From Apostichopus japonicus (Eukaryota; Echinodermata; Holothuroidea; Aspidochirotida; Stichopodidae), in NCBI RefSeq assembly GCF_037975245.1, contig NC_092571.1, forward strand, positions 16,735,917-16,799,916: a stretch of 64,000 bases of DNA, read 5' to 3'. Every line of letters starts with the position of its first letter. Within the stretch, counting starts at the first letter, position 1. Below the pieces are notes generated by a model that searched no databases, was not told the DNA's origin, and was given only the letters and a program-made list of their open reading frames with translations. Made by a program: the position numbers and the translations under genes. This document shows positions 1 to 64,000 of this stretch, one piece after another.

Positions 1-1473
1 GTTGTGATTAACAGGTATCTGCCGATCATATTTCCCCCTAATTGTTAACCAAACAGATGGACGACACCTAATTGATCTGATCGCTATTTTAAAATCCGTT
101 CTGCCTTTGTGATTGAATGAATGATGCCCATCAAAGTTTAGTAAAATACTAGTACTTCTACTACAGTACCTATTACTAGGCTTACCCAAAATAACAGTGT
201 ACTTTAATAATACCGTTAGTTTCCGCTACAGTTGGTTTACGCGATATGAAACTAGGTGCATTCCCAGTGCTAAATACATAGAATGTATTGTTTGTATTGT
301 TGATATGTTCCTACAAACTACAAAGCAACATAAAGGAAGGATAATTTAAGAATACTCGATTCTGAAAACTCATTTATATACAGAGCTCATCATTTTATGC
401 AAGGGTGAAGTTTGTATTTTGTGTGTGGATCCACATTGAGGACAAGAACCTTGTGGAGACCTCTCCAATATCACAGTAGATGATCACTTTTAGGAATAGC
501 ACTGTAAGAATATAAAGTATTCTATGTACAGTAAATCATATCCTAATGGAGTCTTTAAGATATTCTAACTCTATTTGTTAATGGTAATGCTAAGTGTAAT
601 CTTTATAAGCCTAGATAATTAATATGTGCTTACACCCAGGGATGTGTAGTCACACATTCCTGGTCTAGTACTGGTTGTAAACTTGATGCAAGGGGAGAAA
701 ATAGACCAGTAGAGCATACGCTACCATGGTGTGAAAATTGTGTTTCTCTTGAGTTGTCTCTACATCACTTTAAGGTCACTTTAGAGGTCAAAGCAACTTA
801 AAGGCATTGGAGACTCGTCCAAAACCGTGTGCGGTCACCTGAAAAAGTTAACTTTTTGTTGCTTGCAAGTGAAGTTTTGTTTGTGTCGCTACAAAATGCA
901 GACAGTACAGTAATGAAACGTGATCCCTTGTTATCTCTTATCTAGACCTGAGATGTCCATCACTGTTATGTACACTGTTGTGGGTATTGACCGTAGTTGT
1001 ATGTACTGACTGTACACTAGTGTCTTATTACCGACTGTAGCAAGCTGTGTGTGTGTATTTTCTGGGATCGATGGTGGTTTCTAACACTTCTGTCACACCT
1101 CATTAGAAACTAGGTCAGATTACCGGCATTAGACGTTTCTTTTTGCACAAGTCTTCACACCCTTTAAGGCAAAAATTCCTCAATCAAATGGTTGCTAGAC
1201 AAATTAGCAGTACCTACTGTACATATATTAGCATTTACTAGTTCAGTTTAGTTTTTGTATACAAGTTTATAACAAAGCATGATTTTAAAAAGATATCAAA
1301 TGTTTCTTGTTTTGTACTTGATCACGAGTCGACTTGCAATAGTTTGGGAACAAAGAAAGCAGCCTAGGAAAGAAACAAATTTGGGACTTATTGATATTGC
1401 TTGTTGGAATTAACTGGTCAACTCCTACATACCTTCTTTTCTTTAATTTAATTAATAGGCTTGTTCATCAACC
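1..1473. other. Upstream flank of D2HGDH
   Basis: No coding sequence is recognisable here. The stretch holds one full copy of the TTAA-bounded repeat (798-1167, listed separately) in otherwise unremarkable AT-rich sequence. A plausible 3' splice site, an AT-rich tract ending in TAG at 1456-1458, lies 15 nt before the D2HGDH start codon. Part of the 5' UTR may therefore come from an unseen upstream exon. I see no convincing TATA box or initiator. Confidence 0.6.
798..1167 (+). mobile_element. TTAA-bounded MITE-like element, copy 1
   Basis: This is a 370-bp element bounded by TTAA at both ends. The left end reads TTAAAGGCATTGGAGACTCG. The right end, reverse-complemented, starts TTAAAGGGTGTGAAGACT, so the termini are imperfect inverted repeats. 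Long near-identical copies lie at 28379-28746 and, truncated, at 29608-29873. It has no open frame of any size, so it would be non-autonomous. TTAA flanks are typical of piggyBac-type targets, but the termini do not begin CCC as in classic piggyBac, so I leave the superfamily open. Confidence 0.75.
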
Positions 1474-4400
1474 ATGATGCCAGCTGTGTACTCTAGCTGT
1501 TTGAATAGGTTGATTTCATGCAACTCTTTGCAGTTGGCCTCTCGGATTCAAAGATCACATCATCTGTTGTCTGATGGTTACCCAGCATGTTTTGCAGCTC
1601 AAAGGACTAGGCTTAGAGGTAGCATTAAAGATGTACCAAGGACCTCCATAGCAAAGTTCAAGAGACACATTTTGGAGCAGAAGCATTATCAATCAAAATT
1701 GCTGATGTTTTCAACAACTTCTATGCTGTTGAATAGGGAAGTACCGCTCACATCTGAACAATATCCATCTCTCAAGAGAGGAAAGTTTGGCTCAGTTGAG
1801 GCAGATGATGTGTCCTTCTTTGAATCCATCCTTCCAGGGAGGGTGGTCACTGAACGAGATGAACTAGAAGGTGCTAACACTGATTGGCTCAGGATATGTC
1901 GAGGTACGTACAGTCAAAAAGATTGTGGAAACAAACGTTTAATATTTCTTTCGTCAAGGTATTTGGTATTTAAACCAAAGTATAGTCACACTTCGGTATC
2001 CTCTATTCATCTATAAAGGCCCTCTATTAAAGTTATAAGAAACAGGAAGGACTGTATTGTTTGACCTTTTTCTTGAAGTTGACAAAAAACTGAAATGTGA
2101 ACATGCCCATCATCCACAACTTTTCTATTTGACAATTCAACTTATTGTTTTCAAGGAGCTTTGTTGAAACTGCAGGGAGTCATTGATCCATTTTCTCAAT
2201 GCTATATTAAATGGTCAAGTTGCTATATGAGTGTAAAGATGTATGACAGTTTTCTACAGAGGAACTGTAACTAATCAATGAGAGTTCTAGAATCAGACCT
2301 TTTGGAAATGCTACACAAAATTTGGACCCAAAATTATTCCCTGCATTTAGTTAAATCTAATCAAGCACATTAAGTTAGTTCTAAGTTTTGTGACTTTCTT
2401 TTTACTAGGGCAGTCCAAGTTACTGTTGAAGCCCAAGACAACAGAGGAAGTGTCTAAAATTCTACAGTATTGTTATAAACGTAGCTTAGCAGTTGTGCCT
2501 CAAGGTGGAAATACTGGACTGGTTGGTGGCAGTGTTCCCGTGTTTGATGAGATCGTTATTTCAACAGCCCTCATGAATGAAATTATGGATTTTAATCAGC
2601 TGTCAGGTGAGGAAAAACGAGAGAAATTTACTGTTTGAAAGTTTGGTTAAATAATGGTTCTCAGTCAATTTTACATTGTTCATATACCTACAGTATAAGG
2701 AAATATTTATCTCAGAGACTTGAAGGTTGGTTTCTTGCTGGAAGCAAAGGATCCTATGCAGTCATGTTGGTATGTGTGTGTGCGTCTGACATTTGCTTGG
2801 GTGCATGATAACTCAACAACGGAGTGATGGATATTTGTCATATTTGCTATGTAGATGTATTGTAGTGAGAAGGTGTGCCCCATTGTTTTTGGTGCAGACC
2901 TTATGAATATTAATGAGGTAATGGGGTCAAACATAGAAATCTTTAAGGAGTGGGAATAAATATTATGATATTGGGTGATGGCATACAACACTTTAATATT
3001 CCACAAAATAAAGAACTGTGGTGCTGGTTGGGCTCTTGTTTTATCCAAATTTCACATCTGTTGAAGACTATAAAAACTGGTGTTACAACTATTGTCAGAA
3101 TAGAAATGTTTGGAATTGGTAAGAAAGTTAAAAACATCTGGTTGGATGTCATTACTGAAATTATATAACCTAGATGGTTTAAATGTTAAGTGTTGATAGT
3201 GATCATTTTTTTTTTCCTTTTTGAAAATTGCAGTAATTAGTTGAATTTTCTGGAGCTATTGTGTATCTCTCATGACAATTTTGCAATGAAAGCTAGGGGT
3301 TTGTGTTAAATTTTGCCTTAATCAGGTTGTAGTAAACTTAAATGATACAGGTAAGAATGGGTCCATGTATATTTGGAACCATCAAAACTTCTTTGAAAAC
3401 CCCCAAAAAGAACGTATTTCTTTCACCTATATTGAATAGCAGGAAGACCATTTATTGTGGATATTTGGGATCAAGGGTGTTGATAAATTGGATGTCAGAA
3501 CATGGAGCAGAGGTTGGGAGTTGCATGAAAATAAAAATGTAGGTATACACTTTCCGCAAACCTGAAGATTTCTACTCTGTGCAGGATGAATGAATTAGGA
3601 TGAATGACTTTATTGTCTCAACAGGAACGCTGACTTGCCAGGCAGGTTGCATATTAGAGAATTTGGATCAGTTTGTCCAGAACCAGGGATATACGATGCC
3701 GTTGGACCTAGGTGCTAAAGGAAGCTGCCACATTGGAGGAAATGTGGCAACCAATGCTGGTGGCATTCGCCTCTTGAGATACGGTTCCCTGCATGGAAAC
3801 GTCCTTGGAGTTGAGGCGGTGAGTAGGGGTATTAAACGTAGGTAGTTATTACGTTGACATAAAACCTCGGTAATAACAAGTAGGTGTGGGAACCAAGTTC
3901 TTGGGGTATGTGAGGATTGATAGAATAATAAGGAACCATTTTCTTAGATTGGATGATAAATGAGTGCAGCAGACCAGATTGTCACTGCCTTGTTAATAAT
4001 GAACTCATAATTTGCTAATCAATTTAGGATGATCTGAAAATTTGCGGCCCTACACGTCAGCTTTTCAGTCTTGTAGTATTGATAAAAATATTGCTTTGAA
4101 AGTTGTTCGAGTTTGATAATGACTACAAAGTATTTGATGCAATCTTTTGCGTGCTTGTTCATTGTTTTAAGGTTCTCGCTAACGGTGAAGTGTTCAACGG
4201 ATTGACAACTTTGAGGAAAGACAACACTGGTTATGATCTTAAGCAGCTATTCATCGGCTCGGAGGGAACGCTGGGAGTGATAACGGCCGTCAGTTTGTTA
4301 TGTCCACCAAAACCACAATCTGTGAATCTTGCCTTTCTTGGTAAGTGAGAGAGGTTGTTTCTTTGTTTGTTTTTTTTTCTTTGTCTGCAAAGTGTTAAAA

Positions 4401-7400
4401 TTTTCAGAAATTTAGAATGGTAGTAAAAACATACAGCTTTAGGCTGCTACAAATAGAATGACAACATATGAAGTGAAGTAGAAGAAAATAAAACTGTTGA
4501 CTATTGTGGAAGCAAGAAATCAATCAGGAGAGTAGAAACATGACAAGGAAGAGAAAAAAAACGATGAAAAGGAAGAATAAAAGCAATCAATAATACCATG
4601 ACAGAGGAGGAGAAGGAGGAGGAGAAGTAGAAGTAGAAGGACGAAATGGGAAGGGGAAAGAGGAGGAGAAAGAGGAGAAACTAATTGTAGAAAAGTCAGA
4701 TGAATATTAAGTGAGATGGAGAAGAGTACTTATGCTCATTTCTGGAAACAAGTATGGTGACATTGAACATTCATTCCTGACACTGCTCCATCTCAGGGAG
4801 GTGAATACGTGTAAATAAAAAAAATCTTTTCCAAAGACAATCAGGTGGGCTAAGAAACATTGCCAAATTTCCAGTATAAATGAATGCACATTTTTTAGAG
4901 TACTAGTATATACAAAAGAGGATGCAATAGAACGAGAGCTTGGAATAGAACATGATAAGCTGTCAGAGCATTTGTGTTTGGTATGTTAGTATCCATGAAA
5001 ATGTTTTTAAGAAGAAAAAAAGGGTTGAAGTTTTTCAGTCTTGTAGCATCAATGCAAGGCCTTCTCACATGACTATACATCAGCTACAGATAACCTCTGG
5101 ACATAGGTACTTTGTCACACCTACAGACCAAAGTCTTCTCAATTCCAACAGTTACTCCGGGTGGGGGGGGGTTGGGGAGTACAGTGCGCCACATTTATGT
5201 TTCCCCTGGAGGACTTCCCATTGTTTGTAGCCACAAACTGGTGAAATGCAACTATATTTACAAGTTAACGATGCATTTCCCTATTTATACACTTGTGTGA
5301 AAAGAGGCAATGAAGATAAAGTTCCTTTGCCCAAGGACACAATGTCAGGATCTAACCAGGACTCAAAACTTGCAACATCCTTAGATGACAAGTCCATTGT
5401 TTCACTATAAGCAACCACCTATTTAGGAGTGCGACCATCTGTTTACCTGAAACTGAAAACTTCTCTGCAGTACATTGAGATTATTCCAGACTGTTGAATT
5501 CTTTTTGACGATCAAATTTGGTAACTTTTTCTTGTGATGATTTGCATGGTCAATTAGTGGTCGAAAACTAGTATTTTTGCAATAACTTGAGAACAAAATG
5601 TTTGTCAAGGTTGGGAGTTACGCTATTGTAATCCAATGGTCGACCCGCATCTAGGTGACCTTTGACCTCAGGTTGACCTCCGGTGACCTTTGTCAGTTTT
5701 TTGGTTATTTGAATTTTTGTGGCCATAATCAGATCTCAAAGGTACCTTCTAATCAAAATTGTCCATGGTTGACCCCTGTGCGACTTTCATGTGCGAAGTT
5801 GTCAGAGATCAATTTTTGTTGTTGTCATATCCGTGTCCAGTTTTATGTGGTCATCACTTGCTTTGTATTTTTCTCGGCAGGTTGTAAAGACTTTGGCGCA
5901 GTTTTAGACACTCTCAAATTTGCAAAAACAAAACTAGGAGAGGTTCTGTCAGCATTTGAGGTACTGGACCATGAGTGCATGAAAGTAAGCATTTTTTTCT
6001 CATTTAACTATTATTTACAGAAAACCTGCTTTAAATTTGCGCTTGACTTTTTCTAACCAACAGGTTTGCACAACTACTGACAATTGTGGTCTTTTTTTCT
6101 GGCCTATCCATGTGCCTTAACAGTGAATTGTGAAGGGTGCATAAATATTTTCCAACTTTGATCCCCTTGCCTTATCTTTGGACAAATTTGTTTTAATTTT
6201 GCTTTGAAGGTTTATTTAGTTTCAATGCTTTCTCCTTCTAGTTACAAGTGACGTATGGAAATCACAAAAATCCCCTGGTGGGACCACCTCATGGATTCTA
6301 CGTCGTTGTGGAAACATCGGGCTCGAATGAAGATCACGACCAACAGAAAATGACATCATTCCTCGAAGAAGCCATGGAGAAGAGTCTTGTAGAAGATGGT
6401 ACCTTGGCAACCGACTCTGTTAAGTTTCAGGTATGTTTTTCACATAAATTTGTTAGAGGAATATTCAAGAAAAAATTAAGAATAAAGCAATAACCAATAG
6501 AGAGTTGATATTTTAAGAAAAATTAAGAACAAAGCAAATAACAAATAGAGAGTTTATATTTCTTACTTAAACTGTATCTCTTATTGTCTGGTAATGGGAC
6601 GCCTGTGACTAGGGACTATAGTCATTGCAGGAAGTGAGCTTCATGAATATTTTATAGGTTGTTACCATGGGAATGATTTTGGGAACACTTTTGGAACAAG
6701 TCGGTCGGTGAAGTATCAAACAATATTAAGGATAAAAACAAAGGTTACGTTCTGCAGGAACCAGTTTTTATTGGGGCGATGAGAGTTATTGGAGATTAGT
6801 ATAGGGGAGGTAAATTTTATCAGGGAACCTAGAGGGACACAAAAATATTTGTAGATATGCTAAACTGACCACAAATTTCAAAACTTTATAATGAATACAC
6901 TTTGGAAACATGTTTTTGTCAAATTTTGGTAACATCTGTCTGGGTGTTATTGTCAAGTTTGTTCTCGTTTGCCATGAGTGGTGATAATTTACATTGAATG
7001 ACGTAGTGTTCTGGAAATATTTTCTACCATCATGCTATCCTTCTTTTAACTTCATTTTACAGTCCCTAGATGTTCTTCGATACTATAAAAATTCTAATGA
7101 AAAGGTAGTTGTTAATGATCTAGACTTGTCAAGTTTTAATACTAAATGTGAGAGCAATTGACTAGATTTTCTTCGATACTATAAAAATTCTAATGAAAAT
7201 GTAGTTGTTGATGATCTTGACTTGTCAAGTTTTGACTTCAGAAAATTATGTCAAAGTTTTATAGCATTTGTATTTTTCCAAGTTGCTGACAATGTCTCGG
7301 CCATGAAAGTTTGATCATCAAATTAAATTAAGTCAATTGCTCGCACATTTAGTCTTCCGAATTAAGAATCTTAGGAAATGGATAATGCTCTCAAGTTGAA

Positions 7401-7949
7401 GAAAACTCCAGCTGGGATTTAAGTCATATCATATTGCAATCCTATAATTTGAGTCATATTCCATAGACTTGGTAGCTTTGAGATCTTTTCAAAGAACATC
7501 CTGTTGTTACCCCTTCCACTCATCAGACCCTTTGGCATCTACGAGAAGGCATCGCGGAGAGTCTCATGAGGGCAGGCGTCGTGTACAAATACGACTTTTC
7601 CTTCGCAGTCGAAGACTTTTACGATCTCGTCGAGGTGATGCGAACAAGACTCCGCGGCGAGGCTCTGCTCGTCTGCGGCTACGGGCACGTCGGAGACGGC
7701 AATCTTCACTTGAACATCGTGGGACCAACTTTGAGCAAAGAATTCCTGGCCTTGATCGAACCGTTCGTGTTCGATTGGACGGCATCCAAAGGGGGCAGCG
7801 TGAGTGCAGAACACGGGCTGGGTTTCAAGAAGAGGAATGCGATGGGGTTTAGTAAATCAGACAAACAGATTGAAATTATGCAAGAGATGAAACGATTGTT
7901 TGATCCTAAGTGTATTCTGAATCCGTATAAAACAATACCAGGTGTATAA
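1474..7949 (+). CDS. D2HGDH: D-2-hydroxyglutarate dehydrogenase, mitochondrial (7 exons)
   Basis: Oxidises D-2-hydroxyglutarate to 2-oxoglutarate in mitochondria using FAD and passes electrons to ETF. Exons joined by hand: 1474-1903, 2409-2606, 3625-3818, 4172-4340, 5881-5984, 6242-6430, 7527-7949. All introns are GT-AG, phases match and the total is 568 codons plus TAA (human about 521 aa). Residues 1-40 are Arg/Ser-rich and lack acidic runs, like a mitochondrial presequence. The FAD-binding PCMH fold covers about 147-330: [14 protein letters not shown] (173-186), [18 protein letters not shown] in exon 3, and [10 protein letters not shown] in exon 4. The C-terminal FAD-oxidase fold carries [13 protein letters not shown] (479-491) and SAEHG. 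His482, His489 and Glu523 align with human metal ligands His434, His441 and Glu475 at a constant offset of 48. Two Met codons open the frame; I chose the first. It looks intact. The GlcD/LDHD relatives fit less well because the similarity runs end to end with D2HGDH. Confidence 0.95.
4540..4700. repeat. Purine-rich (GA)n tract in D2HGDH intron 4
   Basis: About 160 bp almost purely of A and G on the plus strand, built from degenerate GAGGAGAAG and GTAGAAG units, inside the intron between exons 4 and 5. Simple-sequence expansion. No coding sense. Confidence 0.7.
5160..5420 (-). mobile_element. tRNA-type SINE, minus-strand copy
   Basis: Read on the minus strand this has a degenerate B box (GTTTTGAGTCC). 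It is followed by a body shared with the element at about 15150-15425: a TCCTTGGGCA-type segment, TTCATTGCCTCT, a GTGTATAAAT segment and TAACTTGTAAATATA, then a GCACTGTA motif. It sits in D2HGDH intron 4. The ends are approximate because no target duplication was clear. Confidence 0.6.
5656..5668 (-). promoter_or_regulatory. Perfect DR1-type nuclear-receptor motif
   Basis: TGACCTTTGACCT is the reverse complement of AGGTCA-A-AGGTCA, a perfect direct repeat with 1-nt spacing, the site type bound by HNF4, RXR and PPAR-type receptors. Two further TGACC half-sites follow within 30 bp. It lies in D2HGDH intron 4. Similar motifs occur in the tandem repeat at 33531-33965, so this may be repeat-derived sequence rather than a selected site. 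Confidence 0.3.
6468..6562. repeat. Short tandem duplication in D2HGDH intron 6
   Basis: Two adjacent diverged copies of a segment of about 50 bp (AAGAAAAATTAAGAA, AAAGCAA, AATAGAGAGTT motifs in the same order), just downstream of the exon 6 donor. Confidence 0.6.
7066..7353. repeat. Tandem duplication plus inverted repeat in D2HGDH intron 6
   Basis: A unit starting CTAGAT at 7066 is repeated from 7162 (period 96 bp; shared CTTCGATACTATAAAAATTC). Separately, 7141-7163 and 7331-7353 are inverted copies of 23 bp with one mismatch (ACTAAATGTG.GAGCAATTG type), which could form a stem with a loop of about 167 nt. Confidence 0.75.
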
Positions 7950-7978
7950 GAATAATTTGGCCAAATTATTCTTATACA
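7943..7978. repeat. 36-bp perfect palindrome over the D2HGDH stop codon
   Basis: Each half is the exact reverse complement of the other about the central GGCC (AATTTGG|CCAAATT at the centre, TGTATAAG and CTTATACA at the ends). It includes the last codon, the TAA stop (7947-7949) and the start of the 3' UTR. A partial further copy of ATTATTCTTATA follows immediately. As RNA it would form a hairpin of up to about 16 bp across the termination codon. Confidence 0.85.
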
Positions 7979-8664
7979 ATTATTCTTATAATTCCGGAAT
8001 ACGTATAGAATAAGTAGGGGTATGGCAGCCTTTTGTGGAGATGCACAAGTAAGAACAAAGATTTCAAAGATGTAGTAATTTGAGGCAAAGCAGTATACAT
8101 GGATGAAAAATTTTCTTGACATCCCACAGGTGTTCCTTAGTTGCTCTTTGCTTTAAGCTGTGAGTAAGAGAAGAAACTGGAAATTTACAAGTTATTGTAG
8201 CCCGATGACATGAGGGCGATTTTGGTTAAAGAAATTATTTTCAAGGGTAAGAAATGTAGTTATAGGGTTGTCATTTTTAAGGAATGTCAAACATTGCTAT
8301 AAAGCAAAAGGATTGAATTTTTCCAAATTTCTACATTCATTGTCCAATGATATGCACTAAAGTAAACATATTGGACTGTTCTCTAATTCTATCTTTTTAT
8401 TAATTATGACATTTTTCTTATTTTGGGCATATAAATTTCAGTATTACTATTTTATTGTAAATAACATTGTTTTGTTACAGTGCAATACGATATAACCTTG
8501 AGTGAAATGTACTATTATAATCGTAATCTAATTTACACTGTTGCAATCAAATACAACTTGAATTTTGTTGGTTCTTGGTTGTTTTGCCAAACTATCGATT
8601 CATAGGCAGTTTGGTGGCCAAGATTTGAGTATGAAATACTTTTTGATCGATTGTTGTCAAAAAA

Positions 8665-8760
8665 TTAATAATAATAATCATTTATTCTTATTTTAGTGCC
8701 TTACATCAAAATATGATCTCAAAGCACTTCATAATAAAGCATAAAATTTATACAGCGATA
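8665..8760. repeat. Short dispersed repeat (TTTATTCTTATTTTAGTGCC type)
   Basis: An AATAATAAT run leads into TTATTCTTATTTTAGTGCCTTACAT and ends in AAAGCACTTCATAA. The same layout (AATAAT run, CTTATATAGCGC, GCGCTTTACA) appears at about 15855-15945 in VEPH1 intron 3. It looks like a small interspersed element common in invertebrates. Identification is by layout only. Confidence 0.45.
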
Positions 8761-9156
8761 AAATAAAATATTATAAACAGTAATAAACTAGTCAACATCA
8801 AACAAGTGACAAAGACAACAAGGAATGATGGATCAGAAACGTCAGTTTTACAGTTTTTAGGGAGCATAAAATGTCAAATGTTTATATTTTTTTTCCCATT
8901 AATAGTGTGATTACTAAGAATTATCTAATAGAGGAAATGAGGACTTGCTGCATTTTGCTGCATCATCAACGGACAACTCCACATCTTGATAAGTTTTGGA
9001 TAAAGTGAATCTGGAATGAGTGAATCTTACAAAGGCTATGTGAGTTTTACATCACTCAGCAGTCGATAAAATTTGGAAAGAATTAATTCTCAAGCTATTA
9101 AAAATAGAGTTTGCTCTTCAGAGTGCTTTCAAAATTTCAGAATATACATATAATTA

Positions 9157-9205
9157 TGTATGTATGTATGTATGCGTGTTTGTGTGTGTGTGTATGTATG
9201 TATGT
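9157..9205. repeat. TATG/TG microsatellite
   Basis: Uninterrupted TATG and TG units in the D2HGDH-VEPH1 spacer. Simple-sequence DNA. Confidence 0.8.
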
Positions 9206-12200
9206 TTAATGTATATCATTGTTTCAAATTCTAAGCTAATGTAAAATATGAGAGTAATATTATTTTTTTATAGACATGAATAACTATAAAAATACTTTTT
9301 GAATTTTTCCTGGGAAGTGAAAGAAATTCATGTAAAACAACTGGAAAAGTCTAGAAAATTTCAAAATTAATTTTTTTTGGGGTTTCATTTTGCTATAAAA
9401 TCACGCAGCAAATATTTTTCGATTTTTGGAACAAATATGCAAAACCACGGCTCAAAGGTTCGATTATAAGAAATATGATACGTGTTGATTAAAGTCAAAT
9501 AAAACAATAGCATCCAAATTTTTTCTTTTGTTTCCTCTTCTTTCATTGATGAGTCACTATTGCTCAGGAAAGGTAATATAAATATGAACGTTGAAACCCC
9601 ATTAACAAACAGCAAACACGAATGTTTGGTTTCTGGAGTGAGACCATGACCCAAATGAGCAGCTATTTTATTGAAAACTGGCAAACAATGAAAATTTGCC
9701 AGATTTTGCCCACATTTCATTGGGTTGATGTTTCTACTGAGCCTCTTGACCAGAAAACAATAATGCATTGTCTTCATACTTGGGTACGTACAATAGGTGA
9801 TTGACTGTACATTCCTCATTCATTGTTGCCTGATTCTATTAAGTGTGCAGGTGTTACTGTATGTAAAAGCAGTTCAAAAGGGATGTTCTGTTGTGAAGCA
9901 TTGCTATATATATCTTTTTTCTGGAGTCTTCATTTAGTTAATGAATGTATGTATACTTGTATGTATACTCTGTCTGCATATCAATTCCTTTCTTTCTAAA
10001 ATGCACACTAAACATTCTTCAAAATAGCCCTCTTACTGACCAACGCGTATGACTCATCACCTTGACCGAAAATCCTGTGGCTCTGTGCGGACAAGTTGTT
10101 TGAACTATTCCATTCATCAGGGGGGTCTTAAACGGTGTTTCTATAATTATAGGAATGCATTAGATAAATTAATTGGTACTTACTTGCTTCAATATTTATG
10201 ATGCATATTCCACGGTCATTTTCTTTCAAATAATATTAAGTTCAATACAATATGACGTTTTGAAAGCGAAACTTGGCTGTGGCGATGTAGGTGAACACTG
10301 TGCATTGCGTAGCTGTACCCTATTGCAGAGTACAGGATACACATATTACGTAACGGCGTGCCCACCGAAGAAAGCGAAACTTGCATTTTTCTTAGAAGAC
10401 ATTCGATTGGATTGTACTTGGTCCGATTGAAGAGAGTGACCAATGAAAATGAATTTAACATCAATGTAAAGTTAAGAAAAAATCCTTTCCAAAACCGTTT
10501 GAACTAAATTTGTCAATGAATATTCAAGAGGATGGTTACGCAAACAAAGTACGGCTATCAAATGGTGATTTTCTTCAGTATTTACTGTGTGTTTTCAATG
10601 AGGGTTTTGAGTTCGATATTTATTAACCTTGCATCGTAAATCACCGAAGTCCGGTGGAATTTTGAACTGTATTGTTAAGAAAATAACAGAACTTTAGAGA
10701 CAACACATTTCTCTGTTTAGTGCCGTTTGAACTAAGTTTTCTCGGTATTAACTTTTCACGCTATGGCTGTAGGAAAATGGTCTATATGGTAAAGTCATAG
10801 GCCTAAAACTGCGGCGGTCGAACTCAGTTCGCGTGCCGCACAGGGAATGGCGCTAAGGAATTGATATGGACCTCCCCCCAAAAGAGAAAAAAGTACGAAG
10901 TCTACAGCACACTCAAAATACAGCCGCAACCAATCAAGCAGGTTCTCTCCTATATCTGCATGATGACCATACCAAGATGTGAGTATATATCGTGCTACTT
11001 CACCACCCCCCACCCCCACCCCTACCCCTCGGAAGTCCAAACGGGCGCTATTTCGGGAGCCCCTGTTTTTCGCGGCAAACTCGGGAGCCCACATTTTTCG
11101 GGGGTTCTTTTCGGGAGCAGTTTTTTATTTAAAGAGGGCACCCGTTTTTTACAAGAGGTCGTCATCGATGTTCTAAGTAATGTCCAATCGCACTCCGCAT
11201 TTGGGCAGAAAACATTTACAACCACCATGGATGCACATGTCCTCTCTTAGGAATCATAGTTATTAGTAACTTTTCTGACACTCATTAATAATTTGAAATG
11301 TTGGAGTAACCTGGAGAGAATTTGTGGCAAATTTGAGCAAACTAAATGTGAAGGCTATAACGATTTTGGCATAAATGTATGAGCGACCATTGTAGAAGAG
11401 GCATATGACCACGGGGACTGAATGTAAAGCCCGCCACCGTAATTCCAAACACTGGTCTTCTCTCTGACCTGAATCTAGCCGCATCATACTACCGTATTCT
11501 GGCAACGTCGAATTATTTTGGTTGGTGTTAAATTTTGACAACGATGACGAAGTGTCGCCTTGAGATATTTGAGTCGACGAGTTTCATCGCTAATTCAAAG
11601 AAGCTTTCATATGAAAGGGTTCGTAAATAATAACTTATAAATTTCAATTATTTCCTGCATACGTTTATTCAAGGTGACATGTCTCCGATTGATCTCTTGT
11701 ACACTTGCTTCTGGACAGCACAAATCATTCATAGCCTAAGTTAGACCTACTCTAGCCCAGACACAGGACTATGAGCCTAGCCTCCGCCAAGCATAGCCAA
11801 AGACTGAATGTTCATTAATTCTATGCAATGCATAGCGAGCCTAAAATATCATGCTCTAGAGCCGCGTATATAAACTATTTTAGTATATAAACATTTGGAA
11901 GTCACTGTAGGCCCAAGACCGTGTCAAATTTACAACACATTAAAGTAACTTGCAAAGGCACTTGCAGAGGTTAAATATAGTTCTTAGTTGTAGTACTTAC
12001 TCTCGACAACTATGTTCTAAATGATCCTCGGACGACCCAGTCGCCCTTCTGACTCTTTCAATTGACGACCTCAACTCTCCAGTAAATGGCCTAGACATGT
12101 GAGGCATAGACATGTGAGCTGTATATTATTCCTAATAAGTAAGGCAATACAAACATGAATGTAATATCCTCCCTGTCCTATAACCACTCTCTTAATGAGA

Positions 12201-13185
12201 TAAACACAGGGTGAACATGACCTGAGCAACTGCAATGTCAAAGGTAAAAGATATGTATAAGTGGTCTGTTATAAGTATCTTAACTGTCTGCTGACCATTT
12301 GGAAAAGAGAGTGAGTGAACACATGTGTGTCCCTTATATACCAGCCTGGGTACTTTCAATGGTAACCTAATTAGCATGTGTATAGAAACTTTATAAAGTG
12401 CTACTGATGGAAAATTCCATCAATGCAAACTGTATTACTCTAGCCAGAGGCTTATTAGAGGGGGTAAGTAAACAAAACAAAGTTGACCAGTATAATATGG
12501 TCACACAACAGATACCACTAGCCAGTTAAAGTGTCAGTAAAACCTAACTGTTTTTTTTTGTCACAAAAATGTTTCTAAATGTCTGATTTTACATCCTCAG
12601 TTCCTGAAGTGAGTTTGAGGATTAACAGTTATGACTTGAGGACATGTGTGTACAGTTGTAGATTATAGTAGACTGAATTTTGGAGGGAAATAGTTGACCT
12701 CAAAACTGATGAGAATATGTAGTGATTATAAATTGCATGATATATCTGTGTAATATTGACAAGAAAGCCATGAGACTGTATTTGTTTGATGTATGAATAG
12801 GCTTTAACAGTGAAACCAAATGTACCCAAACTCCTCTCTTGAGAAGTTCTGAGTTTATCGAGAGTATCTAGAAGATATGGTCATTCTGAAATAACATGAT
12901 TATGCAGCTAATGTAACAACCACATTGATCGGTTCTGGAGCATTTTGGCAAGAGTTGTTGATGTGCAAGTACCCAGGTGTATGTACATTGTTAGTGTGGT
13001 GTCCAAAATCTCTGTGGCAGACAACCGAAGAGGCAAGGAACAATATGTTTAAGGAGTCCTACACGAAGCTGTGTGTAATGCACAGTTGAAGCACATTATG
13101 CCAACCCATTGGGATAACAAACGTTTGCCTGCATAGTCACATGTATAAAAAGTACCAAAATTGATTGTTTCCTTTCCCACTTTAG

Positions 13186-13254
13186 ATGTGATTTCCATAC
13201 AACAAGACAAGTAAACATTCCTTGGCTGGATCAAGGCATCGCAGCATTCCAGCC
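13186..13254 (+). other. VEPH1: Probable 5' UTR segment of VEPH1
   Basis: A strong acceptor (CTTTCCCACTTTAG, ending 13185) precedes the start codon by 69 nt. This suggests the first coding exon begins here and is spliced to an unseen upstream non-coding exon. The frame is open back to 13222, but the family start is Met-His-x-Leu-Phe at 13255, so the upstream codons are treated as UTR. Confidence 0.5.
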
Positions 13255-16200
13255 ATGCATGAGCTCTTTGCTCAAGTCCTCTCTCGGAGGGATCTCTCCA
13301 GGGCAGGCGATCTGTTCTCTCTCCCAGATGCTGCGATAGTGGATGACCTATCGGAAGCGTTGGACTGCATCGCTGATATCACCTCCTCCCCAGACTATGT
13401 TAAAAATGACAACGATCAAGCCGTAGTAGAGATATGTATCACACGAATTACAACTGCCATCAGGTATGAGAAATCTCTGCTGTCGTTAATTAGCAAAAGT
13501 TGCAAACAATCCCAGTTCACTTGGTGTAAGGTCTAATTAGTTTTTCAGGCAAATTTTCTGGTGCACCAAGTCTTGGTGTTTCTGTTCCAAAAAGATACGA
13601 TTAAGCCGGTATTTTTGCTGTATTACTTTCGAAAACAATCGTTCAGTCAAATCCACATTCCCCTTGTGTAGATCTTTCTGGGACCTCATTTGTTGGAAAA
13701 GGACCTTGTTTACAAATTTTTACAAGATGTACCATGTTGTGAGAGTGTGGTTATACATGGTAAGTTATCACATCACGATGAATGGAAATTTATCATATAT
13801 CTGTGTTTCAAATGGAACATATTCTGGCTTTAAATAAATGAGTGAAGAAGTAACGTTTTGAATATAAAGTTTTATATCTGTGACAATTTATTGGTTTTTT
13901 TTGTCTTTCAGAGATACTTCCTCCTTAATACTACATGTGAAAGCCCTGGTAAACCTTTGGGAAACCTGTTTACATTTCAATTTGAAGCCAGGCCAATCTG
14001 GAGAGGATCCACCTCATGCTAAGATAGCCTCTGATATCATGAGCTGTTTGTTTATGGTAAGGCATTCTTTGCACAGCACATAGTAGCTCAAAAGGCAATG
14101 GACTTGTTGCCCGGTTGTTATATAAACTTGATATGTTGCACATCTGTGTAGGATTTATTGCTTCCACAGAATTGTATGATATCTGCATTATTGTCTTTGT
14201 GAGTTGTCACTGTTGATCCTGAGTGACGTGGGATAGGATCCCTGTTAATCCTGAGTGACGTGGGATAGGATCACTGTTCATCCTGAGTAATGTGAGGTAG
14301 GATCACTGTTCATCCTGAGTGACTTGAGATAGGATCACTGTTGATTCTGAGTGATGTGGGATAGGATCACTGTTGATCCTGAGTGACGTGGAATAGGATC
14401 ACTGTTGATCCTGAGTGACTTGGGATAGGATCACTGTTGATCCTGAGTGATGTGGGATTCGATCACTGTTGATCCTGAGTGACGTGGGATAGAATCACTG
14501 TTGATCCTGAGTGAAGTGGGATAGGATCACTGTTGATCCTGAGTGAAGTGGGATAGGATCACTGTTGATCCTGAGTGATATGGGATAGGATCACTGTTGA
14601 TCCTGAGTGACGTGGAATTGGATTACTGTTGATCCTGAGTGACCTGGGATAGGATCACTGTTGATCCTGAGTGACGTGGGATAGGATCACTGTTGATCCT
14701 GAGTGATGTGGGATAGGATCACTGTTAATCCTGAGTGAAGTGGGATAGGATCACTGTTGATCCTGAGTGACTTGGGATAGGATCACTGTTGATCCTGAGT
14801 GACTTGGGATAGGATCACTGTTAATCCTGAGTGAAGTGGGATAGGATCACTGTTGATCCTGAGTGAAGTGGGATAGGATCACTGTTGATCCTGAGTGACG
14901 TGGGATAGGATCACTGTTGATCCTGAGTGACTTGGGATAGGATCACTGTTAATCCTAATTGAAGTGGCATAGGATCACTGTTGATCCTGAGTGATGTTGG
15001 ATAGGATCAGTGTTGATCCTGATTGATGTGGGATAAGATCTGTTTCAGTCTGTGTGGGAGTACGATTTCACAAGCTTTTGAGTATTTAGATTGGTGATTT
15101 CTGTGAAATAAGTGATTAGAAGGAGAAGTGTCTTCCTGTCTTGGTACATCTACCCACACAGTGTCGTGTAGTGTGTGGTCAGAATGGCTTTTGAGAGGCA
15201 ATGGGCTTGCGATGAAAGGATTGCAGGTTCGAGTCCTGGCCAGATCCTTATGCTTTGTGCTTGGGCACTTTATATTCATTGCCTCTCTTTACTCAACTGT
15301 ATAAATTGGGACCTGCAGGGTAACTTGTAAATATATATTTGCGTGTGCGGTCTGTGGCTGCACCTTATGAGAAGTACCTGCATGGGACAAGTAGATGTGG
15401 TGCACTGTAGTGATACAAGACTGAAAACCACTACACGAACGCTGGTTTGTCTGCCAGTCAGTGATTCAATGTTTCAGGATCGACAGCAAACGGTCGGTGG
15501 GTTCCCACTGATAAATTATATATTAGACTTATCAGTGCATAGACCAACCAATAACACTGCTACATTTAATGTCGTGGGCACATCATTCCCACACAATGGC
15601 ACACTTAATGCAAACGTTGAAAATAAATAAAATTCTGTTCTCTCCCTTCTAGCAAAGTTGCGGTGGTGGATTTGTCCTGCAACAGATTCTGGATGTGGCT
15701 GTTTGTTTCCTGCATCAAGGCAACAGAGAGATTACAAGAAATGTTACAAGCTACCTTGCCCTAGCAGCGATACAGAACATACAGCTGATGTCACTCCATA
15801 CATCATCTTTAATTAGTAGTGTACTGAAAGGTGAGACAGAAATGGCAAATTTTAACGATAATAAGAATAATAGTAATAATGATAATTAGTCTTATATAGC
15901 GCATAATCCAACTTGAACAGGTAGGTGCTCAATGCGCTTTACAGGTGACCAATCGATAACACTCAGAAAATAATTTTTTTTTAATGCCACGCTTTAAGCT
16001 CTTCGAGAGAGTCCAATGAACGTTAAACGAAAGTGAATTTCGCAAAGGAGGGGCTGTATGTTTTGAAGCTGTGATCACCCAAAGGTCTACATGTGAGGCA
16101 ATGAGAATTGAAGCTGGAAAAGATGAACAGTGTGAATGCATGGGTCTGTTTGTAAACTCTAAGATGAAAATTTAAGGATATGCTAGGAAAATTGTTAAGG

Positions 16201-19200
16201 AGATGTTTGTCATCTGCTGTTTGAAATATTAATGCAAATTTAGACAGCTTCAATAATCATGATAAGAAACTTAAACAGCAATTGTCAGTATCAGTTAAGA
16301 TCGTCTTCCAAATCTAATTTCCCAAAACCATAAGTGGAATTCTGCAATAATATCATGCAAGCTATTACAGTGTTTTACCTTGTGTGTCAAGCTTGGAGTA
16401 TTCCAAAATAGTAACTTGAGGAGAGACTCCCAGCACTCAGGCCATCTTGAATTGAAAGACAATGGTGAGAGAGGGACAGAGATACAATAATAGACTCCAA
16501 AGTTGGCTGTTATAATTTTACCTTTCAAAATCCAGCTGGTGACATTCCTTTGTTTTACAATATGGAAAGGATTTCAAAGCAAACTTTTGCTGTTTCATAA
16601 ATCCAAACGTTATTAAAAAAAAATTCAAATATTTTTAAACTTCAGTGTCATTCCCAATGTCCTTAAAATCCACCTTGTTCTTTGACAATCTAAAATCTTA
16701 TAAAATCTTATCTCAAATAAAAAGTTTTGCTGTTTTTATATTAATTTTTACCCTTTTGTTTTTTATGATTTTATTCTTTTTTAGGAAACTTCACTCTTTG
16801 CTGCGTATTGCCTCAGATCTATCCCGAGTCACCCGAAATGATTCACTGCAATCTTTCTCAACTTCTCGGGGTTCTGCCGGACTGCGACGAAGCAGAGAAG
16901 GGTTACCTGCTGCAGCTTGTGGCTCTCATAGCTAAGGATAATCCTCAGGTGATTTAAACCTCTCTTATTTTGAATGATTAAATGTGACATAATTATAATA
17001 TGTTGATTAAGGAAGAGTCATAAATTAGTAAATGGGAGGGAGAAAATTGGCAGAGAAAATATATACAGTTTTTGAAAGAGCTAAAAAAAAAAGCCTATAT
17101 GTTATTACTAAGACTGAGAACATGTTCTAATCTTTGTATATTAAGCTTTTCAAACTTAACATGGAGTAGTCTTCTATTAACCATTGACTTTTGCCACCCT
17201 CCATCCCCCACCCCATCCCCCACCCACCAAAAAAGACAGTTTTATTGTACTGAGATTAACCTTTGAACTCTACTGCCCTGCAGTCTAGGATATCGTGCCC
17301 CATCGTTCGTTTTGCTGTTGTTGGTGTTGTTTGTTAAGTTTGATTTTCAAACTTAGCGTCAGTCATTCCTATTTCTCAGATGAACATTGAATCCTTTTGG
17401 TAGAAGATTGACTTTTTGACTCATTCTTTGCCCTTACACCAGATGATCATCCCTACCCCCTCTCCATCCCACCCCTCCCTATTCCCTCCCCCACCCCTCC
17501 CCATTCCCTCCCCCATACCCTTTCACTGCAATACTAAGCCTTCAAATTTGATTGACAGGTGCTGAGCAGTCATGTTGGATCGTTGATAATGGAGTTGAAC
17601 AATTCTTCAAGTTCAGCTGAGTTGATCTTAGCGGCCCTGGTGGACATTGCGTCCTCCGATCCATCTCCATTAGACGCTAGTCTGCCAGCCTTAGAGAACG
17701 CCATATCTCGTCAGCCGTCCCTTTTGTCTACTGCCGTGAAAATCTTTGGTGCTGTGGGAAGGTTAAACGAAGTGAGTTGCTCAATGGATTCTCCAAACAT
17801 GGGATATGGGTTTTTTTGTCTTGAAGCTAACACCTTTTTATCGGCAGGACCCTCGGCTATGCAAGAAAACCGTAACTAAACAATAGGAATGATGTAGGGT
17901 GGAGAGTAGTAACGGGTGACGGACCAGTGACGTTTCCATGGCAAAAATAACGTTTGACTCTGTATGGCTTCCTTCATTACTTATCTGTTGCATTGGATGG
18001 AATTGGTTTTGTGGACTTAAATGTCTGATATGGATGGAATGTTGTACTGTAATATTGAAATATTAGCATGTATTATGGCAAATTGCAACAGAGTACTTGT
18101 AATGTCAATGAAGAACAAGTAGATCTATTGCTGGGGTACTCATTTAATATTGCAAAGCAGCTCAGAGAAAACTATGGGTTGGAATTAAAGGGCCAGAAAG
18201 GATCATAATCTCACTATATACCTTGCTTGAGAAATGTGCAGGGTAGGCTGGTAGGGTGTTTAAGACAAACGTCCGTAGGGACTGATTACGTGTTTAGTGT
18301 AAATCTTGTGAGCCAACTTTTTTTCTCAAGCCAGATGGAAATCTTCTGGGGACCCCATTTGGTCTCATATCAAGATTTACTAGGACCTTCACTAGGGGTC
18401 TCTTAATCACATCACTAAAGCACAAACAGCCATTTCAAATTCCTATTTCCTATTTCTGGTTTGCTCATTTAATATTTTTTTAATACTTTTATCATTATTT
18501 ATATTTTATTATTATTATGTTAATATAATTTTATTATTATTATCATTATTATGATTATTATTATGATTATTATTAATATTATTATTATGATGTTATTATA
18601 GGAGAGTGCCAGAGACTGCTTGTCCTTTCTTGTCCATCACCTCTCAGTGGTCGATCAGACATCACTACCGGCAGTTCTGATCGAAATAAAGAGCATCGCC
18701 GATCAGTACCAGGGACTGCTGACAAATTATCTACATTTGATTGGAATGCAAAGCCAGAGCAAATCAACAGCCACTAGAATGATAGTTCAACAACTCCTTA
18801 GAGATAATACTTACAGGTGAGTCTCTATACCATCACCCCCTTCCCCCTACCCCTTCCCCTTCCCCAAAGAAAAAAAAAGAAAGAAAATTGGCAGCCTTTA
18901 CCCTACGCTAGCCAGGTTGACTTTAATACCCTCTCATGATCTGCTTTGTGTTTTTGTTTACCTATTCCTTGTGGTTTATTTCTTTGTTTTTTTGATTTAT
19001 GAAGTAATTGAAGATCAAATAACAATGTTTCTATTTTACTCACTGGGCCTCCATGAATGACAATTACTTGAATAGAAATGCTGATAATAATGTTGAATGT
19101 TTTTCGATTGCCATGAAGCCAATCATGGTCTGTGTCTTTCCTTGCACATTGTCATGCACAACACAGAATCTCCCATATTAGCAAGAAATAACATGCTAGC

Positions 19201-22200
19201 AGGAAGGTTAGCTTATAGTGGTGTGATAAAATGGCCGCACCATGAAATTCCCAGTATGCTTCCGTCATAAACCATTTTAACATGTTGTATGCATCCTGGC
19301 AGGCTTCTTGAAGCTAACCACGAAGTTTGAATTGTCCCATTATTGTATCATTTCCTAAATTTTGCAGTACTTCCTCGATGGTTTCCAGCATCGGATCCAA
19401 GCAGCAAAGTTCGTCGAGCATAAGCGAAACGGAGAACAGCAGCAGACTGAGCGAGTCCGACAATCATCCTAGACAGTACAAGAAGAGACAGTCGGGTAGA
19501 CCCCAATCTGAGGTCCCTCCGCAGGGTCCTCCCATGCTTTCAAGGCCTCATTCGGAGGTCCCACTAGGGGGACCCCTGTCGACAAGACCTCTCTCTGAAA
19601 TACGCAGCGTTGCTCATCACAACTCTAGAGAACGGTCGATGCTCAGCCCAAAGTCGCAGAGATCCATTCATTCCGTCGACAGGCAATCGTTATTCAAGCA
19701 CGAACTTCCGCCCTACCACGAGGTGCCACATAGTAGCCAGTTGGTGGCATATAGTGCCGCTCAGAGGGACCACAGGCCCTCAAGACACGATCTCTCAGTG
19801 AAGGCCGACATATCACGTAACGGATCTAACGGCAAGCTCAGCCGAAGAAGCCTGCTCTCCGTGCAAAGTCAGTACATGAAGGAGAACTCCCCGCCCCGTT
19901 ACAATCCCCCTCCCATCCGGCCAGGAATGGAAAGGTACAGGGTAAAGGACAGCCAGTCCAGCCTTTCGGATCGATACGAACCTGCAGTGGTCTTGAGGAA
20001 CAGGGCTAATCCACCTCGGATATCGACGACGGAGGGGCGGAGGATGCCCCCTACCGGGGAGCAGAACCGAAATAGCAGCATACATCAGTACTTATTCAGA
20101 AGACAAAGAGAAATGTGCAATTATGTGGATTCCATCAAAACACGGATACCCATCCCCCAAGACTGCACAGTCTCAGGTACTACACATCTATTACTTGATC
20201 TTGAGATCCCTCCTTCCCTCCCTCCATCCCCTCACCCTCCCCCTGGTCTATTCAAAGGTGTAAGAACAAGTTTGGTTTTTCCTTTTGGTTGTATTAGTGT
20301 TATCACAGAATCAATACTTAATACTACGAGAAATGCAGTCACCTCGAAAATATCTCAGGGAGGAATAAGTCATGCTGTCATTTGTAAGAGGATGGTAGGA
20401 ATGAGTGGCAAATTCAATAAATGAAAACAACTGAAGGTCTTTGAAATGCAAAACAGGATTTTGCTTAGCTGTTAAAAAAGACCTACCCTACCTATACAGT
20501 CCCACTATACAAGATAATGGTTGATGATTTTAAACGTGACTGTTATACGCTCAGTGTGGTGGGGTGGGCCCATGTGGGGGAGGGGGGGAATGGGGGAAGA
20601 TGAAATAATCTGTAACAGTGTACAGAATGTCTCTTGCCATCAAACCTCAAAATACCTGTGTACCATATCTGAATTAATCCTCGTACAACAGAATCAAAGC
20701 TCAAATAGCAGAATCTTGCTTAAATATGGAATGTTTATCAGTGGATTTTATTTTAATTACAAGTTTTAATATCCTAAATTTGGAAGAAATCTAGCTTTTT
20801 TTAAACTGTTCATGGTGTGTTCATGGTGTTTTCATGGTGTGTTCATGGTGTAGTCATGGTGTGAACAGTTCGTCAAGGTTAGTACTTTACCAAACTGCTT
20901 TGGTAACCTAATGATGAAAAAGGTATATCAGGGTATAATATGGTGTAAGGTATGCCAGTTGTATCTCCAAGTGTTTGTCAGAAGAAATAATGAGTCCTAG
21001 CACCTGCAGAGTGATTTGCGAGTCTCTTAGAACCACTGAACATTTTGACTACCGTCCTGGATACTTTTCTCTCGAATTGATAAAGCAAATCCAAAAACGT
21101 GCACAAACTTATTTCTGTTTACCAGCAGATGTGCAGTGTTTGCTAATTATTCTATTGCCAGTAGATGTGATGTACTGGCTAAACTCTATATAGCTTCCCC
21201 CACATGCAGATATGGTTAAATAGCATTGTAAAATACCTGTGTTCAGACTTCTTATTATCATGGTTTTAATGACAATGACAATAATGATATTAAGGACTTT
21301 AAACTTGCATTTTTTATTTTCCACTGCGAATTTAAAGGAGGACCGTTCTATCGTTAACTATTTTTTGTTTCCTTCCAGGGGGTGCAGGTGGCCGTCCTGT
21401 AGGCCGTGTGGACTTCTTTTGTTGTCAGAAATCAATGTACTGCCTGTATGATAAGAAACCCTTCATTATGGACACAAAGCACCTACAGCAATGGATACAT
21501 CTCATGTTTCTTCATTTACAGGTGAGATTACCCCCCCCACCTCCACCCCACTTCCCCCCCAAAAAAACAATTTGAAACTATTGAATTGAATTAAAATATC
21601 ATTAATGAGTCATTAGTATCTCTGAATTACTTAGCATCTCAAAGTGAACATCACATGATGTCATTATTCCTATGCCCAGTTTATATATCATGTCATGATC
21701 GTACCAGGCAGTATTACAACTATACAGTAGAGACTTGTAGTGAGTCCTTGTGACACACAGTTCTATGTGAGGATCAAGCTATTCTGTGTGTTGGCTTGAC
21801 GTTTCGATCCTAGCAGGATCTTCTTCTGAGGCTGAATGACAAGTTACAGAAACAGAAAAGACAATTACACACACAGAATGCAGAAAGGTTAATGAGCAGG
21901 GTGAACACAAAAGAGATAGATATAAGGGAAAGATTAGTAGACAAGGGATGGAAAGAAGAAAGAAACCAACATCGAGAAGGGGAGAGGTAGGAGATATACT
22001 GTGGAGGGACAAAGAGAGGATTAAGGGAAGAGGGTAGGAATAAACTAGAGAAGGACAAAGACAGAAAAGTGTGGAGAAAAAAAGGTGGAAGAGAGCTATG
22101 AGAAGAGGGGTGACAGAGGGGGAAAAGGGGAGATAGAAGGGTTGGGGGGGGGGGGAGCAGAAGAAAGGTTGGTCATATCCTTCCTGAATGTTGAGCCCAT

Positions 22201-24903
22201 GAGGTTGAATGGTGCAAAGGCATTGCATGCACAGTCTCTCTTTGCTCATACGTTCTAGGTCAGGACGGCTACCTAAAGATTCTGTTTGTTATGTAATTGA
22301 ATTAGTTTTTCACCCTGTTTGTGGTTTTTATCATCCTAGGCGACATCATCCAGTCCAGTATCTTTGGGAGACAAAGCTGTGCAGAGCCTAAAGAAGATTT
22401 GGGAGGAACACAAAAGTGCAGAAGGAAACATGACATTCCTAAAACTCATCACTCAGAATTTTCCATCTCCAAAGGTGAGCTTTAATTAAGACAAGTCCAT
22501 GCAAAGAGCTAGATTTTGTTTCTAAAGATGAAAAATAATTTTGTAATTTTATTTGAAGACAAAAAGTAGCAAATAAAATGACTGTGTTGGATCATAAGCA
22601 AACATTTGCTATCAGTTGAGTTTCTTTTCTGAAAGTTTTTCTTTCAAATGGTGCCCAATTTGGGCTTCGAAATTTGGGCTATATTTACTGGCTTATTGCT
22701 GGTGAATTTTGAGGTTTGCCAGTATGGGAAAAAGGCTCTGGTAGATATTAAGAACTTGAACACATTGAAATAGTTGGTAACAATTGTCAGTCTAAGAATG
22801 GATATGATTTATGTAAATAATATAAGCTCTGTATTACTGCTTATTAGTAGCAAATATTATTGGACCCCATGATTAATGTAACTAAGGTAAGCCCTGTATT
22901 ACTGCTTGGACTGCTACGATAAGCATGTTTTTGCCTCAGATGTTGCAGTTGTTTTTATGTCCTCCATTCATTTGTATGTAGTCTCAATCAGACTGGGGAG
23001 CGGGGGGGGGGGGAGTACTCGCTTTGATGGGTGTAGATAAGCTCCAGTTGCCAAAGTGTCAAAGGTGTTAACTGAAACACGCAAGCTACAGACATTCTTT
23101 TTCTTACTGATTATTTGTTTTGCTTCCCTCTACTCAAGGTTCAACAGTCCTTGGTGCAACAACTGTGCAATGCCAGTTACTACGATCTCTTTATGTACGA
23201 CTCAGAACTGGGTGCCTGGAGCTGTTTCGTCTGTAGTAACCCTAGCAAACTTGGTAAGTTGAGAAGTTTGGGAATGTCAAGGAATGGGGTAAGGCTGGAT
23301 AGGTCAAATAGTAGAGAACAGAACTTGTTTTTCCTGAAATGACCAATTGCAATTCAATTCAAGCCAGTAATTTTGGTGCTCATTGAGAAAATTTGTGAGC
23401 AAATTCCCCAGTCTGTGTTTTGCTCATAATTCTTTTATGTCGTTTATGATGGAAATGTTATGCCACAGACTTGTTGTGGTATCCTTTTACTTTTAATGCA
23501 AACTACTTGTGTTAAATGAAGAAAGATGCAGATACACAGAGGAAGTGTAAAAGAAATTTCTTTAAATTATGCATCGCTGCATAGGTATTAGAAACTGGGG
23601 CCTATCGTCTAACGTTGAGTGGAGATTTTATGCCATTTCTTCGCAAAGAGGTCAATTTTCTTTTCTCTCAGATGCTCTGTCAGCAGACAGGCCATTAATT
23701 GAAGGTCAGTTGAAGGAGAAGAAAGTGAGGTGGAAACTATTTAAAAGATGGAGGACACAGTACTTCACTCTGGCAGGAGAAAGACTATTTCCTAGAGGGA
23801 GTGTAAGTATCATTTAGATAAATAGGAGGAGGGGGTGGTGGGGGCGGGGGTAGAGAGGACACAGTACTTTACCCTGGCAGGAGAAAGACTATTTCCTAGA
23901 GGGAGTGTAAGTATCATTTAGATGAATAGGAGGAGGGGGTGGTGGGGGCGGGGGTAGAGAGGACACAGTACTTTACCCTGGCAGGAGAAAGACTATTTCC
24001 TAGAGGGAGTGTAAGTATCATTTAGATGAATAGGAGGAGGGGGTGGTGGGGGCGGGGGTAGAGAGGACACAGTACTTTACCCTGGCAGGAGAAAGACTAT
24101 TTCCTAGAGGGAGTGTAAGTGTCATATAGGTGAATAGGAGGAGGGGGGGGGGGGGGTGGTAGTGTGGACCCAGTACTTAACCTAGCAGGAGAAAGACTTT
24201 TTCCCAGGGGAAGTGTAAGTATTATATAGATGAATGGGGGGGGGGGGGGCAGTAGGGTGGATCCAGTGCTTAACCTAGCAGGAGAAAAATTTTTCAGAGG
24301 GAGTGTATTATTAAGTATTAGAATGGATGAATGGGAGGGAGGGAGGGAGGAAAGGGGGGGGGGTTAGGATTGGGGGTGGTTTGAGAAGGACCCAGTCTTT
24401 CATGGTAACATGGGAAAGACTCTTCCCAGCGAGTGTTTAAGTAATAGTTTGGAGGGGTAGGGTAGGACCCAGTATGCCCATCTAGTAGGAGACATACTTG
24501 GCATTGGTTGGATGGGTAGGGGAAAGTGTACGACCCAATACCTCAGCCCTTATACCCCGCACTCACACGAGGGCATAGATGGAGAGGTTACCATGGAGAC
24601 ACATGCATCCAGACTTAAAGCTGCTGTATAAATACTCATCACTCGTTAATAACTTACGAATTATGTTTTTTTAATAACCAGGACAAGTCAAATTCAATAC
24701 CGATCGAAATCAGCAAGGTACGTAGCGTGAAGACCGTTGGGAGAAGGAGAGACAGAACGATTCCCAAAGCGTTTGAGATCTTCACAGACGACCACAAGAC
24801 GTACATGTTTAAAGCCAAGGACGGCAGCAATGCCGAACAGTGGGTGCAGTGTCTGACCTTAGCCATGCACAAAGGAAAACACACGGAAGATGTCACAAAA
24901 TAG
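13255..24903 (+). CDS. VEPH1: Ventricular zone-expressed PH domain protein / melted homolog (12 coding exons)
   Basis: Melted/VEPH1 proteins are membrane-associated PH adaptors that modulate insulin/FoxO, TOR and TGF-beta signalling in flies and vertebrates. Coding exons: 13255-13463, 13912-14056, 15653-15830, 16785-16948, 17559-17771, 18602-18816, 19368-20176, 21379-21521, 22340-22474, 23139-23253, 23672-23802, 24682-24903. All are GT-AG, phases close, 892 codons plus TAG (human about 833). Residues 1-374 match the helical-repeat melted region, with [17 protein letters not shown] and [11 protein letters not shown] almost unchanged from vertebrates. Residues 375-644 (one 809-bp exon) are Ser/Pro/Arg-rich and probably disordered. 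Residues 645-775 are a conserved middle module. The PH domain spans about 780-886 ([52 protein letters not shown]). The start matches the family MH.LF. Oddity: the PH strand after TLAG reads ERLFPRGS, shorter than vertebrate versions, and the downstream intron repeats this exon end in tandem. Confidence 0.95.
14206..15040. repeat. 32-bp minisatellite, about 26 units, in VEPH1 intron 2
   Basis: The unit is TCACTGTTGATCCTGAGTGA followed by CGTGGGATAGGA, with point variants and a constant 32-bp spacing over 835 bp. Each junction contains GGATCA-CTGT-TGATCC, a 6-bp stem with a 4-nt loop, so the array is a regular ladder of potential small hairpins. Many units carry TGACGTG, a bZIP/CRE-like half-site. 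There are no unique spacers, so it is not a CRISPR array. Confidence 0.95.
15150..15425 (+). mobile_element. tRNA-type SINE, plus-strand copy
   Basis: Carries a consensus Pol III B box (GGTTCGAGTCC, about 15227) preceded by a tRNA-like head. It is followed by the same body as the minus-strand copy at 5160-5420 (GCTTGGGCAC, TTCATTGCCTCTC, CTGTATAAATTGGGACCTG, TAACTTGTAAATATA, GTGGTGCACTGTA). Located in VEPH1 intron 2, directly after the 32-bp minisatellite. Ends are approximate. Confidence 0.65.
15855..15945. repeat. Short dispersed repeat with AGCGC/GCGCTTTACA ends
   Basis: An AATAAT run, then CTTATATAGCGC, a short body and ATGCGCTTTACAGG. It is laid out like the element at 8665-8760. Lies just inside VEPH1 intron 3. 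Confidence 0.45.
17440..17520. repeat. C-rich pyrimidine tract before VEPH1 exon 5
   Basis: CCCTCCCC-type repeats about 40-120 nt upstream of the exon 5 acceptor (17558). The strand-complement is G-rich. Simple-sequence expansion that may contribute to acceptor context. Confidence 0.6.
18470..18600. repeat. (ATT)n microsatellite abutting the VEPH1 exon 6 acceptor
   Basis: A TTA/ATT-repeat run continues directly into the splice acceptor TATTATAG (ending 18601). There is no ordinary polypyrimidine tract. The repeat itself occupies the branch-point and tract positions. Confidence 0.8.
20806..20868. repeat. Short TTCATGGTGTG tandem repeat
   Basis: Four to five copies of a unit of about 15 bp containing TCATGGTGT, in VEPH1 intron 7. 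Confidence 0.7.
21779..22265 (-). mobile_element. Truncated Penelope-like element tail, copy A
   Basis: On the minus strand it begins with a peptide [17 protein letters not shown], resembling the end of a GIY-YIG endonuclease domain as found at the C-terminus of Penelope-like retroelements. It continues through a C/T-rich 3' region and ends with GATCCTGCTAGGATCGAAAC, the stem and GAAA of a hammerhead-like motif. A second, 5'-shorter copy lies at about 30478-30796. The hammerhead core here is mutated (CAGAAGA at 21822-21828 instead of CTGAAGA). Non-coding remnant in VEPH1 intron 8. Confidence 0.55.
23751..24510 (+). repeat. 104-bp tandem array seeded by the end of VEPH1 exon 11
   Basis: Unit starts fall at 23751, 23855, 23959 and 24063 (exact 104-bp spacing), then decay through about four degenerate copies to about 24510. 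The first unit is the real exon end (23751-23802) plus donor GTAAGT. Units 2-4 repeat the coding sequence for [16 protein letters not shown] with only two synonymous differences, the GTAAGT donor, and a G-rich tail (GGGGGTGGTGGGGGCGGGGG). Later units lose the exon similarity and gain poly-G. Confidence 0.9.
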
Positions 24904-27900
24904 ATGGGTATAATCAGGAAAGAATCTTGGACGTTTAACTTTAAGGACATAAATTTTAAAAAAAAATGAAAAAAAAAATTTAGTCATTAAAACAGATGTC
25001 TATGGATAGATTACTCAGAGGTATGAAAACAAAAATTAAAATAGATCTCTTTAAACTTATGAATTTTTTTTTTTAGAGCCAAACAATAAGACATTGTTTC
25101 AAGTATGAAATATATTTTAGGGTATTGTTTCAAAATTCCATTCCTTTAGAGTGCTATATATTTTTTGTTATTTTGTTTTTTTCCATGACAGTTCCACTTC
25201 AATTAAATTGATTTTTTGATTGATCGAGCCTTTTATTGATCATGATTAAGATAAGTAGAAACGAATCTTGTGAATGTGTGTTCATATGTGGGTTTGTTTA
25301 GTCATGTTGTGAAAGCTTCCGAGGAGGGGAAACGCTAGGGCAACTAAAACACATTACTGTAACATTTGATTATCCTTGCAATCCACAGTGCAAAAAATCC
25401 TTCACGATACAAATAACATTTCTAAGCTATGCTATAATGAAGCAAGAAAACCCTGTCACCACCTGGGAGCTTCTCTATACCTATGCCCTAAATAGGTTTA
25501 CCCCCTCCCCTGCCCCCCAGTTTATAACTTTGAGCTTGCGTTATGTGTGCTTGCTAAAGTCAAATTATGAGAAATTAAAAAATTTTGTCATAATTGGCAA
25601 TTTTTTTTTGATTCCTAATGGTAATGTCGACAAAGTTGTCTGTTGTAAATTTTGTCTGATTGGAACGAAATGGTTCACATATTTGTTAATCTTTTCTTGA
25701 TTTTGGCCTAAATATCATGTAGCTTGTCTATTTATAAATCATGTGTTGAAAAAAAATCTGAGAATTTGTTTGTGCAAAATATGGAAAATCTTAAAACTAG
25801 TTGTTTAATCATAAGTATTCATTCTTTTGTCCTTAAAAAAAAGGATTTTGTTACAGAAAAAAAAAGTAAAAATGTACGTGTGGGACACAATCTGGGATAA
25901 ATATGCAACATTCATATGACAAATTGTCATTTCACCACAAGTATGGTATTCATGAATTAATCCACTCCCCCTTACATTGTATAAAGGTAAGCTCTCCTGT
26001 GATTAACTGTTGAACTGAACAATAAAAAACTAAATGGAAATGATAACATTTTCTAGAGAAAACACAGACAAATATTGCATTTGCTTTCCAATTCGGACTT
26101 AAAATCTGAAAATTGTTGTATTAAAAAGTTTTTTGAAATTGTCATGTGGTGGGTTGTGTGTATGTGGATCTTTGACGAGAAAAAACTCAAAAACATTTAG
26201 TGTCTTACAATATTATTAGAAATTCATCTCTGACAAATAAACAGACTTTAAAATTAGCTCTGTGTATTTGCCCTGTATATTAGCCCTGTGTTGTACATGG
26301 TTCAATGGTTATTAAATACTTAAAGTGAATATTACATCACAAAGTTTTCAAGGCTTGATTTTGCAAAGGTCCTTAAAACCTGTCATTGGAATCAAACATA
26401 TCTTTACTGTTGTTACATTGGCTTTGTGGCTTAAAAGCAGGAATTATGGTTTTACCATGCTTCAAACAACACACATAAAGCATACACAAATATGTCTGTT
26501 ATCGTTAGAGCAGGAATCGGGATTTGACTCTCCTGCAAGCATCACATTAAGAAGCATACACACCTATCTCAGTGACCTGCTTTTAATAATTTAAGCATGA
26601 ATCAGGATTTGATCCTACTTCAAGCAATACACTAAGGAGGGTACAAAACAAGGTGGGAGGGGGGGGGGGGGGACACATGATCCAATGTTAGCCCCAAATT
26701 ATCTGGTGCATTCTTATTATGACATGTAGGAAGCTAAAATAAAGAGTTTTCCCAAGGTAAAAACATGAATTTTTTCATTGCAGCTTATGATTTCATAGTT
26801 CCTTTCTCATTGATTGTCATGAAAAAAAACTAATAATAATAGAAATATTAAAAGAAAAAAAAAGAACATGACTTTTCACATGAGCAACAATTACAATTTT
26901 TATACAGTTTTGTTTCTTCAAAATTTATTGTAGATAGTTGTCACAGCTAGTTTAAAAGACTTTATTACTATCTTTGCCAAAATTTCATTCAAGTTGAACA
27001 AGATTTTTTTCCTACCCCTATTTGGACAGGAACAGCTTATGTATTCCAATTACTTATTCTATCAGTATTTAAAGATTATTGTTAACAAATAATGTGCACT
27101 GCCTTATTGAAGCTGGTATTCAATTTTGACCCATTTTTTTTTTGACACCCTGAAATGAATTTAATATTTTTTGCAACTTTTTCTTATCTTTATTTGTTTT
27201 GCTTTCTTCTAGAGATTTCATAAGTCAAGAATTACAGGTACAAAAATTCATCTGAAAAGTACTTTTTTTTTTTTCACTATTTCATCTATAAACATGTTTT
27301 GCTAGAAATATTCAAGTAACAATGAAGACTTAAGAAATGCCATAAAAGAATAAGGAACATACAAAAACGAAAATGAGCCAAAGAAAAAGGCGAAAAAAGA
27401 AGCAGATATTTTCTGAAAGATCAAATAATTCATTCCGTGTTTTATCTTGCTGCTATTAATCATGTGTACAGTCTTTATAGTAAGAGAATCTAGTTTTGGT
27501 TTATAAATCAAATGGTCTTGTATTTGAATATTAGAAGACCCTCTAGTATTATAATTTTTTTCATAAATTCATCTCAATTGTGAAATTGTAATAGCATAAT
27601 CACCATTCCTCTCGTAACATTTGAAGTCGTCCTGAGAAGGACTTTCTAGTACTAAAAAGAACCATAGTTAATTTTATTTTTATTCTTTTTGAGCAAGTGT
27701 TCCTAGTACAAGAACCATAGTTTTATTTGTGTTCCTCCACACAAGGTATTGAGTAGTGTTTAGTGATGGTTCCTTCCTCAGGGTAAAGAATATATTTGTG
27801 TTTGAGCAGCGGGGGTTTATTACATATTAGTCGTCATCTTGTCAAACAGTGTTTCCTCATACACAAGTAAACTTGTCTTCAAGTTTCAAGTTTATTAAAA

Positions 27901-28378
27901 AATCTGGTATAAAATACATGAAAGGACATATTTATAAATAGGATATGAAAAACAGTTAAAGAGTTATAAAGCTTAAAATAGCAAGTACTGTAATGTACAA
28001 ATAATAAATCAAAAGTTAATCAATGAATTAAAGTAGGTTTTGTGTTACAACAACCTGAATAAATATGGCAGCCCTATAAATGAATTTTTTTTTTTAAAAC
28101 GTACAGTTTCGAAATTTTGGCATAGTTTGTCCTATTTCTTGAATGGATGGGCAGGAAATTCCTACAATTAATTAAAAGTCCCATCAATTAACCATTCTCT
28201 TGTTTGCAAATGTTTAAAAGTGTACAGAACAGTAAAAATAGTACTCTTGCTTTAGCAGTCATTTGTGTAAAATAGATAGTCGATGATGGATGTTTCGTCT
28301 CTGGGCTTTGCTCTCTGTCTATTATTAGGATGTTTTGATTGCGACAACTTGTCTTGGGACAGATAGTTCAAGGGTGTC

Positions 28379-28746
28379 TTAAAGGCATTGAAGACTCGCC
28401 CCAAACCGTGTGCGGCCATCTGAAAAAGTTAACTTTCTGTTGCTTGCAAGTGAAGTTTTGTTTGTGTCGCTACAAAATGCAGACAGTAATGAAACGTGAT
28501 ACGTTGTTATCTTTAGCTGGACCTGAGATGTCCATCGCTGTATCATTTATACACTGTGCTGTGTGTATTGACCGCAGCTGTATGTACGGACTGTACACTA
28601 GTGTCTAATTAGCGACGGTAGCAAGCTGTGTGTGTATTTTCTGGGATCGATGGTGGTGTCTAACACTTCTGTTACACCTCATTCGAAACTAGGTCAAATA
28701 ACCGGCATTAGACGTTTCTTTTTGCGTGAGTCTTCACACCCTTTAA
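28379..28746 (+). mobile_element. TTAA-bounded MITE-like element, copy 2
   Basis: 368 bp, flanked by TTAA on both sides and collinear with copy 1 (798-1167) along its full length with scattered substitutions. Left end AAAGGCATTGAAGACTCGCC; right end GTGAGTCTTCACACCCTTT. A chance 89-codon frame across it is not conserved between copies. Confidence 0.8.
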
Positions 28747-29607
28747 ACACTGGGGTCGAGAAAAGCTATGTACTACAAAGTATTCATCATTAGAGCATAT
28801 CAGTTACAGAGCACTACGAACTGCACTACTGTAACTGTTGAGAAATAATGCTCGTTTCTAATACTTCAACTTCAGAATGGGAGAAGGAAAAGAGTAGAAA
28901 ATTAACATGCTCTGTCTGGATATCTAAGCTAAAATGAGTTGTTTCCTTTAAGTTTTTTTTTTTCTTTTTTGCCAACCTTTTCAGTTTTCACATTTTGAGT
29001 ATTCAAGAATAGCTTTTTAATACCTGTAAGATGTTAGTTTAAGTATACTAGGCTTCTTTGAATTAGATTTTAATTAAAAACAGTAGTTAGTGCTGGTATT
29101 CAAAACGGGAATGGTGCAAAATTGGTAGAAATGTAGTTATTTTGGACTTCTTTACAGATATTGACAGACACAAGTGATTATAAGATGAAGAAAAAGTGAC
29201 CCAAATCATAATGAATGCTTTGGTAATGAACATGGTGCTTTAGAGTAATTTTAAGTCTTTCTTGTTTAATATGTTTAAATAAATAAACAGAAAGTTATTT
29301 CATTTTATGTTTCGATTTGAAATGTGGCTTTACAAAGAAAATTTTTCAAGGAAGTAAATATTAATGAATTTTTTTGAAAATTTTATGGATACCCTTTCTT
29401 CTCTGATAAATCAATGTGAAATTAATCTTCATATGTAATAAACGTCTTGTCGTATGGTTTAAGTGAAAATGTTATAGACAATTTGGAATAGCTTTGCTTT
29501 TTGTTCCTGAATTGAAAAGTTGGTAAACACTGCGGAATTGCAAAGAAGGAAATAGATGATGAAATAATTTATCCTGAGTCAAATTCTCCATTTTTGTCAA
29601 ACTTCAT

Positions 29608-29873
29608 TTAAAGGCATTGAAGACTCGCCCCAAACCCCGTGTTGCGCTCTGAAAAAGTTAACTTTCCGTTGCTTGCAAGTGAAGTTCTCTTCTTGTCGCT
29701 ACAAAATGCAGACAGTAATGAAACGTGATACCTTGTTATCTTTTATCTAGACCTGAGATGTCCATCGCTGTTATGTACACTGTGCTGTGGGTATTGACGG
29801 TAGCTGTATGCATTGACTGTACACTAGTGTCTAATTACCGACGGTAGCAAGCTGTGTGTGTATTTTCTGGGAC
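29608..29873 (+). mobile_element. TTAA-bounded MITE-like element, copy 3 (3'-truncated)
   Basis: Starts at TTAA with the same left terminus and follows copies 1 and 2 up to TATTTTCTGGGA. It then leaves the family, missing the last 100 bp or so and the right inverted terminus. Confidence 0.75.
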
Positions 29874-30477
29874 CTTGGTGTTTAGAACTGTGCAGAAAGG
29901 GATTGTTCAATGAGTGCGGGGGGGGGGGGGTGGGATGAGATGCTGGTACATTACAGATTCATCCAGCAATCCCTGCTACCATTTGTTGAAAGTACTAGAT
30001 TGAATATTTAAAAGATTCTTAGTGATACTGAATAAATTGGCCTGGCTTGGAAGAGCCCATTTGGGATACAGATTTTTGATTCCACCTGGCTGAAACTTCC
30101 TTCAAATGAAACCCTAGTTTTAGAAAATATAAATTTGAATATTGTATTCCATTTTGTTATGAATTCCCAAAGGTGGTATTAAAATAACTGCATAGGTTGT
30201 TACAGGAAACAAAAGGTTATCAACTTAAAACTGACAATCAACCCCTCTTGGCCACTGGTAACTGAGGAACAATAGCTTAATACAAAGGAGGGGATGGGGG
30301 GGTGGGTGGGGGAAGTACCCCACCAAACGTCTCTGTCTCTCCATTCTTCTGTATGTATATATATGTGTGTTCAACAACACGCATCATAAAAATATGAAAA
30401 ACTAACATGAACAAAAGAGTTCCTCTGTTCCCTACTCCTCTGACTAACTTTCCTCTGTTCCCTACTCCTTTCTCCCT

Positions 30478-30796
30478 TCCCCCCCCCCCCCCTTTCACTC
30501 TTCTTCTCACAGCTCTCTTCCCCTCCATTTTTCTTCACACCTTTCTGTCTTTGTCCCTCTCCAGTTTATTCCTTACCCTGTGCCTTTAATCCTCTCTTTG
30601 TCCCTCCACAGTTTATCTCCTTCCTCTCCTCTTCTCCTGTTGCTTTCCACTTATAATCCCCTTTCATCCATCTCATTGTGTTCACCGTGCTCATTAACCT
30701 GTCTGTATTCTGTGCGTGTTTTTGTCCCCTCTGTTACTGTAACTTGTCATTTAGCCTCTGAAGAAGATCCTGCTAGGATCGAAACGTCAGGCCAAC
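30478..30796 (+). mobile_element. Penelope-like element tail with hammerhead motif, copy B
   Basis: Collinear with copy A (21779-22265, opposite strand) through the C/T-rich 3' region, but lacking the endonuclease-like peptide. It ends in a complete hammerhead-like motif at 30754-30792. Retroelement remnant in the VEPH1-VPS13D spacer. Confidence 0.55.
30754..30792 (+). ncRNA. Hammerhead ribozyme-like motif (type I, minimal stem III)
   Basis: Parts in order: stem I 5' strand GCCT (30754-30757), core CTGAAGA (30758-30764), stem II GATCC/GGATC closing loop TGCTA (30766-30780), GAAA (30781-30784), then CGTC and stem I 3' strand AGGC (30789-30792). The cleavage site would follow GTC (30786-30788). 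Stem III is only the palindromic ACGT (30784-30787), so cleavage would need a dimer, as described for Penelope-like element hammerheads. Inferred from core matches only. Confidence 0.5.
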
Positions 30797-33282
30797 TTAC
30801 TTTTACACATGAAAAAAAGAGAATAGGATACATATTTCCATTGTCATAAAAATGACACCAATTTTCTATTTCCTCAAATTATTTCTAATTGCAAGAAAGA
30901 AAACATATCAAATTAAATTTGACTTGAAATATTTTTTTCTGACCAAGAGAACTCTCTCCACATCATATTGATTTCATCTTCATAAATAAAGAATGCAACC
31001 CACCTTAAGGTAGCATCCCTTGAAATATTTCACTTGGTTTCATGAAAGACCAATCAAAATTTACATGTTTATACATGCTGCATATTAATATTACCGTAAA
31101 TATCCTAGTATAACTGGTCGTCTTTTACCTACAAAAAAAAAATATTATAGCAAAAAATGGCAAAAAGGTTGACATTCTCAAATAACTCACTTCAAAGTAA
31201 AATACAAAACCTCATATTGAAAATTGGTCATCTAATTTGAAAGGAATACAAAACACAATTTCTGAGAGTATTTCTTTAAGAAAGGATCACAAATGATAGA
31301 GAAAAATTAAAGAAAACTCACAACTGTAGTTCAAAGACCTATCAAATACCTGCATGCGTTTCCCACAAGACATTTCATTTTCACATGATTCCCACCATTT
31401 CGAACAAATGAAACACAGGACTACTTCCCTACCAAAAAGATGTGTGGTTAAATATGAGGCCTACACACCAATGAGGACAAGCCTAAACCGGTTGGTAACT
31501 TTTCGCAAGATATAAGCTAACCCCTTTCCATTCACTTTTGGTGAGGTGAATATTCAAAGAGCCATGAAGCCCTAAACAAGATATGAGAGTAGCCATAATT
31601 TTTCACCACAGATTTATTTAATATATCGTAAACTTATCATTAACTCTCACACTGTCTTACCAAAATTACATCATTTCAAGAAGTGTTCAAAATCCGGATC
31701 TTTCTAAGCTTTTCCAGACTAAACTTCAAAAATTCAACGAGTGTCAAGACTTAGATAAGTCTTCGACTAAAAACTTTATAAGCAAATTGAGATAGATGTT
31801 AAAATTTGTAGACTCCTACTCCTACATACCTAATGTAGGATGGAGACAAAAACCATTCCTCTATGAATCCACAAACACCAGCAAATTGTTCAAAAAGAAA
31901 CTGGACCACTTTCACCTGCATGACATTCCTTCATTTCACATTGTACTATTAATGAGTTGCAAGTTTTAATGTAACTTTGTTTTGATTTATCTTTAAAAAA
32001 CCTGCTTAGTAAAATGAAAATAGAATTGAATTGAAATTATTCACACACTGCATTGCAATTGAGTTGAATAGACTTTTAGACTTGCCTAGTTATCCATATA
32101 TACACAGTGCCCAGGGAACTTTATAGATGCCATTAGCTATCATAACTTGGGATTATATAGGCCAAAAACCTTACATGACACCTATAAAAAGTAATGAAAT
32201 CGGACAATCCCCCACATACCTCCCCTTTCAAAGGAAAAAGGGGAAAAAAAGCAAATGTGAGATGTTTTAGTGATATTTGATAAATGTTTCCATCTATAGT
32301 ACATACGGCTGGTTAGTTTCAGATATTTCAAAGGAAGAAACCTTTCTAGGAGTACAGATATGTAAATAAAGGTACATTCGTAAACAGTAAATGATCATAA
32401 AAAATAAGTATATGGATTTTACAAAAATAATGTCTTCACGTTATCCTATTTATGATGCGAGGTGAATCATAGAATTAAGAACAGAAAGTCTTTGAAATAC
32501 CGCGTGATATAAATTGAGGAAGGATTTTAAAGACAATTCCAAAAGACTACAAAGTAACAAGCTTGATCACGGCTACTATTAAATGCTGCTATATTAACCA
32601 TGTTTGGATATATATAAAAAGGGGAAAAAAAACTCATCTTCCTTATGTAGTGCTCACATTGTTTACTTTCTTTCCAAAACTAACCCCAACATGATATTTG
32701 TCCAAATTGTATGACTTCTGGCCATCGGTACCAGTAGCCATGTTTTTTTTTTATATCTACACATTTCCAACAATTTGTAAGGAGTATATCAATCGAGGAC
32801 CCTGAACAAATCACGATGCAAAAACAGGCAGAAAAAAAAAAAAACCCAGGGGAAGGAGACTATGTCAACGTACCAAATGACATTTATATACGGGCATAAT
32901 CTCAACAACACAATGTCTCTCAATGGCCATATTGACATTATATTTACCCATTGAAGTTTCAGTTACTCAGCGAAAAAATTTTGAAAAAGTAAATAAACCT
33001 TTCCAAGGAAAAAAAACTTATTAAAAAAATTAATTAAAAAACTGCAATAACGACAATCTGTTTCGAATGTCCAAATGACGATTGCGAACCTGGTGATGAC
33101 ACACAGCACAACTTTGAAATATTTCATTCATGTTTCATATTTTTTAAAGAGAATCGGTAGATTTATTTTATAGATCATCCTCGAGTATTTTACACCTTAT
33201 CTGTCATATTACATCATTGCACTTAAAATAATACCTTCTTCCTCACCAGCAGCGGTAGCAGCGGGTTCTTTAATATTTAATG

Positions 33283-36200
33283 CTACCTCTTTCCAGAGTC
33301 ATCTAGAATTAGAGTTAAGTCCAAGTCATTGGATGTGTCTGTCACCTCCTGTTTCAATTCCTCAAAGCAGTTCTTTGCATAATTAATCTGTTGGGATACC
33401 TGAATATAATTTAACAAAGAAGAAAAACATAAATAACCAGAATGCAAAAATGCATTGTGGTTTCGATGATGTAACATGAGCAGTTTTCTTCATGAATCTG
33501 ATGTAATGTATAGTGAGGGTGTACATGTTTACAAGGGTTTCACGATTTGACCTCTGATGACCCCAAATGACCTTTAACCTTGACCAAAAACTATAGGCTT
33601 CTTTAACTCAACGTGGTACTTCTACACATTAAATATGAGGTCCTCCCAAGCTTTCCTTCTTGGGATATCGTGCTTACAAGATTTTCACAATTTCACCCCT
33701 GGTGACCCAAATGACCTTTGACCTCCATTAGAAACAATAGGTTTCTTGTACTCAATGTGGTACTTCTACACACTGAGTATGAAGTTGGTCTGACCTTCCC
33801 TTCTTGAGATATCGTGTTTACAAGGTTTTCACAATTTGACCCCCGATGACCCTAACCGACCTTTGACCTCCACCAAAAACACAAGGGCTTCTTGAACTCA
33901 ATGAGGTACTTCTACATGCTAAATATGAAATTGGTCTGACCTTCCCTTCTTAAGATATCATGTTTACAAGCTGGGCATCACAAACACACTAACACGCACA
34001 TACGCCATCATGAATGCATAGGTTACGGTTATCATCAAAACCAAAACTAAAAACACCATAAGCAAATAAGAAAGAAAGAAACAAACAAATGGATTTAAAT
34101 TTTTTCTATGTGATCTCAGGTTACAGTATGCAAAGTACTGTGAGGTTTGACTGCCACCCCACCCCCACCCTCCCCCACAAAGACATTGCTATATAGGGAT
34201 CACCACCAACTAAGGACTGGAGAGCGCTGTCCCAAACTTTTCTGGGCTCTTTTTCAAGTTTGATACCCCATTTTGAATCCTTACCTTCTTGGCAATCTTC
34301 TCACTGTCACAGACCACCTTCGGTCTATCTCTGTTTAACTCAGAAGGTTGGCTAGAATATCCAGTATAATCTACTCCCACTTTGGTCAGCTCGATAACAA
34401 ATTTATTAGCTGTGGATTCAAAAAAAAATGACAAAACAGTAACAGCCAACTAACTTTGCCAACGAACTTCCATTTGCTCTTTTCGTCTGGCAGTCTTAAA
34501 ACAAATAATTCTCGACCAGCAATTTGTTGATAAAATACTGAACATGATGGAACATTGTTCAGTCCCAGTAAAGATTTATGAAGGAGTCCCCTTCCCACCT
34601 CCCCACACTGCCCCCCTCCAATCATTTGGACTTTAAACGCTAAACTTTGAGTGACCTTGAACTCTTCATCATTGTTTCCTAAACTTACACATATTTGGAC
34701 TTCCCTTTCTCTTTAACTGAGAAATAAACATGCATCCAGCCTTTTTGCTTTTTTCTAGTAAGAGTTCAAACTTATGCTTTCATTTGATGAAGAACACAAA
34801 TTTCAATATCATACTCCTTTACTGTTTGTTTTGCATGTCTAAAGCTCATGTTGACTTTTTGTTTATCGTTTTCAGCTTAACTATCATGCTTGTATTTTTA
34901 TGATATAAATCAAACCTCTTATACATGCGGGGACAGCCACCATGGATTCTCCTTGCATGGGAACCCCGTGTACCACCTAACTTGTGGTATTACAGTATTT
35001 GACAACCCACAATGCCATTTTGCGAGGCAAACCTACTAAATCTTGTGGCTCACCTGACATCCCTTTACGGGCGTGGATGAGGTCCTTGTGGTTCACTTGT
35101 AGGACTGGTTCTTTGGGCTTAGCGTGGCCCAAGAAATAGGTGGCCTTGCTGGTTATGAGGGCTATCATGCCATCGGCACTGGTTTGTCGGACTGTCTCTA
35201 GGGCGAAATACCTTCGGATTCAAAATTGAAACCATAATGCAGTATTATAACATATTGCCATGACTATGGGAATAATGTTGTGCATTGTTCCATATATATT
35301 CTAATTACTCAAGTCAAACATTTAAGGTTTATGTACATGTGTTATTAAAAAGCAGAAGAGAAACCATTGGAAGAAATTCAACAACATTTGCATTTTACCA
35401 AGTTAGTCACGTCTTTATGCATGCGGTTAGTTATTTAGGCTTTTTGAAAGCGACTGATATCATCAAGGCTTCCAAGCTCTCCTTTGGATTCAAATGTAAC
35501 TTTGACTCATTTCTGAACAAGCTATCTAACAATCATACTTAATGGATACCTCTCATTTCAACTAAGAGATTTGGGCCCATTCAACCATTTTTCTTATCTA
35601 ACAAGAGAAATTTCATACGGCCTAGAACATTTTTCAATTCCAAAAATGTAATGCAATGGCTCCTTTTTGCACTTCGAAAATACTCTACATTAATACGTGT
35701 CATTTTATTATTGTTACAAATGTAAATTGTTTGACTGACGTACAAACAGAGTAGGTTTTCAGGCACAATGTCTTTCCCGTTAACCGTTGAGTACGGTGGC
35801 ACTACATTGTGACAAAGTTCAAAATCGAATACAGCTGTTGGCTACTCATCTTGAATTAAATGCATCATGTAAACCACTCCCATAATCCTGTATTTCAATT
35901 ACTGACAGCTTTGAGAGACAACTTACCTCTCTCCTCCCAGACCGTCAAACAGTTTCAGTACGTAGTCGTGACCCTTTGCGTCGTGGGCGGAATATCGAGA
36001 GATGCCCCCTCCTGCCTTGATGCCGCACCGTGGCGGTCGTATCCGGTCCGGCATCTGGTTCTCCCCGTCGGTGGTGCTTCTCAGAGCGTTGAGGGTTCCA
36101 GATGCCAAGTCTAACACCCCTGCAGTCGGCTTGGTGAATGTACCCAACACACCCTTTCCTACACCTTTCATGAAACCCTTTGTGCAATAAAAGACAAGTG

Positions 36201-39200
36201 AAATGAAATCGGTGACTAATAGAGATATTACTTTTATGCATTTAAAACAAAAATAACCAAAGCTAATCTCTTTTGGAGGTTTTGAGATTTTTTACCATTT
36301 ATCAGAAATGACTGCCAGTACTTCAGAATTCTTCATCCTTCCAAAGAGTTGAATTTAAATGGGTGGCGATGAGAGTAGGTTCTTAATCAAACACCGTTCT
36401 AAAATGAAACACGGTCCTCTACTTCAACCTAAATATGTTCATCATAATTATTTTCTATTCTCTGGTAATGAATTCTGATCCAACTACAAAAAAAAAATAT
36501 TGACTGGAATTTTACTTTAAATATTATGGAGCTGTTAAGAGATTGTCTGTATGTTACTGTAGAAGCAGACCCTAACAGTTTTATTTTACGATTAAATTCA
36601 CAACTAAAATGACCAATAAATGAGTAACTTTGGATATTAATGTAGTGGATTTTCAGGAAGACTGGTAGAATAGAAATCTCCAAATACACTGAAGCAGCAA
36701 CACTGATATATAGGCATTTTAAGTATGTCAACATTTTGATCCTCTGTATCTAATACGATACATTGCTTAGTTCTTGTTTTTAAAATGTTTTTTTTATAGT
36801 AAACTAATTCAACACTTACGATACAATATAACAACTACAGCTACAGTACAGCACATCAAGATCACATCAAGTTGGACATTCAAGGTAATCTAAACTTCAG
36901 TTGTATTCATTAAAAGAATAACAGTCTTCTGTCTCAAAGTAAATGTACCTTTTACCACCCACAAATATTGAAAATGAATACTAGTCGTCAGCCCGGTGCA
37001 AGGCTACACTTACCCCCACACCTTCCTCAGAAGCACCCTGAATCGGCTGTGTTAGGACACTGGTTAGGCCCCCTATCACCCCAAAGGCAAATCCTTTCAG
37101 CCCGGCGCTGAGATGACCCACCGAAGAGCCGTCGTGGTCCCCTCTGATGGCGTTCCTGACTTCCTGGTGGTGTTGGTCGAGAGTCATGGTGCCGACACCA
37201 TCAGATATGGAGCCTGTGACCTGTTGGTTTGGGAATTTAATCACAAATAAAACCCCACTTGGATCAAGCCATACGTATTACTATGAAATATTGCAATGAT
37301 AACAATGCTACTCATATATCAATCATTTATTCAACTGCAATCAGCACGATGCACTTACAACTGCTCCACAGGTAAATATGCTAAGCTTAGTTTGCCTTCC
37401 TTCCCCATGCTACAAAACCACTTTCTTCTTTTGCAATGTTTACCTCTTTGCATGTGTAGAAATCCTTCCTCAAGTACAAAACTTCATAGTTTTGTCTTCA
37501 TTGTTCAAAGTTTTGTGAAAGGTTTTTTGCAGTTTCACTATGAAAGTGATATGCTAGGTTTTTAATTTGTTCCCTCATCAAGTTTCCCACTACTGTAACC
37601 AGCCTACCTTAGCAGCTGAGTTGCTGACACCATGGGTCACATTCTTGACCAGCCCGGCGACACTTCTGTCAAAGACCAGTTCCTTCAACCCGTCTCGAAT
37701 GTCTTGCAGAAGCCCGATGGGGTTGCCGAGAAAGTCCACGGCACCGAGGATTTTGATGGCTTGACTTCTAAGTTCCTGTAAAATAAGAAGATCCATTTTG
37801 GGTCGTCAATAAAATGAATAGTTTACTTGATACGATTATGGTTTAGATCTTCTATTTTGTGACCATTTTTTTTATTCTTAGTTAACAATTCTGTGATTCG
37901 TTTCGTTCAATAATGTCGAAGGAATTTTTTGTCGCCATAAAATTTTACAAAGAGTTGAAGATATCCAAGTCCTCAAGAGATGTGATCAAGAGAGCAGTGG
38001 TATCTAAATAATGTAAAGACAAGCAATGCTCTGTATCAAAACAGTCCTTCCCTGTCTTGGTGGAATCATCAAGACTTCTTAGACCAAAAATATAATTACG
38101 ACGAGGCAAGATAGTCAGAGTAACTCTCACACTTTGGGAACAGACTTGATTTCTGTGAGTTATTCAAAAGATTTAACCTTTTAATACCTAACATTTTATC
38201 ATAAAAAAATCTTTTGTAAACTTTCTCCTCATTTCCATACTCTAAGAGAACTATTTCGACTGAAAAATTGAAACGGCAGAGAGAAAATAATTGCACCGAC
38301 CTCATTATAATGCTTTTTAACGGCATCCAAGAAGAATTCCTGCGTCTCAAATTGATGTTGACTGACAAAATCATCGAGGGAGACAGGAGCGTCCTCAAAC
38401 TGCATCAGGATCAGGTGAAGTTGGTGACGGAGGGCCACGAGATGCTTCGGTAGGTTTCCGGAGGTCAACACGCTCAGTCGGAACGACAACGAATTGATCC
38501 TCAGACTCTCAAAGTAATATCTCTTGGATTGTGACTCCGTCACCATTTTTCTGTTGAGATCAGAGAGGAAGAATCTAGAGCAGGGGTTCCCTAACTGGGG
38601 TGCATGAACCCCCAGGGGGTGCGTGAGTCCATCCCAGGGGGTTCGTGAGATGTTTCTGAAAGCCAAAACTAGAGTACTTTTTGTTGAACTAAAATTTGAA
38701 ATATCGTATAATTTAGTAATGTACAAAAGTTGTACTTATCGACAAACTCTTTTTCGCGTTCCGTACGCTTATGTTGCCATAGTAGTACTGTACCGTGCAT
38801 GTGATAAAAAACAGGAGCATCCGTCTCATCGTGTGTGGTGAGCAATCAATGTGTGATACAATTCGTGATCTGATCTTGAAGTTTCCAATAAATATTTGTT
38901 CATCTCTTGTTTTTTTTTCCATTACAATATTACACTATGAACTTGATCTTTAACAAAGCACTATTATGTGTATTATAATTACTCAGATCGTGTCTCGAAG
39001 AGTTGGGGGTTCGTGGACAGCTCTGACATCCACAGAGGGTTCGTGGGGGGAATAAAGTTAGGGAAACTCTGATCTAGAGGATGAAATGGAACCATATAGA
39101 ACGCTACTTTTACGAGACACTGGGAGGACTAACTGGAGTGTGTCTGTGTCATAAATTGAATCTGAAACTGACAGAGGTGAGAGGCCTTGTAAAAACCAGA

Positions 39201-39924
39201 GAAATGCACACTGGCCACCTCTTGTACTATTGGACCTACAGAAAGTTGGCTAGAAATTACTATGCGTATAAAATTCAGTCCAGTTTGGTATCAGTTGGAT
39301 CATCGACACGGTATTTTGTTTTCAGAACGCAGAGCAGTCACATGACTACAAGTGCTGATGACCCAAATATCGTCAAGGTGAAAGACTGAACAGAAGCCTT
39401 ATATTTTAACCAAATTTTCAATGTTAAACTTGTTGAACAATGTAATTCACTTCGGATGAGGTCATTTCCAAATGAGAAAACTTGAAATTGCTTCAAGTAA
39501 TAAACCCACCTAACTGGGATGGAATCCATGAACATGCATATGTTCCATATGAATCCATGTTCCATATGAATCCATGAACATGCTGGATCATATTCAAGTG
39601 ACCACACAGGCTTGCTATCCTCTCTAATAACATTAAATTATTACATACCACGTCAGAGATAAAGTGAAACACCATGACAATTCAGCTACTTTAGCTATAT
39701 GATTTGTTAAGGTCGTCTTTTGCATTGGCAGTGCATCATGCAGTTTGTATTACATCATACTGGACAGACGAAGGATGCAAAATGGCATGTAGCTTACATA
39801 CAATTCCCATCCATCAGCTGCGAATCCAGTTAATGGTTTCAACTTATGTTGAAAATTGTGGTTTGCAAAACTGGCCCATAAAAGACCTATCATTAAAGCT
39901 CAAGCTTGGACCCACAAACTCCCC

Positions 39925-39956
<32 letters not shown>

Positions 39957-42900
39957 TTATCTATCTATCTGTCTATATATATATGGTTCGATGGTATTAC
40001 CAATATGGTGCATCTAAATTCACCTTTCGTGAATCTTCTTCACTATTTTACAACAATTCTGAATAACAAGAAACGTTACCTGAGACTGTCGTAGTAAGCT
40101 TCGTTCATTTTCTCAATGGCGCTGTCTGGCTGTGCAAAACCAGCAAATTCCAGGAGTTTCATCAGCAGCAGCTCCTCGATGTTCAGACTCAGTTTTCTTA
40201 ATGATACATAGAACCGCTAACGGAGAAGAAAATGATTTTAATTGTGAAAGACAAATTTAAAGTTGCACTATGAGGTAAACACAAACAGGATGATAGTTTG
40301 ACAGTATCAACAAGGGATGTATTCTTGGCTTCTTCAAAGCAGCATTGTGTCTCAAAGCAAGCATACAGAGAGATCCATATATGTCATTGCCATGCAGTCA
40401 AACATATGAAAATAATCTAGATTCCTTTAACAAAACACTCAGCTTCAGAAAGGAAGCCTAGAGACATCCACTACTACTTCTAGTAGTACTACTGCTACTA
40501 CTACTATTACTACAACTACAATTACTTCTACTACAATTACTACCACCGCTATTACAATTACTACTGCTACTAGTAGTATAGCTACTATCAATATTACTAC
40601 TACTATTACTACTACTACTACTACTAGTATTACTACTACTATTACTACACTATTGCTGCTACTACTACTAGTAGTACTCACTACTACTACAAATATATAC
40701 TACTATTACTACTGCTATAAGTAGTACTACTATCACTACTAGTACAATTACGACTACTGCTTCTACTACCATTACTACTGCTGCTCTTATTACTGCTGCT
40801 GCTACTGGCATGCATGCAGTATCTTGTGCTTTTGCTAAAGCCTAGCTTTTTAGCCGTTTGCCACGTGATGGTGGATGTTAATATATTTATATTCTGCCTC
40901 TTATATTTACTCTGTGGAAATTTAGGGCCTCATAGCAGCTCTTATAATATTGTTAAATTACCGACAAACTGGTCTATGAGCTTAGCCACAAGCACACATC
41001 ATTACTAGCATTGCATTCATTTGGCAGTAACTTTGAATCGATTGAGTACACAGGGGATGACTGGAGCAATGGAGGATTACTGAATTTACTTCTGGAGGAT
41101 TTAATTGATATTCATACTCATCAATATTCATTACTACCACTGCTACTGTAACACACTACAGACTATAGGAACTAAAAGCGATGTTTAGTGTCATTGTATC
41201 TCTTGACTCTTACCTTGAATAAATCCACAGACTGGATTTCACTATTCTGGGTTGTGATAGAGAGATTTAAAGCCTGGCTATGCTGTGGTGGTTCTTCATC
41301 TTTCAGCACATATAGGACTACTGGTCTCTTAGCTTGATGCATCTGGTTATCAATCTGGAGGGGAGTGGGGGGGGGGGTGGGGAAAGAAGAAAAATAAAGC
41401 TTGATACAACTGAGCAGAATATTATTGTCGATATAATCAAATGGCTTTCAAGACTGTCTGTAGGTAAAGGTTATATGTCTGCTACTAACAAGTAACTTGC
41501 AATGGCTGAAGCTTTTTCAATGATGTCAAGATATATAAGACAACTTTTCATTTCACAAAATGTGCTGAATAAAGAAAAGAAAATCTTACCAAAGACCTTC
41601 ACAAATTCATTGATTAAAACGGTCATTTTATCTATACATTAACACCCCCCCCCCCAAGAAATCAACCTCACAGATTCATTGATTAAACAGCAATTTTATC
41701 TATACATAACGACCCCCCCAGAAATCCAAAAACCTCACAAATTCATTGATCAAACAGCCATTTTATCTAAACATAACCACCCCCCACAATCCAAAGACCT
41801 TACAAATTCATTGATCAAACAGCCATTTTATCTATACATGACCAACCCCCCAACCCCCTCCCCCACCCCAGTAGCATCTGTAATACAGGTTTGCTTGTTC
41901 TCTTTCACCACCGGTTAAAACTTAGAATGTATTGCAACATTCACAATGCAGGACAGTAAATAATACAAAGGTCACAAAATTGTGGCTCCTGTTCATTTAG
42001 TTTGATGTGTCAAGTAAATACAACTGACGTGTGATATATTGCTTCACCAATTTTGACCTCGTAGAATACGTAATGTACTAAACAAATGTTGAAGCTACTA
42101 TCTGGCAGGTTATGTGATGACCATTTTGGCTTTGTGATCACTCCCCCCTCCCACATCCTCCCTCCCTCCCCCACCCACATTCCTTCTCATCTTTTCTAAT
42201 CCACTGCCCTCAACGCTCCGAGAAACATGTTACACATCGCCACGCCATGTCCTCATTCATAACCCATAATGCAAGTTTTCTTCCATGTTACCTGCATGTT
42301 CTGTATGCCAGCATTAAGGTCGGTCTCTTTACTGTTGTGGTTGAAGTGGACGTCGATGCCTTTGAAAGAGGCATAGACAAGCTCCTCCATCTGATGGTTG
42401 ATGATGGAGACACCAATGCCTCCCTTAAGACACAACACCACCTAGAAACAGATCAAGGTGATAAATATTCATGACATATACATCCCCCAAAATACAGATC
42501 AAAACAACATACCCAAGGGTGTGCAACACTGGTTAATCAATGGATTGCATTTGCAAAGTACTGTGTCCACCCCCCCCCCCCCCACGTTATTGTGCCTCTC
42601 AAACAGCATATATCCAGTATGTAATACAGATTCCTTTAGTGTTTATCTCATGTAGATCCTTGTAACCTCATAAAAATTATTTCTTTTCAACATGAACATT
42701 GGAAACTTAGTCTAGGCCTACTACACTTTCCAAGTGGATATATTTAGCCTAAGCTTCATTTGCATAAGAGAATTGAGCTGAAGTTGCCAGTTGCAACTGT
42801 TTATAGATGGCATGGCTTTCATTGGGTAAATAAAAAAAACGATTGATCGCTTCTGTTATGTAAGAAACACTAGACACTTAATGAATGGTTCTGGTGCATG

Positions 42901-45900
42901 GCAAGTGGATATACAATAAGTTCAGAAATAAAACCGAACTGCTTTAACCAGATCTGACTGGGGGTCTCTGAGCTAACTTTGCTTTCCAGCCCTTTTCTGG
43001 AGGAATTCTTCAACATTTAAGAAATATTTCTAGGTTGATCAAAAGTGGTACTGTCATGTAACCTGCACTCAGTCTGCTAAAAGTTTCTCGTTAACAGGTT
43101 TTGTGCTGATGTTTGGTGCAATATGATACTAATATATGATACTACATAGTATATACTACACATATAATATATATACTATACATATACAATCTAAACATAC
43201 TAAATATACATTATATATAAGATAATATATAATATGATACTAATATATGATACTACATAGTATATACTACACATATAATATATATACTAAATATATACAA
43301 TATATGTATACTACACATACAAATATGTAATATATATCATATAAGATAATCTGTTATAAAATGATACTAAAATATGATACTTTATAATATATATATATGC
43401 AATCTAAACATACTACATATACATTATATATATATCATATACGATAATATATAATAATATGACACTAATATATGATACTGCATAGTATATACTACACATA
43501 TAATATATATACTAAATATATACAATCTATACATATTACATATACATATATATAATATAAGATAATCTGTAATAAAATGATACTAAAATATGATACTATA
43601 TAATGTATATATATACAATCTAAACATACTACATACACATTATATATATATATATATCATATATGATAATGTATAATAATATTATACTAATATATGATAC
43701 TACAAAATCAATACATACTACATATACATACATTTAATACATATATATCATATACAATTATATGTAATAATATGAAAATAATAGCTGGAACAATGTCAAA
43801 GTCTTCATTGGAGTCATAAAGAATTTTGAAAACTTCCGGTTTCCAAATGTTATAATAATTGAAATGTAATCATTAGTTGCTGAATACTCGGTTTTCATTT
43901 GGTGAACAAAAATCTAACTGTAAATCTAAGCTATAATTTGCAATCTTAGTGAGATTATTAAAGACTAAACAAAACGTCACGTTACAAACCTCCAAGCTTT
44001 TGCTCCTCTTGCTGGGCTTTTCCTCAGGGCCACTGTGCTGAACTGCTGCTCCACCAGAAGACTCCGACATATAAACCTCAAAGTCCTCACCGACCGAACC
44101 AGGAATTGCTGGGGACTTTTTGAGTACCCTCTGTAACCAGAGAAACAAGGTTTTCTAGTTAATAGCCTACATGGTACATAGAATATATTCCATGATACAC
44201 ACTTATTACAATCAAGACACCTTTTATATAAAAGACGCCTCTATAAAAGTCACTCACATGAAGAAATCATATCACTGTTTTTTATTCTCCTTCAAATACT
44301 TCCACGTGAATGGCTGACTAATGTTTTATCGTCAAGAAAACCTAACCAATCCGAAACAGAAAAACTGACTGGGATGGCGAGAAATGTATTTCAAGAGAGA
44401 GCAGTTTGCCTTATTTATATAGATATGTACATATATATGCATATATATATCTATTAAAGGTTACTCATACAGTGAAGGTGCTACCCTATAATGTCAAGAA
44501 TAAGGGGTTCCACTTGCAATCCTTGTCACAGCATTTCATGAGAAAAAACTTTGGTCAGCTAAATATCCAAACAGGTTTTATGTGAATTCATTAAATAAGC
44601 TCCAACTGGGATCTCCACTAGATAACAACTACTTCAGTGACATTTCTATGGAACCAACGTCATCAACCTTGGAATCGACTCTGACCGTTTACCTGTTTCA
44701 TGATATCCATTATTTGTAGTACCCTGGTCGGTCCATCGGTCAACACCCTCACGCTGAGACTACCGGACCCAGGCAGGTTCTTCTGCCTCTCCAGGGCCAT
44801 CTCTGGAGGGACCTTGTCAAGTAAGAGGTCCCTGGATGGTTGTGCTGGACCCAGGACCATCTCAGCACCTATCAAAGTAAGATTTGGATTTTCTTCTTTT
44901 ACTAAGCACTTATTTATATTCCATCATTCTTAAATATTTGGCTCTTTTAACCAGATGATTTTTTGCTGGAACATCATAAATAATAACGTTGTGAGCAAAA
45001 AACAAAGTAATGAAATATGGTTAATCATTTGATGTTCACAACCAACTACAACTGCAAGATGCTTTAATAGGTGATTAATATATGTGTACCCGAATAAAAT
45101 AACGTGAGGGAAAATTAACAATCCCTGTATTACAAAAAGAAAAGAAACATTTGTGGACCTAACAGATATACAGTATAAATGCTTCCAAATGGTACTGTAT
45201 AGTTTCAGGCATATTATGAAGCTGACATACATGATGGGCATTATGTTTCAACATTATTTCAACAATTTTTTAATTCTTCATGATTCAAGGGATACACAAG
45301 AAATCATAGGATTATCAGGTGAAAGCAGAGATCATCAAAATCAAAATTGTATTTATATAGTTTTGTTTTTTAAACTTTTTGAACTTACCTTCCTTCAAGC
45401 CAAGGACTTTATATTTTGGTTGAACAGCAAAACTTGAAAATAGACATCTTAAAGTTCCATCCTGTAAGCCAAACCAAACAGCAAGTTTATTATTTTAAGT
45501 TAATACATAAGATGCTAATAATGGTGAGGGCAGTGCCATTCAACTTTTTAATGATAATTCAACTTATCTGCTATGCTGGAAAGTTGAAATATTATTACTT
45601 TTTACTTATTATCGTTGATTCTAATGGGACAAAAAAAAGAGTCAGATTGTAGGAATTACTGTGTTAGTATAACATAGCATGGATAGAGAAATACCCTCCC
45701 TTAATCCTAACCACATCTTACCTTTAGTAATTACTGTGCTAGTATAACATACTGTAGCATGATAGAGAAATACCCTCCCTTACCCCTAACCACATCTTAC
45801 CTTTAGTAATTACTGTGCTAGTATAACATACTGTAGCATGATAGAGAAATACCCTCCCTTACCCCTAACCACATCTTACCTTTAGTAATTACTGTGCTAG

Positions 45901-48900
45901 TATAACATACTGTAGCATGATAGAGAAATACCCTCCCTTACCCCTAACCACATCTTACCTTTAGTAATTACTGTGCTAGTATAACATACTGTAGCATGAT
46001 AGAGAAATACCCTCCCTTACCCCTAACCACATCTTACCTTTAGTAATTACTGTGCTAGTATAACATACTGTAGCATGATAGAGAAATACCCTCCCTTACC
46101 CCTAACCACATCATACCTTTAGTAATTACTGTGTAAGTATAACATAGCATGGATAGAGAATTACCCTCCCTTACCCCTAACCACATCATACCTTTAGTAA
46201 TTACTGTGTAAGTATAACATAGCATGGATAGTGAATTACCCTCCCTTACCCCTGACCACATCATACGTTTAGTAATTACTGTGTTAGTATAACATAGCAT
46301 GGATAGAGAATTACCCTCCCTTATCCCTGACCACATCATACGTTTAGTAATTACTATGTTAGTATAACATAGCATGGATAGAGAATTACCCTCCCTTACC
46401 CCTGACCACATCATACGTTTAGTAATTACTGTGTAAGTATAACATAGCATGGATAGAGAAATACCCTCCCTTACCCCTAACCACATGTTACCTTTACAAA
46501 TGAGGTACCAAGATGGAATTTGGAATCTCTTTGTTATCCACATAAGAATCATATTGGTTACCACTGGTTACTCCTTTCAGTACAAAGATATATATTGTGG
46601 TGGAGGCATGTCCCAGAATTTAGAGCAAGTGAAGTGGGGGGGGGTGGAAGGTCACACAACATTGATCTTGCGAGCCACTGAATTTTGTGACCTGATGCAG
46701 TGATACACTGTCAACAGTCATATGGGGTTTCAGGGGAACAACTGGGGTTGTAAATGGCACACCTGCCTGGCACCTCCACAAAACAAGAAGGCTTGATAAA
46801 GTGATCATTCACCAACAATCATCACACATACAAAGTAAGAATACTGTGGTCTCACTAAACTAAATGTCTGTGTGTGCGTACCTTTTGAAAGGTCCATGTT
46901 TGCGTAGACTTTCTGTTGTTATCCGGCGACTTCAGCACCAAGGTACTGGTCCCGTTGTAGACTGGGCCGCTGGAAATGATGTCAAGGACCATACACTGAT
47001 GATTGTGGCGACTGAGGGAGTGAGGGTCCCTGGGAGGGGTGAACGCTTCATTCTGTAGCATTCCCGTGGTTGTCATTCGCCACAGTTGGCTACGTTTACC
47101 TTGCTCCTGAAAATAGTGAAAACGATTCGTTGCGATTGGGGAAGGAAACAAACCATGTCAAAATGCATAAAGACATTTCTACTTAGATTCCTCATGAAAA
47201 ATGAGATAGCTCGACACGAGAAGCTACACAGCAACATCACACAATGCAAATTTTAGGATTTAATTTTTCGTTTTTAATAGCTGCTTCCTAAACATAGGCT
47301 ACTAGCAGTATGCATGCTGCCTATATTAATATCTTCATACAAAGCATTTAAAATTTTATATAATTCTCACATTACTTCTCTCACAACCAACGGGACGCCA
47401 TGCAGTAACGGCATTATCGACTAAACCAGAATAAAATCATATTTAAGGAACAGATTGAGCAACATCACAAGTCTTAAGAATGAGTCGATTTTTCAGAAGT
47501 TTGTGGTAGGTCTGTGGCGACTAAACATTTCTCGTAGGATGGCCAAAACTATCCTGTCCGAGGTCAAACGCTACACAATCACCTCGTTGCACCCGCCACT
47601 AACTTTGCATTCCAGACAAAACTTTGAAAGACGAAATGAAAAGAAGACAGGTCTGTCCAGGAGACTGCCGACAAACTCGCCTTTGAGTTATTTGAATTAT
47701 TTGGATATCTAGGAGTATTCTTGCTTTTTGTTTTTAATATTGCTATTACCTTTTTTTCTCTGCTACTTTTGCTAATAATTTCTTCCCGCTTCCTATATCT
47801 GTTAAACATGAGTACAGAGAGCCAGGTTAGGCCCCACTGAATATTATGTGACTGGGCCCTCTTTTCTGAAGTCTTCAGGTTTTCTTAAGTATTTTATGAA
47901 AAATGAGAATATCTTATTCTTTATCCCTTACTTCCCTGGGCTCCCTAATTGACCTCTTGCCTGCTGCTGTGACCCCCCCCCCCCCTCTCTCTCACTCTCG
48001 TCTCACCGGGCCTGGTCTTGTGAGACCGAATAGTTACCTTCTTTCGGAGCACTACCGGAGAGCCAGGGTGAGGGACATCCAGCACCAGGTTGGAACCTGA
48101 CCATATTTGGCTACCAAATAATGTCGACTTTAATGGTGTCTGTGAGTCAGCAGGGCTGAAATTAAGATGTCAATAATTTATACATATAAATTTATACACA
48201 GAAGCAGAACCTTGAACTGAAAATCTTTTCGTTGACAATCAATATAAAATCATCCACATCAAGCAAATTCCAGAGAAAAACGTAAGCTCCATTAATACTG
48301 AAGTCTACTTTGGAAAATGGTTGCTATTCTGAGCATTAATCCCATGCAAAATGTTATTGGACATTGTTTGAAATAATCCATCTTCAAAAAATGTTACTGT
48401 AAGGGTACTACCATAGATTTTCAAATCCCTCAAATTAGAGGCAGAGAAGGCAAAATTGTTTTACCTTTCAAATGTTTGTGACATGGCGATGTAGATGAAA
48501 TTCTCATAATAAAGACTCTCTCCCGTCTCCAGCTTATTGAGGTTGTAGCTAGCGAGGGATCCACCTTGTACCTCGCAGGTTATTAGGTTAGGCAAGATAG
48601 GTTCATCAAAGGCATAGGGTACTGAAAGAGAGAACCAATAGGCATGTGAGTTGGTTACCATGGTTACAGGCAGTGCCAAATCGTTAACATATCATCAACT
48701 AATAACTGGTGTTGAAATTTAAATTTTTTTGTTATTGTTACTTAAAGATTTCTCTCTAACATAGAAACAATTTGTTTGCATCGATAACATTGTTTATGTC
48801 TCAGAAATGAATTTGAAAAGATCTGAAGTACATTCCACAATTTCTACTAGGGAATCACTTTTTCTTTAAATTCATTCTCTTCTGTTTTTTTTTTGGGGGG

Positions 48901-51900
48901 GGGGGATGTTGGGAAACAAGAACTGTAATCCATTCTAACTAGCACTATATAAAAACATATAAAACACTATATAAAAATCTTTTAAATTAAAGGTAATATG
49001 CCAAAGGTTGGCAGAAGATAAAGTCAGATTTAACGATTATATTGCATCTTTGTCTCGTAAAAATGTTCGGCAACAGAAAATGTCTAGATTTATTTTTCAA
49101 AACAGAAATCCTACAAAAAACTGGTCAAATTTCCTACCGATGTTTTGTATCTGTGAATTATCTGAAGTATTTTTACTTACAATTGACTGGAATGTATCAT
49201 TATTATATCTTGCGAGAATAGTAAACAAGAGTTCTACAAACAGCTCACCTGACGACAGAGGGTGCACTAACGTCTTCAAACGCCTGTCTTCCACTTTATT
49301 CTGCCAGAAGGTTACATTAACCTAGACAAGTGAGAGAGGTGACATATCAAGAGACATTTATTTCAAAAAGCAGACAAAGTTCTTGATGTTTCATTCAACC
49401 TGAGCTCTAGCTATAGGTATATACATAGACACACCGAGCACCTCAATAGGAATGAGAAACGGCACAGTGGTCGGCAGCATCGACTGAGATTAAATATATT
49501 CTTTACCGTATGAAACATGCGTTAATTCGGATGTGAGATGACAGAATTATGACTACCACAAACACCATATCAAAGACTTCAATTCTTTTTTTCATCCAAG
49601 CTTGCCGCTTATCTTACAAATAGTTAATGAACATTTTCCTTTCATTTCACTATACCCAAGGGTTGTTCAACTGGAAAAATACATTGTTCCCTCTATTTAA
49701 TTATTAGTACATCGTTTCTTGCAAGAACTGTGCTTCAGCAGAAAAGGTAGTTTTCATGGTCAATAGCATACTCAGTGCCCAGCTTAACATCCTCTAGGAC
49801 CCAAAGGCACCATTCCCTCCTCCCCCTTCCCCTCCGCCCTCCCCCGCCCGCAACACCCCCACCGCACATATAAAGTATTGCAGGCACTAACAGAAGATAG
49901 AACATTGGCATGTCTTGCCTGGAAGTGTTCACGGAGGTCCCCTTGACCTTCTCTTCTAGACCACCTAACATTGGGGGCTCCTTATCGATGCAGGGCATCT
50001 CTAGGTACCTACCCCCCATCTGCCTATCAGACAATCCAGTACTGAGTCTAGTAAGACTTGACAATGATAACAACACCTGTCTAGTCTGTTAGTGATTAAA
50101 TTAGGCTAGGGGTTATCACCATAGGGATATCTGCTAAGTGTAACTGCACTATGAAAGCCTAGGCTATCAGTTGACTTTCTCTGTTGAAAGCTGATCTTGT
50201 ATTGAGGTAGCTGTGGTTTTATAGTCAGCTCAGCTGGTGCTTGGTTTTCTCTACACCAGCAGGATTTAATACATCATGTCTCACCTCTGACAAGTTATCA
50301 ATCCTGTAGGGCGGGGGAAGCTCGTCTGCATCACTGAAGATCACAAAGTATGTCGCACCCTGTAACCGTATCTCCATGTGCATGATCCTGCATTCGTTAT
50401 TTGGCCCTCTGAAAAAAGTCACCAGAGAGATATAAATTCAGGTAATTTCTCCTCCATATGACAAAACAGCAATTTCATTAAAAATGTGTCAAGTACATCA
50501 ACTTGATCATGTAGTCACTGGCGATTTTAGGAATCTTTAATAAAACAAAAAAAACAACAAATTATTGTACAAATGCCTGCTGATGTTAGACTCTGCAAAT
50601 CTTTAGAAGCTATCCGCACAAACTTTGAGCTATAAGAATGAATTAAAAGCAGTTCTAACAGAAATCCATGATGATTAACACAGACATAGAGCAGTAACAC
50701 AACATTGTTCATATTTAGGAAAATATTTCTTATATTTTCTTTATCTGATATACTTATTGTTCACTTCAGTATTGTGTTTTCATGCAACGTGGGTAACTCT
50801 AAAATAGTTTCTTGTGTTTACATCAAGGAGAAGCAACATCACCTAGTGTTCAGTTGAAGTTGCAGCTAGCTGGCATACTTCACACAATACTTCAACTTGC
50901 TGTTTAGGGGGAGAATAGACAATGGGAAGAGGGAGGGGTGGGGAAGGGGACATTGACCTACCTCATGTTGATATTGACCGATCCCGGTTTGTTGATGCAG
51001 ACACCACCTGACCATTTACAATCCGGACTGTCTGCATGTTTGATACACAACAGTTTATCCAGATCGTCTCTCGGCCAGTGAAAGATTACACTGGAACCCT
51101 GGATGACCAGAAGATGTTCTGTTGGAAGTGTCGTTCCCTGGAATGAGTGGGTGACCAAAGTTGTAGCGTTACACATTTGTGACGGACTTTGGACAGTAAT
51201 GTTCTGTGTGTTTCTAAGTATTGTTCAAGAGTATACATTTAGTTGAGAAATGAATTCTCATAATTTTTAAGAAATGTCCATCGATACGTTACTTGGAAAT
51301 GATATATTGCTACATGGCATCTGGACCACTATCGCATAGGAATGAATTTGAAAATTTGGAATAACTTCGAGAACAATTGTCTTTATTTCATTGAAATGAG
51401 CTGGTTATGAAGCCTTAATATCACTTGATGACAATAACAATCTTCATCCACAGAATTATATGCAAATATGATTAGACCTAGGTGTATCTGTTATGAAATT
51501 GTTGTTGGTAGCAAGTTAGTGTTGAGGTTTTTTTTTCCATTGTGTCTCTTGGAAAGAATCCAATTTCCCAAGACACCAAGAAGTTGTTGTGACACAAAGC
51601 AACCACTGGAAAAAAACTGGCTTTGAAATTATAGAACATTCAGAAAGAGCAATGTTCTTTGGCTAGAATGGGATTGGAACTTATGACTTCAGGATTACAA
51701 GTCCTGTGCTCTAACAACTGAGCTATCCAGCCCTTAGTTGATGGCAGGGGAGGGTGAGGAGGAGGAAAGAAAGGGGGTGGTGACATATGCTACAGTACTT
51801 AGCATACCATGTAACCAGGGATCTTGTCACAGTTTAGATAAGAAATGTACTTCAATAGAAAGTAAACTTCATTGTATCATAAAGGTAAGCAACATTAAAC

Positions 51901-54900
51901 ATATAGCGACATTATTAACAAATTTGAAAAGCAAACAACTAATGAGCCAGACCCAGGGGTTCACGCCAGTTTATCTTGGAATTAAAAAGCAATATATGTA
52001 CTGCACACAGTTAGATGGGAGATGTATGCACATAGAACTGACTTAAAGTACTGACCATGCCCCGAACAAAATTCTTCTGCGCGATGGCCAGGCTGTGCTT
52101 GGATCGATTCTCCAGTTGGAATCGGGGCACAAAGGTTACGATGGTAGTGTCCCTGTAGCGCCCTCTTCCTGGTCTGATATCGATACCGACATGATAAACT
52201 CTGCGTGGAGAGAGAAAGGACAAGAATTCTTACATGTATCTCAGATGAAATGAGCTTGTGATCATGCTTGCAATGAAGTATGAACCTGCTAGCTTCAAGA
52301 AGGTATAGTGTCATATTAATTGAACAGGTTTGATGGGGTCTTCACATGCTCGCCAGTCAGTTGTGTAGCAAGGTGCCACATGACTCCAGTGCTGCAATAG
52401 AAGTGGGCGGCCAAAGGAGAGTCCACATTTACCCAAGCACAACCATAAGCTTAGGCTTGGGAGTATTTTTCTCTCTCTTTTTTAAATATTTGGCTCCTCT
52501 ATATGCCCAGATATGGCACTCTAAGGCTTTCTCTGTTGAGGACAGGATTTCAGTTGAATTCCAAATTTGGTGGGAAGAGAGTTCAGTTCAAGAACTGCTA
52601 TGAACAGTATTAAAGACCTAAGAAAAACGAATAAAATCTTGTGATTTAAAACTTGCTTTAAACCAATGATGAGTGGTCACATCTTTCGGTCGTTGACAAA
52701 GGGACGGGCCCTGGTAGTTTGCCTTTTATCAGTGTCAACTTTAAATGACAAATAAAGGATTAACAACTTTGTTTGGCTGTAAGTATTTGTTCTTCTATGA
52801 TTATCCAGTTTCGCATATGATTGATCGATCGATTGATTGATTGATTAAATTGTCTTTCTTACAAATGCCCAAAACACTTACTTGCAAGGTTTGCGATCTG
52901 GCTGTGAGACTCGAAGGGATCTGACTCCAGCACCGCCGTCCAATGAGATCTTATGACACCACATCGGATATGCTCCCGGCTCCATCTTCCCTTTGCCAAG
53001 CCTCATGGTGACCCTGTCAAAGAAAGAATGCAATCCTATCAAAGCGACCATCAAACCCTTCAAGAAAAAAGGAAAACAGAAAAACGGCACACCTGCAGAG
53101 GGATTCGTAATACGTGGACAATTTTGTACACCACACGTGACGTTAAATGTTCCCTTCTAATCAAAGTGGGGTTCACATGCCAAGTATGAGGTCTTTCCAA
53201 GGTTACCCCTTCTTGGAGATAGTGTATGCCGTTGCTTATGAGGAAGGGCAAAACTGACACATACAAACACACACACATACATACAAGCGCATACTGGCAA
53301 ATATGAACTACAGAGTTCACATTTGTCACTGGAACAAAAATTGAATCCACACAATTTTGTTAGTCTCCTTGGAATCAGAATAAATGTGGGACATAAAATC
53401 ACCCTTGCTGACACACTGCTATATAAGGGGTATTAGGTTACACACCCGGATCCAGAGGGCATGTGGGCCTGTGTACATCCTTTTACAACCTTGCCTGAAA
53501 ATGTAAAAGTACTTATTAAGCATAAATCTTGCATTTATACCTACTTATAGACCTAATTTATAGTCTAAATCTGACTCAGAATGCAATATCTAGAGTTTAA
53601 ATTTTAAAGGGACTTCTAGAACTCTGCCAATGTCCCGATATCTGCCACATACAGTCATGTTACATCAACCATGACATTTGGAATCACAAAAATTTCCTCC
53701 GTTCGTTCATCGGGTCCAAAGAAGACTTGAAGACGGCCGCATCACTCACCACTGAGAATCTTGGGACACGTAGGAGAACATGAGAGGGGCCACGGACCGG
53801 GCGACCTCGTGGTCCTCCGACTGCCCTGCTGCGGTCTCATCCTCTCCTTCTTGTCTGAATATCAGAGGCAGCCCGGACAGGTTGAGAAACCAATAGAACG
53901 CTGAGATGCAAATCTGGAAAGAAAAAACAAAAAAGGATTGGAGAAAGAGGGTTGTGAATAAACAGAGCATGGAATGTCTGAAACTAGATCAAAACTAGAA
54001 ATAATGAAAATTCGAGCAATTCTTTCAAAAAAAATATAAAAAAATATGTTCAATATTCACAAAATAAATAATTCACCAGAATCGCTTTATCCTTTGATTT
54101 TCTTCATGTGGCGTGCAAACTATTCATGAGGTCTTGGTTTTTGGAAGACAAAAAGCTGAGGGGTTGTTAAGCATATTACTACACCATTGCCACAATGCAC
54201 CACTGTAATCATGTAACACACAACCAACTGTGCCCACCGTGTTCTATTGTACAGTAGGGGCGTAGATGGGGGGGAGAGGGAGCAACTGACAACGGTCAGT
54301 CTGGAGGCTTGGTTCAAGATGGTAACGTACCTTGAGACATCGTCCAGCCCTGCACTCTATTCTGGCCATCAGATGGAGTCTACGGCCTTGATCATCTTTC
54401 ATCGTGATCCTCGCATATGAATCTTGCATGAATTTTCCGGGCACGCTGAGATGTGACACACAGTTTGTAAAGTTTTCAAAAGAGAAGCTAATATCCAAGG
54501 CATGGTTTAGGTCAGCCTGCAATGAAATTAAACAAGAGATTAAAGCAAAAAGAAAAGAAAAAACAGAACAGATTTGATGTATTCGTTAGAATATAAACCA
54601 AATAACCAGCGGGCACAAAGATCATTTAAAAAGCTGACATTTGCTTTTAGCAGTTACATTAAGTACTTTAACCAAGTTAACTTTATTATTTTGAAGGGGT
54701 GGGGGGGGGGAGTTCCTGTTTAAAGAGGAAAGATTTGATACTAAGAAGGGAGAGGGTAGCTTACAAGGAATAATGTTAACAGAAAATGTAACTGATATGC
54801 AAAACAGAAAAAAAAGACACACAACCCCAGAGAAACCTAAATATCCAAGATAGAGGGTCTCACAATTTTTTATGCCAGCAGCATTGATTTTAAAGGCAGT

Positions 54901-57900
54901 AGACAAAATACAAATTACAGAAGGAGGGGATGGGGTGGGGGTTGGTTTTACCTTGTACAGTGGTTGGTCTTTTCCTGGTTTGATCTCTCCTTTGGCACCT
55001 CTGTGGTCAAAGGTCAAATCTACAGGTAGAAGATTAGTAAGGACTACTGGAGGAATCAGGGTTATTGTGTGACCCGGTTGTAACTCCTCCTTCTTATTGT
55101 TCCTGCTGGCTGGGAAGTGTTGGTGTTTTATGAACGCACAAAATCTGAAAAATGCAGCAAAAGTGAACAGAGAAGATCAATACAGAGAAGGGTAAAGGAA
55201 GATTCGTCACCTGATGCTGTGACCCTACTATTCTGAAATATTAATTTTGCACACAAATTATCTTGTTTAATACACGTTGGGAATGTAGTGGTACGGTCAG
55301 TTTCAAAAGTATCTTACAATATGCAACCCACTTACGACAAATCCATTGGGCCATAATTGATAACGTGCACCGTTATACTTCTTTACAACGGCATATATCT
55401 AATGTCTAATGTTACGAAGAAAGCAAGGTTTGTACCCAGTGACGTGCTTTGTATAAACGGTTAACAAGTTTGATTTGATATAATTCTGCACTTACTTGAA
55501 GTTTTCTCCAAATTTACATTCCATGAGCATGGTCTGTGATTCTCCAGGGGTGTCAACAGCCCTCCAGGCTAGAGGCTTGGTGCAGTATTCTGACCCCCAG
55601 CTGTAAGGTCGTACAAATATGTCCCAATTAGTCAGTTGTAGTGGTATGGGCAAACTACCGCCAGGGTCGAGAAGAGGAAGCGTTAGTTTATCTGTAGGAT
55701 GAAGAAGACGAAAAATAAAACCGTCTGTAAGAGAGAAGTTGAGGTTAACACAGAAATGTGGAAAAAGAAAGGATTTGAGGATTCCATGATTTAAGGGCTA
55801 GTCTCTATGAATATTCACAATGATGTATGCAATATTGGAATACAGCTGACAGAAGATATTCTGACCACAACCAACAATGGGTGAGTCACATATCACTACA
55901 GATACGCAATCAAACTTGTCTTCCGGACATGTAGTTGAGGCAATTTAACCCCAATTCCATGTCTTCGGTACATGTGGGTTGGCTATATTCAGTATACCAC
56001 GAATTCAATTAAAGTGGGACAGAAACTTCAGCTGCTATCTCCATGTACAAAGTGAACCTTGGAGAATCTCGCAACACATGACTACTTGTCTCCACTACAT
56101 TTGAGTCAGGAATTATATATCATTGCACTATCAATGCACTAATCTGTGTCTTCAATGTATGTGGGACAGACACACTATCCCCTATTCCATGTTTTCAATG
56201 CATGTGGATCAGGACCACTACCAATAGTCCATGTCTTCAATGTATGTAGGGCAGGCACACTATCAACTTTTCCAGCTTTCAATATATGTGGGACAGACAC
56301 ACTATCCATATTTCCATGTTTTCAATGTATGTGGGGCAGGAACACTATCCCCTATTCCACGTTTTTCATGTATGTGGGACAGGCACTCTATCCATTTTCC
56401 CATGTTTTCAATGTATGAGGGACAGATGCACTACCCACTTTTCAACATAATATACCTAAACATCAACCAAATAAATTCAATCAACTACAAAAAATCTCTC
56501 AGCAGGGGTTTCTGTTCAGATTTCATGTTAACTCACTCGCTGTGTTATCTGGGTTCATCAGTTGAAGCTCTGCTGGTTCACTCAGGCGACTCACAACAGT
56601 CAAAGCCGAATGGACGGTGATGAGTTTGCGAGCACTGCCCTCTAGAGTGACCACAAACACGATTCTTGCCGGTTTAGTCTCATTATACTGTCGAAATTTA
56701 AAGTTCAGATAATTTCATTAAAGATCAATAGTATCCTAATGAAATTCACACAGGAGAACATCTTTTAAAAGTAAAACAAAAATTACACATAATTTCATCT
56801 ATCTGATCACATTCTCTCACTTTTCTTGAAGCTCACAAAAAGTGTGCAGCCATATGATCATGACACATGGATTATAGTTTAGCTGGATGTTAAATACTTT
56901 GTAAGGAAAATAAGCCTAAGCAGCAAACACCAAACAAACATGATCTCATTCCCAGTTCCTATATCAGAACTATTGCCATGTGATCATAACCATGATGACG
57001 GTGATAATTTAAACTCTGCATTTTCTTCTTTTTTTTTGTTACAAAAAAACCAAAGCTTATTTTCCTGTTAACCAAGTGAATGAAAGATAAATTTAATTGG
57101 ACTCCCAACATTTCATTGCCCAGATGCTATTTTGTATGGTTGGAAGACATCAAGATGTTTCATTTTTAAAGTCAGCATCTGAAATGAAAACTTTGATATC
57201 GAATAGCAACCAAACAAATGTATCGACGTAGATTAAAAAAACACATCATTTCGCATTCTCAAATTATCTACTCACCGCGATGTCAATTTGGCTTTTCTGC
57301 GGACGAACCTCTCTGAAGTAGGTGCCCACTTTGTCGACAGAGACCGGTTGGAGTTGCTCCCAACCCTGCACTCTGACCACTAACTGGTGCGCCAAGACTT
57401 CGTGCGTTTGGCCGTGGCGCTGTTTGCCTCGTCCCTCAAAGGAGAACGGACAGACCGCATTGGGCATCACCTCTTCCCAACTCCCGAAAGGACTCTGAGA
57501 TCTGGGAGACTGAGGACTTTCAATGACTCTGTAAATAAAAAACCCAGGCAAAAGATTGAAATTAGAATTGCAAAGCAGTTTGATTGGCTCAATTTTGGCA
57601 CAAATTGAACAATGGACTGGTTCCTATCGACAAAGTTTAAAAAGAGAAACAAGCAATTTCATGATACAAATTCATTAACTGCGAAAGTCAAAACGAACTA
57701 ATTCATTCAAGAGTCTGATTTTGGAAGAGACTCTATGAACTATGTGGAAAGATTGACACGACCCAGGTGATGCAAAACAGCAATGAGCATGATAACCCTT
57801 CGATAGTAAGAACCATATAGAAGTATATCCGAAACTGTGGTCAGGAAGGAGGGGGGACTGTGGTCAGGTAGGGGGGAACTGGTCAGGTAGGAGGGGGACT

Positions 57901-60900
57901 GTAGTCAGGTAGGAGGGAGGGGGAGGGGAAGAGAACGAACTGAATAACACTTCCATAATGATTACCCCAGGATAACTAGGTCAATCTCTGATGACATACA
58001 CAAAATCTCAAGGAAAAGTTAGTAGTGATATTTATAACCCAGGTTATGATTCCAAACTTGAAACTGATCACACAAGTGCAGGATGAAATAGAATGTGCTG
58101 GTGAATTTGGGAACACATACTGAAGGAGGTAAAGAGGATGTGTCTGGAGCAGTGGGTATTCAACCCAGGCTACCTCAGGCGTGTATCAACCCAGGCTACC
58201 TCAGGAGTGTATCAACCCAGGCTACCTCAGGAGTGTATCAACCCAGGGTACCTCAGGAGTGTATCAACTCAGGCTATCTCAGGAGTGTATCAACCCAGGC
58301 TACCTCAGGAGTGTAGCAACCCAGGCTACCTCAGGAGTGTATGCAACCCAGGCTACCTCAGGAGTGTATCAACCCAGGCTACCTCAGGAGTGTATCAACC
58401 CAGGCTACCTCAGGAGTGTATATATTATGCTGAGCTATCCCAGCCCTTTCAAAGAAAAAAGAATAATCAACAAAACAACAAACAACATAAAAGTATTTAC
58501 CTATTAGGTGCTGTCGTTACGGTAGCAAACCAGAGTCTGCAGCCGGTGAGATTTCTCAATGCAAACGGAACAAATGGAGACCTTTTCAGTGAGCTGCAAT
58601 AGAGATTAAATTTACAAGAAATTAGTTGCTTAAAGAAGATACACCTGCTTGTAACACTGAAGACCATGAAACATGTCTTAAAATCATGTCAAGTAATTTC
58701 TGAAAGAATTTAAACTTCCCCAACTTGAGGGATGGGGGAGGGGGTGCGGCAGCAGTTAATGAGAATAAATCATTCAAGATAAAACATAAAAAGAAGACAT
58801 GAATCGTTCTTTACCTGTCTTTTGCCCGAGACTTGTAGTAGTCTTCAGTCCAGCTGTTTTTAGTATTGGTGTACAAATCCAGCATCTCTCTGGTGATGTT
58901 GATGTTCAAACAATCGTCGACTATTGAGGGGAAAAAAACCAAGACAAAAGAAAAATATTTTCCCCGTATCAGAGTAAATCAAGTGCCGTAGATACAGATA
59001 AATTTGTAAGTTTAAAAGTAACTGACAGCTTCAATACGAAGTGCTCACCATATTTATAGACATGTCTGCCCCCTCTCCCATTTTCCAGCCTCTCAAAGAA
59101 AAGTAGAGATGACAGAAAAGTGACTATATATTAAAATGATCAATCTTGTGCTCTCTCTGGCTTCTACCTTAATTGAATCATAGGGAAATTGGAAAGTTGA
59201 TGGACAAACCCCTGGGGACCTGGCAACTTTCCTTACAAAAAGTAAAGGTAATTTAATTGGTATTCTCAAACTGCTTAGAAAAGGCCTATGCTGTGACCCA
59301 AGATGCTGCCCCCGGCTTCGCCCCTTACGTTCCTAGTTAAGATACATAGATTACATAACATACATATATATTACATAACCATACATATATATTACATAAC
59401 AAACATATTGATAATATAACATACATATTGATTACATAACATACATATACATTACAAGGTGACTTTACCTTTCATCTGGATGAAGAGTTTTTCTGGGTAC
59501 ATTTTCCTCTCCTCTTGCTGTAGCCATTCGACATTACATCTGAGATTAGAGGTAATCATAGAGCAAAATTGAGATTGTAGAAAGTAGGATGGGCTATTTC
59601 ACCAAGGGACAATCCACAGTGGACTTTTTTCCCCCCTCTAAAAGTGGTCTTCCAAATAGTAATAAGAGTATAAATTGAACGTAGGTACTAATTGGCCTGC
59701 CACTTAACTGTAAAATGTACCCCTAATGCATATGCAGCTGCTTGGCATTGTTAAATGACCTCCTTCGAGACCAATTATTAATATTTATTATTGTTTTCTA
59801 TACATGGACGCCACTGAACCACTTCTGACAGTACCATATTTGGAGTTACCGGCAGTTTTATGAACCGGCTACTCAGGATAGCAAACATCGAGCACAAAGA
59901 GTAACCACCACAGGAACAAGTCAATGAATAATAATTTCACTTTCAATTAACTTTATCGAGATCTGGTGAATTGTTTGGGATCATGTAGCCATGGTGTCCA
60001 TGTAGTCATGGTGACCATGTTGTCATGGTAACATATCAAAGCTATGCTTCTCTGCTGAGTTGGTGTGGTAATCCTGTCACATTCTTTGAAGAGCCAAACT
60101 TTAATCAGTAAGTAAATAATCATTTCCAGGTAATCATTTATTTTTCATTTTTTTGTGTAGCACTTTTGAACGTTATTAATTTTGTCTCTTATAACAAACT
60201 AAAACTCCTGCGTTAAAAAACAAAACTGCTATGCATCTCTGCACTTGAATTTCAACTTGACCGTTTTGCATTAGCATTATGCAATGCGATACCGAATAAA
60301 TTTATTCACTGACTTCATTACTATGTTACTCTTAGCATGTCCTAGCAGAAAGGCACTATAAGAAAATGGTTACTGCTATAGGGTAGATTTTGCTTTGTAG
60401 ATAAATTTAGTGGGATTTACTACATAGAAACCCAACATACTATGATCTCGTTTTAATGTACAGCCTAAATCAAACTCTTTGAGTTCACTTCTACATCAGT
60501 TTATGGCTTGAGTACCTTTTAGAAGGTTTCCATATTTCCCTGGTCCCAAATAATAACAAACCAACTCTAAATGCACACGATACAAACTAGTATACCTACG
60601 ACCTGAAGGGTAACAGGTATTGGTAATATGTTATGATCTGTTATCTAAGACAGTCACGGTATCATCCATGCATGATAAACGGAAATCTCTAAGCCCACTG
60701 GAAAGAATCTAACTAGAACAGCTTGATGACAACCCCTCTTGGACAACACTTATTACTCTCTTGGCGAGAGACTCACCTCCACGGCTCTATGAACGGTTCC
60801 CAGCCAGATATGGCTCTGTTGTAATAGTCTCCTGATAGGACGCCGTAAGCGCGACCTTCCAGATTTTGTAACAGCTTCTGGAAAATGTCCAAATTCTGGA

Positions 60901-63591
60901 GAGAGAGTTCTAAGAGGGGCACGTCAGAGTCGCCGCAATCATCGATGAGGCAGATACTGAAAGAGGCGGCTCGGACCTGAAGGAGGAAGAGAATCGATAA
61001 ACTTACACAGGTGTGGAGCAGGGGGTGATATGCATTTTCCTTGATATATTAATTGTAAAACTGCATACAAGAACAAGCTGCTCACAAGTTAAAGCAAGTA
61101 CGAAAAAGAGAAAATAATCTCAAGATTATCCCTAAATGTACTGTCTGTGGCTATGAACTTATACACAAACTATCAATAACGTGGGTCAAGCAATTTGATC
61201 CTACACATGTAGATGTCACATTACTCTCACCTTTGGTTTGGCTCACAACTTTAATATCCCTTACACCATCTTTAAACTTAAATATAACCCACCTACCTCT
61301 TACATCAATCTCAGATTTAGAATGAATAAATCGGCCTCAAAGATTGTTTGCAGGCATCGATCAAAACTTGGTCGTGCGAGTTGACTTACTTCAACGCCAG
61401 CTATCTCCAGTTTCTTGTCATCGTATTCTTCTTCCTTGTGAGTTGGAGTGTATTTGACTGTTGGCTGGGCATGGATTAGAAGCCAGCTGCCAGCTTCGTC
61501 CAAGTGATAATTACTCTCCGACAGAGCCCTCTGACAGTCCTCTAATTTGAAACCAAGCTCCATTAGCCTCTTGACTACAAGAAAATAAAACATAGTACAT
61601 TAATTAAAAAAAAAAATTGGAAACCTGATACTCAATATGTCCACACTTTATCATATTTAATTTCTAATTTGCTAGTGTTTGATATTAAATCCGTCCTTGC
61701 CGAATGGAATTTTCACGCTGCTGCAGTCTCTTTCATTTTCACATAAAGCCTTACGTTGCATATTTTCATATTTTATCGATAAATGTCGCTGCCTTCATCG
61801 ATACCTTTGCATTGCATCCAGTTTGTCTTACACAGCTATATACTAATGACATAGTTGAAACTTCAGTTTGTTTGTTCTTTAAATTTCATATCCAATACCG
61901 TGCATACTCATGTGTTTGTTTGTATTCATACTCACGCTGCTTCTGTTTGTATTTATCCTGAGGAGAGGTCCTCTCTATTGCACTTTGTAGCTCCTTCTCG
62001 ATGGCGTTCACCGACACCTGCTTCAGCTGCTCTGGTAACGAGTTCATGATTCCCAAGAAGAGTTGGGTGTCGTGGTAAGAGACCCGGATATTCAGAGCTT
62101 CTGTGTGGACCTGTATTTGAAGGGCAAAGAGAAAGTGAAGGATAAAGAGGTGGTGGATGAAAGGGAAATAACCAAGGAAACATGTCATGAAGAAATGTGT
62201 ATTAAGTTGTAAAAGACAATGTTAAAACAACACATTTCAGATATAATTTTTTTATTATTATTATTTTTTACTACGTTTAGGGTTCTATTTATTATCGTTT
62301 AGTATTGGGTGTTTATTACTATCTGTTTTAGGCTTTTACAATAATTGTCTTACTGTACTATACTTTCTCATACTTATTTATATTTAAACATTGACTATGA
62401 TTAAATCTATTTTACTATTTACATACTTCTGAATTTGTTTTGGACTATATGCGTTTTGGGCTTTTAAAATTTTTATTATTGTTTAGTACGGGAGATGGAT
62501 GGGAGGGGAGATGGATGGGAGGGGAGATGGGCAGGGGATGAGGGAGGGAGGTGGGGTGAGGAAGGAGGGTGAACTGCCTCCTACAAGAGGAATATGGGAA
62601 TGGCACATTCCTCTAAATTTATGGTACCATCACTTAATTAAAATTGTGAGAATGTTCAACTGCTCATACATGAGGAAGGGAGGTGTGGGAGGAGGTGTAA
62701 GGTGGGGGAGAGGTTCACCACACCCACCGTTTATTCTGTTCTACATTTGTACCTCAACATGATACGTACCTCCAAGATGGAGTGACCATCCATGACATCA
62801 GATAGACCCCCTCTCATCACCTTCTTCTGGTTCAGATGCGAGGGACTCCCCTTTAACTGGAAGTTGATGGTGGCTGGGTCGATGATAGAGAGGGCGGTCT
62901 CCTGCTCATTGTTCATGAAGCATGAGAAAGTCTCGAGACCCTCCAGACTGCAGAAGAAGGGATTCTCTTTTGACTGGGGCATGTAGACCAAGACAGCACA
63001 TGTAAACTAGAAGAAAAACAAAAACAATGAACCATAAAATAATAGTCATGAATAAAAATCCCATAGAGAATTATAATATGGATGCCAATGTGGACAATAC
63101 AGCTCAATTCGTATGGTATAGTATGGTATACTATGGATAAGCACAGTAAAGTATACTAGTATAGTATAGTACCATATAGTTTATAGTAAAGTACAAAATA
63201 GTATAGTACAGTAGCTTATAGTATAGTACAGTACAGTCTAGTACAGATATAGTATAGTATAGTTATAGTATACTACAGTCTAGTATAGTTATAGTATAGT
63301 TATAGTGTAGTGTAGTGAGGTGAGGTATAGTATAGTATAGTATACATATATATATATTTTGGCAAAGAACCTGTTGATCTATAAATAAATATAATATGGT
63401 ATTGCAGAATCATGTTTTGAAAGTAGCAAATTATGTTTGCACAAACAGTCAAAGAAAAGAAGTGATTTTTGGAAACGGGATAATTTACTCACCTTCAGGA
63501 TTACAGCTGCCGAGTCAAATAATGCATTGTTCTCCATGATGACAAATTCCGTCTCCGTTATGTTGATACGGAATTCTTGGTTCTTCTCTCC
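33283..63591 (-). CDS. VPS13D: Intermembrane lipid transfer protein VPS13D, C-terminal 35 exons (5' end outside window)
   Basis: VPS13D is a bridge-like lipid transporter at ER-mitochondria and peroxisome contacts, needed for mitochondrial clearance and morphology. Exons in transcript order: 63591-63493, 63006-62770, 62110-61936, 61574-61390, 60976-60777, 59539-59469, 58920-58815, 58593-58501, 57528-57276, 56687-56537, 55691-55496, 55144-54952, 54516-54331, 53913-53750, 53013-52882, 52200-52056, 51137-50962, 50408-50285, 49321-49249, 48621-48465, 48155-48038, 47106-46882, 45461-45389, 44868-44693, 44130-43990, 42441-42292, 41354-41214, 40216-40080, 38550-38301, 37775-37608, 37220-37014, 36177-35927, 35211-35054, 34409-34285, 33399-33283. 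All are GT-AG with matching phases; 5553 bases, 1850 residues and TAG. UBA and beta-trefoil domains identify the D paralog rather than A, B or C. Similarity to human VPS13D is continuous. Residue numbers in other entries count from 63591. Confidence 0.95.
33531..33965. repeat. 145-bp tandem repeat, three units, with DR1-like motifs
   Basis: Units start at 33531, 33676 and 33820 (each begins ACAAG, TTTCACAATTT-type) and a fourth start at 33966 breaks off. Each contains TGACC..TTTGACCTC-type sequence. Unit 2 has a perfect DR1 (TGACCTTTGACCT at 33712-33724). A diverged partial relative lies at about 53150-53300. Located in the last VPS13D intron. Confidence 0.85.
38581..39071 (+). mobile_element. 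hAT-type MITE in a VPS13D intron
   Basis: 491 bp. Left end CAGGGGTTCCCTAACT. The right end reverse-complemented is CAGAGTTTCCCTAACT (14 of 16 match). It is flanked by a perfect 8-bp direct duplication ATCTAGAG (38573-38580 and 39072-39079), the hallmark of hAT insertion. It has internal GGGGGTTCGTG repeats near both ends and no transposase frame. It lies 30 nt upstream, in transcript sense, of the exon ending at 38550. Confidence 0.92.
39918..39981. repeat. CTGT/CTAT microsatellite
   Basis: Runs of CTGT then CTAT/TATA tetranucleotides in a VPS13D intron (38551-40079). Simple sequence. Confidence 0.85.
40465..40805. repeat. (TAC)n trinucleotide tract
   Basis: About 340 bp of imperfect TAC/TAG trinucleotides in the VPS13D intron between 40216 and 41214. 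Apparent poly-Val frames on the minus strand are by-products of the repeat. Confidence 0.9.
41590..41850. repeat. Four-copy tandem repeat with C-runs
   Basis: Four units of about 65-75 bp, each AAATTCATTGAT..AAACAG-CATTTTATCTA-ACAT followed by a CCCCCC run, in the VPS13D intron 41355-42291. Confidence 0.8.
43121..43770. repeat. AT-rich array with alternating units
   Basis: About six units of 100-128 bp, over 90% A/T plus sparse C/G, beginning ATGATACTAATATATGATAC (type A) or ATGATACTAAAATATGATAC (type B). The two types alternate, giving a two-unit higher order of roughly 215-240 bp. Located in the VPS13D intron 42442-43989. Spacing was read by eye and is approximate. Confidence 0.7.
44693..48155 (-). 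other. VPS13D: VPS13D ricin-type beta-trefoil segment
   Basis: Residues about 1040-1236, over exons 48038-48155, 46882-47106, 45389-45461 and 44693-44868. The QxW-like strands are visible: SQLWRMTTTGML, LVLDV and MVLDI, STLVLKSPD, TQTWTF, DGTLRC and FAVQPK, and MVLGP. VPS13D differs from its paralogs in having this lectin-like insertion between the VAB and VPS13_C regions. A sugar-binding role is not established. Confidence 0.75.
45646..46490. repeat. 75/79-bp minisatellite, 11 units, in a VPS13D intron
   Basis: One 75-bp unit (45646-45720), five 79-bp units (45721-46115) and five 75-bp units (46116-46490). They differ by the ACTGTAGCATGATAG versus AGCATGGATAG segment. Each 79-bp unit carries CATCTTACCTTTAG, which on the gene strand is CTAAAG|GTAAGATG, a consensus-quality 5' splice site. 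The 75-bp period keeps a minus-strand frame open, so a long repetitive ORF appears there. It is not coding. Confidence 0.92.
51524..51735 (-). mobile_element. tRNA-derived SINE with Thr(UGU)-like head
   Basis: On the minus strand the head reads GGCTGGATAGCTCAGTTG and so on. It has an acceptor arm pairing GGCTGGA with TCTAGCC, a D stem GCTC/GAGC, and anticodon stem CAGGA/TCCTG around CTTGTAA (anticodon UGU). The B box is GTTCCAATCC. T-stem pairs are broken, so this is not a working tRNA. An unrelated body of about 135 bp follows, ending in an A-run (51530s). Located in the VPS13D intron 51138-52055. Confidence 0.7.
53150..53300 (-). repeat. Diverged relative of the 145-bp repeat
   Basis: Shares CCAAGTATGAGGTCTTTCC-like and CCTTCTTGGAGATAGTGT-like segments, in order, with the units at 33531-33965, and is followed by a CA-rich stretch as there. 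It is a single partial unit in the VPS13D intron 53014-53749. The orientation is uncertain. Confidence 0.45.
56150..56440. repeat. Tandem repeat of about 43 bp, seven units, next to a VPS13D exon
   Basis: Units of 42-44 bp built on TTTTCAATGTATGTGGGACAG and CACTATCCCCTATTCCATG, in the VPS13D intron 55692-56536, ending about 95 nt from the exon donor at 56537. Open frames in it are by-products. Confidence 0.85.
57838..57920. repeat. G-rich GTCAGGTAGGAGGG tandem repeat
   Basis: Four imperfect units of about 25-28 bp containing GGTCAGGTAGG and ending in G-runs. VPS13D intron 57529-58500. Confidence 0.75.
58157..58421. repeat. 26-bp minisatellite, ten units
   Basis: The unit is TATCAACCCAGGCTACCTCA plus GGAGTG, with starts of CAACCCAGG at 58161, 58187, 58213, 58239, 58265, 58291, 58317, 58344, 58370 and 58396 (one 27-bp unit). 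The consensus has no stop in any of three frames, so overlapping plus-strand ORFs appear. Located 80 nt from the VPS13D exon at 58501-58593. Confidence 0.93.
59349..59457. repeat. TTACATAACATACATAT tandem repeat
   Basis: Four to five imperfect units of about 24 bp just inside the VPS13D intron 59540-60776 side, ending near the exon boundary at 59469. AT-rich simple-type repeat. Confidence 0.7.
61477..61574 (-). other. VPS13D: VPS13D UBA domain segment
   Basis: Residues 171-204 of the partial protein read as a ubiquitin-associated three-helix bundle. The LMELGF turn replaces the usual MGF loop, followed by CQRALSESN..LDEAGSWLL, the typical third helix. Among VPS13 paralogs only VPS13D has a UBA. 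It binds ubiquitin chains and is tied to mitochondrial clearance. The domain is intact. Confidence 0.85.
63113..63345. repeat. (TATAG)n / TAGTA pentanucleotide tract
   Basis: About 230 bp of degenerate TATAGTATAG-type pentamers in the VPS13D intron between 63006 and 63493. Confidence 0.88.
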
Positions 63592-64000
63592 CTACAACAG
63601 AATGAAGATGAGAAGATTAATTACAGCTAAATCTTTTTTTTTAATTTTTTATAACTTACATCCATGGTATCATTTAATTTGGAGAACACTAGAAAGTTTT
63701 TGGTTAGAATGAGAATAAAACCAGCAACCTCAGGATAATTGCTGACAATTTTCCAGTCTGTTTTGCATTTTTTGGTTTTTAATTCTAAGGCAATTCTCTT
63801 GTTCAACTGATGAAATACATATAAATAAATAAATAAATAACACTGAAAGAAGCTTGACAAGTCTGGAAATATTTGACTTTTTCTAAATCTTTGATTGCTA
63901 TAACTGAATATGAAGATTTTACAATATCATAATTTCATTATAATGCGGGCTCAGTGACTTAACTCTTCCAGTTTAAATTCAAATAAATTCACTGAATTTG
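63592..64000 (-). other. VPS13D: VPS13D intron running off the right edge
   Basis: Intronic sequence upstream of the first exon visible here. It holds an AAAT microsatellite (about 63822-63840). I find no further VPS13D exon within the window. Confidence 0.6.

Follow-up and report, generated by a model that had tools for sequence, protein, structure and literature searches.

The locus described here raises the question of how a gene copes with several identical splice donors in a row behind one of its exons, and of how such an arrangement could have come about. The choice among several identical 5' splice sites is an old question, which has been explored with built duplications. The stretch analyzed, hereafter the window, comprises 64,000 nt of Apostichopus japonicus DNA (C11:16735917-16799916) from an assembly of 671.6 Mb in 35 contigs. 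Among mitochondrial code tables 4, 5 and 9, the echinoderm one (table 9) gives the most sensible COX1 on contig C35, as judged by COX1 motifs, which makes an echinoderm host most likely. We consider it probable that a minisatellite captured the exon–intron boundary of this gene, that donor 1 is used enough, and that arrays across donors are tolerated in a minisatellite-rich genome. According to this explanation, a segment with 52 nt of exon end and 52 nt of intron start would have been duplicated in tandem; old copies would have decayed toward the acceptor, and the fresh block would stem from a recent expansion. Donors 2-5 would then be decoys, whose early-stop products are probably destroyed, and the array would persist because donor 1 is used often enough.

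The N-terminal region of the host gene starts at about 13.25 kb of the window, where the exons were identified by eye, and the array lies between the two exons that encode the PH domain:

23669-23671, + strand: acceptor CAG of the penultimate coding exon
23672..23802, + strand: penultimate coding exon of a VEPH1/melted-like gene, with the start of the PH domain (131 nt; sequence, translation and PF00169 match of the spliced product)
24682..24903, + strand: last coding exon, with the remainder of the PH domain and then the stop (sequence, translation and PF00169 match)

Splicing of 23802 to 24682 gives an unbroken PH domain (Pfam PF00169, E 2.7e-7), which bears out the claim of the earlier note that the first unit of the array is the genuine 3' end of the exon. 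The domain also has a weak PDB match to a Src-associated adaptor protein (E 0.0003). Both PH exons match a single place in the 671.6-Mb assembly, in which masked or missing stretches could hide others. From a reading of the sequence by eye, we tentatively take the host gene to be VEPH1/melted. The name further relies on the architecture and the lack of paralogs given in PMC6734325, where VEPH1 is described with a C-terminal PH domain and an N-terminal Armadillo-like region and without paralogs; the host gene has a C-terminal PH domain, and its PH exons match one place in the genome.

The repeated unit of 104 bp consists of 52 nt of the exon 3' end followed by 52 nt of the intron start, including the donor GTAAGT. 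TRF delimits the repeat at 23751-24247 (period 104, 4.8 copies, score 819), and the whole array extends from 23751 to about 24500, with four near-identical units followed by three to four decayed ones:

23751..23854, + strand: unit 1, made of the real end of the exon (23751-23802) and the initial 52 nt of the intron, which opens with donor 1 (23803) (TRF and unit comparison)
23855..23958, + strand: unit 2, with donor 2 at 23907 (unit comparison)
23959..24062, + strand: unit 3, with donor 3 at 24011, same sequence as unit 2 (unit comparison)
24063..24164, + strand: unit 4, with donor 4 at 24115; exon half as in units 2-3, intron half diverged, with a run of 14 G
24165..24262, + strand: unit 5, diverged, with a 1-nt deletion in the former frame and a fifth GTAAGT at 24215
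24263..24385, + strand: unit 6, decayed, without GTAAGT (score reached by 0/500 shuffles)
24386..24464, + strand: unit 7, decayed, without GTAAGT (score reached by 0/500 shuffles)
24465..24500, + strand: unit 8, a probable remnant (score reached by 1/500 shuffles)

The TRF period and the unit comparison agree with the earlier reading that an exon end and its donor were amplified at 104-bp spacing. The same reading let the array decay into poly-G, which must be revised, since the diverged units 5-7 and the probable unit 8 score above shuffled sequence; unit 5 (from about 24165) exceeds all 500 of 500 shuffles. Past unit 8, at 24530-24660, no array signal was detected (261/500 shuffles reach the score of this segment). 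The 104-bp repeat was not found elsewhere in the 671.6-Mb assembly, where masked stretches and gaps could hide copies. An expansion of a protein repeat is ruled out, as 104 cannot be divided by 3 and the exon is followed by an in-frame TAG.

Denoting the 52-nt exon halves as L and the 52-nt intron halves as R (ungapped), L1 differs from L2-L4 at 2/52 positions, while L2, L3 and L4 are identical; R1 differs from R2 and R3, which are identical, at 1/52, and R4 differs from the others at 11-12. Both exon-half differences are synonymous (TTC/TTT and ACT/ACC), just as had been proposed. The identity of units 2 and 3 is what an assembly artefact might leave behind, but the misassembly of one unit cannot give the diverged units 4-8, and similar arrays occur at other loci; we therefore regard an artefact as very improbable.

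The pattern of halves suggests an order of events. An ancestral arrangement L1 R1 L4 R4 in which the segment R1-L4 was repeated would give L1 R1 L4 R1 L4 R1 L4 R4, namely a recent out-of-register expansion from two to four units of an intron half plus the next exon copy, with the real exon left outside. As the real exon would lie outside the expanded segment, the copies can be alike without gene conversion. Homogenisation after the exon had diverged, which the earlier note had proposed, is superfluous, because an expansion from two to four units that excludes the exon fits the repeat table.

At the sites that are legible by eye, units 5-6 have the state of the copies (ACC, not ACT; GATGAA, not GATAAA); the TTC/TTT site in these units is ambiguous, as it adjoins an alignment gap. 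Since units 5-6 side with the copies where legible, unit 1 is apparently the changed one, and its ACT and GATAAA seem to have arisen later. Depending on how they are aligned, unit 5 and the exon are separated by 9-10 substitutions, of which 8 fall in third codon positions (P 0.001-0.003 against an expectation of one third). Against one half, the expectation if silent sites changed in both lineages and other sites only in the copy, P is 0.02-0.055. The excess is weaker when unit 5 is compared with unit 2, with 6-7 of 8 differences in third positions (P 0.003-0.02 against one third and 0.035-0.14 against one half). Silent sites thus appear to have changed in the exon and older states to have been retained in the copies, with the reservation that the numbers are small.

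Exact GTAAGT donors are located at 23803, 23907, 24011, 24115 and 24215 in units 1-5, and are missing in units 6-8. The first four had been listed before and stand, and the total rises to five. They had been called equally strong, and the U1 5' end is indeed predicted to pair equally well with all five (-8.3 kcal/mol at each; the equivalent site of unit 6 has -2.4). The consequences of skipping donor 1 can be read from the following features:

23815..23817, + strand: in-frame TAG encountered when donor 1 is skipped, the fifth codon past the exon end
23826..23850, + strand: G-run cluster past donor 1 (G4Hunter 2.76)
23930, 24034, 24137 and 24236, + strand: G-run clusters past donors 2-5 (G4Hunter 2.72-2.76)
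23788..23795, + strand: acceptor-like string TTTCCTAG, 7 nt before donor 1, recurring in units 2-4

On predicted splicing to 24682, only donor 1 yields a complete PH domain. Donors 2-5 share a common stop, with the TAG 89, 193, 297 and 397 nt ahead of the junction. The 50-55 nt rule for mRNA decay was derived from vertebrates. By this rule, and given distances of 89-397 nt from stop to junction, the mRNAs from donors 2-5 would more probably decay than give rise to a truncated protein that is stable; the in-frame TAG at 23815-23817 that had been predicted for downstream donors is present, whereas the truncated PH-domain protein expected from it is the less likely outcome. Short pyrimidine-plus-AG strings occur in each of units 1-7 (TTTCCTAG in units 1-4, then CTTTTTCCCAG, TTTTTCAG and CTCTTCCCAG in units 5-7), so that splicing into the array is possible and its units may act as cassette exons or new introns.

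The closest known system is the minisatellite of human IFI6 (6-16/G1P3), reported by Turri et al. 1995, in which the repeat units supply several splice donors. As would be expected of an array of the IFI6 kind, the one in the window starts in the exon, enters the intron, and has several units with a donor consensus. It differs from IFI6 in that its 104-bp units are half exon and half intron, its donors 2-5 are putative, and its longer forms would contain stops. For IFI6, PMC4526556 reports that donors in two of the downstream repeat units are used and that three mRNAs result. By analogy, the donors in the window could be used on purpose, with copy number and G-runs setting the share of unproductive mRNA and hence a tuned product level, or with a PH-truncated form as the product. 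The five intact donors, even in the old unit 5, and the distance of at least 89 nt from stop to junction in all longer forms would agree with such a use. However, GTAAGT is gone from units 6-8, and the presence of similar arrays in unrelated genes points to a mutational cause, which makes purposeful use unlikely.

Capture of the boundary by a minisatellite, the explanation that we favor, has other partial counterparts. In human segmental duplications, internal tandem repeats, mostly minisatellites, are described in PMC2812944, some of them at exon–intron boundaries and able to alter splicing. Those repeats are differences between recent human paralogs, whereas the array here is in a gene found at a single place, and other genes in this genome have such arrays as well. 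Intron gain by tandem duplication resembles the present case in that exonic sequence is tandemly duplicated and units 1-5 each contain a donor and an acceptor-like string, but the window's array lengthens an existing intron. No closer precedent for a donor array, and no echinoderm case, was found in a limited literature search. The window's array belongs to the kind known from IFI6 and from human repeats at exon–intron boundaries, and is unusual but explicable.

Why donor 1 should be used enough may be approached through its surroundings. Donor 1 has the lowest predicted local accessibility (0.02, with 0.16, 0.16, 0.13 and 0.04 at donors 2-5), and this ranking, if relevant, would favor the downstream donors over donor 1. 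According to PMC12062376 and PMC8150589, G-runs are enhancers when downstream of a donor and silencers when exonic. The choice of donor 1 leaves one exonic G-run, and the choice of donors 2-5 leaves 5, 9, 13 or 15. In TP53 exon 6, as described in PMC12062376, G-runs separate a weak native donor from a strong cryptic one downstream, and use moves to the latter when the G-runs are deleted. The likeness lies in the G-runs between the native and the downstream donor; the native donor of TP53 is weak, however, with a single strong cryptic donor in a human minigene, and the case serves as a model only. By this analogy, the G-runs offer a possible reason why donor 1 could win. The motif TCATTT, by which a human reporter had its downstream donor suppressed (PMC1877881), is found past donors 1-3, and it is a common motif, with 55 occurrences on this strand of the window.

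The same G-rich intron half might have made the array and now maintain it through G-quadruplex-driven instability. The clusters past each of donors 1-5 reach G4Hunter values of 2.72-2.76, and the G-rich units 1-5 (about 2.7 in each) resemble a minisatellite of the CEB1 kind, whose G-rich array becomes unstable in yeast when Pif1 is absent (PMC2673046). Against this, the G cluster of units 1-3 has three runs of 5 G and no four separate runs, and the other donor arrays of this genome have G4Hunter values of at most 0.6, compared with 2.76 here. The latter values reject G-quadruplexes as a general cause and show that the G-run account for donor 1 is not general either; for the window's array itself, we hold a G-quadruplex origin to be a minor but real possibility.

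These other donor arrays came from a control sample of 134 exon loci of two Pfam families (24/24 PH and 110/134 kinase matches); the 24 kinase rows outside the sample include many long, seemingly intronless ones and some last rows. Repeat hits in the donor zone were obtained at 9/134 loci (4/80 + 5/54); a narrower repeat filter misses L004 and L014. With array classes assigned by eye, and some sampled loci possibly having no intron at the examined zone, exon-end-plus-donor arrays were recognized at 5/134 loci. Four of these are independent, as L067 and L068 represent a single gene present in two copies with a similarity of about 91-95%, and the window's array is extra. The units range from 31 to 141 bp, with about 4 to 19 copies. 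The nine loci are as follows:

L044: 31-bp unit, 15.9 units, donor GTAAGT; exon peptide matches the kinase family
L067 and L068: 70-bp unit of 63 nt exon plus GTGAGCA; 12.0 and 11.0 units (TRF)
L109: 42-bp unit, 19.3 units, donor GTAATC; exon peptide matches the kinase family
L014: 141-bp unit, 4.1 units, donor GTACTT; exon peptide matches the PH family
L105: weak sixth case, with two diverged copies
L004, L049 and L052: donor-zone hits located at the 3' end of the gene, where a stop takes the place of the donor

Donor arrays are therefore recurrent in this genome, and the window is not an isolated case. In all five arrays (L014, L044, L067, L068 and L109), reading through donor 1 leads to a stop inside the first repeat. 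For L067, L068 and L109, comparison of the exon with the consensus of the gap-free copies (7/9, 9/10 and 23/23, respectively) gives two differences each, and all six are synonymous, or eight of eight with the window. As a general rule, synonymous-only difference between exon and copies fails for L044, with 4 differences in 14 nt and codons changed, and for L014, which also has codon-changing differences; such changes would be expected in copies that are free. At the related kinase exon L045, the donor sits in the same position without any array.

Donor and acceptor sides were compared in equal 451-nt zones at the 134 loci. No array across an acceptor was found at any of the 134 acceptor sides, compared with 5/134 donor sides; the three acceptor-zone hits (L176, L193 and L208; 3/80 + 0/54) do not include the acceptor, as judged by eye. 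The asymmetry would fit selection, as a donor array leaves the right site first, yet it is not significant (Fisher two-sided p 0.060, or 0.12 with the L067/L068 pair counted as one).

The same asymmetry could be taken to mean that arrays are seeded at splice donors by a donor-linked mechanism, such as R-loops or transcription-linked replication stress, but selection against acceptor arrays explains it equally well. In the zones of the 80 kinase pieces, minisatellite cover amounts to 8.5% downstream, with the donor arrays counted, and to 4.6% upstream; the 3.7% of donors in arrays is no higher than this background nearby. The cover of the window is about 8%, from a hand-made list that includes two 3-bp arrays. 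Genome-wide, on both strands, three GTAAGT at a spacing of 30-60 gave 9781 matches and the backwards hexamer 11491, compared with 8323 for a control permutation and 10344 for the same permutation backwards; these figures are match counts in which long arrays dominate, and they give no enrichment of GTAAGT in periodic arrays over permuted hexamers. As the donor share is not above background and GTAAGT is not enriched, nothing indicates that donors are favored starting points of arrays; seeding is unsupported by the hexamer counts and appears decidedly unlikely. A heavy load of minisatellites, tolerated at donors, is the simplest cause. We also consider it rather unlikely that fast-mutating splice-site arrays sit genome-wide on a few per cent of exons, sparing the acceptors, and that their copy number heritably tunes unproductive splicing.

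The recurrence at 5/134 loci is more interesting than the single case of the window. These loci, with about four to twenty near-identical, regularly spaced donors, a gene as important as CDK11 among them, are natural experiments in which the choice among identical donors is directly testable by RNA-seq: does the first donor always win? In some arrays, the copies seem to preserve earlier synonymous states of the exon and would thus form an internal fossil record. The CDK11 gene is that of L067 and L068, as the donor-1 product, extended by the two exons that follow, gives an alignment to human CDK11B that is gapless across the junction (E 7.2e-73), and the copy number of its array differs between the two copies in this genome (12.0 versus 11.0 by TRF).

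Beyond the VEPH1/melted-like gene, tandem repeats holding the 3' end of an exon together with its splice donor (donor arrays) were identified in pleckstrin homology (PH) and kinase exons among the sampled sequence pieces (L-numbers), as follows:

L014, 1640-2218: PH exon end and GTACT donor, 141-bp array
L044, 1854-2354: kinase exon end and GTAAGT donor, 31-bp array, about 16 units
L109, from 93 and running on into L219: kinase exon end and GTAATC donor, 42-bp array, about 19 units

The 141-bp array has two sub-units and contains eight GAG|GTAC junctions. The exon of L045, which is related to that of L044, was found without the 31-bp array. In the 42-bp array, the unit types are mixed, and when L109 and L219 are joined, more copies were observed at distances of about 1.6-1.8 kb and 2.7 kb from the start of the combined sequence.

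The CDK11 gene is present in two copies on contig C11, copy A at about 6.327 Mb (L067 and L218) and copy B at about 9.613 Mb (L068 and L220), with an identity of about 91-95%. Both carry a 70-bp array of exon end and GTGAGC donor, with 12.0 units in copy A and 11.0 units in copy B. The intron of copy A that holds this donor array also contains a second array (41 bp x 28), of which none was found in copy B by the tandem-repeat finder TRF.

Large minisatellites are abundant in the window, including the following:

14207-15040: minisatellite, 32 bp x 26
45650-46496: minisatellite, 79 bp x 11
58160-58421: minisatellite, 26 bp x 10

The upstream neighbour (about 2351-7946, + strand), read by eye, is a putative D-2-hydroxyglutarate dehydrogenase gene.

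In L004 (1786-2186) and in L049, L052, and L054 (after about 2157), parts of the 3' end of the coding region, including the stop, recur downstream of the gene. In the kinase-like family, the segment around QDLEQLIQT is present several times.

In addition to C35, the contig bearing mitochondrial COX1, five COX1 matches were observed on C29 at about 14.7-31.2 kb, which are perhaps duplicated mitochondrial sequence.
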